Assembly: GCA_902528805.1 (NCBI GenBank)
Contig: CABZUC010000002.1
Span: forward strand, 1-64,000
Direction of reading: 5' to 3'
Origin: an uncultured Alphaproteobacteria bacterium
GTDB taxonomy: Bacteria > Pseudomonadota > Alphaproteobacteria > HIMB59
Length of the DNA stretch: 64,000 nucleotides
The notes under the pieces were generated by a model. It was not told where the DNA came from. It did not search any database and worked only from the letters and a program-made list of their open reading frames with translations. Shown here in pieces: positions 1 through 64,000 of the stretch. Position numbers and translations under genes: made by a program. How positions within the stretch are numbered: position 1 is the first letter of the stretch; each line of letters opens with the position of its first letter.

Positions 1-210
1 GGAAACAATAAAACTTGGAATTGGTCTGATTTTGAAAATATTAAAAATCTTCCTTATATTTTGTCAGGAGGTCTAAATGTCACTAATATAAAAAAAGCAA
101 TTAACTTAACAGGTGCAGATTTTGTTGATATAAACTCTGGTGTAGAGGAACAACCAGGTGAAAAAAGCCTTACTTTGATAGATGGCATCATTTCATCAAT
201 TTATAATTAA
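1..210 (+). CDS. trpF: Phosphoribosylanthranilate isomerase, C-terminal part (5' truncated by window)
   Basis: Frame 1 reads [56 protein letters not shown] with the TrpF LSGGL and DINSGVE..PG-K motifs; stop overlaps the trpB start (TAATG). Confidence 0.9.
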
Positions 211-1415
211 TGAAAACATATAAACAACCTAGTACTATTGGAAGATTTGGTGAATTTGGTGGCATGTATGTTGCAGAAACTTTAATGCCCCTATTATTAA
301 ATTTAGATAAATCTTACAAAAAAATTCAAAAGGATAAAAAATTTAAAAAAGAGCTGAATGATCTTTTTAAAAACTATGTGGGGAGGCCATCCTCTTTGCA
401 CTACGCCAAAAATTTATCTAAGTTTATTAATGGACCAAAAGTATATTTTAAAAGAGATGAGCTAAATCATACAGGGGCCCATAAAATTAATAATTGCTTA
501 GGGCAGATACTTCTTGCAAAAAAAATGGGTAAAACAAGAATTATTGCTGAAACGGGTGCTGGACAACACGGAGTTGCAACAGCTACCGTTTGTTCTCTTT
601 TCGGACTTCCTTGTTATATCTACATGGGTTCTAAAGATATCGAAAGACAAAAGCCAAATGTTTTCCGAATGAAGCTTCTGGGCGCCACCATTATTCCCGT
701 TGAGTCTGGAAGTAAATCTTTAAAAGATGCAATGAATGAAGCTTTAAGGGATTGGATTAAAAATGTTAGAGATACTTTTTATATTATTGGATCCACTGCA
801 GGTCCCCACCCCTATCCAAAAATGGTAAGGGATTTTCAATCTGTAATTGGAAAAGAGGCTAGAGAGCAAATACTAAAAGTTGAGAAAAAACTACCAGATT
901 ATTTGATAGCTTGTGTTGGAGGCGGATCAAATGCTATGGGTTTATTTTATCCATTTTTAAACGATAAAAAGGTAAAGATTATTGGAGTTGAGGCAGCAGG
1001 TAGAGGCGTTAAAACAGAAGAAACAGCTGCTACAATGACCTCTGGAACTCCTGGTATTTTACATGGTAGTTACAGTTATGTCTTACAAGACAAAGATGGA
1101 CAAATAAAAGAAGCTCATTCTATTTCTGCCGGTCTCGATTATCCTGGTGTAGGGCCTGAACACTCCCACCTAAAAGATATTAAAAGAGTAAAGTACTTTG
1201 GTATAAACGATAAAGAAGCCCTTGAAGCATTTCAAACATGTTCAAAATTAGAGGGAATTATCCCTGCACTAGAACCCTCACATGCTCTAGCCTACTTAAT
1301 TAAAGCATTTAAAAATAAACATAAAAATAAAGTTGTAATTTTAAATATGTGTGGAAGAGGTGATAAAGATTTATTTACCGCAGCTAAAGCGATTGGGTTT
1401 GACGCAGATGAATAA
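210..1415 (+). CDS. trpB: Tryptophan synthase beta chain
   Basis: [33 protein letters not shown] (PLP lysine), [20 protein letters not shown]. Confidence 0.98.
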
Positions 1416-2184
1416 TTTAGACACTCTTCCTAAAAAAAAAATACTTTCATTGTTTATGACATGTGGATTTCCTACATTGTCTCAAAGTAAAAAAATCTTC
1501 AATGAAATACTATCTCATCAACCTGATGTTATTGAATTTGGACTTCCCTTTTCTGATCCGATGGCAGATGGGCCTATTATTCAAGAAGCAAATAAACTTG
1601 CACTTAGTTCAAACCTGTCAACACAACAATCATTAAATTTAATAAAAGAATTAAGTAAATCTAAAAACAATACTTCATTTGTTATTATGTGCTATTTAAA
1701 TACTGTTCGCAAATTTGGTTTAGATAAATTCATTAAAAGTATAAAGAATATTGTTGATGGAATAATCATTGTGGATTTACCTTTTGAAGAAGAAAGTGAA
1801 ATTAAAAAGTCTTTATCTAAAAATAATATTCATTTGATTAAATTAATCTCGCCGATGACAGATAAGAAAAGAGCTCAAAAACTTTTAAAGGGTTCAAAAG
1901 GTTTTATTTATTATGTATCAGCAACGGGAATTACTGGCTCAAATAAATTAGATTTCAAAGAAATTAATAAAAATGTTAAATTTCTAAAAAAGATGACAAA
2001 TATTCCAGTTTTAGTGGGATTTGGTATAAAGTCAAAAAAAGATGTGCTCGAAATATCAAAAAAAACTAATGCTGATGGTGTTATAATTGGCTCTGCTCTT
2101 ATACAAAAATATTTTGATTTAAAAATGGATCTTAATAAATATGTAATTGGTTTGAAAAAATTTATTCAAGAAGTAAAGATTTAA
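1408..2184 (+). CDS. trpA: Tryptophan synthase alpha chain
   Basis: [39 protein letters not shown]. Start refined to ATG 1408, overlapping trpB by 8 nt; the listed ORF start at 1351 lies inside trpB. Confidence 0.96.
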
Positions 2185-3030
2185 ATGAACTGGCTTACAG
2201 ATTTTGTTAAACCTAAGCTAAGCTCTTTTGTCACAAAAAGGGACTCACCCTCAGATCTTTGGACAAACTGTAATAAATGTAACTTAATGTTATATAAATC
2301 TGATCTTAAAGAAAATCTATTCGTTTGTTCTCATTGTGACAATCACATGAACATAGATGTGAATAGTAGACTTTTAAATTTATTTAATAATGATGCATAC
2401 GAAATAATTGATATTCCTTTTGAGAATAATGACCCTTTAAAATTCAAAGATCTAAAAAAGTATTCCGACAGAATGAAAGATGCCCAAAAAAAGACTGATA
2501 GAAAAGATGCAGCCGTTGTTGCTAAAGGTGAGATTGGAAACACTCAAGTAGTAATTTTTATTTTAGATTTTAATTTTATGGGTGGTTCAATGGGCCAGTT
2601 TGTCGGGGAAGCTTTTAAGATTGGTTGTATGAAAGCTGTTGAATCAAATTGTCCTTTTATTTCTGTTGCTTCTTCAGGTGGCGCTAGAATGCAAGAAGGT
2701 ATAGTAAGTTTGATGCAACTTCCTAAAACGGTTGCTGCTGTAAATATGTTAGATCAAAATAAAATTCCATATGTCAGTGTTCTAACACATCCAACTACAG
2801 GTGGTGTTAGTGCTTCATTTGCCATGCTTGGAGATATCATTATTGCAGAAAAAGGAAGTATGATTGGTTTTGCTGGCAAAAGAGTGATAGAGGAAACGAT
2901 TAAAGAACAGTTACCTGAGGATTTTCAAACAGCTGAATATCTTTTAGAGCACGGGATGATTGATATGGTTGTTCATCGTAAAGAATTAAATCAATCTCTC
3001 TCAAAAGTTTTATCTTTTGTAAAAAAATAA
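2185..3030 (+). CDS. accD: Acetyl-CoA carboxylase carboxyltransferase subunit beta
   Basis: N-terminal zinc ribbon CNKC..CSHC, SSGGARMQEG, HPTTGGVSASFAMLGDI, GFAGKRVIEET. Confidence 0.97.
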   Translation: MNWLTDFVKPKLSSFVTKRDSPSDLWTNCNKCNLMLYKSDLKENLFVCSHCDNHMNIDVNSRLLNLFNNDAYEIIDIPFENNDPLKFKDLKKYSDRMKDAQKKTDRKDAAVVAKGEIGNTQVVIFILDFNFMGGSMGQFVGEAFKIGCMKAVESNCPFISVASSGGARMQEGIVSLMQLPKTVAAVNMLDQNKIPYVSVLTHPTTGGVSASFAMLGDIIIAEKGSMIGFAGKRVIEETIKEQLPEDFQTAEYLLEHGMIDMVVHRKELNQSLSKVLSFVKK

Positions 3031-3034
3031 GATC

Positions 3035-4288
3035 TTGCAAGATCCCATTTTTCAAAGACTACTAAAACTTCACCCTAAGTTTTCTGACTTATCTTTAGGC
3101 AGAATTAAAAAGCTCCTTAAAAAAATAGATTTTGATGAGAGTTTATTACCAAAAGTAATTCATATAGCCGGTACTAATGGGAAGGGTTCAACAGCAGCAA
3201 TTTTAAAGTCAATACTCAACCAACATGGATATTCAACACATGTTTACTCTACCCCACACCTAGTAAAGTTTAATGAAAGAATACAATTAAGATCAAAAGA
3301 TATTTCCAATCAAAAGTTGTTAAAATATTTAAGATATTGTGAAAATATAAATGATGGAAATTTAATTACTTTTTTTGAAATAACTACAGCGGCAGCTTTT
3401 AAAGCTTTTCAAGATCATAAAGCTGACTATTTAATTTTGGAGGTGGGACTCGGTGGAAGGTTTGACGCTACAAATATAATCAAAAAATCAAAATTTGTAG
3501 CTATTACTCCGATTTCCTTAGATCATCAAGACTATCTTGGTACTTCCTTAAATCAAATCGCATTCGAAAAATTAGGTATTGTGAATTCAAAAAGTACCAT
3601 TGTTGTTAACAGGCAAAAATTAGGAGTAATGAATTATATTAAGTTACAACTAAAGAAAAGAAAATTGAATGCAGATATTTATAATGATGAATGGAAGATA
3701 AGATCTAAATTTTATATTTCTGATAATGTAAAAGTAGATATGTCAAAATTAAATTTATTGGGCTCACATCAATTAATTAATGCTGGATTAGGAATACATT
3801 TAGCAAAAAATATTTTAAAAGATGCATTTGATGCGGAAGTGACGCAAAAAGCATTAACAAATTGTCAATGGCCAGGGAGATTACAAAAAATTAAAAGTGG
3901 TGTGTTAACAAGAAAGATTAAAAAATTCAAAGATATTTATTTAGATGGATTCCACAATATAGATGGAATGAGAGCCTTGATTGCATCATTAACTAAAAAT
4001 AAAAAAATATTAATATGCTCTTTTTTAAATAATAAAAAATATTTGCAAATGCTTAATAGTTTGACAAAACACTTTAATAAGATTTTAGTAGTGAAAATGG
4101 AAGAAGAAAATTCTATTACTAAAGAACTATTGCCCAAAAATCTCTCTTTATATTTTGCTGACTCTTTAGAGCAGTCTTTTAAAACTATAAATAAAATATC
4201 CTCAAAACAGACTTCTGTTTATTTTGGAGGTTCTTTGTATTTTATTGGCGAAGTTATAAAAAAGAATCAACCTCGAAAATTAATTTAG
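3035..4288 (+). CDS. folC: Bifunctional folylpolyglutamate synthase/dihydrofolate synthase (TTG start)
   Basis: HIAGTNGKGSTAAIL, LEVGLGGRFDATN, ITPISLDHQDYLG; position after accD. Confidence 0.95.
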   Translation: MQDPIFQRLLKLHPKFSDLSLGRIKKLLKKIDFDESLLPKVIHIAGTNGKGSTAAILKSILNQHGYSTHVYSTPHLVKFNERIQLRSKDISNQKLLKYLRYCENINDGNLITFFEITTAAAFKAFQDHKADYLILEVGLGGRFDATNIIKKSKFVAITPISLDHQDYLGTSLNQIAFEKLGIVNSKSTIVVNRQKLGVMNYIKLQLKKRKLNADIYNDEWKIRSKFYISDNVKVDMSKLNLLGSHQLINAGLGIHLAKNILKDAFDAEVTQKALTNCQWPGRLQKIKSGVLTRKIKKFKDIYLDGFHNIDGMRALIASLTKNKKILICSFLNNKKYLQMLNSLTKHFNKILVVKMEEENSITKELLPKNLSLYFADSLEQSFKTINKISSKQTSVYFGGSLYFIGEVIKKNQPRKLI

Positions 4289-4370
4289 TTAATACTATTT
4301 TTTTAAAGGCAATCTATTTGATCCATTTTTATAAGATAAAGGTAAAAATTGTGATTAACCTTAATCCTCC

Positions 4371-4407
4371 AAAAAACCATTCTTGTGGTTTGACTGCAAG
4401 AATGGTT
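4371..4407 (-). terminator. Rho-independent terminator for the leftward gene set
   Basis: Perfect 11-bp inverted repeat AACCATTCTTG (4375-4385) / CAAGAATGGTT (4397-4407); on the minus strand it is followed by a T run (GGTTTTTTGG). Confidence 0.75.
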
Positions 4408-4411
4408 CTCC

Positions 4412-4747
4412 TCAAATCTTAGATTTATTTTTATAATATAATAATAAAGCTAACGTTTCGTATGCAATATTCCATAATTGTTTAAAAATTGGTAACTTTA
4501 ATATTAACGATAAATATTTCCATCTGGGCATGGTATCCCACAAAATTAAAAATGACTCTGATCCTGAGATCAGCCTACCCTGATGGTAAACGTGCATTCT
4601 TCTGAATAAATCTTTTTTTGAAAGGTGATTTATATGTTCATCTCTGTCTTTGGAGATATCAACGTAGTTTATATCACATGTTTTTTTTTTATAATGACTT
4701 ATTTCAGCATTACAAATATTACATGATCCATTGAAATATACTTTCAT
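4412..4747 (-). CDS. DCC-family (DUF393) thiol-disulfide oxidoreductase-like protein
   Basis: MKVYFNGSCNICNAEISHYKKK motif; start refined to the internal ATG at 4747, next to the upstream GST stop. Confidence 0.8.
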   Translation of the reverse strand: MKVYFNGSCNICNAEISHYKKKTCDINYVDISKDRDEHINHLSKKDLFRRMHVYHQGRLISGSESFLILWDTMPRWKYLSLILKLPIFKQLWNIAYETLALLLYYKNKSKI

Positions 4748-4748
4748 T

Positions 4749-5366
4749 TTAATTTGTACTTGGCGGCACTGTGCCATCTTTCATTAAATCGTAACCCTTT
4801 ATAACAGCAGGTCTAAGTGCAATTTTATTATACCATCTGGTCAAATTTAAATATTTATTTAAACCAATATCGTGGATTGGATGTCGTGCAATCCAAGGGA
4901 ATGTTGCAATGTCAGCAATTGAATATTCTCTTGCTAAATATTCATTGTTAGATAAATGATCATCCAAATTTTTGTAAATAGTTTCTGCTATTTTAAAATA
5001 TCTTTGTTCTCCAAATTCACTTTTACCTGGGTTGTAATGATGAAATTGATGATGCTGACCTAACATTGGTCCAATATAACCCATCTGTGCCATCAGCCAT
5101 TGAGTCGTTAAATTTTGATTTAAACCATAAAACTCTCCAGAGAAGTTTGCTAAATATATTAATATTGCACCAGATTCAAAGATAGTCTGGTTTTCATGTC
5201 TGAGTACAGGAATTTTTGAAAAAGGTGAGATTTTTTTAAAATCTTCATGGAACTGTTCACCTTTGTTTAAGTTAATAAATGTAATCGAGTAATTTTCGTT
5301 GATCTCCTCTAACATTATTGAAATTTTTCTAGCATTTGGAGTTGAGTCTGCAAATAACTCAAACAT
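4749..5366 (-). CDS. Glutathione S-transferase family protein
   Basis: Thioredoxin-fold N-terminus with FSKIPVLRHENQTIFESGAILIYLA, then an all-alpha C-terminus with REYSIADIATFPW. Confidence 0.92.
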   Translation of the reverse strand: MFELFADSTPNARKISIMLEEINENYSITFINLNKGEQFHEDFKKISPFSKIPVLRHENQTIFESGAILIYLANFSGEFYGLNQNLTTQWLMAQMGYIGPMLGQHHQFHHYNPGKSEFGEQRYFKIAETIYKNLDDHLSNNEYLAREYSIADIATFPWIARHPIHDIGLNKYLNLTRWYNKIALRPAVIKGYDLMKDGTVPPSTN

Positions 5367-5702
5367 CTAAATAAGGCTCATAATGTATTTGTGAACAAAA
5401 TATCCTATTACTAGCAAAGTTAATCCGATCAAGTAAATTAGCCAAAAATTCATATTAAGATTTTTTGCGAAGAAGAAGGGTAAGAAAAATAAATATGAGA
5501 CAGGTACTCCAATTAAAATACTTTTAGCAAAAATTACAGTATTTTCGGTATTTTTATGCTCTAAGAAAGAGAAGGCAATGGCGATAATACTCGCGATTGG
5601 AAGAGCGATAATAAATCCAGATAGCTCTGGTCTTTTACCAGAAAGCCAGCTTGCAAATGTAATTATAAGTGCAGCTAGTATTACTTTAAGAGCAAAAATC
5701 AT
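5367..5702 (-). CDS. Small membrane protein, DUF3147-like
   Basis: 111 aa with about four hydrophobic segments; ELSGFIIALPIAS pattern. Confidence 0.55.
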   Translation of the reverse strand: MIFALKVILAALIITFASWLSGKRPELSGFIIALPIASIIAIAFSFLEHKNTENTVIFAKSILIGVPVSYLFFLPFFFAKNLNMNFWLIYLIGLTLLVIGYFVHKYIMSLI

Positions 5703-5731
5703 ATTTAATATTTTATACTAATAAATAAAAA

Positions 5732-6568
5732 TTAAAGATTATTTTCAGGAACTAAGAACGTTGTAGAGGCCCAGTCACTATGCCAAATTGGTTCTTGTTC
5801 ATCAGGCTTTGATTTTAATGGATAAATGACAACTGAGTCTAATAGATACTCCTTACCTGATTCTGTTTCAAAAGTAAATTTACCTTTCTCATCTGTTTTG
5901 ACATTTGAAACAGATAATTTAGAGTTTTTATATTTTGAGAAAATTGTGATGAGGTTATTTGGTAGTGGTTTTTTTTTATAAAATAAAGTTGCACTTATTT
6001 GATTAGAGTCAAAATTTGTATAAGGGTTTTGATCTAAAACAAATTCAAATAAAAGTCCTGTTTTTTTATCTTTTCCTTTACTAGCACTACTTGTGGTAAT
6101 TAAAGATTTTGCATAACGCCGATAACTCTCCATAAAATTACTTTGGGGAAAGTCTTTATCTAAATGAGTTTGAATTAATTGTTCATAACCCTTTTCAGAA
6201 ACAAAATCCTTAAATTTTTGAAATTTTTTGTAATTTACAAATTTATCAGTAGTTTCGTGATAAATAATTAATAAGTCTTCCAACTTTGTCTTTGTGTTTA
6301 ATGCTGGTACATCTCCAAGTATACCTTTGACTTTTTCTTTTTTATTTTTAGACCCAGATAAAATTTTAAAAGTTTTAAAATCTTGTGGATTATACATTAA
6401 GGCCATACCTTGAAATTCTTGTCCCACTCTCAAGTGAGCATTTATTATGTTATCATTAATCTGGTATTTAGTTGGCTCAATCCAAAATTCGTGAGCACTT
6501 ACCTGAACAATGCAAGCAGTGAGGAATGAAAAAACATAAAGAATTCTTAATTGAACTTTGGTAAACAT
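5732..6568 (-). CDS. DUF4198-type exported protein (NikM-like periplasmic family)
   Basis: Signal peptide then AHEFWIEPTKYQ...AHLRVGQEFQG and a C-terminal carboxypeptidase-regulatory-like fold (TDEKGKFTFE). Confidence 0.75.
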   Translation of the reverse strand: MFTKVQLRILYVFSFLTACIVQVSAHEFWIEPTKYQINDNIINAHLRVGQEFQGMALMYNPQDFKTFKILSGSKNKKEKVKGILGDVPALNTKTKLEDLLIIYHETTDKFVNYKKFQKFKDFVSEKGYEQLIQTHLDKDFPQSNFMESYRRYAKSLITTSSASKGKDKKTGLLFEFVLDQNPYTNFDSNQISATLFYKKKPLPNNLITIFSKYKNSKLSVSNVKTDEKGKFTFETESGKEYLLDSVVIYPLKSKPDEQEPIWHSDWASTTFLVPENNL

Positions 6569-6574
6569 GACTAA

Positions 6575-7681
6575 ATGATAAAGTACTTATTCTTTTTAAT
6601 TCTTCTATTAAGCCCTCCTCTGCATACACATGAAATTAAACCTGCGATCGTAGATATTACCATTATAGAGGAAAATGCTTCAATTGAATTTAAATTGAAT
6701 GCTGAAACTGTGCTGTCTGAAATTGATGCTTCGGTTTATGTTGATACAAATAATTCTCCTCAGTCTCAAAAATATGACCAATTTAGGGCCTTTTCTGTTC
6801 AAGAAATAGAAAAGTTAGTATTTAAAAATAAGTCTAAATTTATTAATAAGATCCAAATCAATAACGAGAGTGAGATCATACCTCTCTTACTAAATAAAGT
6901 AGAGACGTTTGATGAGACAAACGAAGAGATGCCGAGAGATACTGTTTTATATCTCAATTTCGATATCAAAGACTTTTCTACGTTTACAGTTCAATTTGAT
7001 AAAAAGATAGGACCTGTTGTAATTAGACAATTTGAAGATTTATCAAAAGAGTCTGTCTTGTTTACAAGTTATTTACAGCCAGCTGAAAAATCGCCCCTTT
7101 TATCACAACAGTCACAATCCTCAGTAGGAAAAACAATAATTGAATATTTAATTCTAGGAATAGAGCACATTGTTCCTAAAGGGCTAGATCATATATTATT
7201 TATTATAGGTATCTTTTTTTATGCAATTAAATTTAAACCTCTATTACTTCAAGTTACCATGTTTACACTGGCACATTCTATTACACTAATTCTTGCTAGT
7301 TTTAATTTAATCTTTATCCCTGCAGTAATTGTAGAACCCTTGATAGCTCTATCTATCAGTTATGTCGCAATAGAAAATATTTTTCAAAGACGTTTGATTG
7401 TTCCTCGTTATATCATAATTTTCATCTTTGGATTAATTCATGGCTTAGGTTTTGCTTTTGTTCTTGGAGATATCGGTTTGAATACAAGTCAACTGGTAAT
7501 AAGTCTGATTTCATTTAACGTTGGAGTTGAAGTAGCTCAAATAGCAATCATTATTCTTGCATCAATTATTTTTATTCTACCCTCACGTCAAATTTGGTAT
7601 CGAGCATTTTTGCAAATTCCTATTTCTGTTATAATCTCCTTAATAGGTTTATATTGGTTTATTGAAAGGGTATTCTTTTAG
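6575..7681 (+). CDS. HupE/UreJ-family membrane protein
   Basis: Signal peptide plus extracytoplasmic N-terminus, then GIEHIVPKGLDHILFIIGIFF, TLAHSITLILA, VEPLIALSISYVAIEN, FGLIHGLGFAFVL typical of HupE/UreJ_2. Confidence 0.85.
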   Translation: MIKYLFFLILLLSPPLHTHEIKPAIVDITIIEENASIEFKLNAETVLSEIDASVYVDTNNSPQSQKYDQFRAFSVQEIEKLVFKNKSKFINKIQINNESEIIPLLLNKVETFDETNEEMPRDTVLYLNFDIKDFSTFTVQFDKKIGPVVIRQFEDLSKESVLFTSYLQPAEKSPLLSQQSQSSVGKTIIEYLILGIEHIVPKGLDHILFIIGIFFYAIKFKPLLLQVTMFTLAHSITLILASFNLIFIPAVIVEPLIALSISYVAIENIFQRRLIVPRYIIIFIFGLIHGLGFAFVLGDIGLNTSQLVISLISFNVGVEVAQIAIIILASIIFILPSRQIWYRAFLQIPISVIISLIGLYWFIERVFF

Positions 7682-8232
7682 AGGTCTACTTTTATAGTTC
7701 CTAAAATTGCTAAAGATTTATCTGCAATCACAATTTCACCAGAGTTTGGATAATAATCAAGAAAGCCGCCGATGATCACATAATGCGTGACGAAAATTAG
7801 GTTCCCCCCACTATCGTCCCATCTATTGATAAATTCACTCAATTCCAACATTTGTTTTGTGTGATTTTTTTGGTACTTACCAGAAAACGTAGAGTTTAAT
7901 GCACTAAAATTCTCAAAATCTCCAAACGCATACCGAGCTGTATCTTGGCAACGGCACCACTGACTAGAATAGACAAGGTCTACAGGTATAGAATATTCAA
8001 TAAATAATTTGCCTATTGTTTGGGATTGACGAATTCCTTGTTGATTTAAATTTCTTTGTGTTGAGCAGTCTTCTAATTCAAAGTTATCAGGATCTCCACC
8101 CCCTGGAGCGTAAGCATGACGAATAAAAACTACTTTACCGCCATCTTTTAGCAAATTCCAACTAGTCTCGTTAGAAAAAGAATGGGGGGTAAATAAAAAG
8201 TAAAAAAGTAGAAATAAATTAATAACCCTCAT
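7678..8232 (-). CDS. Histidine phosphatase family protein (exported)
   Basis: VVFIRHAYAPG motif, SQWCRCQDTARYAFG, THYVIIGG. Confidence 0.85.
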   Translation of the reverse strand: MRVINLFLLFYFLFTPHSFSNETSWNLLKDGGKVVFIRHAYAPGGGDPDNFELEDCSTQRNLNQQGIRQSQTIGKLFIEYSIPVDLVYSSQWCRCQDTARYAFGDFENFSALNSTFSGKYQKNHTKQMLELSEFINRWDDSGGNLIFVTHYVIIGGFLDYYPNSGEIVIADKSLAILGTIKVDL

Positions 8233-8726
8233 TGTTGAGAGTGATACTGATGATAAGCTTGTTTTTTAACATCACTCCAATACTGATCTGCCTCTTCCGC
8301 TGTATATTTCCCATAAAGTTGCATCCAAAGTTCAGTGGTCACTAAAGTCAAAGCCTCGTCTTTGTCTTTCCATTCCTCATAAAACCAAGGATCCATAGAA
8401 GGCTTGACTCCTTTTTGAGAGAAATATTTTGCCTCTGAGAGTTTTCCATCAGTCTCAACGGACATTATTTTAGGAGCAAATTCGACGTCTTCAAAAAAAC
8501 GGATGCGTGCAATATCATCGTCAGTTAGACCTTTCACTAATATCCCATCAACGCCCGTGTAGTTATCACCAAAGATTATAACTGGGAAATTCTCATCAAT
8601 GACAAGGCGTAATTCACTTTTAGGTGCAAAAGCAGAAATTATGTCTAAATAGTTAGATTTCTTTCCAATAACTTTTTCTAAAACTGAAATAGAACGAAGT
8701 GTGCCGTAAAAAAAATAATTTCCCAT
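8229..8726 (-). CDS. Gamma-glutamylcyclotransferase (GGCT/AIG2-like) family protein
   Basis: N-terminal YFFYGTLRS, VDGILVKGLTDDDIARIRFFEDVEFAP. Confidence 0.8.
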   Translation of the reverse strand: MGNYFFYGTLRSISVLEKVIGKKSNYLDIISAFAPKSELRLVIDENFPVIIFGDNYTGVDGILVKGLTDDDIARIRFFEDVEFAPKIMSVETDGKLSEAKYFSQKGVKPSMDPWFYEEWKDKDEALTLVTTELWMQLYGKYTAEEADQYWSDVKKQAYHQYHSQQ

Positions 8727-8733
8727 AATAGTT

Positions 8734-9510
8734 TTAAAAAAATTCTGGAAGTGTTACTTGCTTTATCTTCATTTCTTCAAGGAGTATGCAAATTTGTTCA
8801 GATATTTCAATACTATTTGGTGTGTCGCTATGTACACAGATTGAATGTATATCTGTTTTTAAAGTATCCCCTGCGCGAGAAATAATTCCCTTTTGTATGA
8901 GCATTGCTCGAACGTGTTCGCTGGCACTTTTGGGGTTTGTGATTAAGGAGCCCCTGACAGAACGAGGCGTGAGTGTGCCATTGCCTTCATAGGTGCGATC
9001 TGCAAAAACCTCAAGAGCGGTAGCGGTGTCACTCTCCAAGCTCATTTTTGCAAGTTCACTTAAAGCTGGCGCAAGTAATATCAAAGAAGGGTAATTTTTA
9101 TTTAGGTAGCCTACTATTTCAGCAGAAAGATCCTGGTCAATACACGCCATATTACTTAAAGCTCCGTGAAGTTTGATATGAGTTACTGTAGCACTCATTT
9201 CAAATGCAAGGTTATGAATAAAAAGTAATTGATCGTTGAGAATTTTATGGATGAGTTGCTTGTTCCAATTAATTTGTGACCGTCCAAAGTTATCTCTATC
9301 TAAAAACGAGACATGAGCTCCGATTGAAACATTTTTTGTATTACAATAACCAAGTGCTTTAGAAACAACTTCTTTTGAACCACCATGAAATAAACAGGAT
9401 ATATTAGCAGAGCTAATTTTGTCTATTAGTTGCATATCAACAGACTCAAAAAATCTATGATCTTTTTCTGCTATATCAGAATTAAAATTAATTTTATTCA
9501 AATGCACCAA
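8734..9510 (-). CDS. pxpA: 5-oxoprolinase subunit PxpA (LamB/YcsF family)
   Basis: INFNSDIAE, SIGAHVSFLDRDNFGR, HIKLHGALSNMA, EVFADRTYEGNGTLTPRS, ICVHSDTPNS. Confidence 0.93.
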   Translation of the reverse strand: MVHLNKINFNSDIAEKDHRFFESVDMQLIDKISSANISCLFHGGSKEVVSKALGYCNTKNVSIGAHVSFLDRDNFGRSQINWNKQLIHKILNDQLLFIHNLAFEMSATVTHIKLHGALSNMACIDQDLSAEIVGYLNKNYPSLILLAPALSELAKMSLESDTATALEVFADRTYEGNGTLTPRSVRGSLITNPKSASEHVRAMLIQKGIISRAGDTLKTDIHSICVHSDTPNSIEISEQICILLEEMKIKQVTLPEFF

Positions 9511-9530
9511 AGTTACATTAAGATATTAGT

Positions 9531-10250
9531 GTGTATTTCAAAGGAATAAATTCTTATGGAGACCGAGGGATGGTCTTAGATTTTGGAGATGACTCCTCAA
9601 AATCTATATCGATAGAGGTGAATAAAGCATTTTCAACTATTTCAAATCTTGGACTGCCTTTACTTAATATAATCCCCTCATTTAATAAAATTGTGATCAT
9701 TTTTGAAAATTCTGAAATACGCGATCAAAATATAGAAAAAATTACTAATGAAATGAACGAGATAAAACCTCAATCCCATAAAAGTTCCAATAAATCATGG
9801 ATAATACCTGCCTGTTATGATGAAAGTTTCGCTTTAGATTTAAAGATAATTCAAAAACTTCATCAGACAACAAAAGAAGAGATTATAAACCTCCATAGCT
9901 CTGAGAGTTACTATACTTATTATATAGGCTTCATGCCGGGATTTCCGTATCTGGGCGATATCCCCTCTCAATTGATTACACCACGATTAGCTACTCCAAG
10001 AATTAAAATTCCTGCTCGATCCATTGGAATAGCTAAAAACCACACTTGCATCTATCCAAAAGTATCACCGGGTGGCTGGAATATTATCGGACAAATACCC
10101 TTCGATATATTTGATCTTCAAAACCCTAACCCCTCTCTTTTTTTACCCGGAGACAAGGTAAGTTTTTACTCTGTCAACCACAAAGAGTTTCAGCAAATCC
10201 AAAAGAAACATTTTTCAATTAATGAATTGATCAAGGAGTTCTCCTCATGA
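9531..10250 (+). CDS. pxpB: 5-oxoprolinase subunit PxpB (GTG start)
   Basis: YYTYYIGFMPGFPYLGDIPSQLITPRLATPRIKIPARSIGIAKNHTCIYPKVSPGGWNIIGQ. Confidence 0.93.
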   Translation: MYFKGINSYGDRGMVLDFGDDSSKSISIEVNKAFSTISNLGLPLLNIIPSFNKIVIIFENSEIRDQNIEKITNEMNEIKPQSHKSSNKSWIIPACYDESFALDLKIIQKLHQTTKEEIINLHSSESYYTYYIGFMPGFPYLGDIPSQLITPRLATPRIKIPARSIGIAKNHTCIYPKVSPGGWNIIGQIPFDIFDLQNPNPSLFLPGDKVSFYSVNHKEFQQIQKKHFSINELIKEFSS

Positions 10251-11125
10251 ACTCACTTGTGATCACCCGTACAGGGACTCATTTAACTATTCAAGATTTT
10301 GGAAGGTTTCATTATCAACACTTAGGGGTTTCCCCCAGTGGAGCTATGGACCAACGAATAATTAAAGAATTAGAAAAAATTATACCACTCCATCATAATC
10401 AATTTATTGAATTTGCCTATGTGGGACCCTCAATAAAAGTAAAGGAAGGTTCCATAAAGGTTTGTGTAGGTGGAAATTGTAATATGAATATACAAAAAAA
10501 TAATGGTACTCAAATTATATGCCAACCCTATAAAAGTATAAATTTATTTGAAGGGGATGAGTTGAATATTCATAATACAATCGACTCTGTTTATGGTTAC
10601 ATCGCCGTTGAACATGGGCTTGGGTTAGATCCTTGTTTAAAGAGTTTCTCTACTGATACAAAGGCAGGAATTGGCTCTATCAATAGGCCGTTGAAAGTTG
10701 ATGATACTTTTGAAATTCTGGAAGATGTGAGTTCATGGGATCATTTATCTATACCAAACCCTGCTTACAAAAAGGAGACAAACTTTAAAGTTTATCCTGG
10801 TCCTCAACTTCAATTTTTTACAGATCAGGCTCTACAATCGTTTATTAGCAGTACTTATACAATATCAGCCCAAAGTGATCGGATGGGCATCAGGCTCAAA
10901 GGAGAGGCCATCCTCAGCTCTGAGTCACACGATATTTTGTCTGAAGGTATTTTACCTGGGTCTATTCAAGTGCCAAGTGATGGGCAGCCTATTGTATTGA
11001 TGCGAGATATCCCATGCACTGGTGGATATCCAAAGATTGCAATTTTAAATGAGCAAGATATATCCAAGATTTCTCAACTGTCTCCTGGAAGTCAAATTAC
11101 GTTTGATTTACAAACAATCTATTAG
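10247..11125 (+). CDS. pxpC: 5-oxoprolinase subunit PxpC (biotin-dependent carboxyltransferase family)
   Basis: TIQDFGRFHYQHLGVSPSGAMDQ, SDRMGIRLKGEAI, ILPGSIQVPSDGQPIVLMRDIPCTGGYPKIA. Confidence 0.93.
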   Translation: MNSLVITRTGTHLTIQDFGRFHYQHLGVSPSGAMDQRIIKELEKIIPLHHNQFIEFAYVGPSIKVKEGSIKVCVGGNCNMNIQKNNGTQIICQPYKSINLFEGDELNIHNTIDSVYGYIAVEHGLGLDPCLKSFSTDTKAGIGSINRPLKVDDTFEILEDVSSWDHLSIPNPAYKKETNFKVYPGPQLQFFTDQALQSFISSTYTISAQSDRMGIRLKGEAILSSESHDILSEGILPGSIQVPSDGQPIVLMRDIPCTGGYPKIAILNEQDISKISQLSPGSQITFDLQTIY

Positions 11126-11149
11126 CCAAATTTGTATGTATAACTAGAA

Positions 11150-11887
11150 ATGAAAATTTCAAATATTCAAGATCTCATCCCCTCATCGACTAAATCAAAT
11201 AGCGCTGTAACCTCAAGGCAAGATGCTTTAGAAAAATTTAATTCTTTTAATCCAGCTCTCTATGCAAAGACCAGAAACTTTCTCAATGGACAAATTTCGA
11301 GATTATCTGCTCACATCAAATATGGAATTATTTCAAATAAAGAGATCTATGAACATATTCGAGATAAATATGCTTTTAATGAGAGCGAAAAATTTATCCA
11401 AGAATTAGCATGGAGAGATTTTTGGAGAAGTTACGCCTATCATCATCCCGATCAACTATGGACAGATGTGGAAGAATATAAAACAGGATTTCAAACACAC
11501 GAGTATCAAGACGACTTACCTGAAGACATCACATCTGCAAAAACTCCAACACAGGTAATCAATGTTTTTATCAACCAGCTTCTTACTACTGGTTATCTGC
11601 ATAACCACTCACGTATGTATTTGGCCTCTTATATTGTCCATTTTAGAAGAGTGAAGTGGCAGGCAGGAGCAAAGTTTTTTTTAAGCCATTTGCTAGATGG
11701 TGATATTGCGAGTAATAACTTTTCTTGGCAGTGGATAGCGAGCACCTTTGCAGGAAAGCCCTATATTTTTAATTTAGAAAATGTTCATAAATACTGCCAC
11801 CGCTCAATTGAGATTATTACAGAGAAAAACCAAGAAATAGATGGAAGCTATGATGAGATTAGTTCGAGGCTCTTTCCCAATTTATGA
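11150..11887 (+). CDS. Photolyase/cryptochrome FAD-binding (catalytic) domain as a stand-alone protein
   Basis: LSAHIKYGIIS, ELAWRDFWR, HNHSRMYLASYIVHFRRVKWQAGAKFFLSHLLDGDIASNNFSWQWIASTFAGKPYIFN; no N-terminal alpha/beta domain in this ORF. Confidence 0.9.
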   Translation: MKISNIQDLIPSSTKSNSAVTSRQDALEKFNSFNPALYAKTRNFLNGQISRLSAHIKYGIISNKEIYEHIRDKYAFNESEKFIQELAWRDFWRSYAYHHPDQLWTDVEEYKTGFQTHEYQDDLPEDITSAKTPTQVINVFINQLLTTGYLHNHSRMYLASYIVHFRRVKWQAGAKFFLSHLLDGDIASNNFSWQWIASTFAGKPYIFNLENVHKYCHRSIEIITEKNQEIDGSYDEISSRLFPNL

Positions 11888-12279
11888 ACCTGATCTTTTT
11901 ATATGATGAGTTCATGAGAGTACCTCTGGGCATTGAAGGAAATCCTGTATACATCTTTGACGATGCCTTGAGCGAAGGCTACGAACTTAGTGAAAAAATC
12001 ATTGAAAATAGATACTTTTTGGCCAAAGAGGCAGGAGCTGAGGTATATCAGGGAAACACATATGAGATATTGCAAGAAATCCATAATCAAAATCCCATTT
12101 CAAAAATCACAACCAAAGCTACTTTTAGGCCTATGTACCAAGAGTTATTTCAAAAGCTCGGTGATGCCTATGACGTAGAGCAATTGCCCGATTACTTCTT
12201 GTTACAGGATAACTATCTTCAACCTGCAAAAAGATTTTTTCAGTATTGGAACAAAATTAAGAAAAATTTAAAATACTAG
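11884..12279 (+). CDS. Probable stand-alone photolyase N-terminal (antenna, Rossmann-like) domain
   Basis: 131 aa overlapping the catalytic ORF by 4 nt; strand/helix pattern NLIFLYDEF..NPVYIFDDAL..NRYFLAKEAGAEVYQGNTYEILQEIHNQNPISKITTKATFRPMYQELFQKLG resembles the photolyase N-terminal domain. Confidence 0.6.
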   Translation: MNLIFLYDEFMRVPLGIEGNPVYIFDDALSEGYELSEKIIENRYFLAKEAGAEVYQGNTYEILQEIHNQNPISKITTKATFRPMYQELFQKLGDAYDVEQLPDYFLLQDNYLQPAKRFFQYWNKIKKNLKY

Positions 12280-12281
12280 AG

Positions 12282-12482
12282 ATGGCAGAAAAGTGTAAAT
12301 ACTGCGAGGGAGAATTATCCGTCATGGATAGCGTCTACATTGAGTCTGAAATTCGAACAGCCCCAAAGAAAGTACAAAACCTAATTAAAAGTCATCACAA
12401 TCTTGTCTGCTATATGTGCTACAAAAAGCTTAAAGCTATCAAAGTTATCAATACTGAAGATAAAAATAAAAAAGTTAATTAA
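12282..12482 (+). CDS. Small zinc-ribbon protein, unknown function
   Basis: 66 aa with two Cx2C pairs (CKYC...CYMC); 2 nt after the preceding gene; convergent 4-nt overlap with the next gene. Confidence 0.65.
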   Translation: MAEKCKYCEGELSVMDSVYIESEIRTAPKKVQNLIKSHHNLVCYMCYKKLKAIKVINTEDKNKKVN

Positions 12483-14104
12483 AGTTTTTTGACTGTTTCT
12501 CTTAGTTCGTACTTTTGAATTTTACCCGTTGACGTTTTTGGTAAGACTTGGAATACAAAAGTTTTAGGCATTTTAAATCCTGCTAAATGCTCGCGACAAA
12601 ATTTCTTGAGCTCATCTTCCTCAACCGTTTGGCCGTCGGCCAATTCTATAAAAGCACAAGGTGTCTCCCCCCACTTTTCATCAGGCCTCGCGACAACAGC
12701 TGCTAGTGATACGGCAGGATGCCTTGTAATGATATTTTCGATTTCTACCGAGGAGATATTTTCACCCCCACTAATGATGATATCCTTTGATCGATCTTTA
12801 ACTTGGATATATCCACTTGAGTGCATTACTGCCAAGTCCCCGGAGTGAAACCATCCACTTTTCATAGACTCTTTAGAGGCCTCTTCATTTTTATAATATC
12901 CCATCATCACAGTGTTTCCTCGGATCATAATCTCACCCATGGTTTCTCCATCAGAGGGAACGGGTTCGAGTGTATCAGGATTCATAACCGATACCATTTC
13001 GGTGTGTGGATAGCGAACTCCTTGATAAGCTTTCAACTCAGATCGTTTATCTTCCGCTAAACTATTCCAGTCCTTATTCCAAGCACAGTGAACAACGTGG
13101 CCATATGTTTCTGTCAGACCGTAAACATGCATGACCTCAAAGCCCAAGGACTCCATTTTTTGAAGAATTGAACTAGGAGGCGGGGCTCCCGCAGTCATGA
13201 CATAAACCTTATTTTTCAATGCCTTTTGATCCTCAGCTGGAGCGTTGGCGATCATATTTAAAACAATCGGCGCTCCTCCAAAATGCGTTACATCATATTC
13301 ATCGATTAATTCAAAAATTTCTTTAACAACAATATTTCTAATAAAAATCACACGGGCGTGCAGCATAGCCAGAGTCCAAGGATACCCCCAGCCGTTACAG
13401 TGAAACATAGGAACGGTATATAGGTACGTCAGGCGGTTAGGCATGTTCCAGGCGCTAATACTTCCCATTGACATCAAATAAGAACCTCGATGATGATAAA
13501 CGACACCTTTAGGATTTCCTGTTGTACCTGAAGTATAGCTTAGTGAAATTGCTTGCCACTCATCATCTGGTCTGATCCATTCAAATCCTTCATCGCCAGT
13601 TTCTAAAAAACTTTCATATTCTAATTTTCCAATTGCGGGGATATCTTCAAGTCCCGCTTGTTTGTCATCAATGTCAATGACCATGATCTCTCGGTCAACT
13701 TGTGCTAAGGCATCCACAACTACATTGTGAAATTGTCGGTCCACAATAAAAACTTTACAGTCACTATGATCTAATATGTAAGCTACAGTTCTGGTATCCA
13801 ATCGAGTATTGATTGTATTCACAACACCGCCCGTCATAGGCACAGAATAGTGTGCTTCGAACATTTCAGGAGTATTGGCTGCCATAATAGAGACAACATC
13901 ACCCTTACCAATTCCTACTTTTGTTAAAGCGCTCGCAAATCGAGTGCATCGGTCATAAACCTGTTTCCAAGAATATTTTCTTTCTTTGTATACTAAAGCT
14001 TCGTAGTCGGGATAGACGTCTTTAATACGATCAAGGAAACTGATAGGAGTTAAGGGAACAAAGTTTGCATCATTTTTATGCATTCCTTGTTCAAAATTAC
14101 TCAT
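12479..14104 (-). CDS. Acyl-CoA synthetase (AMP-binding; AlkK/DmdB-like subfamily)
   Basis: SLSYTSGTTGNPKGVVYHHRGS, HVYGLTETYGH, GWFHSGDLAVMHSSGYIQVKDRSKDIIISGGENISSVEIE, PKTSTGKIQKYELR. Confidence 0.93.
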   Translation of the reverse strand: MSNFEQGMHKNDANFVPLTPISFLDRIKDVYPDYEALVYKERKYSWKQVYDRCTRFASALTKVGIGKGDVVSIMAANTPEMFEAHYSVPMTGGVVNTINTRLDTRTVAYILDHSDCKVFIVDRQFHNVVVDALAQVDREIMVIDIDDKQAGLEDIPAIGKLEYESFLETGDEGFEWIRPDDEWQAISLSYTSGTTGNPKGVVYHHRGSYLMSMGSISAWNMPNRLTYLYTVPMFHCNGWGYPWTLAMLHARVIFIRNIVVKEIFELIDEYDVTHFGGAPIVLNMIANAPAEDQKALKNKVYVMTAGAPPPSSILQKMESLGFEVMHVYGLTETYGHVVHCAWNKDWNSLAEDKRSELKAYQGVRYPHTEMVSVMNPDTLEPVPSDGETMGEIMIRGNTVMMGYYKNEEASKESMKSGWFHSGDLAVMHSSGYIQVKDRSKDIIISGGENISSVEIENIITRHPAVSLAAVVARPDEKWGETPCAFIELADGQTVEEDELKKFCREHLAGFKMPKTFVFQVLPKTSTGKIQKYELRETVKKL

Positions 14105-16443
14105 TAGTTTTTCAGTCTTCTCCCTGTAGACAACATTGCATGGATCCTATCCCTCGTCTTATTGGATTGTATTAAATTTATCAAAGACTGTCGCTCTAAA
14201 TTATATAAGTCCGTTTCAGTCAATTCTTTTGATTTGGTTGTTTCTCCACCACTAAGGACGTCCGCTAAATGCAGACCAATATCCACATCGTAGCCAAAAA
14301 TAATGTTTTTTTGCTCTAAATCTAACAAAACTTGGTGCATTTTCTCTTTTACTTCAGGGCCGCTAAGAACGAACTTTGGCTTTTCTGGAGCGGAGTAACC
14401 GTCTTTCAAAGCAGATACTTGTTCAAACGCTTCCACTAAAAGATTATCTCGGTTCAAAACAAAAATATCACTGTCTAAGAAAAATTTGTGCTTTTTGGCT
14501 TGGAGTGGAGAGTGTGCCATCAGACCATACCCTATAATATCAAATACTTGAAGGGCTGCTTGATCATGATCGCTTGAATATTTATCATCTTGCACCCATC
14601 GCCATAATAATTCTTTACATCCACCACCGCCTGGTACAAGACCCACACCTGTCTCTACTAAGCCTAAAGTACTATTCATGTGAGCGACCATCTTAGAAGT
14701 TTGGCATGCTACTTCAAACCCTCCTCCAATAGCGAGTCCTGCAACAGCACTGACTGTGGGCTTGGTTGCATATTTCATTTTTTTACATGCAGATTGGAAA
14801 TCTGATAGGTATTTATCAATACCTTTCCAGTCTTTCACATCCGCTAGACCAATCATGGTATTTAAATCAGCACCAGCGGAGAAATTCATTGCCTCATTAT
14901 AGACGACAAGGCCTTGATAATTATCTTGTTCAAGGCGATCAACTGACTCCTCTAATATTTTCATCGCATCTGCATTAAGGGCATTAGCTTTAGTGTGAAA
15001 TTCACAACACAATATTTTTTGTTCACGCGGCTCGTCGGTAAACTGCCATATAGTAGCTGCAAAATTTCGAGAAAGATGATTAGCATATTTTTTATGATCA
15101 CCGAGTCGACGTACATCCTCTCCTCGAGAGATAAACTTCATACCTGCCTCATGATCATAAGCTCGTGAGGAGGTGGAGTCGTAAGGCTCTTGTTTTAGTC
15201 CAATCATGGTTTTTAATAATTCTGGGACTTCTTGTTTTTCATCCTGAAGTCGTTGAACAAATTTAGTGAGCCCGTACTCATTCAATAATTCAAATGGCCC
15301 CTCATTCCAATTAAATCCCATACGAAGGGCATCATCGATGTCTGTCACATTTGATGAGACTTCAGGGATGCAAAAAGCGCTGTAGTTAATGATTTTAGCG
15401 AGTACTGCAAAAGCATATCGGCCGTATTCACTATCATCATCAAGAAGGGCTTTAATCCCTTCTTTCTCAACTCTTCGGGCAATTTCTAAATCGACTTTAT
15501 CGAAATCATAATAACTCATATCTGATGTATTGATCGCCTTGACGATTTCATCATCATCAATGATTGTAGTTTGATAAAAACCCCCAGGACCCTTATTTCC
15601 ATTAAATCCTTTTTCTAGCAATTTCTCGACTATAGAATGAGGTGCGACCACATCCATGAAAGGATCATTTTCATGTAATTCTTTTTTAAAGCTTGCGAGC
15701 ACGTCTTTCATCAAATCAATACCAATGAGGTCGTACAATCCAAACACACCTGTTTTAGGAATACCTAAAGGTCGACCAAAAAGTGCATCCGCAATTTCTA
15801 CTGGAAGACCTCGCTCCAAAGCTTCATACATTGCGACCTGCATCGCGTACACACCGATACGATTACCTATAAAGCCTGGGGTATCATTACAGTTAACAAT
15901 TCCTTTACCGAGTTCGTTTTGACAAAAGTCACGAAGGCCAGTCATCTTATCTTTGTTCATCGTTGGCGTCTCGACGATTTCAAGTAGTCTCATAAATCGG
16001 ACGGGGTTAAAAAAGTGAGTAATACAAAAATCAGCTTTCATGGTATCTGACATTTCTTGAGTTAAAATTGAAAGAGGAATAGTAGATGTATTAGATGAAA
16101 TGATTGAATTGGGGCTACGAACTTTATCTATTTGAGAGTAAAGCTTATGCTTGATATCTATACGCTCAACAACTGCCTCAATAACCCAGTCTGCATCTTT
16201 GATTTCATCAAAATCATCTTCGAGGTTGCCAGGTTTAATATGTTCAAGACGCGACCGCTCTACTAAAAGTGGAGGGTCTGACTTCTTAATGATATCAATG
16301 GCATTTTCAGAAATTTGGTTCGGTTTGTCTTTGCTTTTGAGATCAAGTAAAACTACTTGGCGGTTAGAATTAGCTAAGTGTGCGGCGATACCTGAGCCCA
16401 TCGTTCCAGCTCCGATCACAACTACTTTATTAAATTTATCCAT
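14104..16443 (-). CDS. 3-hydroxyacyl-CoA dehydrogenase/enoyl-CoA hydratase fusion (FadN-type order: HAD first)
   Basis: N-terminal VVVIGAGTMGSGIAAHLA, NTSTIPLS, HFFNPVRFMRLLEIV, NDTPGFIGNRIG; C-terminal crotonase segment SAVAGLAIGGGFEVA, ETGVGLVPGGGG. Confidence 0.93.
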   Translation of the reverse strand: MDKFNKVVVIGAGTMGSGIAAHLANSNRQVVLLDLKSKDKPNQISENAIDIIKKSDPPLLVERSRLEHIKPGNLEDDFDEIKDADWVIEAVVERIDIKHKLYSQIDKVRSPNSIISSNTSTIPLSILTQEMSDTMKADFCITHFFNPVRFMRLLEIVETPTMNKDKMTGLRDFCQNELGKGIVNCNDTPGFIGNRIGVYAMQVAMYEALERGLPVEIADALFGRPLGIPKTGVFGLYDLIGIDLMKDVLASFKKELHENDPFMDVVAPHSIVEKLLEKGFNGNKGPGGFYQTTIIDDDEIVKAINTSDMSYYDFDKVDLEIARRVEKEGIKALLDDDSEYGRYAFAVLAKIINYSAFCIPEVSSNVTDIDDALRMGFNWNEGPFELLNEYGLTKFVQRLQDEKQEVPELLKTMIGLKQEPYDSTSSRAYDHEAGMKFISRGEDVRRLGDHKKYANHLSRNFAATIWQFTDEPREQKILCCEFHTKANALNADAMKILEESVDRLEQDNYQGLVVYNEAMNFSAGADLNTMIGLADVKDWKGIDKYLSDFQSACKKMKYATKPTVSAVAGLAIGGGFEVACQTSKMVAHMNSTLGLVETGVGLVPGGGGCKELLWRWVQDDKYSSDHDQAALQVFDIIGYGLMAHSPLQAKKHKFFLDSDIFVLNRDNLLVEAFEQVSALKDGYSAPEKPKFVLSGPEVKEKMHQVLLDLEQKNIIFGYDVDIGLHLADVLSGGETTKSKELTETDLYNLERQSLINLIQSNKTRDRIHAMLSTGRRLKN

Positions 16444-16510
16444 TACAGTAAGAAAGGGATAATAAGCAAAAGACCTGTTAAATCAAATAAAAATGCTTTT
16501 TATATTTTTT

Positions 16511-16600
16511 TGGTGCAGCCGGATCAGGAATCGAACCTGCATCTTCCCTCCCCGCAAGAAATCTCAGTCTGGGACGCTTTTCCATTTAAGCTAAGGCCGC
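16511..16600 (-). tRNA. Atypical tRNA-like element (90 nt including encoded CCA); amino-acid identity uncertain
   Basis: Minus strand GCGGCCTTAGCTTAAATGGAAAAGCG...GCAGGTTCGATTCCTGATCCGGCTGCACCA: GCGGCC/GGCTGC acceptor pairing, 4-bp D-stem GCTT/AAGC with loop GG, T-arm CAGG-TTCGATT-CCTG and CCA. Anticodon/variable region folds poorly; possible anticodon GAG in CTGAGAT. Confidence 0.5.
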
Positions 16601-16626
16601 ATAGGTTAAATTCTGTATGAAAGTCA

Positions 16627-16854
16627 TTATTTTCCATATTTAGGAAGCACCGGGGGCTCGGGTACTTTAGGTATCGTGCACTGCTCTTTGTTGGCGGGTA
16701 ATTTATCAAAAGGGCGTGTTACCCAGATGTGTGAGAAGATAATATCGCCATTTTCATTTTGAAAGCATTTCTTACCAAAATGAAGCTGACTGTGGTTTTG
16801 CTCATCAGCGACATACAAAAATAAGACTGCTACGAGGAAATGTAAAAAAGTCAT
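16627..16854 (-). CDS. Small exported protein, unknown
   Basis: 75 aa, hydrophobic N-terminus MTFLHFLVAVLFLYVADE, two Cys, Pro-rich C-terminus; overlaps the upstream gene by 4 nt. Confidence 0.5.
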   Translation of the reverse strand: MTFLHFLVAVLFLYVADEQNHSQLHFGKKCFQNENGDIIFSHIWVTRPFDKLPANKEQCTIPKVPEPPVLPKYGK

Positions 16855-17618
16855 GATTTTAGTCCTTTCTGGGAATAATTGAGATTGGCCATAATGGGAT
16901 CAGGTATTTTTTTGCAGTGCTTGTGCGCTCTGTCCATGGCCTCTTCTATTTGTGGCATGGCCCACTGAATTGTTGGTAAGTCTATAAATGTTCTTAAGGC
17001 AACTGACTCCTCTACGGGAACATCGGTGACTGTTAAACGCGAGCGTTTATGAAAAGTATAATATTCTTTGATGGTTTCATGACCATAGGACCCCATCCCT
17101 ATTAAAATCATGTGTCCGTTTTTGTAGGGGTATATTTCCATAACCATCCCCGTCGTGGTATGGCCGTTTTCCTGGAGCTCAATTTCTTGATCGATTAATT
17201 TTGTGAGATCAGGGTGAGTTGAAAGTGTAAATAATTCAAAAAATTGGAGGACACGGTCACAATTATTTTTAGTCATCACAAAGATAATATTTTCTGAGTC
17301 CTCGATATCTCCACTGCGTTCGATTGCGATCATTTCCTCTTCCAGCAATTGAATATTCCAGCCATGAAATTTTTCCAAGGTCATCGCTGAAGTTGTGGAA
17401 ATAAAAAAAGAAGAGGTAAATATTAATATTAAATATTTTCCTCTTTGTACTACGGCGTATTTGGAGGATGAAACAAGCCGTAGCACAGAAAGGAACCATG
17501 AAAAAACCACCTCAATACTTCCTCTCCATTTTTTGTGTTTGTCATATAAACCCTTGGTAGGAAATGACTTAGAGAAGGAGTAACTAGAAAATAGAAAAGA
17601 AGAGAGAGGTCTTTGCAC
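16851..17618 (-). CDS. Exported protein of unknown function (true start probably downstream of 17618)
   Basis: Internal signal-peptide-like KYLILIFTSSFFISTTSA precedes a globular region (MTLEKFHGWNIQLLEEEM...); lies downstream of the channel gene. Confidence 0.55.
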   Translation of the reverse strand: MQRPLSSFLFSSYSFSKSFPTKGLYDKHKKWRGSIEVVFSWFLSVLRLVSSSKYAVVQRGKYLILIFTSSFFISTTSAMTLEKFHGWNIQLLEEEMIAIERSGDIEDSENIIFVMTKNNCDRVLQFFELFTLSTHPDLTKLIDQEIELQENGHTTTGMVMEIYPYKNGHMILIGMGSYGHETIKEYYTFHKRSRLTVTDVPVEESVALRTFIDLPTIQWAMPQIEEAMDRAHKHCKKIPDPIMANLNYSQKGLKS

Positions 17619-17673
17619 TGAAGACCAAAGTATTGAATTTTAGAGATAAAGATTGGGAAGAAATTAATTAATT

Positions 17674-19059
17674 TTAGACAGAAATACTTGTCCCAGGCAT
17701 GTTCCAATTATTTGTTATCCCCCACCATAAAAGAGCCATGAGAAGATGATAGGTTATTGGAACAAACCATCGAAGTTTCCTATCAATTGTATTGTAGAGA
17801 CCAGTTTGCTGATCTCGATGATAATCCCAATAACTCCATATGGTAATCATGGTAGATAAGCCAGCGAACAGGTATGAGAGCAAAATCCAAGCATCTAAAA
17901 CAGTGATATAGTTTAATTTTGGAACATCGTCACCAAACACAAAGTTATAGGCAACAAGTGTTAACAAGCTTCCCATTGAAACTGCTAGCTTTGACTCGAG
18001 TTCTCTTGCTCGAATGTAAAAGACACTAAAGGATAAATAGACCAGAAAGATTACTGGGAGAATAATCTTCAAGACGTAGTAAAAAGATTTACGGTTGAGA
18101 TCAAAACTGTAATCCAGTGTCTGGAGTACTCCTTGCCCGTAAAGTTGAGTATCGCAACAGTTAAGACGATGTTCATTAATTTTCCATTCATACAAAATAT
18201 CATTGCCTTGGCTGATAGTAATCTCTGGGTTGTAACGTGGGGGGGCGCTTAGATCAATATCCTGAAATATAAAATCTGCAGATGTAGAAATATCATCAAA
18301 AGGGAATTTTCTAAAGTCTGAGGAATTAGTTACCTGATAATTAATTTGCTGCTTTAGGATAAAATTAAATGGAACAGATTGATCATTTGTAATCAGTAAA
18401 CTTTTAAAGGTTACATCGTTTATAAAAGATCCTACTTGTGTCGTTTCAAATGTGGGATACCAAATTTTTTGTAAAATGTTTTCAAGTTCGGCTGACTTTC
18501 TATAAATACATTTAATGGGTGATTTATCTAAATCTGTTAAATTAAAGAAATTATGTATTAAGTCTTCATTTTGCCATTGCAAATAAACTTCTAAATTTAG
18601 ATTGGACTTGCTGCTTTGCTGGGTAACCTCAAAATCATTTAAGATTATATTTGCTTCAACTATGGGGTGGCCTAAGTAAGGAATGCGTTTCAGGTCGATT
18701 ATCTCTTCCTCACCGTCTTGGTGTTGAACGGTTAATGTGAGGTCTCTCATTGCTGAAGTCTCTAATAAGTTAGACAAGAAGAGATGAGCATCGCTATCAT
18801 CAGAAGCAACTGGTTTTTGATCAACCGCCAAAATACGGTCTCCGACCTCAAGAGGGGTAATAAAAGCATAGGAACCGAAGCGTTTTTTGTTGATAATTGG
18901 TTGATTTTGCTCAAGAACCACGCCACTGTCGTTATAGGCTAACCGGATATTAGATGTTTCTCTGAAGTCTTTTTTTAAGAGTCGCTCACAAATCTCTGCT
19001 CCCCAACTCACGCTGGAGAAGAAAACCCAGACACCTACAAAAATCCCCCTTAGTAACAA
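17674..19059 (-). CDS. Prokaryotic pentameric ligand-gated ion channel (Cys-loop receptor superfamily) homologue with N-terminal PDZ-like domain
   Basis: Signal peptide; PDZ-like segment GDRILAVDQKPV...LTLTVQHQDGEEEIIDLKR; extracellular domain VEANIILNDFEV...NLEVYLQWQNEDL, IWYPTFETTQ, FRKFPFDDISTSADF; four TM helices from KSFYYVLKIILPVIFLVYLS through ESKLAVSMGSLLTLVAYNFVFGDDVPKLNYITVLDAWILLSYLF to the M4 near the C-terminus. Confidence 0.85.
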   Translation of the reverse strand: MLLRGIFVGVWVFFSSVSWGAEICERLLKKDFRETSNIRLAYNDSGVVLEQNQPIINKKRFGSYAFITPLEVGDRILAVDQKPVASDDSDAHLFLSNLLETSAMRDLTLTVQHQDGEEEIIDLKRIPYLGHPIVEANIILNDFEVTQQSSKSNLNLEVYLQWQNEDLIHNFFNLTDLDKSPIKCIYRKSAELENILQKIWYPTFETTQVGSFINDVTFKSLLITNDQSVPFNFILKQQINYQVTNSSDFRKFPFDDISTSADFIFQDIDLSAPPRYNPEITISQGNDILYEWKINEHRLNCCDTQLYGQGVLQTLDYSFDLNRKSFYYVLKIILPVIFLVYLSFSVFYIRARELESKLAVSMGSLLTLVAYNFVFGDDVPKLNYITVLDAWILLSYLFAGLSTMITIWSYWDYHRDQQTGLYNTIDRKLRWFVPITYHLLMALLWWGITNNWNMPGTSISV

Positions 19060-19060
19060 G

Positions 19061-19525
19061 CTAAAGTGATTTTAGCACACTCTTAATTTTACTCAACTGA
19101 TCATCCAATTTTTGGATGTCTTGATAGATTTTCTCTTTTTCATGAGGAACTATTTTTGCTCCTCCAGAGCTCTTCTCATCCATCGACTCACGCACCGCGT
19201 CCATTAAATCTCCCAGCCTTCCCCCGATCGCCAATATCTCTGATTGCACCTCGCTTTCACTTGCAGGTTTTTCAGGTTGCGCTGTTGCCAGGTAATCTTT
19301 CAGAAAATTACTAAAAGGAGTTTTTTGATAAATTTTTTGCATGGCATGCTCTAAAAGAATGACAGTTCTAAATTGGATGTTCCTTTCATGATCATCAGGA
19401 TCGGCACACTTGTAGATATATGATTTGGACTTACCGGTAATCTCTTGGATGTCTTGATCGCTGAGATTTTTTAGGACATCTTTAAGGGTGTGTTCGATGG
19501 TGATAATTTCTTTGGTTTTAGACAT
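19061..19525 (-). CDS. HTH-like DNA-binding protein, probable regulator
   Basis: HTH-like LSDQDIQEITGKSKSYIYKCADPDDHERNIQFRTVILLEHAM plus coiled-coil-like C-terminus; stop is next to the channel start. Confidence 0.5.
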   Translation of the reverse strand: MSKTKEIITIEHTLKDVLKNLSDQDIQEITGKSKSYIYKCADPDDHERNIQFRTVILLEHAMQKIYQKTPFSNFLKDYLATAQPEKPASESEVQSEILAIGGRLGDLMDAVRESMDEKSSGGAKIVPHEKEKIYQDIQKLDDQLSKIKSVLKSL

Positions 19526-19557
19526 ACCCCACTATAGCAATTTATGATAAGGGGGTA
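19525..19557. promoter_or_regulatory. Possible operator: spaced inverted repeat TACCCC-N21-GGGGTA
   Basis: TACCCC at 19525-19530 and GGGGTA at 19552-19557 in the 104-bp divergent intergenic region, abutting the 19525 start codon. Confidence 0.3.
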
Positions 19558-19629
19558 ATCAATAATCTATGTCCAAAAGTAAAAAAGCTTTAGACTATTT
19601 TAAAAAATGTTTTTTCTCATTATAGGTGT

Positions 19630-19944
19630 ATGAAGTCTAATTATATTACCCCTACTTTAACTGGAGGATCCTCCTCCGATAAAAAATTTGAACCCCAATC
19701 CCTAAGCAATATCGAAGAGTATTTGCGCTGCCTTGCTCATATCAGGGTTGAGAATAATATTTCAGTTGAGGATGTAATGCAGCATTTGAATTACTCTCGT
19801 AGCACCCTTGATGCTCTTGAAAATGGTGATTTGGAATTTATCCAGTATCCTCTGAACTACTTCTTTACCAGGCAGTATGCCTCTTATTTAAATGTGCCCT
19901 TTCCTCAGCAATTCCTAATGAGCCATTTCAAGCCAGGAGATTAG
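19630..19944 (+). CDS. Small HTH protein (HTH_25/RodZ-N-like)
   Basis: IEEYLRCLAHIRVENNISVEDVMQHLNYSRSTLDALENGDLEFIQYPLNYFFTRQYASYLNVP. Confidence 0.7.
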   Translation: MKSNYITPTLTGGSSSDKKFEPQSLSNIEEYLRCLAHIRVENNISVEDVMQHLNYSRSTLDALENGDLEFIQYPLNYFFTRQYASYLNVPFPQQFLMSHFKPGD

Positions 19945-19949
19945 AAGTA

Positions 19950-20477
19950 ATGAGGGTTCTATTATTATTATTTATCAGTACTTTTTTAACTAATTGTACG
20001 TTGAAGGCTGAGAGTAACTCCATTCACCATGAGTTTGATAACTGGATACATATGGAGGCCAAGGAAGACAACCTCGATTTGGTCTTTAGCTTAGAGAACA
20101 GTGAACGAATGATTATTTTTATCGTCGATCCCAACTTAAGTTGTGATGCTCGGTTAGTTTACACTAATCGTGAATTTGAGCCCCAGGATTTTGACATCAT
20201 GAGTGGTGAGACTTTCGATTGGAATCTCTCAGGGCAGACATACGACGGCAAAGATGCCAGTCGATTAAATGCAGACGGATATGTTCGGTGGGAGCTGATG
20301 AGTTTTTACAAACATCACTTCTCCAAGCTTGAAGATTTGTTATCTAAAAGAGGGCAGATTTCATTTTCAATCAACGACCCTCTCAATCGATTTGAAAAAC
20401 AAGAAATACAAATGAAAGCAAATGGGCTTAGTTCTGCTCTTGTCAGTGCCCTTGATACTTGCCAGGGGTGGACATGA
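19950..20477 (+). CDS. Exported protein, unknown (lipoprotein-like or IalB-like)
   Basis: Signal peptide MRVLLLLFISTFLTNC; C-terminal MKANGLSSALVSALDTCQGWT. Confidence 0.6.
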   Translation: MRVLLLLFISTFLTNCTLKAESNSIHHEFDNWIHMEAKEDNLDLVFSLENSERMIIFIVDPNLSCDARLVYTNREFEPQDFDIMSGETFDWNLSGQTYDGKDASRLNADGYVRWELMSFYKHHFSKLEDLLSKRGQISFSINDPLNRFEKQEIQMKANGLSSALVSALDTCQGWT

Positions 20478-20923
20478 TAAAAAAATTATTATGTTTATTC
20501 TTATTCATGAGTTGGTCCTTACCTATAAAGGCAGAAAATAAGCCTGCAGCAATTTTTGTGCTTGGTAGTTTAGATAATGACTTGAAGCAATTATTTAAAG
20601 AAACGATTGATGACCAGATACACAGTTATGCTCAAACAATCAGTGTAGGATCACAATCAAATATTTATGTCTTTCCCTATCGCAGTCAAGATCAGTGGCA
20701 AGTGGTAAGTCTACATGTAGAGGGCAATGAAAAGCATATAGACCTTCTTGGTCTTACTTTTGAGGGTCCCCCACTTCGTTCTTTAGATGAAATCCGCCAG
20801 CTGGTAGGTCTAGATGGCTCCCTTAAATATATCGGTTGGAGTAGCTATGATGAGCTCCCTCCAGAAAAGGTTTTTATTGCTTCCAAAATTATCGCTCAAG
20901 ATTATCTATACTTGTATTTTTAA
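20459..20923 (+). CDS. Exported protein, unknown
   Basis: Signal peptide MIKKLLCLFLFMSWSLPIKAE; overlaps the previous gene by 19 nt. Confidence 0.6.
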   Translation: MPGVDMIKKLLCLFLFMSWSLPIKAENKPAAIFVLGSLDNDLKQLFKETIDDQIHSYAQTISVGSQSNIYVFPYRSQDQWQVVSLHVEGNEKHIDLLGLTFEGPPLRSLDEIRQLVGLDGSLKYIGWSSYDELPPEKVFIASKIIAQDYLYLYF

Positions 20924-20933
20924 CAAATCCTCA

Positions 20934-21110
20934 GTGAGCGTTTTGCTCTTTGTTTGCTTGATGTCTTTTCAAAGTGGTTTTGTCCCTTTAGTGGTCACAG
21001 TGGGTGTCTTATTGTATAAGTGTGTGATCTTATTTTTTTACTTAACCTACAGTTATCAAAAATCATCAACTCCATCGATAGCTGAAACCACCATTAATGA
21101 CTCAATATAG
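20934..21110 (+). CDS. Possible small hydrophobic protein (GTG start, 58 aa)
   Basis: VSVLLFVCLMSFQSGFVPLVVTVGVLLYKCVILFFYLTYSY...; 3' part of ORF 20814-21110. Antisense overlap with 21056-21268. Confidence 0.25.
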   Translation: MSVLLFVCLMSFQSGFVPLVVTVGVLLYKCVILFFYLTYSYQKSSTPSIAETTINDSI

Positions 21111-21268
21111 CGCTTTTTACTACAATCGTAGCAAATCGTAATCATATCATCGTTGATTTTATTGATATATTTCTTTGAGACCTCTTTGTAATCGCCACAT
21201 TCAGTACACTTACTATAAGGGATTTCACTATTTTGAATTAAGTCCTCTTTCCCGTTCCACCATCCCAT
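21056..21268 (-). CDS. Small zinc-ribbon protein, unknown
   Basis: Two Cx2C pairs CTEC...CYDC in 70 aa. Confidence 0.5.
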   Translation of the reverse strand: MGWWNGKEDLIQNSEIPYSKCTECGDYKEVSKKYINKINDDMITICYDCSKKRYIESLMVVSAIDGVDDF

Positions 21269-21341
21269 AAGTTATCAATATCATGATTATTGATCAGGCT
21301 TTGATCGAAGTTATGCATTAATTAAAAAAGTTGTTAGTAAT

Positions 21342-21911
21342 TTATTTAGTCAATTGATTGATTAAAATATTGAGGTCACTGGTGAAGGTTTTCTGATCAA
21401 TAGAAGTGTCAAGATACATCGTGCAATAATGATTAACGAAGTGATCTTCGAGAAATTCCATTACATTTTCTTCGCCATTCCAAGATTGGCTAAAATCTTC
21501 AGATGCTTGAAAGAAAGAGCTTAGTGAATCCTCGGAGCAATCACTCCAAAAAGCAGGACAGAAGTTAGTTCCGTCTCCTTTAAATAGGTTGATGTATGCA
21601 TCCAACACTAGGATTTCAAAATTAGGGTAATTAACTTTTTTGTATTGACTGATATCAACACCACTTAAGTCAGTTAAAAACTGTTTTGATGGGGGGTCAT
21701 AATACAAGTCATAATTTAAACCTTTAGCTCCTTCAAAATTTTCATTGAAGAAGAGTATAATTTGATCTCGTGTCTCAATCTCTTCAATCGGGTCCAAAGC
21801 CCAGTAAACTTCTTCTAGGTAGCCAACACAGTAATCTTGATCCAAGGAATTAGAAAATAATTTTGAGGAAATTAAAATAATAAATATGAAAATGAAGAGT
21901 TTTAGATACAC
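21342..21911 (-). CDS. Exported protein, unknown
   Basis: Signal peptide MYLKLFIFIFIILISSKLFS; several Cys; 1-nt overlap with the upstream oxidoreductase. Confidence 0.6.
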   Translation of the reverse strand: MYLKLFIFIFIILISSKLFSNSLDQDYCVGYLEEVYWALDPIEEIETRDQIILFFNENFEGAKGLNYDLYYDPPSKQFLTDLSGVDISQYKKVNYPNFEILVLDAYINLFKGDGTNFCPAFWSDCSEDSLSSFFQASEDFSQSWNGEENVMEFLEDHFVNHYCTMYLDTSIDQKTFTSDLNILINQLTK

Positions 21912-23134
21912 TATAAAAACTTATCAATTGAAAAAGCTGGATTGTTTGATGTCTCACCGTTTACTAGCCCAGAGATTACTTTTCCAGTAATAGGACCTAA
22001 AGTCCAACCTAGGTGATTGTGTCCAAAGCCGTAGAAAAGATTTTCAAGTTTTGGGGACTTGCTAATAATTGGCAAACAGTCTGGAAGGGTTGGCCTATAG
22101 CCCAACCATGAATTTTGATAATCTTGAAGTTTTGGAATGAGTTGTTTAGCGTAATGATTTATATATTTTAGCCTAGATTCATTGATCTTTTTCTTAGTAC
22201 CCGCTAGTTCTACTGTTCCCGCAGCTCTAATTCCATGTTCAAGGGGAGTCAAGTACATGCCGGATTCTATCAAACAAGTTGGACGAGTTAAATAATCTTG
22301 CATTCCAAGAAATTCTAAGTGGTACCCCCTTTCTGTTTCAAGAGGTATCCTTGTATTTTCTAGTTGATTGACTAAATCATTTGAAAAGGCACCACTGCAA
22401 ATAACCAAGCAATCAAAATTTCGATTGTTCATCTTAAATTTTCCGTGACTGGGATTTACTGAGAAAACCCTCTCCTTTAAAAATTGCCCACCTTTTTCAA
22501 GAAACTTCAAAAATAACTTATTTAATATTTTATCTGGATTTAAAGTGTGATGAGCACGAGGGAAGTACCAGCCCCCTTTAATACTTTTGCTTAAATTGGG
22601 CTCGAGGTCCAATATCTCGGCTGGAGAGAGGCTTATTTGTTCAACGTTATTTTTTTTTCTAACTTCTATTTGATCAGGAGTTGGCTTTTCTCTCTCATTC
22701 ATCCAAACATATAAAACTCCTTTATGAGTGACTAGGTCTGTGGCACCGATCTCAGTCAATAAGGTTTTATAAGATGGTAGAGCATCCTTTAAAAGGCTTG
22801 TCATTTGCTCTGCTGTATAGTTCATTGATTTTGAATTACAATTTTTAAGAAATTTAAAAATCCAAGGAAGCATTTTAGGCAAATAGGACCAACTTATTTG
22901 TAGAGGTGAGTCACTATTAAAAATATAGTGCAATAAATTTCTCCAAATATCTGGTTGGTTTAGTGCCGGAACTCCATAGTCTGCAATCACGTTTGCATGC
23001 CCTCTCGAGGTTCCTGAGCCTGGATCGTTTTGATCAAAAATTGTAACGCTATGACCTGAGGACTGTAAATAATAAGACGTACTCAGTCCAACAATTCCTG
23101 CCCCAATTACAGCGATATTTCTAACATTACTCAT
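21911..23134 (-). CDS. FAD-dependent D-amino acid dehydrogenase/oxidase (DadA-like)
   Basis: IAVIGAGIVGLSTSYYLQSSGHSVTIFD; WLGYRPTLPDCLPIISKSP; YGFGHNHLGWTLGPITGKVISGLV. Confidence 0.88.
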   Translation of the reverse strand: MSNVRNIAVIGAGIVGLSTSYYLQSSGHSVTIFDQNDPGSGTSRGHANVIADYGVPALNQPDIWRNLLHYIFNSDSPLQISWSYLPKMLPWIFKFLKNCNSKSMNYTAEQMTSLLKDALPSYKTLLTEIGATDLVTHKGVLYVWMNEREKPTPDQIEVRKKNNVEQISLSPAEILDLEPNLSKSIKGGWYFPRAHHTLNPDKILNKLFLKFLEKGGQFLKERVFSVNPSHGKFKMNNRNFDCLVICSGAFSNDLVNQLENTRIPLETERGYHLEFLGMQDYLTRPTCLIESGMYLTPLEHGIRAAGTVELAGTKKKINESRLKYINHYAKQLIPKLQDYQNSWLGYRPTLPDCLPIISKSPKLENLFYGFGHNHLGWTLGPITGKVISGLVNGETSNNPAFSIDKFL

Positions 23135-23598
23135 TAATTATTGCTTCGATAATCCCATGGATATTGAAATTCCATGGACCACATACCAAGCTTATTGAAT
23201 TTGGCGTGCTTTTCATCTTCTACATATTTGTTCGAATATTTTCTGTATGCAAATGCAAAACCTTCTCTGACTAAGTAGCTGCTCAAAGACTCTCCGTTAA
23301 CAAAGCACTCACCTAATACTCTTCCATAAAAATCTTTTCCTTCATTTGTGCAACTAATTTTATTATTTGTAACTTTTTCAATTAAAAGATCTCTTGATAT
23401 TTTTCCACATGCAACTTTCCCTTCACTTGCAACACATGTTTGGTTTATTTCAGGGGCGTCTATTCCACTAAAGCGTATTTTCACATCACCTAATCTAATT
23501 GTATCTCCATCAATGACGGTGACATGAGAGGCAAAAAGATTATTTGAAAATAGAAATAAGGAAGATAGTGAGCATAAGATGAAAATTTTCAATGACAC
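23134..23598 (-). CDS. Thermonuclease (SNase-like) family protein
   Basis: VIDGDTIRLGDVKIRFSGIDAPEINQ, DFYGRVLGECFVNGESLSSYLVREGFAFAYRKYS. Confidence 0.9.
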   Translation of the reverse strand: MSLKIFILCSLSSLFLFSNNLFASHVTVIDGDTIRLGDVKIRFSGIDAPEINQTCVASEGKVACGKISRDLLIEKVTNNKISCTNEGKDFYGRVLGECFVNGESLSSYLVREGFAFAYRKYSNKYVEDEKHAKFNKLGMWSMEFQYPWDYRSNN

Positions 23599-24032
23599 GC
23601 AATATTATACTTTTTTAATCTCCAGTAATTATAAGGCCAAGGGGTAATAAATCCTACAAAAAGCATAATTGGAACTACCCACCATGTAAGCATTGCCCCT
23701 CCAGTTAAAATAACGTCAGTGACATTCATAGCAATTTCCATAGAGATCATTGAAATGAAACTCATGCCTAAAGCTGTTTTTAATGCTTGATTAAATTTGA
23801 AGTTCTGTCGAATTAAAACAATCGTCTCAAGAACTATACTTGTAATTAATCCATTAATTATCGCGAGGATCATAATACTCATCACTGGCCAAGGGATTTG
23901 GGTGATTTGAAAATATAAAATAGTTCCAAAATCACCTATAGAGCACCCGATCAAGCACCAAGATGTATTTTTTGCACTTTTTTTCCAGGTATGTTTACAG
24001 TGCCAATGAAATGTGGATATCGCGTGATTCAT
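23589..24032 (-). CDS. DUF4396-like integral membrane protein
   Basis: HWHCKHTWKKSAKNTSWCLIGCSIGDFGTI plus several TM helices and SMISMEIAMNVTD. Confidence 0.7.
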   Translation of the reverse strand: MNHAISTFHWHCKHTWKKSAKNTSWCLIGCSIGDFGTILYFQITQIPWPVMSIMILAIINGLITSIVLETIVLIRQNFKFNQALKTALGMSFISMISMEIAMNVTDVILTGGAMLTWWVVPIMLFVGFITPWPYNYWRLKKYNIACH

Positions 24033-24225
24033 TATTAATTAGGTATACAATTATTTTATAGGTAAATTAAATAATATTAGATTTTTGCTCTTTTTTAATT
24101 AAAAAACATTGATTTCAGCGGGTTTTTAGATATTCCATATATGCATAGTAAAACGGCTTTTTGCTATTTGAAATCATATTCAGTTTGTTACATTTTAAAT
24201 CAGATTTTCTAGGAGGAGGATTTCT

Positions 24226-25536
24226 ATGAAAATATTAAAAACGCTTACAGCAATAATTGCACTTTCTCTATTCGGGGCAAGTTATGCAAATGCTGGTTCT
24301 CACGCATATTCAGGCCCTGACCTGTCGGGAGAAAAATTAACAATCTTTGGTCCATGGTTGGCACCACAAGATGATGATTTCAGGGATGTCATATCAATAT
24401 TTGAAGCAGCAACTGGTGCGTCCGTCGAGTACGGGGGATCTGATGAGTTTGAATCAATTATTAATATTGACTGTCAAGCAGGAAGTCCAGCGGATATCGC
24501 TGTATTCCCTCAACCAGGATTAGCAGCAAATATTGCAGCGACTGGTTGTTTATCCCCGTTAGGTGATGATGTTAAACAAATGGTTCTTGATAACTATGCT
24601 GCAGGTCAATCTTGGGTAGACCTTACAACATATAAAGATCAGAATGGCTTTGACAAGTTCTATGGTGTTTTTTACAGAGTGAATGTAAAAAGTTTAGTGT
24701 GGTACTCACCAGATAACTTTGACGATAACGGTTATGAAATCCCAACAAGTATGGAAGGATTATTAGCATTAGCAGATCAAATGGTTAGTGATGGAAACAC
24801 ACCTTTCTGTATTGGATTAGGTTCTGGTGGAGCAACCGGTTGGCCAGCTACTGACTGGATGGAAGACATTATGTTAAGAACTCATTCACCAATAACTTAC
24901 GATCAGTGGGTGTCTAATGATATGAAGTTCAATGATCAAAGAGTGATCGATGCAATGGAATTCTTTGGTTCAATTGCATTAAATGACTCTTATGTTAATG
25001 GTGGAACTAAAGCTGTTGCTACAACTGACTTTAGAGACTCACCAAATGGGCTCTTTACTTCTCCTGCGGAGTGTATGATGCATAGACAAGCTAGCTTTAT
25101 TCCTGCCTTCTTTCCAGAAGGATCAGAGGCTGGTGTTGACTATGATTTCTTTTACTTTCCACCTTTTGAGTCTCAAGACTTAGGAAAACCTGTTTTAGGT
25201 GCTGGAACTCTAATGGCTCCTACCAATGACAGAAAGATAACCACTGAGTTCATGAAATTCTTGCTTCATACTGAAGCTAATGAAAGATTCATGGAAAAAG
25301 GTGGTTTTTTAACACCTCATAAGTATGTGGATATTGACAAATACTCCAGTGAAACATTTAAAGGTCTGCATGAGATTTTAATGAATGCAACAACCTTTAG
25401 ATTTGATGGATCAGACTTAATGCCAGGTTGGGTTGGAGCAGGATCTTTCTGGACAGGAATGGTTGATTACACTAACGGTAAGTCAGCTAAGGAAGTCGCA
25501 GACGAAATACAAGCTAGCTGGGAAGCTGGTCAATAA
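24226..25536 (+). CDS. ABC transporter substrate-binding protein, carbohydrate (alpha-glucoside/AglE-like)
   Basis: Signal peptide; extracellular solute-binding family 1 features; strong Shine-Dalgarno AGGAGGAGG upstream; followed by two permeases. Confidence 0.9.
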   Translation: MKILKTLTAIIALSLFGASYANAGSHAYSGPDLSGEKLTIFGPWLAPQDDDFRDVISIFEAATGASVEYGGSDEFESIINIDCQAGSPADIAVFPQPGLAANIAATGCLSPLGDDVKQMVLDNYAAGQSWVDLTTYKDQNGFDKFYGVFYRVNVKSLVWYSPDNFDDNGYEIPTSMEGLLALADQMVSDGNTPFCIGLGSGGATGWPATDWMEDIMLRTHSPITYDQWVSNDMKFNDQRVIDAMEFFGSIALNDSYVNGGTKAVATTDFRDSPNGLFTSPAECMMHRQASFIPAFFPEGSEAGVDYDFFYFPPFESQDLGKPVLGAGTLMAPTNDRKITTEFMKFLLHTEANERFMEKGGFLTPHKYVDIDKYSSETFKGLHEILMNATTFRFDGSDLMPGWVGAGSFWTGMVDYTNGKSAKEVADEIQASWEAGQ

Positions 25537-25555
25537 AAAAAAGTAATTTTCTTAT

Positions 25556-25584
25556 CTAAGGGCGAATAGTATATTTGCCCTTAG
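25556..25584 (+). promoter_or_regulatory. Intercistronic stem-loop (partial terminator or mRNA-stability element)
   Basis: Perfect 8-bp arms CTAAGGGC...GCCCTTAG, extendable inward, between the binding-protein and permease genes. Confidence 0.7.
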
Positions 25585-25600
25585 TTTCTCTACATATCCT

Positions 25601-26584
25601 ATGAGTATATTTTCCCTTGCAATAACTGTTCTTATTGGTGTTCTTTTTTTTGTAGCATTTTTTCACTTTTCAAACTTTTTATTGGATTACTTTAGGGTAA
25701 AAGCTTCAAAAAAGCTTGCCTTAGAAAATTCAATTAGAGTTATAATTTTCATCGCACCTGCATTTATAGTGCTATTTGTCTTTATATTATATCCTGTCTT
25801 TGAAACTATTAGACTGAGCTTTTACGATAAGATAGGTGAAAACTTTGTAGGATTATACAACTACTCTTGGGCAATTAACGATCCTGATTTTAAACGAAGT
25901 ATCATTAATAACTTAGGATGGTTAATAGTAGTGCCGACTATGAGTACATTTTTTGGTTTAGTGATAGCAAATTTAGCAGATAGAGTCTGGTGGGGATCTA
26001 TTGCTAAATCAATTATATTTATGCCGATGGCAATTTCATTTGTTGGAGCAGGTGTAATTTGGAAATTTATGTATGATTACAGAGGTCCTGGTGATCAACA
26101 AATTGGACTTTTAAATGCCGTTGCAGTTGCATTGGGTTTCGAGCCGCAAGCTTGGTTAACAATACCCATTTGGAATAATCTTTTTTTAATGGCAATTATG
26201 ATATGGATACAAACAGGTCTTGCTCTTGTAATTTTTAGTGCTGCTCTTAGAAGTATTCCCAATGAAACATTGGATGCCGCACGAATTGACGGGGCAAGTG
26301 AACTTAAAATATTTTGGTCAATCATTGTTCCTTATTTAGAACAGACTATCTTGGTGATTTGGACCATTATCACAATCTTAGTGTTAAAAGTTTTCGACAT
26401 CATCTACGCCATGACAAATGGACAATGGCAAACTGAGGTATTAGCAAATCTCATGTACGATTGGATGTTTAGAGGCGGAGGCGACTCTGGAAGAGGAAGT
26501 GTACTTGCCTTTTGTATTTTAATCGGGGTCACTCCTATTTTAGCCTGGAACCTATACAGGCATAAACAAGACCAAAAAGTATGA
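25601..26584 (+). CDS. ABC sugar transporter permease (AglF/MalF-like)
   Basis: Binding-protein-dependent permease EAA motif: DAARIDGASELKIFWSIIVPYL; about six TM helices. Confidence 0.92.
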   Translation: MSIFSLAITVLIGVLFFVAFFHFSNFLLDYFRVKASKKLALENSIRVIIFIAPAFIVLFVFILYPVFETIRLSFYDKIGENFVGLYNYSWAINDPDFKRSIINNLGWLIVVPTMSTFFGLVIANLADRVWWGSIAKSIIFMPMAISFVGAGVIWKFMYDYRGPGDQQIGLLNAVAVALGFEPQAWLTIPIWNNLFLMAIMIWIQTGLALVIFSAALRSIPNETLDAARIDGASELKIFWSIIVPYLEQTILVIWTIITILVLKVFDIIYAMTNGQWQTEVLANLMYDWMFRGGGDSGRGSVLAFCILIGVTPILAWNLYRHKQDQKV

Positions 26585-27720
26585 AAAAAATTACATTTAC
26601 TTCAGTATTATCACAACTTTTATTACTTTTTTTTGTAGTAGCATGGATTGTTCCTACTTTTGGATTATTTATCAGCTCTTTAAGGGACAAGGACGTATTG
26701 GCCATCAGTGGTTGGTGGACATCCTTTACTACCACAGAAATTAACGAGATTTATCGAACTGAAGGTAAGGATGCTCAGATCAAAGAGGGGAATTATTATT
26801 TTATTAAAAGTAACTTATTCGATGGGGGTCAAGAAAAAGAGATTTTTCGTTTTGGAGTAACATCTAAGAACATTGACGAATACAAAGTTGGCGAGACCGC
26901 ACTATTTAAAGATCAGACAGAAATAACAGTTTTTGAAAACGGCGATTATGTATGGAAATCAAAAGAGGAATTTAAAAAGAAAAAAGGTAAAAGGATTTTT
27001 GTGTCTGCTAAGAGTCCGCCTAGCTTTACACTTGATAATTATAAAGAGGTACTTCTTAAAGAAGGATTAGGGCAGGCTTTTTTAAATACATTAGCAGTTG
27101 CACTCCCTGCAACTCTAATACCTTTAATTATATGTTCTTATTTTGCATACGCACTTACTTGGATGAAATTTTATGGGAGAGATATTTTGTTGGCCACAAT
27201 AATTGCCTCACTTGTTGTTCCGTTGCAGATGTGTCTAATACCTGTGTTAACAATTTATAATGACTTTGGAGCATTGTTTGGAGTCAGTGCAAAATCTTTT
27301 CCTGGTATTTGGATGGCGCATACTGGATTTGGTCTCGCTTCAACTACTTTTTTGTTATGGAATTTTTTAAAAACACTCCCAAGCGAAATGATCGAGGCGG
27401 CTAGAGTTGATGGGGCAACGCATTACGATACTTTTATAAAAATTGTAGTTCCATTATCAATACCCTCCTTCGCATCTATTTTTATCTTACAATTTTTATG
27501 GGTATGGAATGATTTACTCGTAGGTTTAGTTTTTTTAGATAAACATCCAAGTGAAATTATTTTAACAGCAAAGCTAAAAGAGCTTCTTGGGTCAAGAGGA
27601 GAAAACTGGGAGATACTAACAACTGGTGCTTTTGTCTCAATGACTGTGCCATTATTTATTTTCTTTTCTCTTCAAAGATACTTTATAAGAGGATTGGTAG
27701 CAGGATCTATAAAAGGGTGA
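26581..27720 (+). CDS. ABC sugar transporter permease (AglG/MalG-like) with long extracytoplasmic insert
   Basis: EAARVDGATHYDTFIKIVVPLSIPSF; insert of about 110 aa between TM1 and TM2. Confidence 0.92.
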   Translation: MKKITFTSVLSQLLLLFFVVAWIVPTFGLFISSLRDKDVLAISGWWTSFTTTEINEIYRTEGKDAQIKEGNYYFIKSNLFDGGQEKEIFRFGVTSKNIDEYKVGETALFKDQTEITVFENGDYVWKSKEEFKKKKGKRIFVSAKSPPSFTLDNYKEVLLKEGLGQAFLNTLAVALPATLIPLIICSYFAYALTWMKFYGRDILLATIIASLVVPLQMCLIPVLTIYNDFGALFGVSAKSFPGIWMAHTGFGLASTTFLLWNFLKTLPSEMIEAARVDGATHYDTFIKIVVPLSIPSFASIFILQFLWVWNDLLVGLVFLDKHPSEIILTAKLKELLGSRGENWEILTTGAFVSMTVPLFIFFSLQRYFIRGLVAGSIKG

Positions 27721-29033
27721 GTAATAGAATAGTAATAATTGGTGCTGGAAGCACAAACTTTGGTCTTGGAATTGTTGGTGATTTTTTTAAATCAAAAATT
27801 CTCTCTGGCTCAACATTGGTCTTACACGATATTAATTCTGAAACCTTAAAAAATACCCATAACATTGCACTTTCTTTCAAAGAAAAGCTCGGCGTGGACT
27901 TTAATATAGTATCGACAACCTCTCGAACAGAGGCTCTCCAAAATGCTGATTTTTGTCTTATATCTATAGAAGTGGGGAGTAGATTTGATCTTTGGGAGCA
28001 AGATTGGAAAGTTCCACTTCAATATGGGATCAAACAGGTCTATGGAGAAAATGGTGGACCTGGGGGACTATTTCATGCAATGCGTCAAATACCAGCCATT
28101 ATAAAAATTTGTGAGGATATTGAAAAAATTTGTCCAGAGGCATTTATATTTAGTTACTCAAATCCCATGCAACGTATATGCCATGCATTGACCACGCGTT
28201 TTCCAAATTTAAAAATCACAGGCTTGTGTCATGAAATTGCTTCTATGAGCCGTCAACTTCCTACGCTGATGGAAACTGATTTAGACAATATTCAATTTGA
28301 AGCTGGGGGTTTGAATCACTTTAGTATTTTATTACAAGCAACTTATAAAGACTCTGGCAAAGATGGATATCCCTTAATTAATAAAAACTTTGAGGGTTAT
28401 TATTCTGATTTAGTCAATGATCATGAAGGATTTTTTTCTAATGCCGGTGCAGAGAGAGGTTTATTTTTTGAGTTATTTAAAAGGTATGGATATTTACCAA
28501 TTACAACGGATAGTCATTTAGGTGAATATTTATCTTGGGCTTATAGTGTTGCTGACCATGATGGAATTTTAGACTTTTACGACAAATATAAAAAAAGATG
28601 TTTGTCATTTTTTTCAAACGATGGCTATGAACAATTTTTTGATATGAGTCACCCTGAGCCTCATGAAAGAGCGATACCAATTATTGAGAGTATTGTGGCA
28701 GACTTAAATCTGTTAGAGCATGCCGTAAACATAAAGAATGAGAATTTCATTAAGTGTTTGCCAAATGATATTGTTGTTGAAGTGCCTGCCATAATAAATA
28801 AGACAGGTGTTCATGGTAAAAGATTAGATAATTATCCTGAGCCTTTTGGTGCTCTTCTAAATGCGCAAGTAGGCACAATTCAATTGACTACAAAGGCAAT
28901 ATTAAATGAATCTAAACAAACTGCTATTCATGCTCTTTTGGCTGACCCACTTGTGGAAAATCCAAACTCAGTAGCTTCTTTAATGGATACAATGATAGAA
29001 TTTCAAAAAGAGCACCTGGGTTATTTGAAATAA
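27717..29033 (+). CDS. Glycoside hydrolase family 4 (alpha-glucosidase/alpha-galactosidase type, GTG start)
   Basis: IVIIGAGSTNFGLGIV, YGENGGPGGLFHAMRQIP, SYSNPMQRICHA, GLCHEI, GLNHFSILL. Confidence 0.92.
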   Translation: MSNRIVIIGAGSTNFGLGIVGDFFKSKILSGSTLVLHDINSETLKNTHNIALSFKEKLGVDFNIVSTTSRTEALQNADFCLISIEVGSRFDLWEQDWKVPLQYGIKQVYGENGGPGGLFHAMRQIPAIIKICEDIEKICPEAFIFSYSNPMQRICHALTTRFPNLKITGLCHEIASMSRQLPTLMETDLDNIQFEAGGLNHFSILLQATYKDSGKDGYPLINKNFEGYYSDLVNDHEGFFSNAGAERGLFFELFKRYGYLPITTDSHLGEYLSWAYSVADHDGILDFYDKYKKRCLSFFSNDGYEQFFDMSHPEPHERAIPIIESIVADLNLLEHAVNIKNENFIKCLPNDIVVEVPAIINKTGVHGKRLDNYPEPFGALLNAQVGTIQLTTKAILNESKQTAIHALLADPLVENPNSVASLMDTMIEFQKEHLGYLK

Positions 29034-29045
29034 AATAAAAATTTA

Positions 29046-30200
29046 ATGTTTAAATCCATAGAAAATTGTAACAACGTTGATGATTTTAGAAACCTAGCTA
29101 AGCAAAAATTACCTAGTCCAATATTTCATTACATTGATGGTGCAGCTGACGATGAAGCTACCTATAAGAGAAATACTCTTGCTTACAATGATTGTGACTT
29201 AGTTCCTAATGTTTTAGCTGGGGTTAAAAAAATTGATATGACCACTGCTATTTTGGGGAAAAAATTAGATATGCCAATATATTGTGCGCCTACTGCACTT
29301 CAGCGACTTTTTCATCACGAGGGAGAAATTGGGGTAGGAAAAGCTGCAGAAAAATTTGGAACTATGTTTGGGGTTTCCTCTTTAGGCACAGCAAGTATTG
29401 AGGAAATTGCTAAACAAATTTCTTCTCCAAAATTATTTCAACTCTATGTCCACAAAGATCAAGGTCTAAATAAAAGTCTCATAGAGTCTTGTAAAGAATT
29501 TAAATATGATGCACTAGCAGTGACAGTTGACACAGCTGTTGGAGGAAATAGGGAGAGAGATTTAAAAACAGGTTTTACTATTCCGATGAAATTATCGTTT
29601 AAAAGTTTTATTAGTTTCATTAGTCATCCCTCTTGGGCTTATAATTATTTTACGAAACCTAAGTGGGAATTAAGTAATTTAAAAAAACATATTGCAGAGG
29701 GCACGAATGTTATGACAAGTGTTGGTGATTATTTCACGAAAATGCTTGATAATTCTCTAGACTGGAAGGGTATAGAAACAATTAATAAACACTGGGGAGG
29801 ACAATTCGCTTTAAAAGGAATTATGTCTGTAGAAGATGCTAAAAAAGCTATTGACGTAGGAGCCTCGGCAATCATGTTATCTAATCATGGGGGAAGACAG
29901 TTGGATGGTTCTAGATCACCATTTGATCAATTATCTGAAATTGTAGATGCAGTCGGTGATAAAATCGATGTAATTTGTGAGGGGGGGATAAGAAGAGGCA
30001 CTCATATTTTAAAAGCATTATCTTTAGGGGCTAAGGCTTGCTCTGGTGGTAGAATGTATTTATATGCTTTAGCTGTTGGTGGACAAAAAGGAGTAGAAAG
30101 AGCTCTAGGTAATTTAAAGAAAGAAATTGAGAGAGATATGATTTTGATGGGTGTTTCAAGTATTGATCAACTATCAAAGAAAAATATTAAATTTCGATGA
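29046..30200 (+). CDS. FMN-dependent alpha-hydroxy-acid oxidizing protein (LldD/glycolate oxidase family)
   Basis: YIDGAADDEATYKRN, PTALQRLFHHEGE, SNHGGRQLDGSRSPFDQL, EGGIRRGTHILKALSLGA. Confidence 0.93.
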   Translation: MFKSIENCNNVDDFRNLAKQKLPSPIFHYIDGAADDEATYKRNTLAYNDCDLVPNVLAGVKKIDMTTAILGKKLDMPIYCAPTALQRLFHHEGEIGVGKAAEKFGTMFGVSSLGTASIEEIAKQISSPKLFQLYVHKDQGLNKSLIESCKEFKYDALAVTVDTAVGGNRERDLKTGFTIPMKLSFKSFISFISHPSWAYNYFTKPKWELSNLKKHIAEGTNVMTSVGDYFTKMLDNSLDWKGIETINKHWGGQFALKGIMSVEDAKKAIDVGASAIMLSNHGGRQLDGSRSPFDQLSEIVDAVGDKIDVICEGGIRRGTHILKALSLGAKACSGGRMYLYALAVGGQKGVERALGNLKKEIERDMILMGVSSIDQLSKKNIKFR

Positions 30201-30241
30201 ATGATTTTTTTAAAAAAACAAAGTAAAATTATATTTGAAAT

Positions 30242-31318
30242 ATGGCATCCATTAACATTAAATCTTTAAATAAATTTTATGGCAAAACACATGTGATTAA
30301 GAATTTTTCTTTGGACATAAAAGATCAATCATTCACTACTTTAGTTGGCCCTTCTGGATGTGGTAAATCAACATTATTGAGAATGATAGCAGGTTTAGAA
30401 GAAATAAATTCTGGAACTATCTCTATAAATGACAGGGAAGTTAACGATTTATCACCTAAGGATAGGAATATAGCTATGGTTTTTCAATCCTATGCTTTGT
30501 ATCCCCACATGACAGTTTTTGACAATATGGCGTTTGGCCTAAAATTAGAAAAAAGATCTAAAGAAGAAATTAATGAGCGGGTTTTAGAAGCTGCAAAAAC
30601 ACTTCAAATACAAGACTACTTAGAGCGTAAACCCAAACAATTATCTGGAGGTCAACGTCAACGTGTAGCTATCGGAAGAGCTATTACAAGAAAACCTCAG
30701 GTTTTTCTTTTTGATGAGCCTTTATCTAACCTAGACGCAGCTTTGAGAGTTCAAATGAGAATTGAATTAGCAAAATTACATGAGCAACTCAATACCACAA
30801 TGGTTTATGTTACCCATGATCAAACTGAAGCAATGACTCTCTCTAATGAAATTGTAGTCTTAGATCAAGGAGAGATTTCTCAACAAGGGGACCCCATAGA
30901 ACTTTACAATAAACCAAGTAATTTATTTGTAGCAGGATTTATTGGTTCGCCGAAAATGAATTTTATCCCTGCTCAATACAAATCATCTTCAAGTGAAAGT
31001 ACAGAGGTAAAAGCTCTTGGGACTAACTTAATTCTCCCAAAAAAGACAACAAGTCAATCAGATGAAAAAGTCACATTTGGTATACGACCAGAAGATATTC
31101 ATATAACAGCTGAATCAGATCATGACTGGGAAAGCAAAGCGTTTGTTGTTGAGAAATTAGGTTCAAATACTTTTATATATTTAGAACATGATAATGAGCC
31201 AGTCGTTGTTGAAGCACCTGGAGATAGTCCTGTTAAAGTTGGCGATACTATTAAAGTGAAATTTGATTTAGATAGATCTAATTTATTCAATTCTCAAAAT
31301 ACTAATATAATTGGATAA
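30242..31318 (+). CDS. Sugar ABC transporter ATP-binding protein (MalK/UgpC/AglK-like)
   Basis: GPSGCGKSTLLRMIAGLE, LSGGQRQRVAIGRAI, VFLFDEPLSNLDAALR, TOBE-like C-terminus. Confidence 0.97.
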   Translation: MASINIKSLNKFYGKTHVIKNFSLDIKDQSFTTLVGPSGCGKSTLLRMIAGLEEINSGTISINDREVNDLSPKDRNIAMVFQSYALYPHMTVFDNMAFGLKLEKRSKEEINERVLEAAKTLQIQDYLERKPKQLSGGQRQRVAIGRAITRKPQVFLFDEPLSNLDAALRVQMRIELAKLHEQLNTTMVYVTHDQTEAMTLSNEIVVLDQGEISQQGDPIELYNKPSNLFVAGFIGSPKMNFIPAQYKSSSSESTEVKALGTNLILPKKTTSQSDEKVTFGIRPEDIHITAESDHDWESKAFVVEKLGSNTFIYLEHDNEPVVVEAPGDSPVKVGDTIKVKFDLDRSNLFNSQNTNIIG

Positions 31319-32639
31319 CCTTTCTGTTCTAAAGGATTTTCCAGATAATTTCACCTTTGGTGCCGCCACTTCATCGTATCAAATAGAAGGCAATAGTTAT
31401 GGAAGGTGTGGAAAATCTATTTGGGATGAATTCGCCCAAAAAAAATTAAAAGGCATTGATGGTTTAAAAGCTTGTAATCACTATGAGTATTTTAGAGAAG
31501 ATATTAAACTCATAAAAGACCTTGGATTTAAAGCTTATCGTTTTTCTTTTGCCTGGCCAAGATTGTTTCCTGAAAATAATTCTAATTCTAATGAGGAAGG
31601 TGTCGATTTCTATAATCGACTTTTGGATGAGATTTTAAACAATGACTTAGAGCCTTTTCCTACTCTTTATCATTGGGATTTGCCTATTCGTTTCTCGAGA
31701 ATGGGTGGTTGGGAAAATCTAGATACCTGTAAGCATTTTGCTGATTACTCATATTTTGTCTCTCAGCAATTTGGAGATAAATTTGAGAAAGTTGCAACTA
31801 TTAATGAACCATGGTGTGTCTCATGGCTGAGCCATTATTTAGGGGAACATGCACCTGGCAAGAATGACCTAAAGTCAGCCGTCTTAACTATGCATAATGT
31901 TTTATTAGCACATGGTTTGTCTCTACAAGCCTTGAAATCTAATAGACCTCATAAAATTGGGATTGTGCTTAATAATCAGTACGCAGAACCTTTTAATCAA
32001 GAACCCGATAACTTAAATGCGTTACAATTATTTGATGAAATCCACAATCGATGGTTTTCCGATGCTATTTTTAAAGGGAGCTATCCAAAATTAGCACTAG
32101 AGGTTTTAGGAAATAATTTATCTAAAAATTTTAATGAGGATTTAAAAATAATCTCTCATCCTTTAGGGTGGGTTGGCCTCAATTATTATACGAGGTCAAT
32201 TATCAAACATAAAAAATCTGAGGATGGTATTGATTATGAAACACTCAGGGGGTCATTAAAAAAAACTGATATGGATTGGGAGTTTTACCCAACAGGTTTG
32301 AGTTATTTTATAAAACGAATATCTAACGAGTACAGTAATCAAATTCCTATTTATATTACTGAAAATGGAATGGCCAATAATGATGAGTTGAATGCTAGGA
32401 ATGAGGTTAATGATTTAGACCGAGTTGAGTATTTTCATTTACATCTTCAAGAAATTTTAAATTGTTTAAAAGAAGGTTTAAATGTTAAAGGATATTTTGC
32501 CTGGTCATTACTTGATAATTACGAATGGGCGTTTGGGTACTCGAAAAGATTTGGATTAGTTTTTGTAGATTTTGAAAATTTTAAAAGAATTCCAAAAAAA
32601 TCTTATTATGAATTTTCAAAATTTTTAAATAGAAATTAA
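31311..32639 (+). CDS. Glycoside hydrolase family 1 beta-glucosidase (TTG start)
   Basis: FTFGAATSSYQIEG, ATINEPWCVSWL, PIYITENGMAN, GYFAWSLLDNYEWAFGYSKRFGLVFVDF. Confidence 0.95.
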   Translation: MDNLSVLKDFPDNFTFGAATSSYQIEGNSYGRCGKSIWDEFAQKKLKGIDGLKACNHYEYFREDIKLIKDLGFKAYRFSFAWPRLFPENNSNSNEEGVDFYNRLLDEILNNDLEPFPTLYHWDLPIRFSRMGGWENLDTCKHFADYSYFVSQQFGDKFEKVATINEPWCVSWLSHYLGEHAPGKNDLKSAVLTMHNVLLAHGLSLQALKSNRPHKIGIVLNNQYAEPFNQEPDNLNALQLFDEIHNRWFSDAIFKGSYPKLALEVLGNNLSKNFNEDLKIISHPLGWVGLNYYTRSIIKHKKSEDGIDYETLRGSLKKTDMDWEFYPTGLSYFIKRISNEYSNQIPIYITENGMANNDELNARNEVNDLDRVEYFHLHLQEILNCLKEGLNVKGYFAWSLLDNYEWAFGYSKRFGLVFVDFENFKRIPKKSYYEFSKFLNRN

Positions 32640-32644
32640 ATTTC

Positions 32645-33421
32645 TTATCTTATGCTTCTGCCACCATCGACAGGTATTGTAAGTCCCGTCATAAATGAGG
32701 ATGCTTCACTTGCTAAAAAATAAATTACAGTTGCAACCTCTTTGGGTTTGCCTATTCTTCCAATAGGATGGTTTTCTCTCATTCTTTTTTCATACTCTTT
32801 TGATGACAAATCTTTTTTAAAGGAAGCTAACATTGGTGTATCTATAGCGCCTGGGGCAACTGCATTAACTCTAATATTATGTTGGGATAAATCGAGAGCA
32901 AGAGAGGCAGTAAAAGATATTATTGCACTCTTGGATGTTGCATAAGCCAACATATTTTTTACTCCTCGAACACTATTTATTGAAGCTAAGTTTATAATGG
33001 ATGAATTTTTTGCTTTTTTTAAGAAGGGTAAAATGTGCTTACATGAAAGAAAGGTACCAGTAACGTTATTATTGAAGTGATAAGACCAGTCATTCATAGA
33101 GGTTGTCTCTAAGTTTCCACTTAATCTGACACCAGCGCTATTAACTAAGACATCAATTTTTTTATATTTATCCTTGATATGAGAAGTCAGATTTTCCCAC
33201 TCTAAATTATTAGTAATATCAATCTTATGATATTCAATACCTTTTATATCTTTGTTCTTATTGTTTTTAAGACAGGTTCCTATAACTCTGTAGCCATTAT
33301 CCAGAAATACTTTAGTAGTACTTTTTCCAATACCTGACTCAGCTCCAGTTATTAAAACGATTTTTTTTTTGGATACCAAAAAATTAGACGCCTTTGCGCT
33401 GTTTATTCTTTCCAGACTCAA
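32645..33421 (-). CDS. SDR-family oxidoreductase (start may be downstream of 33421)
   Basis: VLITGAESGIGKSTTK, NSAGVRL, INLASINSVRG, YATSKSAI, VNAVAPGAIDTPM. Confidence 0.92.
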   Translation of the reverse strand: MSLERINSAKASNFLVSKKKIVLITGAESGIGKSTTKVFLDNGYRVIGTCLKNNKNKDIKGIEYHKIDITNNLEWENLTSHIKDKYKKIDVLVNSAGVRLSGNLETTSMNDWSYHFNNNVTGTFLSCKHILPFLKKAKNSSIINLASINSVRGVKNMLAYATSKSAIISFTASLALDLSQHNIRVNAVAPGAIDTPMLASFKKDLSSKEYEKRMRENHPIGRIGKPKEVATVIYFLASEASSFMTGLTIPVDGGRSIR

Positions 33422-35228
33422 AGTCTTTTAAAGCTTTTTTATTATCTTCAGTAATTGGGTCTTGCAGTGTTGGGCTCTCCCAAAAGGCTGTTCCCTCTAA
33501 CCATTCGTAACCATGAGTTTTAATTGCAATGACATATGTTTTTTCTGAGTCTTTGGCCCTCTTAAAAGCTGCCTCTAACTCTGAGGTAGAACTCACTGTT
33601 TCAGCATTAGCTCCCATACTTTTTGCATGATTTTCAAAGTCTACAAATTGTAAATTTGTTGCTCTCGCAGCACGAAGATTACAAATATACTCCTTGCCCC
33701 CTTTGGCTAGTTGAAGGCGATTGATGACCATATGTCCACCGTTATCACAAACAATAATTATAAGTTTTTGATCATAAAGAACTGAGCTGTAGATATCACT
33801 GTTGTTCAATAAATAAGAACCATCACCAACAAAGACCACCACATCTTGATCTGGTTTAGCCATCTTAATTCCAAGTGCTCCTGATATTTCATATCCCATG
33901 CAACTAAAACCCCATTCTGTCTCAAAAGTATTAAGTTGCTTTGGTTTCCAAACTTGAACAACCTCTCCTACAAGACCTCCTGCAGCTGTGACAACGATAT
34001 CACTTGGATCTGAATTTCTATAAACCGCCCCTACTGCGTGAGCATATGAGGGCTCTTCTTGATTAGTAGGTCCACTTTGTTTTTCAACGTATGCGTCCCA
34101 TTCATCTCTCTCCTTGATTGCTCTTTGATACCAAGGATCAGGGGCTATCCAGTCGCCCAAAGCTTCTGAGATTTTCTGAAGTCCAACTTTAGCATCACTT
34201 ATAACTGGGGTAGCTAAATGCTTGGTCGTATCATAACGAGCTGTATTGACTGAAACTAATTTAAAATTAGGGTTTTCGAAATTTGCCCAAGAGCCTGTCG
34301 TGAAATCTGCAAGTTTTGTTCCTATAGCAAGGGCTAGATCTGTATCTTTTGAAAGATTATTAGAAGAGCCCTGTCCCAAAGCTCCTACAGTACTAATATA
34401 ATAAGGGTCATCTTTAGTCATACATCCGATACCCATTACTGTTGAAGTAACTGGGATGTTGTGTTTTTTTGCAAAGTTTGAAAGTTCTTGCTCTGCTTCA
34501 GAGTAAAGAACTCCTCCTCCTGAAATGATTATAGGTTGTTTAGAGTTTTTAAGTATTTCAGCTGCTTGATTCACTTGGCTTGGATCAGGATGAATTCTTC
34601 TTATCTCATGAATTTTTTCCTCAAAAAATATTTCAGGGAAATCAAATGACTCTCCTTGAACGTCTTGTGACATTGCAATGGTTGCTGGTCCACAATCAGA
34701 GGGATCAAGCATTACTTGAATAGCTTGAGGAAGAGAGCCAAGAATTTGCTCAGGTCTTGTAATTCTGTCAAAATATTTTGAGACAGGCTTAAAAGCATCA
34801 TTTGCAGTTTCGATAGGGGAATTAAAATTTTCGACTTGTTGTAATACTGGGTCAGGAAAGCGACTGGCAAAAGTATCACCAGGTAGGAGCAGTATTGGAA
34901 GACGATTACTTAAGGCTACAGCAGCGGCTGTAACCATATTAGTTGCACCAGGACCAACTGATGAGGTGGCAATAAAAATTTGTTTTCTTCTCATCGCTCT
35001 AGTATAGCCGATGCCAGTCAAAGCCATACTTTGTTCATGATGGCCTCTGTATCCAGGAAGATCTGATTGAAACTCTTCCATTGCTTGACCTAAGCATGCA
35101 ACATTTCCGTGGCCATAAATAGCAAATGCGCCAGGAAATAGAGGGGCCTTTTTACCATCAACTATAATTTTTTGCGCAATTAGAAATTTAAAAAGTGCGT
35201 GAGCACAAGACAATTTGATGGTCTTCAT
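33384..35228 (-). CDS. iolD: 3D-(3,5/4)-trihydroxycyclohexane-1,2-dione acylhydrolase-like ThDP enzyme
   Basis: FPGAFAIYGHGNVACLGQAMEEFQSDLPGYRGHHEQSMALTGIGYTRAMRRKQIFIATSSVGPGATNMVTAAAVA..NRLPILLLPGDTFASRFPDPVLQQVENF, ThDP motif FVGDGSYLLNNSDI. Confidence 0.88.
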   Translation of the reverse strand: MKTIKLSCAHALFKFLIAQKIIVDGKKAPLFPGAFAIYGHGNVACLGQAMEEFQSDLPGYRGHHEQSMALTGIGYTRAMRRKQIFIATSSVGPGATNMVTAAAVALSNRLPILLLPGDTFASRFPDPVLQQVENFNSPIETANDAFKPVSKYFDRITRPEQILGSLPQAIQVMLDPSDCGPATIAMSQDVQGESFDFPEIFFEEKIHEIRRIHPDPSQVNQAAEILKNSKQPIIISGGGVLYSEAEQELSNFAKKHNIPVTSTVMGIGCMTKDDPYYISTVGALGQGSSNNLSKDTDLALAIGTKLADFTTGSWANFENPNFKLVSVNTARYDTTKHLATPVISDAKVGLQKISEALGDWIAPDPWYQRAIKERDEWDAYVEKQSGPTNQEEPSYAHAVGAVYRNSDPSDIVVTAAGGLVGEVVQVWKPKQLNTFETEWGFSCMGYEISGALGIKMAKPDQDVVVFVGDGSYLLNNSDIYSSVLYDQKLIIIVCDNGGHMVINRLQLAKGGKEYICNLRAARATNLQFVDFENHAKSMGANAETVSSTSELEAAFKRAKDSEKTYVIAIKTHGYEWLEGTAFWESPTLQDPITEDNKKALKDFESGKNKQRKGV

Positions 35229-35339
35229 TATTCCTCCAAAAACTTAACCGATAAGATATTACACGATAGAAAGATAATTTGAATGAAAAACCTTTTAAAT
35301 TTCTTACTTTTTTGACATAACAAATAATCAAGAGGTAAA

Positions 35340-36302
35340 ATGAAAATTGCTATTCTAGGTACAGTTCACCCAAAAGGCTTAGAGTTTTTAAAAAACAACG
35401 AATTCGAGGTCTTTGAAGTAGGGAATTTTGAAATTCAAAGCTTAAAGGAAAGTTTAAAAAATGTTGATGGAATTTTATTAAGAACATCAAAGCTGGATCA
35501 AGATATTTTACAACATTGCGATAACCTAAAAATTATTTCAAGGCATGGTGTTGGCTATGATAATGTTGACTTAGATTTTCTTAATAAGAATAAAATTGCT
35601 CTTGGTATCACCTCTACGTCTAATGCTGCAAGTGTTTCTGAACATGTCATGTCATTTTTTATTTATTTAACTAAAAATCTTTCTTTATCAGATAGGTTAG
35701 TAAAAGAGGGAAATTTTGATAAGAGATCTCAGTTACCTGACTTTTTTGAATTATATAAAAAAAAAGTTCTTATTATAGGTTTTGGAAGAATAGGGAAAGA
35801 AGTTGCGAAAAGGTGTCTAGGGTTTGATATGGAAGTATATGTTTACGATCCATTTTTAGATAGTGACTCTATAGAAAAAAATAAATGTATCCCAATTGAA
35901 AAAAATGAGGGTTTAGCTCTAGCAGACTTTATCACTATTCATTTACCATTAAACGAAAATACAACAAACTTTATTTCTAAGTCAGAATTAAATCTTATGA
36001 AAAAAAATACTGTTCTTGTAAATACATCAAGAGGGGGAATCGTTAATGAAGATGATTTGTATCAAGCTTTAAAAGCAAAGAAAATTAGAGGTGCTGGAAT
36101 GGATGTTTATATATCTGAACCACCTAAACCCGATCATCCTTTTTTTAAATTAGATAATATTTTATTAACTCCTCACAATGCTGCGTTAACGTTGGAGTGT
36201 CGAGAGAGAATGTCACTAGAGGCGTCACAAAATATTGTTTATTTTTTAAAAAATATGAATGAACTCAATAAAGAAAACTTAGTTAATAAGATGCATTTAT
36301 AA
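35340..36302 (+). CDS. D-isomer-specific 2-hydroxyacid dehydrogenase (SerA-like)
   Basis: ISRHGVGYDNVDLDF, VLIIGFGRIGKEVAKRCLGFDMEVYVYDPF, NTSRGGIVNEDDLYQALK, LLTPHNAALT. Confidence 0.93.
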   Translation: MKIAILGTVHPKGLEFLKNNEFEVFEVGNFEIQSLKESLKNVDGILLRTSKLDQDILQHCDNLKIISRHGVGYDNVDLDFLNKNKIALGITSTSNAASVSEHVMSFFIYLTKNLSLSDRLVKEGNFDKRSQLPDFFELYKKKVLIIGFGRIGKEVAKRCLGFDMEVYVYDPFLDSDSIEKNKCIPIEKNEGLALADFITIHLPLNENTTNFISKSELNLMKKNTVLVNTSRGGIVNEDDLYQALKAKKIRGAGMDVYISEPPKPDHPFFKLDNILLTPHNAALTLECRERMSLEASQNIVYFLKNMNELNKENLVNKMHL

Positions 36303-36305
36303 GAG

Positions 36306-37178
36306 TCAGATATCAGTTAAAAGCTGCTTAAATCCTTTAGTTTCAGTTTTTATTTTATGAAGATTACCGCCGGCAGCATCGTTAACTGGATCTGCCCTTA
36401 GGGAAGTCACATATAAACTTGATAAATCAGTGTCCCCAAACGTTACACAAGTTGGCGTGTTAGTAGGAAGGTCAATTTTTTCAATGATTTTTCCATTTTT
36501 TGTATTTATACAAATAATACATTTTCCCCTAACCCTTGCTGACCAATAATTATTATTAATGTCTACTGTTGCTCCGTCTGGTTCTCCAACATCATTAAAA
36601 GTCATATTTGACTCTAATTCGTGTAATTTTTTAAAATCATGGGTGAACTCAAATTTTCTTATTAAACCAGTTGGTGTATCTGCAAAGTACATAATATTTT
36701 CATTTTGAGAAAAGGCTATGCCATTTGAAACAGTAATATTTGACAAAAGATGAGTTAAAGACAGATCTGGAGCTAATCTATATAGATTTGCAATAGGCTT
36801 TCTATTTATTTTATCTGGATCCTCGTTATAAGTACCAAATACAATTCCACCGTAAGGATCAACTTTTGCATCATTAATGCGAGTTTGTTTTATATTAATT
36901 TCAACATCACATATTTTTTCAAAAGAAGAAAAGTCTTGGTTTGAAATAGCAATATGTTTGGGAAAACCAATAATAAATCCATCTTTCTTTCTAGGTAATA
37001 TAAAACCTGCCCTATCTGGCAAATTATAATCAAGGCTTTGATTTTTATTGTCAAGTTTCCAAATTTTTTTACCATCAATATCTGTCCAAATCAGGGAACT
37101 ACTTCTTGGATCCCAAAAACAACTTTCTCCAAGTTTGTTTTTACACGTGAGAGCTGTTGAGACATCTTTACTACTCAT
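36306..37178 (-). CDS. SMP-30/gluconolactonase/LRE family protein
   Basis: LGESCFWDPRSSSLIWTDIDGKKIW, ITVSNGIAFSQNENIMYFADTPT, EPDGATVDINNNYWSARV. Confidence 0.92.
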   Translation of the reverse strand: MSSKDVSTALTCKNKLGESCFWDPRSSSLIWTDIDGKKIWKLDNKNQSLDYNLPDRAGFILPRKKDGFIIGFPKHIAISNQDFSSFEKICDVEINIKQTRINDAKVDPYGGIVFGTYNEDPDKINRKPIANLYRLAPDLSLTHLLSNITVSNGIAFSQNENIMYFADTPTGLIRKFEFTHDFKKLHELESNMTFNDVGEPDGATVDINNNYWSARVRGKCIICINTKNGKIIEKIDLPTNTPTCVTFGDTDLSSLYVTSLRADPVNDAAGGNLHKIKTETKGFKQLLTDI

Positions 37179-37193
37179 TTTTTAGTTTCACAA

Positions 37194-37496
37194 TTAATTA
37201 ACATTCTTTATGCAGTTTTCTAAAATTGGTGGAAGGAAATCAAAGTTATTTGACCAAGCATAATGTATTTCTGTTCTCATAAATTCAATGTCTTCTAAAG
37301 GGAAGTGTCCTTCTTCATATTTATTTAATAGTTCTTGCTTTCTTAAGAAAATGTCTTGAGAGGTTTTTTCATCCTTCATTTGAATAAAGAAATCAATTGC
37401 TAGCTCATAAGTTGCAACGCAAATTATTTCATCCTCATTATAAGCAAAAAGATTGTTATAAAAAAATACCAAAATTAATAAGAATATTTTTCTCAC
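37194..37496 (-). CDS. Small exported protein, unknown
   Basis: 100 aa with signal peptide MRKIFLLILVFFYNNLFA. Confidence 0.5.
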   Translation of the reverse strand: MRKIFLLILVFFYNNLFAYNEDEIICVATYELAIDFFIQMKDEKTSQDIFLRKQELLNKYEEGHFPLEDIEFMRTEIHYAWSNNFDFLPPILENCIKNVN

Positions 37497-37516
37497 TATA
37501 TGAACATAAATTAAAG

Positions 37517-38590
37517 TTAAGGTTTTAAAATAAATAAGTTTGAGTTTGTCTCATCAGCAATAATGTATACATTACCTGATTGATCGATTTCTATATCTCT
37601 GACTCTTCCAATTTTATCTTTAAATATGACCTCCTCCTCAACAAATTCATTATTTTTTCTATGTAATACAGATAGGTATTTGTATTTTAGAGAGGAAACT
37701 AAAAGTGAATCTTTCCACTGCGGAAAAGCATTACCTTCATAAAATTTAATGCCACTTACTGCAATAGAAGGCACCCAGATAAACTCAGGTTTTAAAAAAC
37801 CAGGTTCCCAAGCGTTGCCATCACCGATTTTTGTACCAGAGTAGTTTATCCCTCCCCATCCAATTTTTTTCCAGCCATAATTAGATCCACTGACAACTTT
37901 ACCTATGAAATCTCCGCCTTTAGGTCCATGATTAGATATATAAATAGTTTTTGTTTGAGGGTCCAAAGTCATACCTTGAGGATTTCTAACACCAATCTGA
38001 AATAACTCAGGTAACCAATTATTTCCTTTTATAAAAGGGTTATCTTTAGGATATTCTCCATTTTTGTGAATTCTAATAATTGAGCCAATAGAGTTTGTGA
38101 AGTCTTGAGCTATCATGCCCTTTCCTCTCTCACCAACGCTTACATAAAGATAATCATCGAAAATCTCTATTCTTGAACCAAAATGCTTACCATTATCTAT
38201 GTAGGGAAGGGCTTCATATATAAGTTTTTCATTTATAAGTTTATTGTTTTGAAGTTCGGCTCGATAAACTGCGGTTGTATATTTTCTTCCTTTTTGAATG
38301 GAGCAGGTTACCCATACAATGTTCTTTTCACTAACAATATCAAGTAAGCCTCCTTGACCAAAAAAAATTGAAGGAATGTTATGTGATATTTGTATCTGAG
38401 AAGAATTCTTTGTATTTACCAAATAAATTTCACCAGTTTTTTGGGTGATTAGAAGCTCTTCTGAATTTAACCAGCTCATTCCCCAAGGAAAATTTAGTTC
38501 TATCGGAGTCTTCTCTAAGACAATTGAATATGCATTAAAGGTAAATAAAAGAAAAATTGATATAAAATATATAAGTTTTTTTTTAATCAA
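37517..38590 (-). CDS. PQQ-dependent sugar dehydrogenase-like protein (soluble aldose dehydrogenase/sorbosone family)
   Basis: Signal peptide; PWGMSWLNSEELLITQKTGEIYLV, GQGGLLDIV, GSRIEIFDDYLYVSVGERG, RNPQGMTLDPQTKTIYISNHGPKGGDFI. Confidence 0.88.
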   Translation of the reverse strand: MIKKKLIYFISIFLLFTFNAYSIVLEKTPIELNFPWGMSWLNSEELLITQKTGEIYLVNTKNSSQIQISHNIPSIFFGQGGLLDIVSEKNIVWVTCSIQKGRKYTTAVYRAELQNNKLINEKLIYEALPYIDNGKHFGSRIEIFDDYLYVSVGERGKGMIAQDFTNSIGSIIRIHKNGEYPKDNPFIKGNNWLPELFQIGVRNPQGMTLDPQTKTIYISNHGPKGGDFIGKVVSGSNYGWKKIGWGGINYSGTKIGDGNAWEPGFLKPEFIWVPSIAVSGIKFYEGNAFPQWKDSLLVSSLKYKYLSVLHRKNNEFVEEEVIFKDKIGRVRDIEIDQSGNVYIIADETNSNLFILKP

Positions 38591-38601
38591 CGAGAATGAG
38601 A

Positions 38602-39636
38602 TTATTTTACCCCAAGTTTTTTTTGCAAGTCACTTGAAGAGGTAGTATACCTAAAAACATACTTTTTATCAGTATGACAATATTCAAACATTTTTTTTGC
38701 AGCGAGTGCCGCCTCATGAAAACCACTTAGTATCAATTTTAACTTACCAGGGTAGATACAAATATCTCCCACGGCAAAAATTCTTGGTACTGAAGTTTCG
38801 AAGTTTTCTGTATTAACAGAAATTAGGTTTTTTTCTAAATTTAACCCCCACTCTGCGATTGGGCCTAATTCAATTTTTAAACCAAAAAATGGGAATATTG
38901 CATCAATGTCATTAATTAACTTACCATCGTCTAGTGTAACTGTAACTTTACCTTTTTCATTAAGAGAAACATTCTTAAGACTTCCCATATTAAAATTTAC
39001 TTCCCCCTTATCTACCAACGACATAACTTTATTTACTGAGTCTTGAACACCTTTAAATTCTTTTCTTCTGTGAACCAGTGATACTTTTTTTGCAATACCT
39101 TGAAATCCCATAACATAATCTAAAGCGGAGTCACCACCACCAATAATTAAAATATTCTTGTCTTGAAAGTCTGTTCTTTTTTTGACTGAATAAAAAATGT
39201 TTTTATTTTCTAATTGATCGGCTCCCTCTGCTGGAAGTTTCCTTGGAACAAAACTACCTGCTCCAGCTGCTATGACAACAGACTTGCACTTAATTGAAGT
39301 GCCTTTATCTGTTTCTACAAAAATATCATTTTCATTAATTTCAATTTTTGAGGTTAATTGGTTTAGGTGATAAGTAGGGTTGAAAGGTTCAGCTTGTTTA
39401 ATTAAATCATCGGTTAACTCTTGGCCCGTGATAGCTGGTCTACTTGGAATATCATATAAATTCTTATCAGGGTAAAGCTCAGCACATTGTCCACCAATTT
39501 TGTCAAGATTATCAATGAGATGAGATTTCATATCTAAAAGGCCCAGCTCAAATACTTGGAAAAGACCGCAAGGACCAGCGCCAATTATAACCACATCTGT
39601 TTCGTGACTGGATCCTGGATTTACAATATTATTCAT
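38602..39636 (-). CDS. Ferredoxin--NADP reductase, thioredoxin-reductase-like type
   Basis: VVIIGAGPCGLFQVFELGLLDMKSHLIDNLDKIGGQCAELYPDKNLYDIPSRPAITGQEL; ILIIGGGDSALDY; FAVGDICIYPGKLKLILSGFHEAALAAK. Confidence 0.93.
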   Translation of the reverse strand: MNNIVNPGSSHETDVVIIGAGPCGLFQVFELGLLDMKSHLIDNLDKIGGQCAELYPDKNLYDIPSRPAITGQELTDDLIKQAEPFNPTYHLNQLTSKIEINENDIFVETDKGTSIKCKSVVIAAGAGSFVPRKLPAEGADQLENKNIFYSVKKRTDFQDKNILIIGGGDSALDYVMGFQGIAKKVSLVHRRKEFKGVQDSVNKVMSLVDKGEVNFNMGSLKNVSLNEKGKVTVTLDDGKLINDIDAIFPFFGLKIELGPIAEWGLNLEKNLISVNTENFETSVPRIFAVGDICIYPGKLKLILSGFHEAALAAKKMFEYCHTDKKYVFRYTTSSSDLQKKLGVK

Positions 39637-39715
39637 GTCTTATATTATAGTAATATATTAAATTTAAGATCAAACAGTTATATATTATCAATAGTTATTG
39701 AGGAGAAATGAATAA

Positions 39716-40099
39716 ATGAAGACTTTTCCAGAGCTTTTAGAAGAAGCAAATGCTGAAATCAAATCAGTGAGCCCAGAAGAATTAAAACAGCAATTAGATA
39801 ATGAAGAAATTATCCTTGTTGATGTTCGCTCAAAAGATGCCATCGAGGCTGAAGGTCAAATAGAAGGATCAGTTCATGTTCCAAGAGACATGCTGGAATT
39901 TCACGCTGATCAAAGACCAGACAACCCTCTCAGAAAAGAAGAACTTGATCCTGAGAAAAAAATTGTTGTTTATTGTGGAGTGGGTGGTCAAGGAACTTTA
40001 TCAACTAAAACTCTTCAAGATATGGGTTATAAAGATGTATCTAACTTATCCGGTGGAACAAATGCTTGGGTAAAAGCAGGGTTTGAATTAAAAAAATAA
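39716..40099 (+). CDS. Rhodanese-like domain protein
   Basis: SPEELKQQLDNEEIILVDVRSKDAIEAEGQIEGSVHVPRDML, VVYCGVGGQGTLSTKTLQDMGYKDVSNLSGGTNAWVKAGF. Confidence 0.93.
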   Translation: MKTFPELLEEANAEIKSVSPEELKQQLDNEEIILVDVRSKDAIEAEGQIEGSVHVPRDMLEFHADQRPDNPLRKEELDPEKKIVVYCGVGGQGTLSTKTLQDMGYKDVSNLSGGTNAWVKAGFELKK

Positions 40100-40104
40100 A
40101 TTAG

Positions 40105-40194
40105 TTATTTATTTTTATTATTTTCGTAAAGCATAGTAGCCATTACTAGAACGGCTCCAAAGATGCCTAGAAGAATCCATGTATCAAAAGACAT
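40105..40194 (-). CDS. Putative 29-aa single-TM microprotein (not in the ORF track)
   Basis: Reverse complement ATG TCT TTT GAT ... AAA TAA = MSFDTWILLGIFGAVLVMATMLYENNKNK*; start is 1 nt after the Rieske oxygenase stop (TAGAATG). Confidence 0.5.
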   Translation of the reverse strand: MSFDTWILLGIFGAVLVMATMLYENNKNK

Positions 40195-40195
40195 T

Positions 40196-41386
40196 CTAAA
40201 CTTTTAACATCTTTCTAGCATACCAATCGTGAAAGACATGAGTTGGTTCATCCATCACCGGTGAAAAGCGCCCTCCATCAAAGCCCTCCGCATACCGGCT
40301 TTGCTGCATTCCTTCTACTACAAAAATATCTTCTTCAAATACGGTTCTCCAAAGCTTGGTATTCTCTAAGCGTGTTTGCTGATATTCATCAGACAGCATA
40401 AAAGAGTCTGAATAATAGATTTCAACATGCTCTTTGATTTGATCACATCCAATTGGTTCAATAATGAGATTAAAAACATGATCTTTTTGAACACCCAATA
40501 TTAAATTTGGAAATAAAACAATATATTCTCCTTTGCTGTCCCATTCAGAGCTTAAATTTTTAAAATTTTGAAATTGTTTTCCTGTTGAATATCTTGGAAT
40601 GTATTTATTACTAATTTGTCCAGAATAATGCCCATATTTTACAATATTTTCATGATCCTCTAACTTGGAATAACTATTTAAACCCGGGTGAATCCAAGGG
40701 AGGTGGTAGGACTCTAAGTAATTTTCGACTGCTAGTTTCCAATTAGTGTTTACCTCAAGCTCAAAGGATGAGTCGCTCATATCTGAATACATAGGTTGAT
40801 CAAAAGAGGACCATCGTTCTAACAAAGGTTTATGAACCTCTTCAAAGGGTTTTGCCCTGCCATCAGGATTCACAAATATGACATCTCTCCAAACATGAGA
40901 ACGAACCTCAATTAATGATAATTCACTTTTATTAATATCTGAGTGATAGTTATAACCTGGTCCTCCAATATGAGGGGTAGCAACAACTTCTCCGGTTTGC
41001 TTGTAGCACCAAGAATGGTAAGGACAGCGAATTGCCCCCTTCAGAACTTTGGGGTCTTTAATGAGGGTCATACCTCGATGTCGACATACATTTTGAAAAA
41101 CACGTATTTTTTTATCTTGGATACTGCGAATTAATAAAAGAGGATTTTTAAAATAATTGACCGGTCTCACAGAACCAGGTTGAGGTAGGTCTTTTACAAA
41201 GCCTACGGCAAACCAACCTTTGTTAAAAAGAATTTCTCTCTCTAAATCAAAATATTTAGTTTTAGTATAATATTCATTAGGGATGCCTTTTGCTTCGTGT
41301 ATTGGTTTAATACATTGTTCTAATTTTTGAAGATCTTGAAAATAAACTTGATTGGTATCTTGTTGGTCAACATCTACTTCTCTCAC
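40196..41386 (-). CDS. Rieske-type aromatic ring-hydroxylating/betaine-demethylating oxygenase, alpha subunit
   Basis: Rieske centre CRHRGMTLIKDPKVLKGAIRCPYHSWCYKQTGEV; non-haem iron region NWKLAVENYLESYHLPWIHPGL. Confidence 0.92.
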   Translation of the reverse strand: MREVDVDQQDTNQVYFQDLQKLEQCIKPIHEAKGIPNEYYTKTKYFDLEREILFNKGWFAVGFVKDLPQPGSVRPVNYFKNPLLLIRSIQDKKIRVFQNVCRHRGMTLIKDPKVLKGAIRCPYHSWCYKQTGEVVATPHIGGPGYNYHSDINKSELSLIEVRSHVWRDVIFVNPDGRAKPFEEVHKPLLERWSSFDQPMYSDMSDSSFELEVNTNWKLAVENYLESYHLPWIHPGLNSYSKLEDHENIVKYGHYSGQISNKYIPRYSTGKQFQNFKNLSSEWDSKGEYIVLFPNLILGVQKDHVFNLIIEPIGCDQIKEHVEIYYSDSFMLSDEYQQTRLENTKLWRTVFEEDIFVVEGMQQSRYAEGFDGGRFSPVMDEPTHVFHDWYARKMLKV

Positions 41387-41405
41387 AATTAATTCCTTTT
41401 TATTG

Positions 41406-42872
41406 TCACGTTAAATCTATCCAAATAGTTTTTAGCTCACAATACTGATCATGTGCAGCTAAAGATTTATCCCTACCCCCGAAGCCGGAGAGTTTATAAC
41501 CCCCAAAAGGAGTAGTGATATCGCCCTCGCCGTAACAATTAACTGCTACAGTCCCAGCCTTAATTTTTCTTGCAGCTACATGAGCCGTCTTATTAGAGTT
41601 AGTAAAAACAGAAGCAGCCAGTCCGTACTTATTTTGATTAGCTAAAGCTATGCCTTCTTCTGGATCTTTAAAGGTTGTAATTCCCAAGACAGGGCCAAAA
41701 ACTTCTTCAGAAAATAGAGTATTTTCAGGCTTTACGTTATCAAATATTGTTGGCTGAACAAAATATCCACCTGTATCTTCTCTGGTTCTTTTACCTCCAA
41801 TAACTAAATTATTTTTATCCTGGTTAGCTTGATCAATGAAGCCCATGACCTTGTCTAGATGTGCTTGTTCAATCATTGGGCCAATTTTAGTTGCAGCATC
41901 TAAAGGATCTCCCACTACCCACTCTTTAGATTTCTCGACAATTAATTCTAGTAGTTCATCTTTGATTGATTGATGAACAAGTAAACGAGAATTTGAAGAA
42001 CAGTTTTCTCCCATATTCCAAAATATAGAATTAGTGGCGTGATCAGCTACTGTGTCTAAATCCTCAGTGTCACCCATTACAATAAAAGGATTTTTTCCAC
42101 CGCACTCTAGTAAAACTCTTTTAAGATTAGTATCAGCAGAGTAACGTAGAAACATTCGCCCAGTTTCAGTAGAACCAGTAAAAGCAACACAATCAACATC
42201 AGGATGTTCACCTAGCGCTTTTCCCACAGTCTCACCAAAACCACAAACAACATTTATAACACCATCGGGAATGCCAGCCTCTGCAGCAAGTTCTCCAATT
42301 CTAATTGTTGAAAGAGAGGTTTGTTCAGCAGGTTTCAGAACTACTGTATTTCCAGTTGCAAGAATGGGACCGAGCTTCCAGGCAGCCATCATTGCAGGAA
42401 AATTCCAAGGTAGAATAGCCGCGACGACACCCATCGGCTCCCTGACAATCATCGAGAGGATACTTGGGTCACTTGGAGAAATTTGATCGTACAACTTGTC
42501 AATTGCTTCGGCGTGCCAGCGAATAGTATTAACTGTTTCTGGCATATCTATTTCTAGACAATCAGTTATAGGCTTGCCTGCTTCCATAGCTTCCATCATC
42601 GCTAACTCCTCTGCATGTGCCTCTATAACTGTTGCAAATCTCAATAAAACTTTTTTTCTCTCAGCAGGTGGCATCTTAGACCAATGACCCTCCTCAAAAG
42701 CTTTTCTTGCTGCGGACACCGCTTTATTAACATCTTCACCGGAAGCCTCAGCGACACTTGCTAAGACTTTACCGTTAGCAGGGTTAATAGTCTCAAATGT
42801 TTTGCCTTCAGATCCAAGAATAGGCCTACCTCCTATGATCAATTTTGTTGAAAAATCAACTGTTTTAGACAT
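41406..42872 (-). CDS. Aldehyde dehydrogenase (PuuC-like)
   Basis: ILPWNFPAMMAAWKLGPILATGNTVVLKPAEQT, FTGSTETGR, LECGGKNPFIV, NMGENCSSNSRLLV. Confidence 0.95.
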   Translation of the reverse strand: MSKTVDFSTKLIIGGRPILGSEGKTFETINPANGKVLASVAEASGEDVNKAVSAARKAFEEGHWSKMPPAERKKVLLRFATVIEAHAEELAMMEAMEAGKPITDCLEIDMPETVNTIRWHAEAIDKLYDQISPSDPSILSMIVREPMGVVAAILPWNFPAMMAAWKLGPILATGNTVVLKPAEQTSLSTIRIGELAAEAGIPDGVINVVCGFGETVGKALGEHPDVDCVAFTGSTETGRMFLRYSADTNLKRVLLECGGKNPFIVMGDTEDLDTVADHATNSIFWNMGENCSSNSRLLVHQSIKDELLELIVEKSKEWVVGDPLDAATKIGPMIEQAHLDKVMGFIDQANQDKNNLVIGGKRTREDTGGYFVQPTIFDNVKPENTLFSEEVFGPVLGITTFKDPEEGIALANQNKYGLAASVFTNSNKTAHVAARKIKAGTVAVNCYGEGDITTPFGGYKLSGFGGRDKSLAAHDQYCELKTIWIDLT

Positions 42873-42886
42873 AAATTGCTCCTTAT

Positions 42887-43852
42887 TTAGTTCCTTTTAA
42901 TTGAAGACTGGATTAACCAATCTTTCTCTTCCTGCCAATCTCTCCAAACCATTCTATTGTTAGTAGTATGGTTGATGGGTAGTTTTGACATGGCAATTCT
43001 TAAATCATGGCGTGCAGGTGCTGCTACATTTGGTAGGGGTTTACGGGGTGGGCCCATTTCTCTACCTGATAAATTCGCGGCTGCTTTAATTCCTGTAAGG
43101 TAGTCAACGTCGTGTCTATTTCCTCCCAGCCATAAGCACACGGGTTCCATCAATTTCCATAAATCCATAGCATCTTGATATTTTTTTTCTTCAATTAAAT
43201 TAAATAGTTTAACACATTCATGGGGCATAAAATTTACAGCTCCCCAAATCATCCCTGTACATCCACTCATTAATGCAAATGGGGCAAAGGAGTCTATTCC
43301 ACAGAAAACTCTTCCTCCCGTCTTGATAAATTTTTGCAAATTTAAAAAGTCTCCTGAACTATCTTTAATATAATCTAAATTTTCTATTGCTAATAATTTA
43401 CGATAAGTGTCTTCAGAGAGGGGTGCGGCTTGCTGTGGAACATTATACATTACGATAGGAACTCTCACTGCTTTTGCTATAGCCTCATAGTGATAAATAA
43501 TTCCACGTTCTGAGGGCGGTTCCAGAAAAGGTGGCATAACCATAATTGCAGTTGCACCTGCATCTTCTGCGGCCCTTGCTTTGTTAATACACTCATTAGT
43601 ACTAAGTGCAGTAGTTTGTGCTATCGTAGGGCACCTGCCATTAATATGTTTAACACCCTCTGAAATTAAAGTTTGTTTTTCATCATCTGTTAGATAAGCG
43701 TATTCACCAGTGCCAGAACATAGGACTAAACCATGTATACCCGCTTCTAATAAGTCCTCGATATGAGAGTGGTAACGCTTTAGATCAATTCCCTCTCCAC
43801 TATCTTGGAATGGGGTGCACATAGCTCCGTAGATACCTTTTAAAATAGTCAC
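42887..43852 (-). CDS. Dihydrodipicolinate synthase/N-acetylneuraminate lyase family protein
   Basis: GIYGAMCTPFQDSGEGIDLKRYHSHIEDLLEAGIHGLVLCSGTGEYAYLTDDEK, MYNVPQQAA, YIKDSSGDFLNL (Schiff-base Lys). Confidence 0.93.
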   Translation of the reverse strand: MTILKGIYGAMCTPFQDSGEGIDLKRYHSHIEDLLEAGIHGLVLCSGTGEYAYLTDDEKQTLISEGVKHINGRCPTIAQTTALSTNECINKARAAEDAGATAIMVMPPFLEPPSERGIIYHYEAIAKAVRVPIVMYNVPQQAAPLSEDTYRKLLAIENLDYIKDSSGDFLNLQKFIKTGGRVFCGIDSFAPFALMSGCTGMIWGAVNFMPHECVKLFNLIEEKKYQDAMDLWKLMEPVCLWLGGNRHDVDYLTGIKAAANLSGREMGPPRKPLPNVAAPARHDLRIAMSKLPINHTTNNRMVWRDWQEEKDWLIQSSIKRN

Positions 43853-43910
43853 CTTCCCATAATCTCCTTATTTAAATTATCCAATGTATCATAATTGGTT
43901 ATCATTTCTT

Positions 43911-45248
43911 TTATAAATCCCTACCGGCTGTCATTTCTCGAGATTTAATTCTTAAGTTAGCCCCTATTTGGGTTAAAAAATTAGGCGGCAAAAGACTTGG
44001 TTTTTCAATATTTTCATACTTATCAAGTTGAGATGAGTTTGATTTACATGCTTTGTCAATGATTAATTTTCCTGCCAAAGTTCCTTTAACTGTTCCCAAT
44101 CCATTAGAACAGCAAGCTGAAAAGAGATTTTCATCTAACTCACCAAAAGCAGGGGCACCGTTTAAGGAAAGACAAACTCGCCCTCCCCAACTAAACTCAA
44201 ATGGTATTTCATTTAAGTTAGGAAAGCGTCCTATAAAACTTTTTCGGTGTTTTTGACAGGAGTTTTCAAAATCAGATTTAAGTGACTCAAGATTTTGGCG
44301 ACATCTCCAAGTATTCCTAATAAGAAGTCTAGATTGATTTTCACTAACCTTAATTTTTCTAACAGTAGTGCCAATAGGATTTGAAGAGGTCAAGCCCCAT
44401 GAGGGGTCACTTTTTAAAATACTATCATCAAATTTTTTAGTAAGAGAGGAGTAAGTAAAAATATGAATAAGTTGATTTTTGTAAAATCCAAAATTTGTTA
44501 TATGCCCATTAACTGCAAAAATAATATTTTTAGTTATTATTTTTCCTTGAGAAGTATAGGCGTCCCAACTACTATTTTTTTTTTCAATTTTTTTTATAGG
44601 ACTATTTTGAAAAACTTCGATTTTATCACTGAGTCTTTCAACTATTCTTTTGATATATTCAGCAGGCTGAATTAGAATTGTCCCAGGAGTATAAATTCCT
44701 TGTTCATAATAGTTGGAACCAGTGATTTCAGACATCTGTTTGGAATCTACAGACTGATAGTCCTCTCCTAATGCCTCTAATTGTTTTTTATAATCTTTAT
44801 TGAAAGAAATACCTTTGGGTGTTGCTGCACCATTTAGCTTACCTATCTTGTTATATACACTTTGGGGAATATCGTACTCTTCAACCATTTGTGATGAAAA
44901 TTCTATAGCCTCACGATTAAGAGAAATTGAGTCTTTATCTTTTTTAATTGAACTTAAATAATCTCCTTTTGCATTTATGTTGTGAGGAACATCGATCATG
45001 AAGCCACTATTCTGGCCAGCTGCTCCTTCGCCAATACCAATTGCATCAATGAGAATTATTTTGTCGCCACTACGAAGTTCCGTTAGTCTTTTTGCTGCGG
45101 ATATTCCTGCAAAGCCACTACCTATAATAAGCCAGTCACAGGAGTGATTTCGATCAAGAGTGGGGGCAAAATATCGGCTATCACTTATTTTTAACCAGCC
45201 ATTTTCGCCGATTTCTAATGGAAATTTGCTAGATGAGTAAGTAGTCAA
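43911..45248 (-). CDS. FAD-dependent amine/amino acid oxidoreductase (DAO family, PuuB-like)
   Basis: DWLIIGSGFAGISAAKRLTEL, GEGAAGQNSGFMIDVPHN, FEFSWGGRVCLSLNGAPAFGEL. Confidence 0.92.
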   Translation of the reverse strand: MTTYSSSKFPLEIGENGWLKISDSRYFAPTLDRNHSCDWLIIGSGFAGISAAKRLTELRSGDKIILIDAIGIGEGAAGQNSGFMIDVPHNINAKGDYLSSIKKDKDSISLNREAIEFSSQMVEEYDIPQSVYNKIGKLNGAATPKGISFNKDYKKQLEALGEDYQSVDSKQMSEITGSNYYEQGIYTPGTILIQPAEYIKRIVERLSDKIEVFQNSPIKKIEKKNSSWDAYTSQGKIITKNIIFAVNGHITNFGFYKNQLIHIFTYSSLTKKFDDSILKSDPSWGLTSSNPIGTTVRKIKVSENQSRLLIRNTWRCRQNLESLKSDFENSCQKHRKSFIGRFPNLNEIPFEFSWGGRVCLSLNGAPAFGELDENLFSACCSNGLGTVKGTLAGKLIIDKACKSNSSQLDKYENIEKPSLLPPNFLTQIGANLRIKSREMTAGRDL

Positions 45249-45265
45249 AGCACTCTAAATAGTTG

Positions 45266-46336
45266 CTACCCTTTGGGTAGCCACTTCTCTTCAGCTTTAT
45301 ACTTATCTTGATGCTTGGTATTAATGCTGCTTAAAGTTTTATCTGTGCCTAAGATAAAATGTTTGCTCATGTCAGGATAGTATTTGTAGGAGATAGGTTT
45401 ACGACCTAAAGCCACAGCCATTTCTCTTACATGATGTGGGGCTGCCCCACAGCACACTCCAATGAAATTAATATTTTTACTTTGACAGTCTTTGGCAAAC
45501 TCAGCCATTTCATATCGATTACAATAAAGATTATCAATGCCCACAGGGAAAGGTCTGTTGTTAGGAATACAATCACAGCCCTCATCTGGCAAAGAAAACC
45601 AAACAGGAAATTCATCTGTAGTTCTGACAGGAACTGGCAACCCTGCGACATGACAAGATACTTTTTCACGGATTTTAATTAAATGTTTCATTGTGTGATG
45701 AGGTCCTCTAAAACAATTTAAACCAACAACCTCAGCGCCATTATCTTCGAACTTTTTACAGGCATCCTCCGGGGTATCATTATCCCTTGTAAGGTCATTT
45801 GCTGGTATAGCTAAATTTACCACTGCTATTAAGCCTGCCTCTTTTATTTTTTTAAGAGCAATCAACGCTTCACCAGTCCATTGAATTGTTTCAGCTACAA
45901 CAAAGTCAACGCCTGCATCCTTTGCCCAGCCAATTTGTTCTTCATACATCTTCTCTACTTCAACTAATGAGGATTTATTATTGGGATCATATATATTCGT
46001 GTTAGCAACATCTCCTGCGATCATTAAATCTAAATCAGGAAATTCATTTGCAGCATCTTTTGCAATTTTTAAAGCATTTAATTGAAGTGGTTCAAGTAAT
46101 TCCTCTTTACCTATCAATCGAAGCTTTTCACGATGACCATAATATGTGAACGCTTGAACAACATCGCTGCCTGCTCTAATAAATTCTCGATGAAGTTGGG
46201 TAACCACTTCTGGATGCTCTAAAACTACTTCTGGTACGAAGGCGCCTGCCTGTAAATAGCCCCTTTTTTCCATTTCAAATAAATAACCCTCAGCACACAA
46301 AACTGGGCCCTTGTCTAATCTTTGAATTAAATCCAT
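45266..46336 (-). CDS. Homocysteine S-methyltransferase family protein (betaine--homocysteine methyltransferase-like)
   Basis: Zn-ligand motifs GLNC and GVCCGA; VVQAFTYYGHREKL. Confidence 0.85.
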   Translation of the reverse strand: MDLIQRLDKGPVLCAEGYLFEMEKRGYLQAGAFVPEVVLEHPEVVTQLHREFIRAGSDVVQAFTYYGHREKLRLIGKEELLEPLQLNALKIAKDAANEFPDLDLMIAGDVANTNIYDPNNKSSLVEVEKMYEEQIGWAKDAGVDFVVAETIQWTGEALIALKKIKEAGLIAVVNLAIPANDLTRDNDTPEDACKKFEDNGAEVVGLNCFRGPHHTMKHLIKIREKVSCHVAGLPVPVRTTDEFPVWFSLPDEGCDCIPNNRPFPVGIDNLYCNRYEMAEFAKDCQSKNINFIGVCCGAAPHHVREMAVALGRKPISYKYYPDMSKHFILGTDKTLSSINTKHQDKYKAEEKWLPKG

Positions 46337-46431
46337 AAACCTCTCCTCTTAATGAATAAAACTCTATTATGGAAATAAATCCATTTCTAGTTTAAAAAAA
46401 GATAGGATATTGAAGGTTTAGGAGAGTAACA

Positions 46432-47526
46432 GTGGGGGCAAAAAAAGCAGATTTTTTCGACTCAAGGGATAAATATTTATCTTTCGTGAATTCAACAAAT
46501 GAGAAAAGTAAAATTGCTTTCGAACTCGCAAAATACATAAAAAAATCAAAGATAACCAAAGATGCTTTTAGAATTTTTGACGCTGGAACCGGAGATGGAA
46601 GTGTAATCTCTACACTTTTATCTGCTGCTCATGAAAAATTTCCCGAAGACCCTATTATTGTTGTAGGAAAAGAAATAAGTATTGATGATATCAATAGCTT
46701 ACTAGCTTTTTTAGGTTATCGGTTCTATGAACATAAAAATTTAGTTTTTTGTATCACGAATGCCTCTTATAAAGATATACACGAGAAAGAGTTTAAAGAT
46801 TGTAAGCTTATAAAAAAAGAACTCTCAGGAAACTCTAGTTTTAGTTTTAATCAACAACTTATGAATATGAGCGATGTTATTAAAAAAAATTGGGAAATAA
46901 AAGAAGATACATCTACTACACTATTACGGCCCAAACATAAAAGCTTTATGGTAATTTATAGAAAAGATCAAAAAATCCCTTTAATTCATTTAATTCCTAA
47001 AAAATTAACTGATATCCCTGGAGTTTATGATTTTATTATAGCATCACAAGCCTTTCGATTGAGGTCGCCCTATCAAAGAACTTTGAAACTTGTATTATTA
47101 CCATTGATAAGGATGTTAGATTTTAAAGGGCAACTATTTTTTATCTATTCATCGGGAAATGATTTTACGAAAAAAATATTAAAACAATTTTTTCCTGAAA
47201 TTAATCCATTTCAATTTAATGATCCAAAAACCTTTATAAAAACTATTTCACAAAATATTCCTGAATTCTCAAAAAAATATAAAGTAAATGTATCAAATTT
47301 CCTTTTCTCTTTTCTGAACATTTCTCTTTCTTCAAAAAGAAAATTTTCTCCCATGAATTCACTAGGACTTTGGAATGCTATTACTTATGTGGGTCAAATA
47401 TCAGAAAATGAGCAAAATAATATTAAGATTAATGTTAAATTTTTAGATAAGATTAGTAGTAGTGCAAAAAAACTCTCATTAAACTTTAAAGATAATATGA
47501 TGAGGTTTGAAAAAAAAATAAAATAA
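46432..47526 (+). CDS. SAM-dependent methyltransferase-like protein of unknown function (GTG start)
   Basis: FRIFDAGTGDGSVISTLL resembles MTase motif I; 14 nt upstream of the DddP-like gene. Confidence 0.5.
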   Translation: MGAKKADFFDSRDKYLSFVNSTNEKSKIAFELAKYIKKSKITKDAFRIFDAGTGDGSVISTLLSAAHEKFPEDPIIVVGKEISIDDINSLLAFLGYRFYEHKNLVFCITNASYKDIHEKEFKDCKLIKKELSGNSSFSFNQQLMNMSDVIKKNWEIKEDTSTTLLRPKHKSFMVIYRKDQKIPLIHLIPKKLTDIPGVYDFIIASQAFRLRSPYQRTLKLVLLPLIRMLDFKGQLFFIYSSGNDFTKKILKQFFPEINPFQFNDPKTFIKTISQNIPEFSKKYKVNVSNFLFSFLNISLSSKRKFSPMNSLGLWNAITYVGQISENEQNNIKINVKFLDKISSSAKKLSLNFKDNMMRFEKKIK

Positions 47527-47540
47527 ATTAATATTTATCA

Positions 47541-48827
47541 ATGAGTAATTTTTCCAGCAAATTCGCAGATCGCAAAATTGGACCAAAATTTCTCGATGCT
47601 ATTAACCAAAATTATCAAAATCAAATTTATAAACCTCGGCTCTATGAAGATAAGATAAATTTTGACCGTCTGAGAATGTACCGATTAAACAGGGTGCAAG
47701 AACAACTTCGTTTAAATAATGTGGGAGCATGTATTTTATTTGATCCCATTAATATTAGATATGCTACTGATAGCAGAAATATGAGCTTATTTACAATGCA
47801 TGAACTTGTTCGTTTTGTATTTATTTCTGCAGATAACAAAGTAATTTTATTTGATTACCCTAAAAGTGAACACCTCTCTAATCACCTTTGTACAATTGAC
47901 GAAATAAGAGAAGTAGTAAGTTGGGATTTTTTTTCTGCAAATAATTTTGTAGATAAAAATGCAAAACAATGGGCTGGAATTGTTCAAGATTTAATGCGTG
48001 AACATTCTCCTGACAACAACAGGCTTGCTATAGATGTATCTGACCCTGTTGGAATTCAAATACTTCTTAAACAATTTAATGTTGAAATATTAAATGCTCA
48101 AAAAATTGTTGAAACTGCAAGATCAATTAAATCAGATGATGAGTTAGTATGCATGAAGGCCTCTATTGAAACAGCTGAAAAAGGAATGTGGCTGATGAAA
48201 GAAAAATTACATGCTGGAATGACGGAGGAAGAACTTTGGTCATATATGCATAAGGTTAATATTGAAAGTGGGGGTGAGTGGTTCGAGACTCGTCTATTGG
48301 TGTCCGGCCCAAGAACAAATCCATGGCTTCAAGAATGTAGTAATCGTGTGATTGAAGCTGGTGATATAGTAGCGTTTGATACTGATATGGTTGGACCCTA
48401 CGGTTACTGTGCTGATATATCTCGAACCTTTGTCGAGGGAAATAAGTTTAATGATGAACAAAGAAGGCTTTATGATTTAGCCTTGGAACATATCAACCAC
48501 AACAAGTCTCTGATTAAAGCTGGTTTAAACTTTCGAGAATTTGCTGAGCAATCATGGAAGTTACCTGATAATTGTTATGACAATCATTATCCTTGTATTA
48601 TCCATGGCGTAGGATTATGTGACGAGTGGCCTTTTGTTGCCTACCCCAATAAAGATTTTAGTAACTCTGATTACTCTGCCCATTTTGAAGAAAATATGAC
48701 TATTTGTGTTGAGAGTTATATTGGAGAGGTTGGCGGAAAAGAAGGTATAAAACTTGAGGATCAATTCTTGGTAACTAAAGATGGGCTTAAACAGTTGAGT
48801 TCATTTCCTTATGAACAATCAAATTAA
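47541..48827 (+). CDS. M24-fold protein resembling DMSP lyase DddP
   Basis: ILFDPINIRYATDSRNMS, GGEWFETRLLVSGPRTNPWLQECSNRVI, FDTDMVGPYGYCADISR, HGVGLCDEWPFVAYPN, IKLEDQFLVTKDGL match remembered DddP blocks including the Asp/Asp/Asp/His/Glu/Glu metal-ligand pattern. Confidence 0.65.
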   Translation: MSNFSSKFADRKIGPKFLDAINQNYQNQIYKPRLYEDKINFDRLRMYRLNRVQEQLRLNNVGACILFDPINIRYATDSRNMSLFTMHELVRFVFISADNKVILFDYPKSEHLSNHLCTIDEIREVVSWDFFSANNFVDKNAKQWAGIVQDLMREHSPDNNRLAIDVSDPVGIQILLKQFNVEILNAQKIVETARSIKSDDELVCMKASIETAEKGMWLMKEKLHAGMTEEELWSYMHKVNIESGGEWFETRLLVSGPRTNPWLQECSNRVIEAGDIVAFDTDMVGPYGYCADISRTFVEGNKFNDEQRRLYDLALEHINHNKSLIKAGLNFREFAEQSWKLPDNCYDNHYPCIIHGVGLCDEWPFVAYPNKDFSNSDYSAHFEENMTICVESYIGEVGGKEGIKLEDQFLVTKDGLKQLSSFPYEQSN

Positions 48828-48850
48828 AAGTTATTATCAAAAGAAAATTT

Positions 48851-49177
48851 TTAAATTTTACTAGATATCCAGTTTTTTAAATCAGCCTCTGAACCTAAGC
48901 CGATTTTAGTGTCAGCTATAGAACCGTCTTTGAATAAAATCATTGTTGGAATACTTCTTATACTAAAATTTGCTGGTGCTTGAGGATTTTCATCAATATT
49001 AATTTTTTTGATTGAAATTTTATCCCCCATCTCTGAGGCAATATTATCTAATATGGGAGCTATTGCCTTACAAGGGCCACACCATTCAGCCCAAAAATCG
49101 ACTAAAACAGGTGTATTTTTTGAGTATTCCATAACCTTCTCTTGAAAGTTACCGTCATTAATTTGTTCTACTGACAT
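48851..49177 (-). CDS. trxA: Thioredoxin
   Basis: VLVDFWAEWCGPCKAIAPIL, FSIRSIPTMILFKDG. Confidence 0.97.
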   Translation of the reverse strand: MSVEQINDGNFQEKVMEYSKNTPVLVDFWAEWCGPCKAIAPILDNIASEMGDKISIKKINIDENPQAPANFSIRSIPTMILFKDGSIADTKIGLGSEADLKNWISSKI

Positions 49178-49193
49178 ATTTTATATATGGGAA

Positions 49194-49838
49194 TTAGTAT
49201 TGGTTTTTCAAATATAATTCTTTTGTTCCAACGTGTGGATTAACACTAACAGTTTCATATCCATATAATTTTCCTTCAATAGAGCAATTAATCCAATAAT
49301 CTTGGATGTTAAAAATATCAGGATAATGATTAAGAGATTTATTTCTGATCAAGTGACATCCCTGGAATTGCGTGTTGTGGTTGACTGATGGAAAATTGAT
49401 TATATTTTTATTTTTCATATCTAAATCAAAGATTTCACTATTTGAATTTACAAGTAGTAGATTTTCAACGTTCTTATTTTCATTAAAAAAATTTATAGAT
49501 TCTTTTATTTCATTTACAAATGTCTTTTGCCATAAATTATCAGTATTTAAAACTAATAAATCATCATTTTGTATTTTTTTTATAGCGCCCCCTGTTCCTA
49601 GGATATTGGGTTCATGAGATATAAAAATATCAGTGTAATTTTCTTTTATATAGCTTTCTAAGATTTGATTTTGATAATGTGTATTAACAAAAATTCTTTG
49701 ATGAGAAATTTTTTGTGCTATTTCTATTGCATAATCAATAAGCGTTTTCTGGTTTATCTTGAGCATAGGTTTAGGAATATTTTTGGTCAAATCATCCATT
49801 CGATTTCCATATCCAGCTGCTAATACTAAAATATTCAT
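49194..49838 (-). CDS. murU: Sugar nucleotidyltransferase (MurU-like)
   Basis: MNILVLAAGYGNRMDDLTKNIPKPMLKINQKTLIDYAI; adjacency to the AmgK-like kinase. Confidence 0.82.
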   Translation of the reverse strand: MNILVLAAGYGNRMDDLTKNIPKPMLKINQKTLIDYAIEIAQKISHQRIFVNTHYQNQILESYIKENYTDIFISHEPNILGTGGAIKKIQNDDLLVLNTDNLWQKTFVNEIKESINFFNENKNVENLLLVNSNSEIFDLDMKNKNIINFPSVNHNTQFQGCHLIRNKSLNHYPDIFNIQDYWINCSIEGKLYGYETVSVNPHVGTKELYLKNQY

Positions 49839-50807
49839 TTATTTTGTTTTTTTATAAATATCCATAAAGATTTCTCTTAAGTCCCATAAACGTAAATATT
49901 CAACATGCTTAAAAATTTGTTTCCAAGTTTCTCTTCTATATTTTTTTAAATACTTAGGCTTTCCGGCATCAAATAGTTGTACCCAGTTTCCTAAAATTCT
50001 TAAATTTCTTAATAAACTTACAAGATGAATGTTCTCTTTGAACTCTTTTAAATTTATTTTCTGTTTTTTTGCATAAATTCTCATCAATCTTTCTTCTGTA
50101 ATTTGTGAGTAAGACCTTCGTGCATCAAAAATTAATGATGCTATGTCTAAATGAGGATGATTGTAATGTAAGTCTTGATGATCAATGACATATAAGAGAC
50201 GCCTGAAGTAAATAAGATTTTCTAAGAAAAAGTCTCCATGTGTAAGAACTGGCTTATATTTTTGTTGTTTTTCGGTATTTTTCTTTAATGAAAATACAAT
50301 TAGTTTATTTAAATAAAAACCAATTTCAATTTTACGTTCATAATGTTGAATATATTTTCTAATTCCCCTGATGGCATCATTTAGTAAATTTGAGTGAGGT
50401 TTTGTTTTAATACCAGATATTTTTTTTTTAGTATTTTGTAAATTTATAATAGCTTGAGTTGCTAGAGGAAGTATTTGCTTCATGTAATTTTTTTTAAAAT
50501 ATCTTGCTGTATTAGTAGTTGGAAAATAGTCCATAATTACAAATTTATGACTACGGCTAAGATCTATAATACTAGGAGTATTTACTTTTTGTTTTATTAA
50601 TACCTCCGTGGCTTTTAAATATTTTTTAAAATCATTAGGTTTGTTTTGAAATGATAGTAATAAAAGTTTTTTATTTGCAGTTTTACAAAGTTTAAATACT
50701 TTATCTGAAGCATCAGACTCAAATTTAATAAAACCTCCAACTTTAATATTCTTACTTGAAAGATATTTTTTTATTTTTATTAAATTTATTTTATTTTCTG
50801 AAGCCAT
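49839..50807 (-). CDS. amgK: Aminoglycoside phosphotransferase-fold kinase (AmgK-like)
   Basis: KPVLTHGDFFLENLIY, YVIDHQDLHYNHPHLDIASLIFDAR; tsaE-amgK-murU order. Confidence 0.8.
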   Translation of the reverse strand: MASENKINLIKIKKYLSSKNIKVGGFIKFESDASDKVFKLCKTANKKLLLLSFQNKPNDFKKYLKATEVLIKQKVNTPSIIDLSRSHKFVIMDYFPTTNTARYFKKNYMKQILPLATQAIINLQNTKKKISGIKTKPHSNLLNDAIRGIRKYIQHYERKIEIGFYLNKLIVFSLKKNTEKQQKYKPVLTHGDFFLENLIYFRRLLYVIDHQDLHYNHPHLDIASLIFDARRSYSQITEERLMRIYAKKQKINLKEFKENIHLVSLLRNLRILGNWVQLFDAGKPKYLKKYRRETWKQIFKHVEYLRLWDLREIFMDIYKKTK

Positions 50808-51235
50808 TTGTTGTTATGAGATTGAATTTTAATTTCTCTAATTTTATTTTTCAAATCAATTTTGATAAATAAGGCCTCGTCGAAATATTTATTTTTTAAA
50901 GCTTCTAGAGGCCACTCAATAAAAATACAATTATTCAAAAGATATTCATCAATATCTATTGGTGAATTATCAACTTGATAAAAATCAAAATGTACAACAT
51001 CATATTTTTTAAAATTATATATGTGCTCTCGTTGGTAAGTTGGGCTTCCTTGAAAAAATAGTTTTTTATTCTCAAGTTTTGCAATACCTTCTAGTAGATA
51101 TCTAATAAGAGTTGTTTTGCCTGATCCTGCCTCTCCTTCGAAAAAAAATAATTGATGCGCAGAAATAGATTTAATTAATTTTTTTACAATTTCATCAAGT
51201 TGTTTCTCTTGAGAGATAGAAAAATTTAAACTCAA
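50786..51235 (-). CDS. tsaE: tRNA threonylcarbamoyladenosine biosynthesis ATPase TsaE
   Basis: FFEGEAGSGKTTLIRYLLEG, SPTYQREHIYNFKKYDVVHFDFYQVD, IFIEWPLEAL. Confidence 0.92.
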   Translation of the reverse strand: MSLNFSISQEKQLDEIVKKLIKSISAHQLFFFEGEAGSGKTTLIRYLLEGIAKLENKKLFFQGSPTYQREHIYNFKKYDVVHFDFYQVDNSPIDIDEYLLNNCIFIEWPLEALKNKYFDEALFIKIDLKNKIREIKIQSHNNKWLQKIK

Positions 51236-52408
51236 CTAAGCAAGTGATTTAAAATCAGAGACTAAATCTAAACCCTCCCATGAAAAAGCTCCTGTAGAGC
51301 TATCATGAGTTCTGCCAAAATGACCATATGCTGCTGTTTGTTCGTAAATTGGTTTATTTAACTTCAGTTTCTCTCTGATTCCTCTTGGCGATAAGTTCAT
51401 AATCTCTGGTATTGCAGCCTCAATTTTGGCTTCATCTATTTTATTTGTGCCTTGCGTGTTAACATAAATTGACAAAGGCTTAGCCACTCCAATTGCGTAT
51501 GACAATTGAATTGTGCATTGATCGCACAAACCTGCGGCAACAATATTTTTTGCAAGATATCTAGATGCATATGCAGCAGAGCGGTCTACCTTTGTTGGGT
51601 CTTTCCCAGAAAAAGCCCCTCCACCGTGTGGAGCCGCGCCTCCATATGTATCAACGATGATTTTTCTTCCAGTAAGTCCTGTATCTCCATCTGGTCCACC
51701 AATAACAAAGTTACCTGTTGGATTTACATAATATTCGCTATCGTCTAAGTTTTTTAATAGCTCTTCTGGGATAGAATCTTTTAAAGCTGGATTTACAATT
51801 TCTTTGACATCACTAGGAGAGAGTCCGTCAGCGTGCTGGGTTGATATAACTACAGATGTGACTGCATTTGGTTTACCATCAACGTACTTCAGAGTTACTT
51901 GGCTTTTTGAGTCAGGCTCTAATCCTTTTAAACTTCCGTCTTTTCTTCCTTGAGCCATTAACTCCAAAATCTTATGAGAATAAAAAATAGGTGCTGGCAT
52001 CAATTCAGTTGTTTCATTACACGCATAACCAAACATGATTCCTTGGTCACCTGCCCCTTCATCTTTATCAGAGGATGAGTCTACACCCATGGCTATGTCA
52101 GCAGATTGTCCATGAAGAAGATATTGTATATCTGCTGTTTTCCAATGAAAGCCATCTTGCTCATAACCTATATCTTTGATGCAATCTCTTACTTTTGAAA
52201 TAATTTCTTCCTTATCTTCTTGCACAGGTCCTCTTACTTCACCTGATAAAACAACTTTATTAGTTGTAGTTAATGTTTCACATGCAACCCTAGCAAAGGG
52301 GTCCTTTGCTATAAAATGATCAACTACAGCATCTGAAATTCGATCTGATACCTTATCTGGATGTCCCTCTGACACTGACTCAGAAGTAAAAATATAATCT
52401 TTTCTCAT
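51236..52408 (-). CDS. metK: S-adenosylmethionine synthetase
   Basis: [63 protein letters not shown]. Confidence 0.98.
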
Positions 52409-52410
52409 AA

Positions 52411-53691
52411 CTAGTACCTATATGTGTCTTTCTTAAATGGGCCTTGCTGTTCAACACCTAAATAATCGCTTTGGTCTTTGGACATTTCAGTTAGTTTAGC
52501 TCCAACTTTTTGTAGATGGAACATAGCTACCATTTCATCCAGTTTTTTAGGCAGAACATAGACTTTATTTTCATAGTTTTTATAGTTTTCCCATATTTCT
52601 ATCTGGGCTAAAACCTGATTAGAAAAGGATGCGCTCATCACAAAACTTGGATGACCAGTTGCATTTCCTAAATTTACCAATCTTCCCTTTGAGAGAATAA
52701 TTAATTTTTTTCCATCCGGAAAAGTTACTTGATCGACCTGTGGTTTGATCTCTTCCCATTTGTAATTTTGTAAATCATCTATTTGAATTTCATTATCAAA
52801 GTGACCAATATTACAAACTATGGCACGATCTTTCATTTCTCTCATATGATCTTGCGTAATAATATCTTTGTTGCCAGTAGCAGTTACGAATATATCTGCA
52901 TACTTACAAGCATCATCCATGGTTACAACTTCATAACCTTCCATTGCGGCTTGAAGAGCACATATAGGATCAACTTCCGTTACTTGAACTCTAGCACCTG
53001 CTCCCCTAAGTGATGCTGCGCTGCCTTTTCCAACATCTCCAAAACCTGCCACGACTGCGACTTTTCCAGCCATCATGACATCAGTTCCTCTACGAATACC
53101 GTCAACTAAACTTTCCTTACAACCATATAAATTATCAAATTTACTTTTTGTAACTGAGTCATTAACGTTAATGGCAGGCACTTGCAATGTTCCTTTAGAT
53201 GCCATTTGTTCTAAACGAAGAACGCCCGTGGTTGTCTCCTCGGAGAGACCTCTGACGTTTTTCAAAAGCTCGGGATATTTTTCATGCATACGCAGTGTTA
53301 AGTCTCCACCATCATCTAAAATCATATTGGGCTCCCAACCATCGGCCTCGATAGTCTGGTCGATGCACCACCAAAATTCCTCTTCATTCATGCCCTTCCA
53401 AGCAAAAACAGGTGTGCCGCTTTCAGCAACTGCTGCAGCAGCATGATCTTGGGTTGAATAAATATTACAAGAGCTCCATCGACATTTAGCACCAAGGGCG
53501 ACCAATGTCTCAATTAAAACTGCAGTTTGAATGGTCATATGGAGACACCCCATAATGTTAGCACCAGCTAAAGGTTTTGACTCCCCATATTGCTCACGAA
53601 TAGCCATTAATCCTGGCATTTCAGTCTCTGCTATTTCAATTTCTTGTCTACCAAATGTGCTTTGAGATATATCTTTTACTTTGTAATCCAC
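52411..53691 (-). CDS. ahcY: Adenosylhomocysteinase
   Basis: [76 protein letters not shown]. Confidence 0.98.
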
Positions 53692-53749
53692 TCTTTATCC
53701 CCCTTATTATTTTGATAATAAAACAAATTATTATATTTATATAGTTTTT

Positions 53750-54700
53750 TCATACTCTTTGTATCCTTGGTCCTAATTGTTGAATGACTTGAACAGCTTT
53801 TGCATTCCCATTTTCAAGAGACTCCTTGGCAGATTTTCCTTGAAGATAAAAATCTAAAAATCCAGCTGCAAAATTATCTCCAGCACCTGTTGTATCAACA
53901 ACATTTTTTACTTTGTCAACAGGTTGGTGGCTTACTTCATCCTTATGAAAGAAGTACGCTCCATCTGCTCCAGATGTCATAACAATTTTTTTATCGAAAT
54001 TTTGAAAAAATAAACTTATATCTGCCATAATGTCAGATTGAGAAAACATCTTTGCTTCATCAAAGTTACAAAATACTAAATCAATATTTTCAATGATAAA
54101 ATTTTCTAACTCCTCTCGATGCCTATCCACACAAAATGGATCTGAAAGAGATAGAGATGTTTCTATATTTTTTGATTTTGCCATATTTCCAATTTTTTGA
54201 AGTGTTTTTTTTGTTAGCTCATGATCCCACAAATAAGACTCCATATAAATATGATCAATGTCATTAAGAATTTCTTCGCTTATTTCCTCTGGTTGAAGTT
54301 GTGAACCAATTCCTATATGTGTTGCCATTGTCCTTTCTCCATCAGGAGAGACTAAAATATTACAGCAACCCGTTGGTAATTCATTTTCTTTTAGAGATCC
54401 CTTAAAAGGTATTTTTGCTTTTTTTAAATCTTGAATAAATGCATTTCCATACTCATCATCATTAACTTTTCCATAAAAGCTTGCTTCATGCGAACTATAA
54501 TTAAGTTCATGGATAGTATTACAAACTGAGCCACCTGAAGTAATTAAAGGATTTGCAAAATTTGATCTAATTTCTTGAATTTGAAACTCCTCAATTAATG
54601 TCATTGAACCTTTGGTTAACCTTAAATCATTTATGACATTATCTTGAACTTGGCATATGACATCTACCAGTGCTGTTCCGACTCCAAGAATTTTTTTCAC
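53750..54700 (-). CDS. PfkB-family carbohydrate kinase, probable adenosine kinase
   Basis: LGVGTALVDVICQV, VVDTTGAGDNFAAGFLDFYLQG; adjacent to ahcY. Confidence 0.88.
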   Translation of the reverse strand: MKKILGVGTALVDVICQVQDNVINDLRLTKGSMTLIEEFQIQEIRSNFANPLITSGGSVCNTIHELNYSSHEASFYGKVNDDEYGNAFIQDLKKAKIPFKGSLKENELPTGCCNILVSPDGERTMATHIGIGSQLQPEEISEEILNDIDHIYMESYLWDHELTKKTLQKIGNMAKSKNIETSLSLSDPFCVDRHREELENFIIENIDLVFCNFDEAKMFSQSDIMADISLFFQNFDKKIVMTSGADGAYFFHKDEVSHQPVDKVKNVVDTTGAGDNFAAGFLDFYLQGKSAKESLENGNAKAVQVIQQLGPRIQRV

Positions 54701-54977
54701 TCAATGAAAATAAGGGTTTTTGCTGAGAGATCTATCAAAAAATGTTTAACAAGTTATGAAAGTTGAACATATTTGTGGATGACTTATTTAGTTGAATGAG
54801 ACGAATCATCTAAAAAATTTTGAGAATTAAGACTAATCTTTGCTTATAAAATACTATACATATTCGCTCTTAAGAAAAATTTGATAAAAACCTGTGAATA
54901 TTTTAAAAATATTTGTTAATTGAATCTTTAATTTCCAATTGAATTTATTGGGTTTTCAGAATTAAATACAAAATAAA

Positions 54978-55007
54978 TTGACTATGTTTGTCTATAGATT
55001 GTATAGT
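54978..55007 (+). promoter_or_regulatory. Sigma70-like promoter candidate for nrdAB
   Basis: TTGACT (54978-54983), 18-nt spacer, TATAGT (55002-55007). Confidence 0.5.
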
Positions 55008-55036
55008 CACTAGGCAATAAACACTACATCTAGTGA
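55007..55036 (+). promoter_or_regulatory. Inverted repeat at the predicted nrdA transcription start/5' UTR
   Basis: TCACTAG (55007-55013) ... CTAGTGA (55030-55036), perfect 7-bp arms, 16-nt loop. Confidence 0.5.
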
Positions 55037-55071
55037 TTATTCAAAAAAGTATACAAAACTTGGTAGGAAGT

Positions 55072-57810
55072 ATGGAAACAAATAGCGCGGAAACATTAGA
55101 AAATTCAACAAAAAACACAGTAATTAACAAGCAAAACGAAGAAATAAACTTGTTGAGTTTGAGTGTAGTCAGAAGAGATGGATCCATAACGCCCTTCAAG
55201 TCTGACAAAATTGCAAATGCTATTAGAAAAGCTTTTTTAGCTCAAACTGATCTTAGAGATAGTAAGCAGATTGACAAAAGTGTTTCTGAACTCACTGAAA
55301 CTGTCACAGCGGCTCTAACAAGACGAATTGCTAACGGTGATATGATACACATCGAGGATATCCAAGATCAGGTTGAATTAGCGTTAATGAGAGGAGAGCA
55401 CCATAAAGTTGCTCGTGCTTATGTTCTTTACAGAGAGCAGAGAGCTAATCAACGTTATAAAACAGCTCAACTTAATGAACAAATAGGTGCCAAAGTCTCA
55501 ACAATGGCTGTTACCAAAAGAGATGGTAACAAAGAAGATATTTCTTTGGAGAAAATTACAAACCGTATTTCAATTTTATCCAATGGCTTGGAAATTGACC
55601 CAATTACAATTGCTCAAAAAGCTATTCAGGGTCTTTACGATGGTATTACAACAAATGAAATAGACACTTACTTGGCAGAAACAGCTGCTGCACTAACAGT
55701 TGAGCATCCTGATTACTCTTATTTAGCAGGCAGAATTAAAGCTAATGCTCTCCATAAAGAAACACCAGGATTTATTATTGCAACTAAAAATCTTTATGAA
55801 GATGGTTTGTTACGTGATGAATATTATGAAAAGGTAAAAGCTAATGCAAAAGAAATAGAAAAAATTATTGATTACGATCGAGATTATTATTTTGATTATT
55901 TTGCGCTGACAACTTTGTTCAGAGCTTATCTTCTTCAATCAAATAATAAAACTGCTGAAAGACCTCAGGATTTGTGGATGAGAGTTGCTCTATGTGTATC
56001 AGGAGATAAGTTCGATTTTTATCAGGTTAAAAAAACCTATGATAGTTTATCTCAAGGTTTCTACACACATGCAACGCCTACTCTTTTCAATAGTGGATTA
56101 AAAATGCAACAGCTATCATCTTGTTTTTTGATTGGAATGGAAGATGACTCTATTGAAGGGATTTTTAATACAGTGAAGGACTGTGCTTTGATTTCTAAAA
56201 CTGCAGGTGGTATCGGCCTTCACGCCCATAACATTAGAGGTGGCGGAAGTCGTATTAAATCAACAAACGGTAAATCTAATGGACTAATTCCATTTCTTAA
56301 AATTTTTAACGAAACCGCAAGATCTGTTGACCAAGGTGGGGGCAAGAGAAAGGGCTCATTTGCAGTCTATTTAGAGCCATGGCATGCTGATATTGAGTCG
56401 TTTTTAGAGCTTAGAAAAAACACAGGCGCTGAAGAATTCAGAGCCAGAGATTTATTTTATGCTCTTTGGATACCAGATTTATTTATGGAGAGAGTTGAAG
56501 AGGATGCTGATTGGACATTAATGAGTGAACATGAATGTCCTGGATTATCTGACACTTATGGGAAAGAATTTTTAGAACTATACACCAAATACGAAAATGA
56601 AATGCCTGATCTTAGAAGAATTAAGGCAAGAGCCTTGATGTCAAAGATCATTGAAGCACAAATTGAAACTGGTCAGCCTTATATGCTTTACAAAGATGCT
56701 GTAAATAAAAAATCTAATCAAAAGAATATTGGGGTAATTAAATCATCTAATCTATGTGCTGAAATTGTCGAATACTCTGAAAAAGATGAAACAGCTGTTT
56801 GTAACCTAGCGTCAATCGCCTTACCAAAATTTGTTACAGATGAAAGTAAATTTGATTACCAAAACTTATACCAAGTTGCGAAACTAGCTACAAAAAACTT
56901 GGATCAAGTTATTGATATAAACTTTTATCCTACAGATAAAACAGAAAACTCGAATAGTCGTCATCGACCAATTGGCCTTGGCATACAAGGTCTAGCTGAT
57001 GTTTATTTCAAAATGAATATTGCGTATGACTCTGTTCAAGCACAAATTATTAATAAACAAATATTTGAAACAGTCTACTTTGGCGCCTTAGAGGCATCAA
57101 TGGAGCTTGCAACTGACAAAGGACCCTATTCTACTTTTAAGGGCTCACCACTTTCTGAGGGACAATTTCAATTTGATCTATGGGGCGTTAAACCATCAAG
57201 TATGTGGGACTGGAAAGGCCTAATGGAGAAGATTCAAAAACATGGGGTACGTAATTCCTTGACAACAGCATGTATGCCTACAGCTTCAACTGGTATCATT
57301 TTGGGGAATACAGAAACCTTCCAAGTGCAAACATCAAATATTTATAAACGACAAACTCTCTCTGGTGAATTTTTATTAGTAAATCGTCACCTTGTAAAAG
57401 AGTTGATGAAAAGGAACCTTTGGAGTAAAGAATTACGCGATCAAATTATATTAGAAAATGGCTCTGTTCAGAATATTGAGGGATTTCCCGAAGACCTAAA
57501 AGATGTTTACAAAACTGTTTGGGAAACATCTCAAAAAACAGTCATTGATATGGCAGCGGACAGAGCGCCATTTATCGATCAAACCCAATCCATGAACTTA
57601 TGGTTGGCAACCCCTACTTTTGGAAAAGTAAACTCTATGCATATGTATGCATGGAAAAAAGGCTTGAAAACAGGCATGTATTACCTGAGAAGCCGGTCAG
57701 CTGTAGACGCAGTTAAAGTAACCGTGTCCTCAGAAAAGAAAGCAAAAGAGTCTTATGTTAAAGAGGCGCAATCTAATGAACCAGAAGATTGCGTAACATG
57801 TAGTGCGTAA
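55072..57810 (+). CDS. nrdA: Ribonucleoside-diphosphate reductase class Ia alpha subunit (ORF open from 55033; ATG 55072 preferred)
   Basis: ATP-cone domains (VVRRDGSITPFKSDKI, VTKRDGNKEDIS), THATPTLFNSGLKMQQLSSCFLI, NLCAEIVEYS, TACMPTASTGIILGNTE, C-terminal CVTCSA. Confidence 0.97.
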   Translation: METNSAETLENSTKNTVINKQNEEINLLSLSVVRRDGSITPFKSDKIANAIRKAFLAQTDLRDSKQIDKSVSELTETVTAALTRRIANGDMIHIEDIQDQVELALMRGEHHKVARAYVLYREQRANQRYKTAQLNEQIGAKVSTMAVTKRDGNKEDISLEKITNRISILSNGLEIDPITIAQKAIQGLYDGITTNEIDTYLAETAAALTVEHPDYSYLAGRIKANALHKETPGFIIATKNLYEDGLLRDEYYEKVKANAKEIEKIIDYDRDYYFDYFALTTLFRAYLLQSNNKTAERPQDLWMRVALCVSGDKFDFYQVKKTYDSLSQGFYTHATPTLFNSGLKMQQLSSCFLIGMEDDSIEGIFNTVKDCALISKTAGGIGLHAHNIRGGGSRIKSTNGKSNGLIPFLKIFNETARSVDQGGGKRKGSFAVYLEPWHADIESFLELRKNTGAEEFRARDLFYALWIPDLFMERVEEDADWTLMSEHECPGLSDTYGKEFLELYTKYENEMPDLRRIKARALMSKIIEAQIETGQPYMLYKDAVNKKSNQKNIGVIKSSNLCAEIVEYSEKDETAVCNLASIALPKFVTDESKFDYQNLYQVAKLATKNLDQVIDINFYPTDKTENSNSRHRPIGLGIQGLADVYFKMNIAYDSVQAQIINKQIFETVYFGALEASMELATDKGPYSTFKGSPLSEGQFQFDLWGVKPSSMWDWKGLMEKIQKHGVRNSLTTACMPTASTGIILGNTETFQVQTSNIYKRQTLSGEFLLVNRHLVKELMKRNLWSKELRDQIILENGSVQNIEGFPEDLKDVYKTVWETSQKTVIDMAADRAPFIDQTQSMNLWLATPTFGKVNSMHMYAWKKGLKTGMYYLRSRSAVDAVKVTVSSEKKAKESYVKEAQSNEPEDCVTCSA

Positions 57811-57843
57811 GATGTTTTATCAATTTATTTTAAGGAGCAAGTC

Positions 57844-58833
57844 ATGATATCTAAAGGATGCAAATCAATTTTCCCTATTCAACATCAAGAAATTTTCGAT
57901 CGTTATAAACAACATGTACAAGCGTTTTGGACACCTGAAGAAGTTTCACTCCAAGATGATTTAAGAGATCTAAAAACACTCGGCGAGGGAGAAATACACT
58001 TTATTAAACATGTGCTTGCGTTTTTTGCTAATTCAGAGGCAATGATAAACGAGAATCTAGCATCAAGATTTTATAATGAAATTTTAATTCCTGAGTCTCG
58101 ATTATTTATTACTATGCAGATGCTAAATGAGTCTATTCATGCTGAAATGTATGGTTTACAAATAGAAGCCTACGTCGAGGACCCATCAGAAAAAGATAAG
58201 TTGTTCTCTGCAATTCAAAATGTTCCCTGTATTAATAAAAAAGCACAGTGGGTTTCAAAATGGCTTAATGGAAATCAAAATTTACTTATGCGATTAATAG
58301 CTTTTGGTTTGGTTGAGGGATTATTTTTTGCAGGATCTTTTTGCGCCATTTATTACTTTAGAAAAAGAGGTCTGCTCCCAGGCCTAGCACTTTCTAATGA
58401 TTGGATTGCAAGAGATGAAGGAATGCATTTTAGTTTCTCTGCTTTAATGTTTAAAACATTGAGTGAAAAGTTTAATAAGGGAACCTTGTCAGATGAAGAT
58501 ATTAAATCAATGGATTTAATACCAGGTGCTGTGACTCAATCAGAGTTTGAGGAAATTGTTAGAGAAGCAGTTGAGTTTGAAAAAGAATTTGTCACTGATG
58601 CACTACCCGTTGATCTTATTGGCATGAACAAGGAAATGATGTGTATGTATATCGAAGCAGTATCAGATCGTATAGCTGATCTTTTTGGATTTGATAGAGT
58701 ATTTAATACAGAAAATCCATTTGACTTTATGAGGGCTCTGGATGTTCAAAATGTGACTAACTTTTTTGAAAAAAGGGTTTCTGAATATCAACGCCCAACA
58801 GATCGCTCCTTGTCATTTGACGAGTCTTTCTAA
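57844..58833 (+). CDS. nrdB: Ribonucleoside-diphosphate reductase class Ia beta subunit
   Basis: Iron-ligand motifs EGEIHFIKHVLAFFANSEAM, NESIHAEMYGLQIE, RDEGMHFSFSALMF. Confidence 0.97.
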   Translation: MISKGCKSIFPIQHQEIFDRYKQHVQAFWTPEEVSLQDDLRDLKTLGEGEIHFIKHVLAFFANSEAMINENLASRFYNEILIPESRLFITMQMLNESIHAEMYGLQIEAYVEDPSEKDKLFSAIQNVPCINKKAQWVSKWLNGNQNLLMRLIAFGLVEGLFFAGSFCAIYYFRKRGLLPGLALSNDWIARDEGMHFSFSALMFKTLSEKFNKGTLSDEDIKSMDLIPGAVTQSEFEEIVREAVEFEKEFVTDALPVDLIGMNKEMMCMYIEAVSDRIADLFGFDRVFNTENPFDFMRALDVQNVTNFFEKRVSEYQRPTDRSLSFDESF

Positions 58834-59073
58834 GTGGAAGTAAAGATATATAGCAAAGATAATTGTGTTTTTTGCACTATGGCTAAGTCAGCCTTGGCAA
58901 CTCATGACCCAGAAATATTGATGTTAAATCAAGATTATAGTAGAGAACAATTTTTCGAAATATTTCCAACTGCTAAGACTTTCCCACAAATAATTATCAA
59001 TGGTGAAAAAATTGGTGGATACCATGAATTAGAAAGATGGATGGCCTTTAATAAGCCCGATGATGATTTCTAA
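58834..59073 (+). CDS. Glutaredoxin-like protein
   Basis: VKIYSKDNCVFCTMAKSAL, TFPQIIINGEKIGGYHELERW; directly follows nrdB. Confidence 0.9.
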   Translation: MEVKIYSKDNCVFCTMAKSALATHDPEILMLNQDYSREQFFEIFPTAKTFPQIIINGEKIGGYHELERWMAFNKPDDDF

Positions 59074-61748
59074 TGAGCTTCACCCCAATTTAAACCACCA
59101 CCAAAGTCAACTTTTATAGGTGTTTTAAAAGACTTGTATTTTTGATGAGAGGTTTCCATAAGATTAGATATTTCTGGAATAATATCTTTTTCTTTTTTAT
59201 GTATCTCAAACAAGAGTTCATCGTGAACTTGGGATGTCATTTTTGATTTGCAGTTATTTTTTCTTAAGTAGTCATGTATATCTAACATCGCAATTTTTAT
59301 AAGATCCGCTGCAGTGCCTTGAATAGGTGCATTGATAGCTTGTCTTTCTGCAAAAGATCGGAGCATAAAGTTTTTAGCATTGATGTCTTTAATGTGAGAC
59401 TTTCTTCCAAAAAGGTTTTCAACGTAGCCTAGTTTTTTTGCTTTGTCGGTGGTTCCTTTCATAAAGTCATTAATGTTTGGAAATTTTTTAAAATAGTTAT
59501 CTATGAAAAGCTTAGCTTCCTCATTGCTAACACCTAACTGTTTAGCTAAACCATATTGGCTAATACCATATATTATTCCAAAGTTAATAATCTTAGCCAT
59601 CCTTCTATCGTTATTATTGATTGATTTTTTATTAAAAACTAATTGGCCTGTACTTTCATGAATGTCCTCGTCTTTTTGGAAAGCTTTCAATAAATTTGGA
59701 TCTTCACATGCCTCACATAAAACTCGAAGTTCAATTTGTGAGTAGTCAAAACTATAAAGTTCATGATCTTTTTCAGCTATAAAGGCTGTTCTTATCTTTT
59801 TTCCAATTTCAGTTCTGATTGGGATATTTTGAAGATTAGGCTCAGATGAACTTAGTCGTCCAGTTATGGTTGCGGCAATGTTAAATGTACTATGAACCCT
59901 GTCTTTTTTATCTGCGTGATCAGCTAATGACGAGGTATAGGTAGACACAAGCTTAGAGTATTGCCTCCATTGCAAAATATGTGAGGCTATCTCAACACCT
60001 TCAGATTCTAACTGCTCTAATACTTTCACATTTGTTTGAAAATCTCCTGCCTTAGTCTTCTTTGTGACTTTAATGTCTAATTTCTTGAAAATTTCAGTTA
60101 ATTGTTTTGGAGATCCAATATTGAATTCTTCACCAGCAATCTTAAATATTTTCTGTTCAATTTTATTGATCTCTTTGTTGAGATCTTTTTCTAGTTTATT
60201 TAAAAATTTTAAATCAATTTTACAACCAGTACTCTCTACTTCTTGAAGAACTAAGCTTAGTTTTTTATCAATATCATAATAAATCCAACTATCTAAGGAC
60301 TCAGCTATCTGCTCATTGAGAGTTTCATATAATTTGAAAGTGGCATATGCATCATGAGCAGCATAATTTGTTGCGGCTTCTAATGGTACTTCAGAAAAAT
60401 CTTTGTATTTTCTCTTGGATTCATTTTTTATAACATCTTTAAACTTTTCTTTTTCTTCTCCAAAATAGTAATAATACAAATCCTCTAAGTTATGTTTTGT
60501 TAGACCATTGTTGACAAAAAAAGACATAAGTAATGTATCTTGGAAAGAGACAGTATTGACACCAAAACGTTTTAAGATTACAGAGTCATATTTTGCATTG
60601 TGAAATAATTTTAATACAGATTCATCTCCACACAGTTCACTAAGATTTTTGAGCACACTTTCTTGATCTTTCTTGGATAATTCATTTTCTGGGGATTTAA
60701 ACGGTAAGTAATAAGCTTGGTCAGCATTCGATAAAGACACTCCAATAATATTTGCGGTATTTACGTCTAAACTGTCAGTTTCTAAATCTAAAGCCAATAT
60801 TTTTTCAGATTTAAGAGAATTTAGATATTCTATTATTTCTTTTGTTTTAGTTAATGATTTAAAATCTATATTTTTTTTTGATGCATGAGGTTTTGTTTCA
60901 TTTGCACTAGTTCTTATAAGGGATTTAAATTCATACTTTTTGAAGAAGTCATTCAACTTTGTGGAGTCATCAAATTGTTTTAACTTTTCTATTTTGATGG
61001 GTAACTCTAGATCATTTTTTAAAATGACAAGCTTGTGACTAATTTTTGCAGACTCCTCATGATCAGTAATAAGGTTTTTTATTCTAACATTTGAAATTTG
61101 ATCTTTTTTTAATAAAAGCTCCTCAAAAGTATCGAATTCATTTATTAATTTAGCAGCTGTTTTAGGACCTATTCCTGGAACCCCAGGTATGTTATCAACA
61201 CTATCTCCTATTAGAGCTTGAACATCTGTAATTCTATCTGGGCCAACTCCAAATTTTTCCATTACTTTTGCTTCATCAATCTCAACATTTTTCATTGGAT
61301 CCATGATGCGATTGTTCGCTGATAACAATTGAAAAAGATCTTTGTCAGAACTATACACAGTAGTGGGTATTTTATTATTCTCTCCATATTTAACATAGCT
61401 TGCAATAACGTCATCAGCCTCAAAATCTTTTTTTTCAATAACGTCGAGTCCAAATGCTTCAATAGCTTCGCGAATAATACTAAATTGTGGTATTAAATCC
61501 TCAGGTGCCTCTCCGCGGTTAGCTTTGTAATCAGGAAATAAAGTGTTTCGAAAAGTACTCTTACCAGCATCAAGTATTATTAGTATTTTGTCACTGGGGT
61601 GTTCTTCAATTAGTCTAAGCATCATATTACAAAATCCATAAACAGCATTGGTAGGTATGCCTTTAGAATTATTCATTGGTGGTAAGGCGTAATAGGCTCG
61701 GAAAATATATCCTGAACCATCTACAAGAATTAAGCGAGACTCAGACAT
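59070..61748 (-). CDS. polA: DNA polymerase I
   Basis: 5'-3' exonuclease N-terminus (LVDGSGYIFRAYYALPP), 3'-5' exo LALDLETDSLD, polymerase motifs SFDYSQIELRVL, DRRMAKIINFGIIYGIS, SQVHDELLFEI. Confidence 0.98.
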   Translation of the reverse strand: MSESRLILVDGSGYIFRAYYALPPMNNSKGIPTNAVYGFCNMMLRLIEEHPSDKILIILDAGKSTFRNTLFPDYKANRGEAPEDLIPQFSIIREAIEAFGLDVIEKKDFEADDVIASYVKYGENNKIPTTVYSSDKDLFQLLSANNRIMDPMKNVEIDEAKVMEKFGVGPDRITDVQALIGDSVDNIPGVPGIGPKTAAKLINEFDTFEELLLKKDQISNVRIKNLITDHEESAKISHKLVILKNDLELPIKIEKLKQFDDSTKLNDFFKKYEFKSLIRTSANETKPHASKKNIDFKSLTKTKEIIEYLNSLKSEKILALDLETDSLDVNTANIIGVSLSNADQAYYLPFKSPENELSKKDQESVLKNLSELCGDESVLKLFHNAKYDSVILKRFGVNTVSFQDTLLMSFFVNNGLTKHNLEDLYYYYFGEEKEKFKDVIKNESKRKYKDFSEVPLEAATNYAAHDAYATFKLYETLNEQIAESLDSWIYYDIDKKLSLVLQEVESTGCKIDLKFLNKLEKDLNKEINKIEQKIFKIAGEEFNIGSPKQLTEIFKKLDIKVTKKTKAGDFQTNVKVLEQLESEGVEIASHILQWRQYSKLVSTYTSSLADHADKKDRVHSTFNIAATITGRLSSSEPNLQNIPIRTEIGKKIRTAFIAEKDHELYSFDYSQIELRVLCEACEDPNLLKAFQKDEDIHESTGQLVFNKKSINNNDRRMAKIINFGIIYGISQYGLAKQLGVSNEEAKLFIDNYFKKFPNINDFMKGTTDKAKKLGYVENLFGRKSHIKDINAKNFMLRSFAERQAINAPIQGTAADLIKIAMLDIHDYLRKNNCKSKMTSQVHDELLFEIHKKEKDIIPEISNLMETSHQKYKSFKTPIKVDFGGGLNWGEAH

Positions 61749-61780
61749 CTAGGCAGAATAACAAAGATTGCAGGTATATA

Positions 61781-62341
61781 CTATTCTTTAGGGGCGTGCT
61801 TATTTAGAATTCTTTGAAGAGTTCTTCGATGCATTTTTAATCGTCTTGCTGTTTCAGAAACATTTCGGTTACACTGAGTAAAAACTCTTTGTATATGTTC
61901 CCATCTAATTCTATCTGCAGACATTGGATTTTCAGGAGGTGGGGGCAGAGATGTAGCTGTGGAGGACATTAGTGACTTTTCAATATCATCAATATTAGCT
62001 GGTTTCGTTAAGTAATCATCAGCACCTAATTTTACAGATGACACTGCTGTAGCTATGTTACCGTAGCTAGTTAACATAACAGTCCGACACTCTGGGTTTT
62101 GCTCTTTTATTACCTTAATAACATCGAGTCCAGAGCCATCTCCTAAGCGTAGGTCAACTATGGCGTAATTAAAGTTATTGCCTGATAAAACGTCTAATGC
62201 CTCTTTTTTAGACCCAGCCGCTGTTACTGTGAAATCTTTTCGTTGAAAAGAAGTGGTTAATCGCTCTCGAAAGGGCTTATCGTCCTCAATAATAAAAAGT
62301 GTTTTGTCTTTTGTTACTGCGTTTTGTTCTAAATCTGCCAT
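61781..62341 (-). CDS. regA: RegA/PrrA/ActR-family response regulator
   Basis: Receiver domain FIIEDDKPFRERL..AIVDLRLGDGSGLDVI; C-terminal Fis-type HTH CNRNVSETARRLKMHRRTLQRILNKHAPKE. Confidence 0.92.
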   Translation of the reverse strand: MADLEQNAVTKDKTLFIIEDDKPFRERLTTSFQRKDFTVTAAGSKKEALDVLSGNNFNYAIVDLRLGDGSGLDVIKVIKEQNPECRTVMLTSYGNIATAVSSVKLGADDYLTKPANIDDIEKSLMSSTATSLPPPPENPMSADRIRWEHIQRVFTQCNRNVSETARRLKMHRRTLQRILNKHAPKE

Positions 62342-63573
62342 GTTAAAGTTACTTCTGCTCCATTATTACTTTGTACTGATATTTCACCATTTAGATTTTC
62401 AATCATTTGTTTTGTTATGAATAACCCAAGGCCCATATTTACCCCTTTTTCAGGCCTGCTAGAATAGAATGGTTTTCCAAAATTAGCTATAAACTTTTTA
62501 TCAAAACCTGGGCCGTCATCACGGATTTTGATAGAATATGTATTTGTTGAAGTTTCTGAAATTATTAATATTTCTTTATACGCAAAACTAATTGCATTTT
62601 TGATTATATTATTCATAGCGATATTAAGCTCAGGTGTAATTTTAATATTAATATTTTTTGAATTTTCATCCGATCTATAATCTAAATTTACTGCGCGATA
62701 ATTATTTGAGAATTGTTCGCACAAAGATTGTGTATATGCATCTAATGACATATTAGTTATTTCAGAGGAGAATTCTGTTGACTCTGGATTGGTTGAAAGT
62801 TCTTTAAGTATTGCCTTACATCTATCTAATTCTAACAATAACGTTTTAATGTCTTTTCCATAATCATCTTTTAGTTTTTTATCTTGATTAAAGTCTCCAA
62901 CAATAAGGTTTATTGTATTCAATGGTGTCCCTAGTTCATGAACAGCTGCTGCTGCTAACCCACCTACTTTTAAAAGTTCTTTTTCATTTTGAAGTTGCTT
63001 GCTTGCTAATTCATATGCTTTTTGCGTGCTTTTGTAGTTTAGAGAAAAGTAATAAAGATAAAAAACTAAAAAGATGCTGCTTATAAAAAGAGAAATCATG
63101 ATAGCTAGACTATATGTAAAATTAATATTGGGATGAACGGATGGAGGAAGAGAAATAAAGAAATTAAATATTAAGGCAAAGCAAACTAACGCCAAACTTA
63201 AAATAATTATTATTCTTTCTATTGCTAGGTATGATGCTGCAATTGCAATAGGAGCTAAAATGATAAATATGAAAGGATTAGTGTATCCCCCGTTCAACGC
63301 AATTAAACTCGAAATTTGAATGATATCAAAACATAAAAATATGAAGACTTGTTTTTCTGAAATAATTTTATCGCCTTTGTTTAAGTAAAAACCTAAGATA
63401 ATGCTAGCCATCAAGACAAAGGCTATAATCCATGAGGCAGTTGCAACTATTTTTGAAATCTCGAAAAAATACTGTGTAATTGACAAGGTAGCGGCTTGAC
63501 CACCAAAAGCAATAGCTCGTATAATTAGAAAATCATAAGAATTAACGAAAAGGAAGTTTTTTTGATTATCCAA
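62329..63573 (-). CDS. regB: RegB/PrrB-family redox sensor histidine kinase
   Basis: Six-TM N-terminus with GGYTNPF (GGxxNPF), H-box AAAAVHELGTPLNTI, Cys exactly 40 residues after the H-box His (LELDRCKAIL), ATPase motifs. Confidence 0.92.
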   Translation of the reverse strand: MDNQKNFLFVNSYDFLIIRAIAFGGQAATLSITQYFFEISKIVATASWIIAFVLMASIILGFYLNKGDKIISEKQVFIFLCFDIIQISSLIALNGGYTNPFIFIILAPIAIAASYLAIERIIIILSLALVCFALIFNFFISLPPSVHPNINFTYSLAIMISLFISSIFLVFYLYYFSLNYKSTQKAYELASKQLQNEKELLKVGGLAAAAVHELGTPLNTINLIVGDFNQDKKLKDDYGKDIKTLLLELDRCKAILKELSTNPESTEFSSEITNMSLDAYTQSLCEQFSNNYRAVNLDYRSDENSKNINIKITPELNIAMNNIIKNAISFAYKEILIISETSTNTYSIKIRDDGPGFDKKFIANFGKPFYSSRPEKGVNMGLGLFITKQMIENLNGEISVQSNNGAEVTLTWQI

Positions 63574-64000
63574 CTAAATATCTAAGTTTGCTACTTTGAC
63601 TGAATTTTCTTGAATAAAACTTTTCCTATCAGTCACATCATCTCCCATAAGCATGATGAGTTGTCTTTCTGCATTAATTTGATCTTCGAGTTTAACTTGA
63701 AGCAACTTTCTATTTGTTCGGTCTAAAGTTGTCTCCCATAATTGTTCAGGGTTCATTTCACCAAGACCCTTGTATCGACTTATTGATTGACCTTTTTTAC
63801 TCATCTCAAAGAGGGTGTTAAAAAATTCAACAAGTCCAATACAATTAAAGTTTTCTTTTGATGATAGTTTAGAAATCCCAAAATAAGCATCAGTAGATTT
63901 TGAAAAACCAATTTTGTTATAAAGATTTAAATTTTCTATAGAAATGAACTCTCTTAAATGTAGTAATTTATCTAAGGGAACTTTTATAATTTTATTATAA
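63574..64000 (-). CDS. gyrB: DNA gyrase subunit B, C-terminal part (truncated by window end)
   Basis: [69 protein letters not shown]; frame stays open to 64000. Confidence 0.92.

Follow-up and report, generated by a model that had tools for sequence, protein, structure and literature searches.

A mobile gene block centred on a PDZ-bearing pLGIC-type channel in HIMB59 marine Alphaproteobacteria

A 64,000-nucleotide stretch of contig CABZUC010000002.1 (hereafter the window), from an uncultured alphaproteobacterium of the HIMB59 lineage, carries a channel of the pentameric ligand-gated ion channel (pLGIC) family with a PDZ domain in front of its ligand-binding domain, set among exported and DNA-binding proteins in an order that recurs in relatives. 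This block is a mobile unit, present or absent as a whole at one chromosomal site. The initial annotation had proposed that the channel, the exported proteins and the DNA-binding proteins form one functional unit, and the core of that proposal is very likely correct; its further suggestions, a sensory or signalling role for the unit and exported proteins acting as ligand carriers, were not shown. It had overlooked the PDZ domain, a tRNA-like gene, the mobility of the block and a link to the PrsW protease.

Organization of the locus

Features are listed below in window coordinates.

16503-21039: inserted unit, defined by comparison with empty sites
16514-16602, minus strand: tRNA-like RNA gene, with encoded CCA
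16627-16854, minus strand: X75, short exported or membrane-anchored protein, the final protein gene of the channel operon
16851-17618, minus strand: X255, exported beta-rich protein
17674-19059, minus strand: channel, pLGIC subunit
19061-19525, minus strand: R154, helix-turn-helix (HTH) regulator, opening the channel operon
19526-19629: divergent promoter region between R154 and H104
19630-19944, plus strand: H104, stand-alone HTH_25 (RodZ-type HTH) protein, opening the facing operon
19950-20477, plus strand: E175, probable outer-membrane lipoprotein
20474-20923, plus strand: E154, exported protein with the C-terminus L-x-F-COOH
about 20850-21110, plus strand: small membrane protein (family c10), overlapping the 3′ end of E154

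The seven open reading frames (ORFs) first annotated here were confirmed at their positions, as were the 1-nt gap between R154 and the channel, the 4-nt overlap of X255 and X75, the 104-bp divergent gap between R154 and H104, and the claim that the exported proteins belong to no recognised family, for which no confident match was found. The channel and X255 are spaced by 55 nt. The listed start of E154 was a TTG at 20459; the ATG at 20474, which overlaps the E175 stop, is the likelier one. The ORF of the small membrane protein, conserved in 19 loci, spans 20814-21110 in the window. Given the low dN (0.00-0.06) against dS (0.13-0.51) for each ORF in comparison with loci L031 and L032, and frames kept in nearly every readable relative, we regard the ORFs of the block as real genes.

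Conservation and co-occurrence

Close relatives of the channel all fall within the HIMB59/AEGEAN-169 marine clade. In all loci with readable flanks, the order was X75-X255-channel-R154 facing H104-E175-E154, and readable close relatives (54-97% channel identity) carry the entire block in this order. Two channels at 34-35% identity retain the channel operon and H104 without E154, one of them also without E175; the core can evidently do without E175, which both L054 and L091 lack. The initial annotation had named homologous channels lacking these neighbours as the observation that would refute a single unit, and this search, once run, supported the core of the inference.

Order-wide, R154 was found in 34 of the 35 genomes with a channel, and within the genus it never occurs in a channel-less genome. 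The co-occurrence of the two gave Fisher p-values of about 2e-13 (genus) and 2e-4 (sister family), uncorrected for relatedness. Strong E175 hits (E below 1e-70) likewise all lay in channel-bearing genomes (29/29). More distant channels in the order sit beside the R154 family and/or a PrsW intramembrane protease, with the exported proteins not kept. Outside HIMB59, a class-wide scan returned a channel match in 5 of 385 alphaproteobacterial genomes, all weaker.

Insertion site and mobility

In seven genomes (G022, G156, G019, G160, G013, G031 and G003), only 69-116 bp lie between fadJ and Z70, the empty form of the site; filled Z70-fadJ sites measure 4.6-30.6 kb, that of the window being 4.6 kb. 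The edges of the unit carry TATTTTTTT, a 9-bp T-rich repeat, at 16503-16511 and 21031-21039; this is the only repeat at the edges, clear att repeats are lacking, and the 4.6-kb unit contains no integrase. Within the genus, the cassette is patchy (32 of 52 genomes). The differing flanks of L044/L045, L049, L053 and L054 place it at other chromosomal locations, with gene order and orientation fixed. A phage origin was rejected, as no channel homologue was present in phage records, and scans of IMG/VR with the channel and R154 were also without a match.

The channel gene alone has also been exchanged by recombination between close relatives, leaving the rest of the block conserved: between L034 and L051, the neighbouring genes show dS of 0.10-0.33 against 1.9 for the channel, with a breakpoint near codon 30.

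The tRNA-like gene has a cloverleaf-like form with a long anticodon-side loop (~20 nt). It scored 20.8 bits against the Rfam tRNA model, under the gathering threshold of 29, and its anticodon arm is not normal; ARAGORN called tRNA-Trp or tRNA-??? at the corresponding place in L044, L045 and L049. The acceptor, D and T stems are maintained with compensatory changes, and the gene was found in 21 of 60 relatives, all 21 cassette-bearing. We rejected an ordinary tRNA used as an attachment site because the gene is missing from cassette-less genomes. An apparent N-terminal extension of a 176-aa Zn-ribbon ORF in relatives was dismissed as read-through of the tRNA-like gene and not protein.

Beyond the tRNA-like element, this insertion site has gathered varied defence genes in relatives: type III restriction-modification (R-M) systems, type II methyltransferases, PDC-M33A, an MkoA-like helicase, an MzaB/MzaC-like pair, a NERD helicase with DrmE_C and an MTES_1575 nuclease-helicase. 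In the sister family, the PrsW-channel locus L084 is followed by a NERD helicase. The window's own island contains no defence genes.

The channel and its PDZ domain

The channel comprises a signal peptide, a PDZ domain (about residues 40-128), a ligand-binding domain and four transmembrane helices. It passed the PF02932 transmembrane-domain profile (29.8 bits, cut-off 28.1) and matched GLIC, sTeLIC and GABA-A receptor sequences at 1e-13 to 1e-14. The AlphaFold2 (AF2) model (pLDDT 76.6) consists of a beta-sandwich extracellular domain and four transmembrane helices, matching known structures at 1e-16 in Foldseek and, by VIA, with a Z of 22.9 over 319 residues (rmsd 6.4). The pro-loop FPFD (F252-D255), the pre-M1 arginine (R323) and the M1 proline (P335) are invariant across 19 sequences, as are E355, K357 and L366, placed by alignment to GLIC at M2 positions -2′, 0′ and 9′. 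A vicinal pair, C301-C302, lies between the predicted strands 292-300 and 312-323, corresponding to loop C. Sequence and structure prediction thus identify the channel as a pLGIC, with pentamer assembly and ligand gating inferred; it is likely to be cation-selective and homopentameric, no current having been recorded. The K+ channel family PF07885 was ruled out as the wrong channel family, with none in the genome.

The PDZ domain stays under the Pfam gathering scores, both in the window (PDZ_2, 17.7 vs 27) and in the highest-scoring relative (PDZ_6, 21.6 vs 27). Its profile nonetheless retrieved 192 chains of solved structures up to E 1, those listed being PDZ proteins; the best match was a site-2 protease PDZ (E 1.8e-6), with RseP, DegP and eukaryotic PDZ structures also found. 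The fold match rests on this profile and the full-length channel model, not on the isolated block.

E154 offers a candidate partner for this domain. In its family, 25 of 26 members end in Phi-L-[YH]-F, compared with a background of 2/296 for Phi-x-F, and the tail resembles a class II PDZ ligand, from which we infer, without binding data, that it may bind the channel PDZ. No E154 match was found in L053 or L054, and both cassettes with a PDZ-less channel are also without the protein; given that only two related genomes are involved, this co-absence may be a single event.

Exported proteins and regulators

X75 is kept after X255 in the cassettes (its frame was not called in L044 and L049), with dN of 0.03-0.06 against dS of 0.40-0.51. 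The start of X255 is uncertain because a conserved stretch of ~57 residues precedes its signal-like helix. Residues 79-236 of X255 were well predicted by AF2; the fold returned nothing below E 0.05 against the PDB, and the X255 and E175 profiles had no match among PDB sequences. In many relatives X255 is followed by a second homologue, X183 (hhalign E 4.6e-12). E175 has an invariant C16, with lipobox-like motifs (LISC, IASC, FVGC and MVSC) in relatives, and is likely an outer-membrane lipoprotein, as inferred from sequence alone. We do not claim homology of E175 to X255 (hhalign probability 38%, E 3e-4), and none was found between X183 and E175. Up to E 1, no PBP-II or Cache Pfam match was present among the block neighbours of the channel.

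R154 resembles phage CII/CP76 and R-M control proteins. PF06892 was matched in 9 of 10 family members (best E 8e-4; the window member scored 13.6 bits against a gathering score of 26), and PADLOC reported Control_protein at 2.9e-4. H104, conserved across relatives, matched PF13413 at 30.0 bits (cut-off 24.6). The divergent region contains a TATAGT -10-like box (19531-19540, minus strand) directly ahead of the R154 ATG and an inverted repeat, GTCCAAA-N11-TTTAGAC (19571-19595). These features are kept in the cassette alignment, even in loci with ~35% channel identity.

Proposed mechanism and alternative readings

We read the block as a mobile channel module, self-regulated and envelope-sensing, a proposal that we would place slightly below an even chance and whose mechanism is inferred. 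In this view, the receptor would be a homopentameric, probably cation-selective pLGIC with its PDZ domain in the periplasm, and R154 and H104 would control their shared divergent promoter via the conserved GTCCAAA dyad, for which there are no binding data. The exported proteins, in the periplasm or outer membrane, may present or report a ligand, and the invariant L-x-F tail of E154 may dock in the PDZ, by analogy with outer-membrane protein (OMP) tails in DegS. The conformational change caused by docking, together with ligand in the pLGIC site, would open the pore, with cation influx as the output signal. Swapping of the channel by recombination suggests that the target of its recognition changes quickly. 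The block encodes no output pathway (no kinase, chemoreceptor or sigma factor), and it is possible that the channel-adjacent regulators merely set channel dosage.

A less likely alternative is a conflict or anti-phage system. Here the channel would be a membrane-depolarising effector, its dose limited by the regulators, and would open only once its PDZ or ligand-binding domain is reached by envelope damage or by a factor from a phage or competitor. In favour are the varied defence genes past the tRNA-like element, the NERD helicase after L084, the patchy presence in the genus (32/52), the likeness of R154 to R-M control proteins, and channel swapping, which is compatible with an arms race. Against it, the cassette proteins match no PADLOC effector (HTH-level matches only), hotspots gather unrelated cargo, any defence enrichment lacks a baseline comparison, and the window's island lacks any defence gene. 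A bolder form, which we consider unlikely, makes the PDZ channels and their PrsW-linked relatives the receptor and effector of a mobile anti-phage or anti-toxin conflict system not yet described: damage to the envelope would expose protein C-termini or free E154, the PDZ would sense them and the pore would depolarise the cell, with the receptor diversifying by recombination while the remaining cassette stays constant.

Also unlikely is a small-solute chemosensor, as proposed for bacterial pLGICs in PMC549065, with a ligand at the classical site, an ion-flux signal and exported proteins that pre-concentrate the solute. The block does resemble previously described pLGIC neighbourhoods, in which periplasmic binding proteins occur, and the classical site is present, with vicinal cysteines in loop C; however, the exported proteins lack a periplasmic-binding-protein or Cache match, the block has no chemotaxis gene, and this reading accounts for neither the hotspot setting nor the E154 tail. 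Unrelated genes stacked by repeated insertion, as the highly variable content of this insertion hotspot might suggest, are all but excluded by the fixed order and orientation at several chromosomal places and at 34-35% channel identity, and by the absence of both strong E175 hits and the tRNA-like gene from every searched genome that lacks the block.

Comparison with known systems

In the literature searched, we found no PDZ-pLGIC fusion, no nicotinic-like loop C cysteine pair in a bacterium, no PrsW link and no cassette-specific tRNA-like RNA. GLIC (Gloeobacter) and sTeLIC, the best sequence and fold matches of the channel, share with it the common fold, FPFD, the pre-M1 arginine, the M1 proline and the M2 signature; unlike them, the channel has a PDZ in front, vicinal loop C cysteines (in the main group) and a conserved mobile gene context. 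The in vivo role of GLIC is unknown (PMC4795631). DeCLIC (Desulfofustis) is likewise a bacterial pLGIC that carries an additional N-terminal domain in the periplasm, in its case two jelly-roll lobes making up about half of the protein (PMC12664993), a domain type absent from our channel, which has a single PDZ-like block of ~85 residues.

The pLGIC neighbourhoods described by Tasneem et al. (PMC549065) also combine a channel with exported proteins in an operon. Their partners are PBP-II or Cache proteins, with PDZ unmentioned, whereas here they are unclassified proteins, a lipoprotein, two HTH proteins and a tRNA-like RNA, with PrsW in relatives. As in the nicotinic receptor alpha subunit, an adjacent cysteine pair precedes the last strand of the ligand-binding domain, with a tyrosine five residues on in most members. 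Unlike nicotinic receptors, the channel is bacterial, lacks the Cys-loop and shares about 19-20% identity with animal receptors over the fold. The cysteine dyad has been stated to be confined to animal cation channels (PMC549065), and the likeness may possibly be convergent.

Like DegS/RseP envelope-stress signalling, the system features a periplasmic PDZ, closest to that of site-2 proteases. OMP tails resemble the Phi-x-F tail of E154. In contrast to DegS/RseP, the PDZ belongs to an ion channel instead of a protease, and a sigma/anti-sigma pair is absent. No pLGIC of a unicellular organism has a known biological role (PMC4795631). Fixed partners in a recurring mobile block give these bacterial relatives of nerve-cell receptor channels a concrete, testable context, in which the gating protein, the controlling regulator and the ectodomain target can each be sought.

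Organization and conservation of the cassette

The ORFs that the initial annotation had placed at 16627–20923 were all confirmed in position. The complete block reads:

16514–16602, minus strand: tRNA-like gene, end of the channel operon
16627–16854, minus strand: X75, exported protein
16851–17618, minus strand: X255, exported protein
17674–19059, minus strand: ion channel
19061–19525, minus strand: R154, HTH protein
19630–19944, plus strand: H104, HTH protein
19950–20477, plus strand: E175, exported protein, probable lipoprotein
20474–20923, plus strand: E154, exported protein
~20850–21110, plus strand: small membrane protein, overlapping the end of E154

The source organism belongs to the HIMB59/AEGEAN-169 clade, since the compared loci come from SAGs assigned to HIMB59 genomospecies, including AG-916-M14 and AG-891-G06 (PMC10734472). 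Anchored on the channel, the order X75-X255-channel-R154 facing H104-E175-E154 was identical wherever flanks were readable, including around channels of 54–69% identity; two loci with channels 34–35% identical (L053 and L054) keep the channel operon and H104 and lack E154, with E175 also missing from L054. Every gene of the block is under purifying selection, and strong E175 matches are confined to channel-bearing genomes. Across 162 genomes of the order, the channel occurs in 35, R154 in 38, and both in 34, lying within 60 bp of each other in 32 of 38 pairs. Fisher p values for this co-occurrence (2e-29 in the order, 2e-13 in the genus, 2e-4 in the sister family) ignore kinship and overstate independence because the genomes are related; the differing chromosomal contexts, with flanks varying from locus to locus, are the better argument for one unit. 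The initial reading of the channel, exported proteins and two DNA-binding proteins as one unit is thus supported by order, context and co-occurrence, with its function unproven.

Also as initially noted, no exported protein has a confident family match. X255 carries a conserved Ser/Phe-rich stretch of ~57 residues (17450–17618) ahead of a signal-like helix, its true start being uncertain. The tRNA-like gene scores 20.8 against the Rfam tRNA model (cut-off 29); ARAGORN detects it in distant relatives, its cloverleaf stems show compensatory changes, and its anticodon-side loop is ~20 nt. It occurs in 21 of 60 relatives, all cassette-bearing. Additional parts in relatives are a 107-aa protein, a zinc-ribbon protein, and X183, an X255 homologue. 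Exported X183-like homologues (E ~1e-32) also occur in sister-family genomes G064, G066, G078 and G037, where no channel was detected.

Insertion site and mobility

The flanking genes Z70 and fadJ lie 69–116 bp apart in seven cassette-less genomes versus 4.6–30.6 kb with the cassette, the window being the minimal filled site. The 9-bp TATTTTTTT stands at each edge of the inserted unit, in which no integrase was found, and cassette-less G031 retains a scar from the end of the small membrane protein gene, consistent with deletion. We conclude that the cassette is a mobile unit.

Assorted defence genes occupy the site beyond the tRNA-like element. Such islands, downstream of the cassette in L037, L039, L042, L044, L045, L052 and L056, hold type III R-M, MTases, PDC-M33A, MkoA-like, MzaB/MzaC-like and MTES_1575 types. 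In G155 the site holds a different, PrsW-linked channel locus. At L083:6564-8899, overlapping PrsW and channel genes stand between Z70 and fadJ, at the position filled by the main cassette in other genomes. A broken copy in L039 (G026:C7:41553-44182) has stops or shifts in the R154, channel and X255 frames, which may reflect decay or assembly error.

The favoured reading of the divergence at the channel is recombinational exchange of alleles within an otherwise constant block. Between L034 and L051, neighbouring genes have dS of 0.10–0.33 and the channel dS of 1.9 (dN 0.28), the divergence beginning near codon 30 (pS 0.05 in the first 30 codons); L041 and L034 channels differ mainly within the TM half.

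Related channel loci

Next to the second channels (~30% identical) of G017, G033, G034 and G152, and likewise next to sister-family channels, lie an R154 homologue and a PrsW intramembrane protease (matches of 1e-25 to 1e-34); beside the G155 channel there is PrsW without R154. PrsW also occurs away from channels, and channel-less R154 relatives were found in G053, G059, G088 and G113. Sister-family R154-type regulators without a nearby channel lie at L107:7880-8344, L108:7837-8511, L109:4747-5226 and L110:7467-7949.

A second channel cassette is present in L035, L043, L055, L056 and L057 (e.g., L057:6447-12717). In it an R154 homologue faces c22, a MerR/HTH_17 protein, c24, exported c25, a ~30% identical channel, PrsW, exported c41, and a pair of coiled TM proteins. 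In two families, channel-PrsW loci are followed by NERD-helicase genes (L055:898-5261, L084:8947-13334), accompanied in L055 by a DrmE_C-like protein.

E154 and the proposed mechanism

A Phi-L-[YH]-F C-terminus ends 25 of 26 E154 family members, the exception being the disrupted ORF in L039; background Phi-x-F C-termini number 2 in 296 ORFs. Such a tail is a class II PDZ-ligand pattern. E154 is missing at two loci whose channels lack the PDZ-like block (L053, L054), possibly through a single event. Given this pattern and co-absence, we propose that the E154 tail would dock into the channel PDZ, no binding having been shown. E175 and X255 would share the compartment of E154 and the PDZ, and R154 and H104 may control expression through the conserved divergent promoter between them, which carries a GTCCAAA dyad. 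What is shown is limited to the sequence features; the docking, the gating, the regulation and the output are inferences.

The channel compared with known pLGICs

The pentameric ligand-gated ion channel (pLGIC) TM profile PF02932 matches the channel at 29.8 bits (curated cut-off 28.1), and solved GLIC, sTeLIC and GABA-A structures match in sequence at 1e-13 to 1e-14. Compared by structure, the AlphaFold model (pLDDT 76.6) resembles pLGICs (Foldseek E 1e-16; VIA Z 22.9). Aligned on GLIC, M2 has invariant E355 (-2'), K357 (0') and L366 (9'), a cation-channel pattern inferred from sequence alone. C301-C302 fall in loop C, between predicted strands 292–300 and 312–323, with a Tyr five residues later in most family members. 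A Cys dyad of this kind is reported solely from animal cation channels (PMC549065), and the likeness of dyad and Tyr could be convergence.

Residues ~40–128 form a PDZ-like block. Pfam PDZ matches are below threshold for the single sequence, and relatives L049 and L044 match the same families. Searched against the PDB, a profile from eight family members returned PDZ domains throughout the listed matches, led by an Aquifex site-2 protease (1.8e-6), then DegP and eukaryotic PDZs. The block is a gain/loss module, being missing from the L053, L054 and L055 channels. No PDZ on a pLGIC was found in the literature searched, in which N-terminal additions are PBP, Cache, MCP-N and jelly-roll. We describe a pLGIC with a new domain inside an undescribed mobile cassette.

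Follow-up and report, generated by a model that had tools for sequence, protein, structure and literature searches.

Does a bacterial ligand-gated ion channel carry a PDZ domain on its periplasmic side, and if so, what would such a channel sense? The question is raised by one gene of the window (the whole stretch of 64,000 nucleotides of DNA that was analysed, taken from an assembly of 910 kb that is 56%-complete). A first-pass annotation had described this gene, on its own, as a homologue of the bacterial pentameric ligand-gated ion channels (pLGICs) with an N-terminal, periplasmic PDZ-like module. The open reading frame held, its coordinates being exact, with the strand (minus) now supplied; and every motif quoted for it is found in the translation (GDRILAVDQKPV at residues 73-84, LTLTVQHQDGEEEIIDL at 107-123, IWYP at 199-202, FPFD at 252-255, ARELESK at 351-357, and LAVSMGSLLTLVAYNFVF at 358-375). 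Table 1 gives the anatomy of the gene and its surroundings.

Table 1. Features of the channel gene and of the cassette around it (positions are those of the window)
Feature	Position	Strand	Basis or remark
PDZ-pLGIC gene, 461 aa	17674..19059	-	TTG start, 1 nt past stop of upstream gene
Signal peptide, residues 1-20	19000..19059	-	judged by eye from a hydrophobic stretch followed by SWG-AE
Conserved N-terminal helix with Cys24, residues 21-43	18931..18999	-	retained in PDZ-less relatives
PDZ domain, residues ~44-127, G46-V-V-L loop	18679..18930	-	profiles, fold comparison
Ligand-binding beta-sandwich, residues 128-321; IWYP, KFPFD, Cys184	18097..18678	-	homology alignments
Four-helix transmembrane domain, residues 322-449	17713..18096	-	Pfam, phmmer, model
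Pore helix M2, residues ~354-378; E355 -2', L366 9'	17926..18000	-	alignment
Post-M4 periplasmic tail ending I-S-V-COOH	17677..17712	-	
HTH154, regulator resembling CII/control proteins (weak matches); upstream gene, tightly coupled	19061..19525	-	
w255, conserved downstream gene, no known domain	16851..17618	-	
HTH104, helix-turn-helix (HTH_25) regulator, divergent	19630..19944	+	
w175, predicted secreted protein	19950..20477	+	
w154b, predicted to be secreted, start probably ATG 20474, C-terminus YLYLYF	20459..20923	+	
tRNA-like element of ~90 nt ending CCA, cassette edge	16511..16600	-	
Extent of presence/absence insertion	~16472..21083	no strand	versus empty sites, three relatives

The channel gene and its pLGIC core

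The spacing of the TTG start to the upstream stop is retained in 8 of the 9 A-type relatives (A-type being our label for the window's channel and its like) that were compared at the start, the one exception having a nearby ATG instead. Of 52 genomes of the same genus, about 26 contain a full-length homologue (54-98% identity), and every folded domain has a dN/dS well below 1 (for close pairs, 0.04-0.33 in the PDZ domain and 0.01-0.13 in the transmembrane domain, TMD); this conservation and selection rule out a chance open reading frame. Counting both full copies and contig-edge pieces, about half of the same-genus genomes have the A-type channel; it was not found in G001 (a single contig, 99%-complete), and the viral contigs searched contained no relative of the channel. 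Close relatives of the window include SAG AG-916-M14 (L023; 97% identical), the reference of genomospecies HIMB59-1.A (PMC10734472); this puts the host in the order HIMB59 (AEGEAN-169, formerly 'SAR11 clade V'). The copy at L030 / L014 (G035) is broken by stops and frame changes, both in HTH154 and in the channel gene's 5' end; it may be a decaying gene or an assembly error.

That the protein is a pLGIC homologue is upheld by sequence profiles over its C-terminal two thirds. Pfam Neur_chan_memb matches above its cut-off (9.3e-7); phmmer comparison gives E 3e-14 to GLIC and 5e-14 to DeCLIC (overall about 1e-13 to 3e-14 for GLIC, DeCLIC and GABA-A); and the NCBIfam LGIC model matches at 5.6e-17, under that model's own cut-off. 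Residues 199-446 align to GLIC, and residues 128-399 to the glycine receptor. The window channel resembles GLIC in having a ligand-binding domain (LBD) and four-TM core, a Pro-loop (KFPFD) without the Cys-loop cysteines, a glutamate at M2 -2' and a hydrophobic 9' ring, but differs from it in having A2' and G6', where GLIC is polar. TM helices are placed at residues 324-348, 354-378, 387-416, and 425-449 by a low-confidence AlphaFold model, and the tail that follows them keeps its Phi-x-V pattern in all but the alleles whose TMD is replaced.

When M2 is aligned to GLIC without gaps, E355 falls at -2', L366 at 9', and A370 at 13'. Invariant across all five subfamilies aligned, E355 takes the place of GLIC E222; this mildly supports the weak hint of cation selectivity that had been drawn from the acidic residues before M2. 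The channel is thus likely to be cation-selective, as suggested by E355; this is inferred from sequence alone, selectivity being unmeasured. Pentameric assembly and ion conduction are inferences as well.

The PDZ domain and the N-terminal helix

The PDZ-like module is upheld by sequence profiles, and more weakly by fold comparison. Its span, first given as residues 25-125, is corrected to about 44-127, behind a Cys/helix segment (residues 21-43), so that the domain is an insertion after the N-terminal helix and not a simple N-terminal fusion. Pfam PDZ models match residues 50-120 repeatedly, all of them sub-threshold: the best E is 0.0045 in the window channel and 1.8e-4 in a relative, and the top score is 21.6 bits versus 27 (this cut-off is a detection threshold, not a biological feature). 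When a profile of the HIMB59 channels was run against 395 alphaproteobacterial genomes, seven unrelated ORFs matched it solely through the N-terminal columns, and all seven are PDZ-bearing proteases of the DegP, CtpA or RseP type. Comparison by hhalign of the A-type domain with the PDZ domains of DegP, CtpA, and RseP gave 96.4% and E 1.1e-9, versus a best E of 2e-3 among 30 column-shuffled controls; by this profile-profile comparison the domain is homologous to those of DegP/HtrA, CtpA, and RseP, which serve proteases.

The AlphaFold model of the N-terminal domain reaches pLDDT 70-87 only over residues ~70-127, which include a strand-helix-strand-strand core, and this core recurs in the full-length model, poor as that is. 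Of the ~20 best Foldseek matches to the domain model, nearly all are PDZ-bearing (CtpA, CPAF, HtrA, RseP, and DegQ among them), at E values of 0.04-0.8 for the top matches, and none reaches E 0.001. Both models are low overall (mean pLDDT 46 and 59) because the alignments are shallow, and the global fold of the whole protein was not used since its model is poor. As to the outcome that the first-pass annotation had named as refuting it, a predicted structure without a PDZ fold, the core strands and helix are modelled and Foldseek matches PDZ proteins, none significantly. G46, a GD pair, and several core positions are nearly or fully invariant among A-type channels. We conclude that residues ~44-127 are a divergent PDZ domain, a conclusion that rests on profile evidence plus weak structural support; the architecture is counted among what is shown here, with its reading as PDZ-pLGIC very probable. 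The PDZ domain diverges fastest within the protein, having only ~50% nucleotide identity between allele classes, and its faster evolution relative to the LBD could reflect relaxed constraint between clades.

Besides the A-type, we distinguish paralogue types B (474-aa frame), C (410), D (391), and E (514); in the tree A groups with C, and D with E, and the channels of the sister family and of f10 fall outside. The C- and D-type sisters have a signal peptide and a short Cys24 segment, and then the LBD directly, without a PDZ domain. Since they retain the Cys24 segment, the PDZ domain is placed as an insertion between the N-terminal helix and the LBD, and their lack of it indicates that it is not needed for a pLGIC of this clade. 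In a PDZ profile test, the B-type, L123, L126, and L170 channels beat 30 of 30 shuffles, with weak E values (2e-4 to 2e-2); the scores of the E-type and L125 N-termini are not separable from shuffles. If these weak matches are indeed PDZ domains, the domain would be ancestral in the clade and lost in C and D, which is possible, the polarity being tentative. The idea that bacterial pLGICs in general carry a PDZ domain was rejected: the other Pseudomonadota pLGICs sampled do not align to the PDZ columns of the channel profile, and the long ones resemble, by eye, PBP-I-type fusions.

Cys24 (18988-18990) and Cys184 (18508-18510) are invariant in all subfamilies and have counterparts in sister families; L130, L131, and L134 have both, and L129, L135, and L136 have neither. 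Their joint presence or absence across the alphaproteobacterial and other pLGICs sampled suggests that a disulfide, separate from that of the classical Cys-loop, ties the N-terminal helix to the LBD; we regard this as likely, although it is inferred from reading the sequences.

The accessory cassette, its alleles and its relatives

The single-gene view of the locus is refined, as the channel gene is one part of an accessory cassette of six genes: w154b, w175, and HTH104 on one strand, and HTH154, the channel gene, and w255 on the other. This order is common to all 24 A-type loci examined, as far as their contigs extend, and the whole block is missing in three relatives, where FadJ and w189 lie ~360 bp apart. 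An HTH154 and a pLGIC profile match are both present in 34 of 150 genomes of the order (2 others have only the pLGIC, and 4 only HTH154; Fisher p 8e-27). This p value is inflated: with neighbouring genes and related genomes, the independent events are far fewer. HTH154 is a near-obligate partner of the pLGIC in the order; against PADLOC it gives a weak control-protein match (2.9e-4). The cassette and the conservation and linkage of the channel's partners are shown; functional linkage of the genes at the level of the cassette is likely.

Between w255 and the island border, and within the segment that is missing from the empty sites, lies a tRNA-like element with an acceptor stem, a GTTCGA T-arm, a CCA end, and an odd anticodon region. 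Homologues of the element are found downstream of the channel in essentially all A-type loci that extend that far; ARAGORN calls it a tRNA in L054 and L057 only, and no tRNA gene or known RNA was called in the window's cassette.

Some relatives carry further genes nearby. Downstream of the A-type cassette in L147, L157, and L158 there is a block with a caspase (C14), a TPR-CHAT protein, and an ECF sigma factor, and also a trypsin-like protease, DUF2167, and PrsW; past this block, L157 has a cytosine methylase and L147 an AAA helicase-like protein. HTH154 homologues of the sister family are found in L166, L167, L168, and L169, with no pLGIC within the stretch read, and some of them are (by eye) near an integrase-like, helicase-like or methylase-like gene.

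The channel alleles are mosaic, as shown by piecewise nucleotide identity, with flanking genes ~95% identical. For example, L043 and L026 share 96% identity in HTH154 and 91% in the signal-peptide/helix part, 53% in the PDZ domain, 64-67% in the LBD, 65-77% in the TMD, and 94% in w255; L032 and L026 share 84-97% identity through the LBD, then 73% in M1, 63% in M2-M3, and 45% in M4, and are back to 96% in w255. Since the drops are confined to parts of the channel, pieces of the channel gene have been replaced and the flanks left in place. In L031, L032, and L033 the half from M1 to the C-terminus is replaced, with the PDZ domain, LBD, and flanking genes conserved. Within allele classes there is purifying selection.

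The PDZ domain had been proposed to sense peptide termini or to recruit partners; there are no functional data on this, and the candidate ligand, w154b, comes from comparative data. This protein has an apparent signal peptide and ends in ...ASKIIAQDYLYLYF (YLYLYF), and F(0) and L(-2) are shared by its relatives at 49-54% identity, whose ends read ...YLFLHF or ...YFFLHF; the Phi-x-F terminus is retained even at 49% overall identity. A C-terminus with F(0) and L(-2) is a class-II-like PDZ ligand pattern. w154b is present in all 24 PDZ-bearing A-type loci, and was not found in any of three PDZ-less C-type cassettes (one of them, L171, is counted as C-type through HTH154 and HTH104, its channel being truncated by the contig end). 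The association is only suggestive because the three C-type loci are one clade, and the loss of w154b there could be unrelated to that of the PDZ domain. The w154b tail is thus a predicted PDZ ligand, inferred without binding data. Binding of the PDZ domain to the channel's own I-x-V tail was considered and rejected: three alleles keep the PDZ domain without this tail (L031-L033 keep the PDZ domain and w154b, yet differ in TMD and C-terminus), and the tails of some PDZ-bearing sisters are unrelated.

In six sister lineages (B, D, E, two sister-family types, and one other-family type) the channel is linked to a gene for PrsW, a glutamic intramembrane protease. The gap is 25 bp in B, 0 in D, -4 in E, -8 in the L123-type, and -4 in the f10 L170-type, L170 belonging to another alphaproteobacterial family, and PrsW is 0.9 kb away from the L126-type channel (PrsW-adjoining sister pLGICs are, for example, at L042:6895-8295, L046:2205-3371, L048:1364-2899, L123:2792-4360, and L170:7035-8513). 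These neighbours match PF13367 at 1e-25 to 1e-34 with EExxK retained, and 8 of the 20 PrsW genes of the order adjoin a pLGIC. In the sample of other Pseudomonadota pLGICs, whose available flanks are short, no neighbouring PrsW was found. No PrsW adjoins an A-type or C-type channel, so that PrsW as an obligate partner is rejected for these types; none was found near the window's cassette, or anywhere in its 56%-complete assembly. In A-type contigs with PrsW but without a B-type channel, PrsW lies 11-13 kb off, in a separate block.

Possible function, alternatives and meaning

The explanation we prefer, by a modest margin and with function inferred, is a peptide-modulated cation channel. As a member of the pLGIC superfamily, the protein would form a homopentameric channel in the inner membrane that is probably selective for cations. 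Its PDZ domains would form a periplasmic crown (inferred) that binds C-terminal peptides; the leading candidate is the conserved ...YLYLYF-COOH tail of w154b, the secreted protein encoded alongside. PDZ occupancy would allosterically modulate gating of the LBD and pore, the cassette regulators HTH154 and HTH104 would control expression, and in related systems the channel would be paired with the intramembrane protease PrsW. Peptide gating is inferred throughout, and its specific form, gating by the w154b tail docking on the PDZ domain, we hold to be rather more doubtful than probable.

It is possible instead that the PDZ domain serves in scaffolding or assembly, localising the channel by capture of w154b, w255 or an envelope protein as partner, with no part in gating. 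In general PDZ domains mediate protein interactions, and the PDZ-less C-type channels keep HTH154, HTH104, and w255, so the channel core evidently works without the domain. However, its insertion beside the N-terminal helix of the LBD suits allostery; direct evidence is lacking either way.

A regulated-proteolysis or envelope-stress circuit is also possible: PrsW, in sister systems, would cleave the channel or a partner, flux or cleavage would signal, and the PDZ domain would present the substrate, as in RseP/DegS. For it speak the PrsW genes found at most 0.9 kb from the channel gene, in part abutting or overlapping it, in six sister lineages, the ECF sigma factor in one PrsW block near A-type channels, and the fact that bacterial PDZ domains elsewhere are mostly in proteases (PMC6411480); against it, A- and C-type channels have no adjoining PrsW, and the same-contig A-type cases are 11-13 kb apart.

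A conflict or phage-defence module, with the channel as a membrane-depolarising effector and a diversifying periplasmic sensor, seems unlikely. Presence or absence at one site with clean empty sites, mosaic alleles, a CII/control-protein-like regulator, and caspase, CHAT, methylase, and helicase cargo nearby in relatives would fit it; but the channel and PrsW match none of the PADLOC families, no recognised defence gene lies within the window's own cassette, selection is purifying, and environmental sensing would explain the secreted partners and the LBD just as well. That the N-terminal segment is a mere PDZ-derived spacer with ligand binding lost would agree with the sub-threshold Pfam scores and with its being the fastest-diverging part, but is improbable given purifying selection within allele classes and the near-invariance of G46, the GD pair, and several core positions in the A-type.

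To return to the peptide-modulated channel, the closest known systems differ from it in the accessory domain. GLIC has no extra N-terminal domain. DeCLIC (from Desulfofustis) is likewise a bacterial pLGIC with an accessory periplasmic domain and a similar core, but its domain consists of two calcium-binding jelly-roll lobes (PMC12664993), whereas the window channel has a single PDZ domain, inserted after the N-terminal helix. The other published accessory domains are PBP-I, Cache, and MCP-N (PMC549065), in fusions that share the order of signal peptide, accessory sensory domain, LBD, and four TM helices; PDZ is not mentioned once in that paper, and the catalogue of bacterial PDZ proteins (PMC6411480) does not mention ion channels. 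Nothing tying PDZ or PrsW to pLGICs was found in the open-licence literature searched, subscription papers being outside its scope, and within that literature a PDZ domain on a pLGIC appears to be new. A bolder reading, which we think unlikely as a joint claim, would make this a new class of bacterial signalling system: in it, the C-terminus of a secreted protein from the same cassette would gate a PDZ-bearing channel of the neurotransmitter-receptor type, with PrsW as partner in other lineages and modular alleles swapped on an island of abundant ocean bacteria.

If this bolder reading is true, the channel would be a peptide-gated pLGIC, and the system would give the first tie known to us between pLGICs and regulated intramembrane proteolysis. 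GLIC and ELIC serve as structural models for the nicotinic and GABA receptors, and their natural ligands and bacterial roles are largely unknown; with a peptide-binding type of domain and a co-encoded candidate ligand, what such a channel senses becomes directly testable. The recurrent linkage to PrsW suggests an unsuspected tie between these channels and proteolysis in the membrane. The host lineage is a common and abundant ocean bacterium with a streamlined genome, in which the retention and swapping of such a cassette are unexpected.
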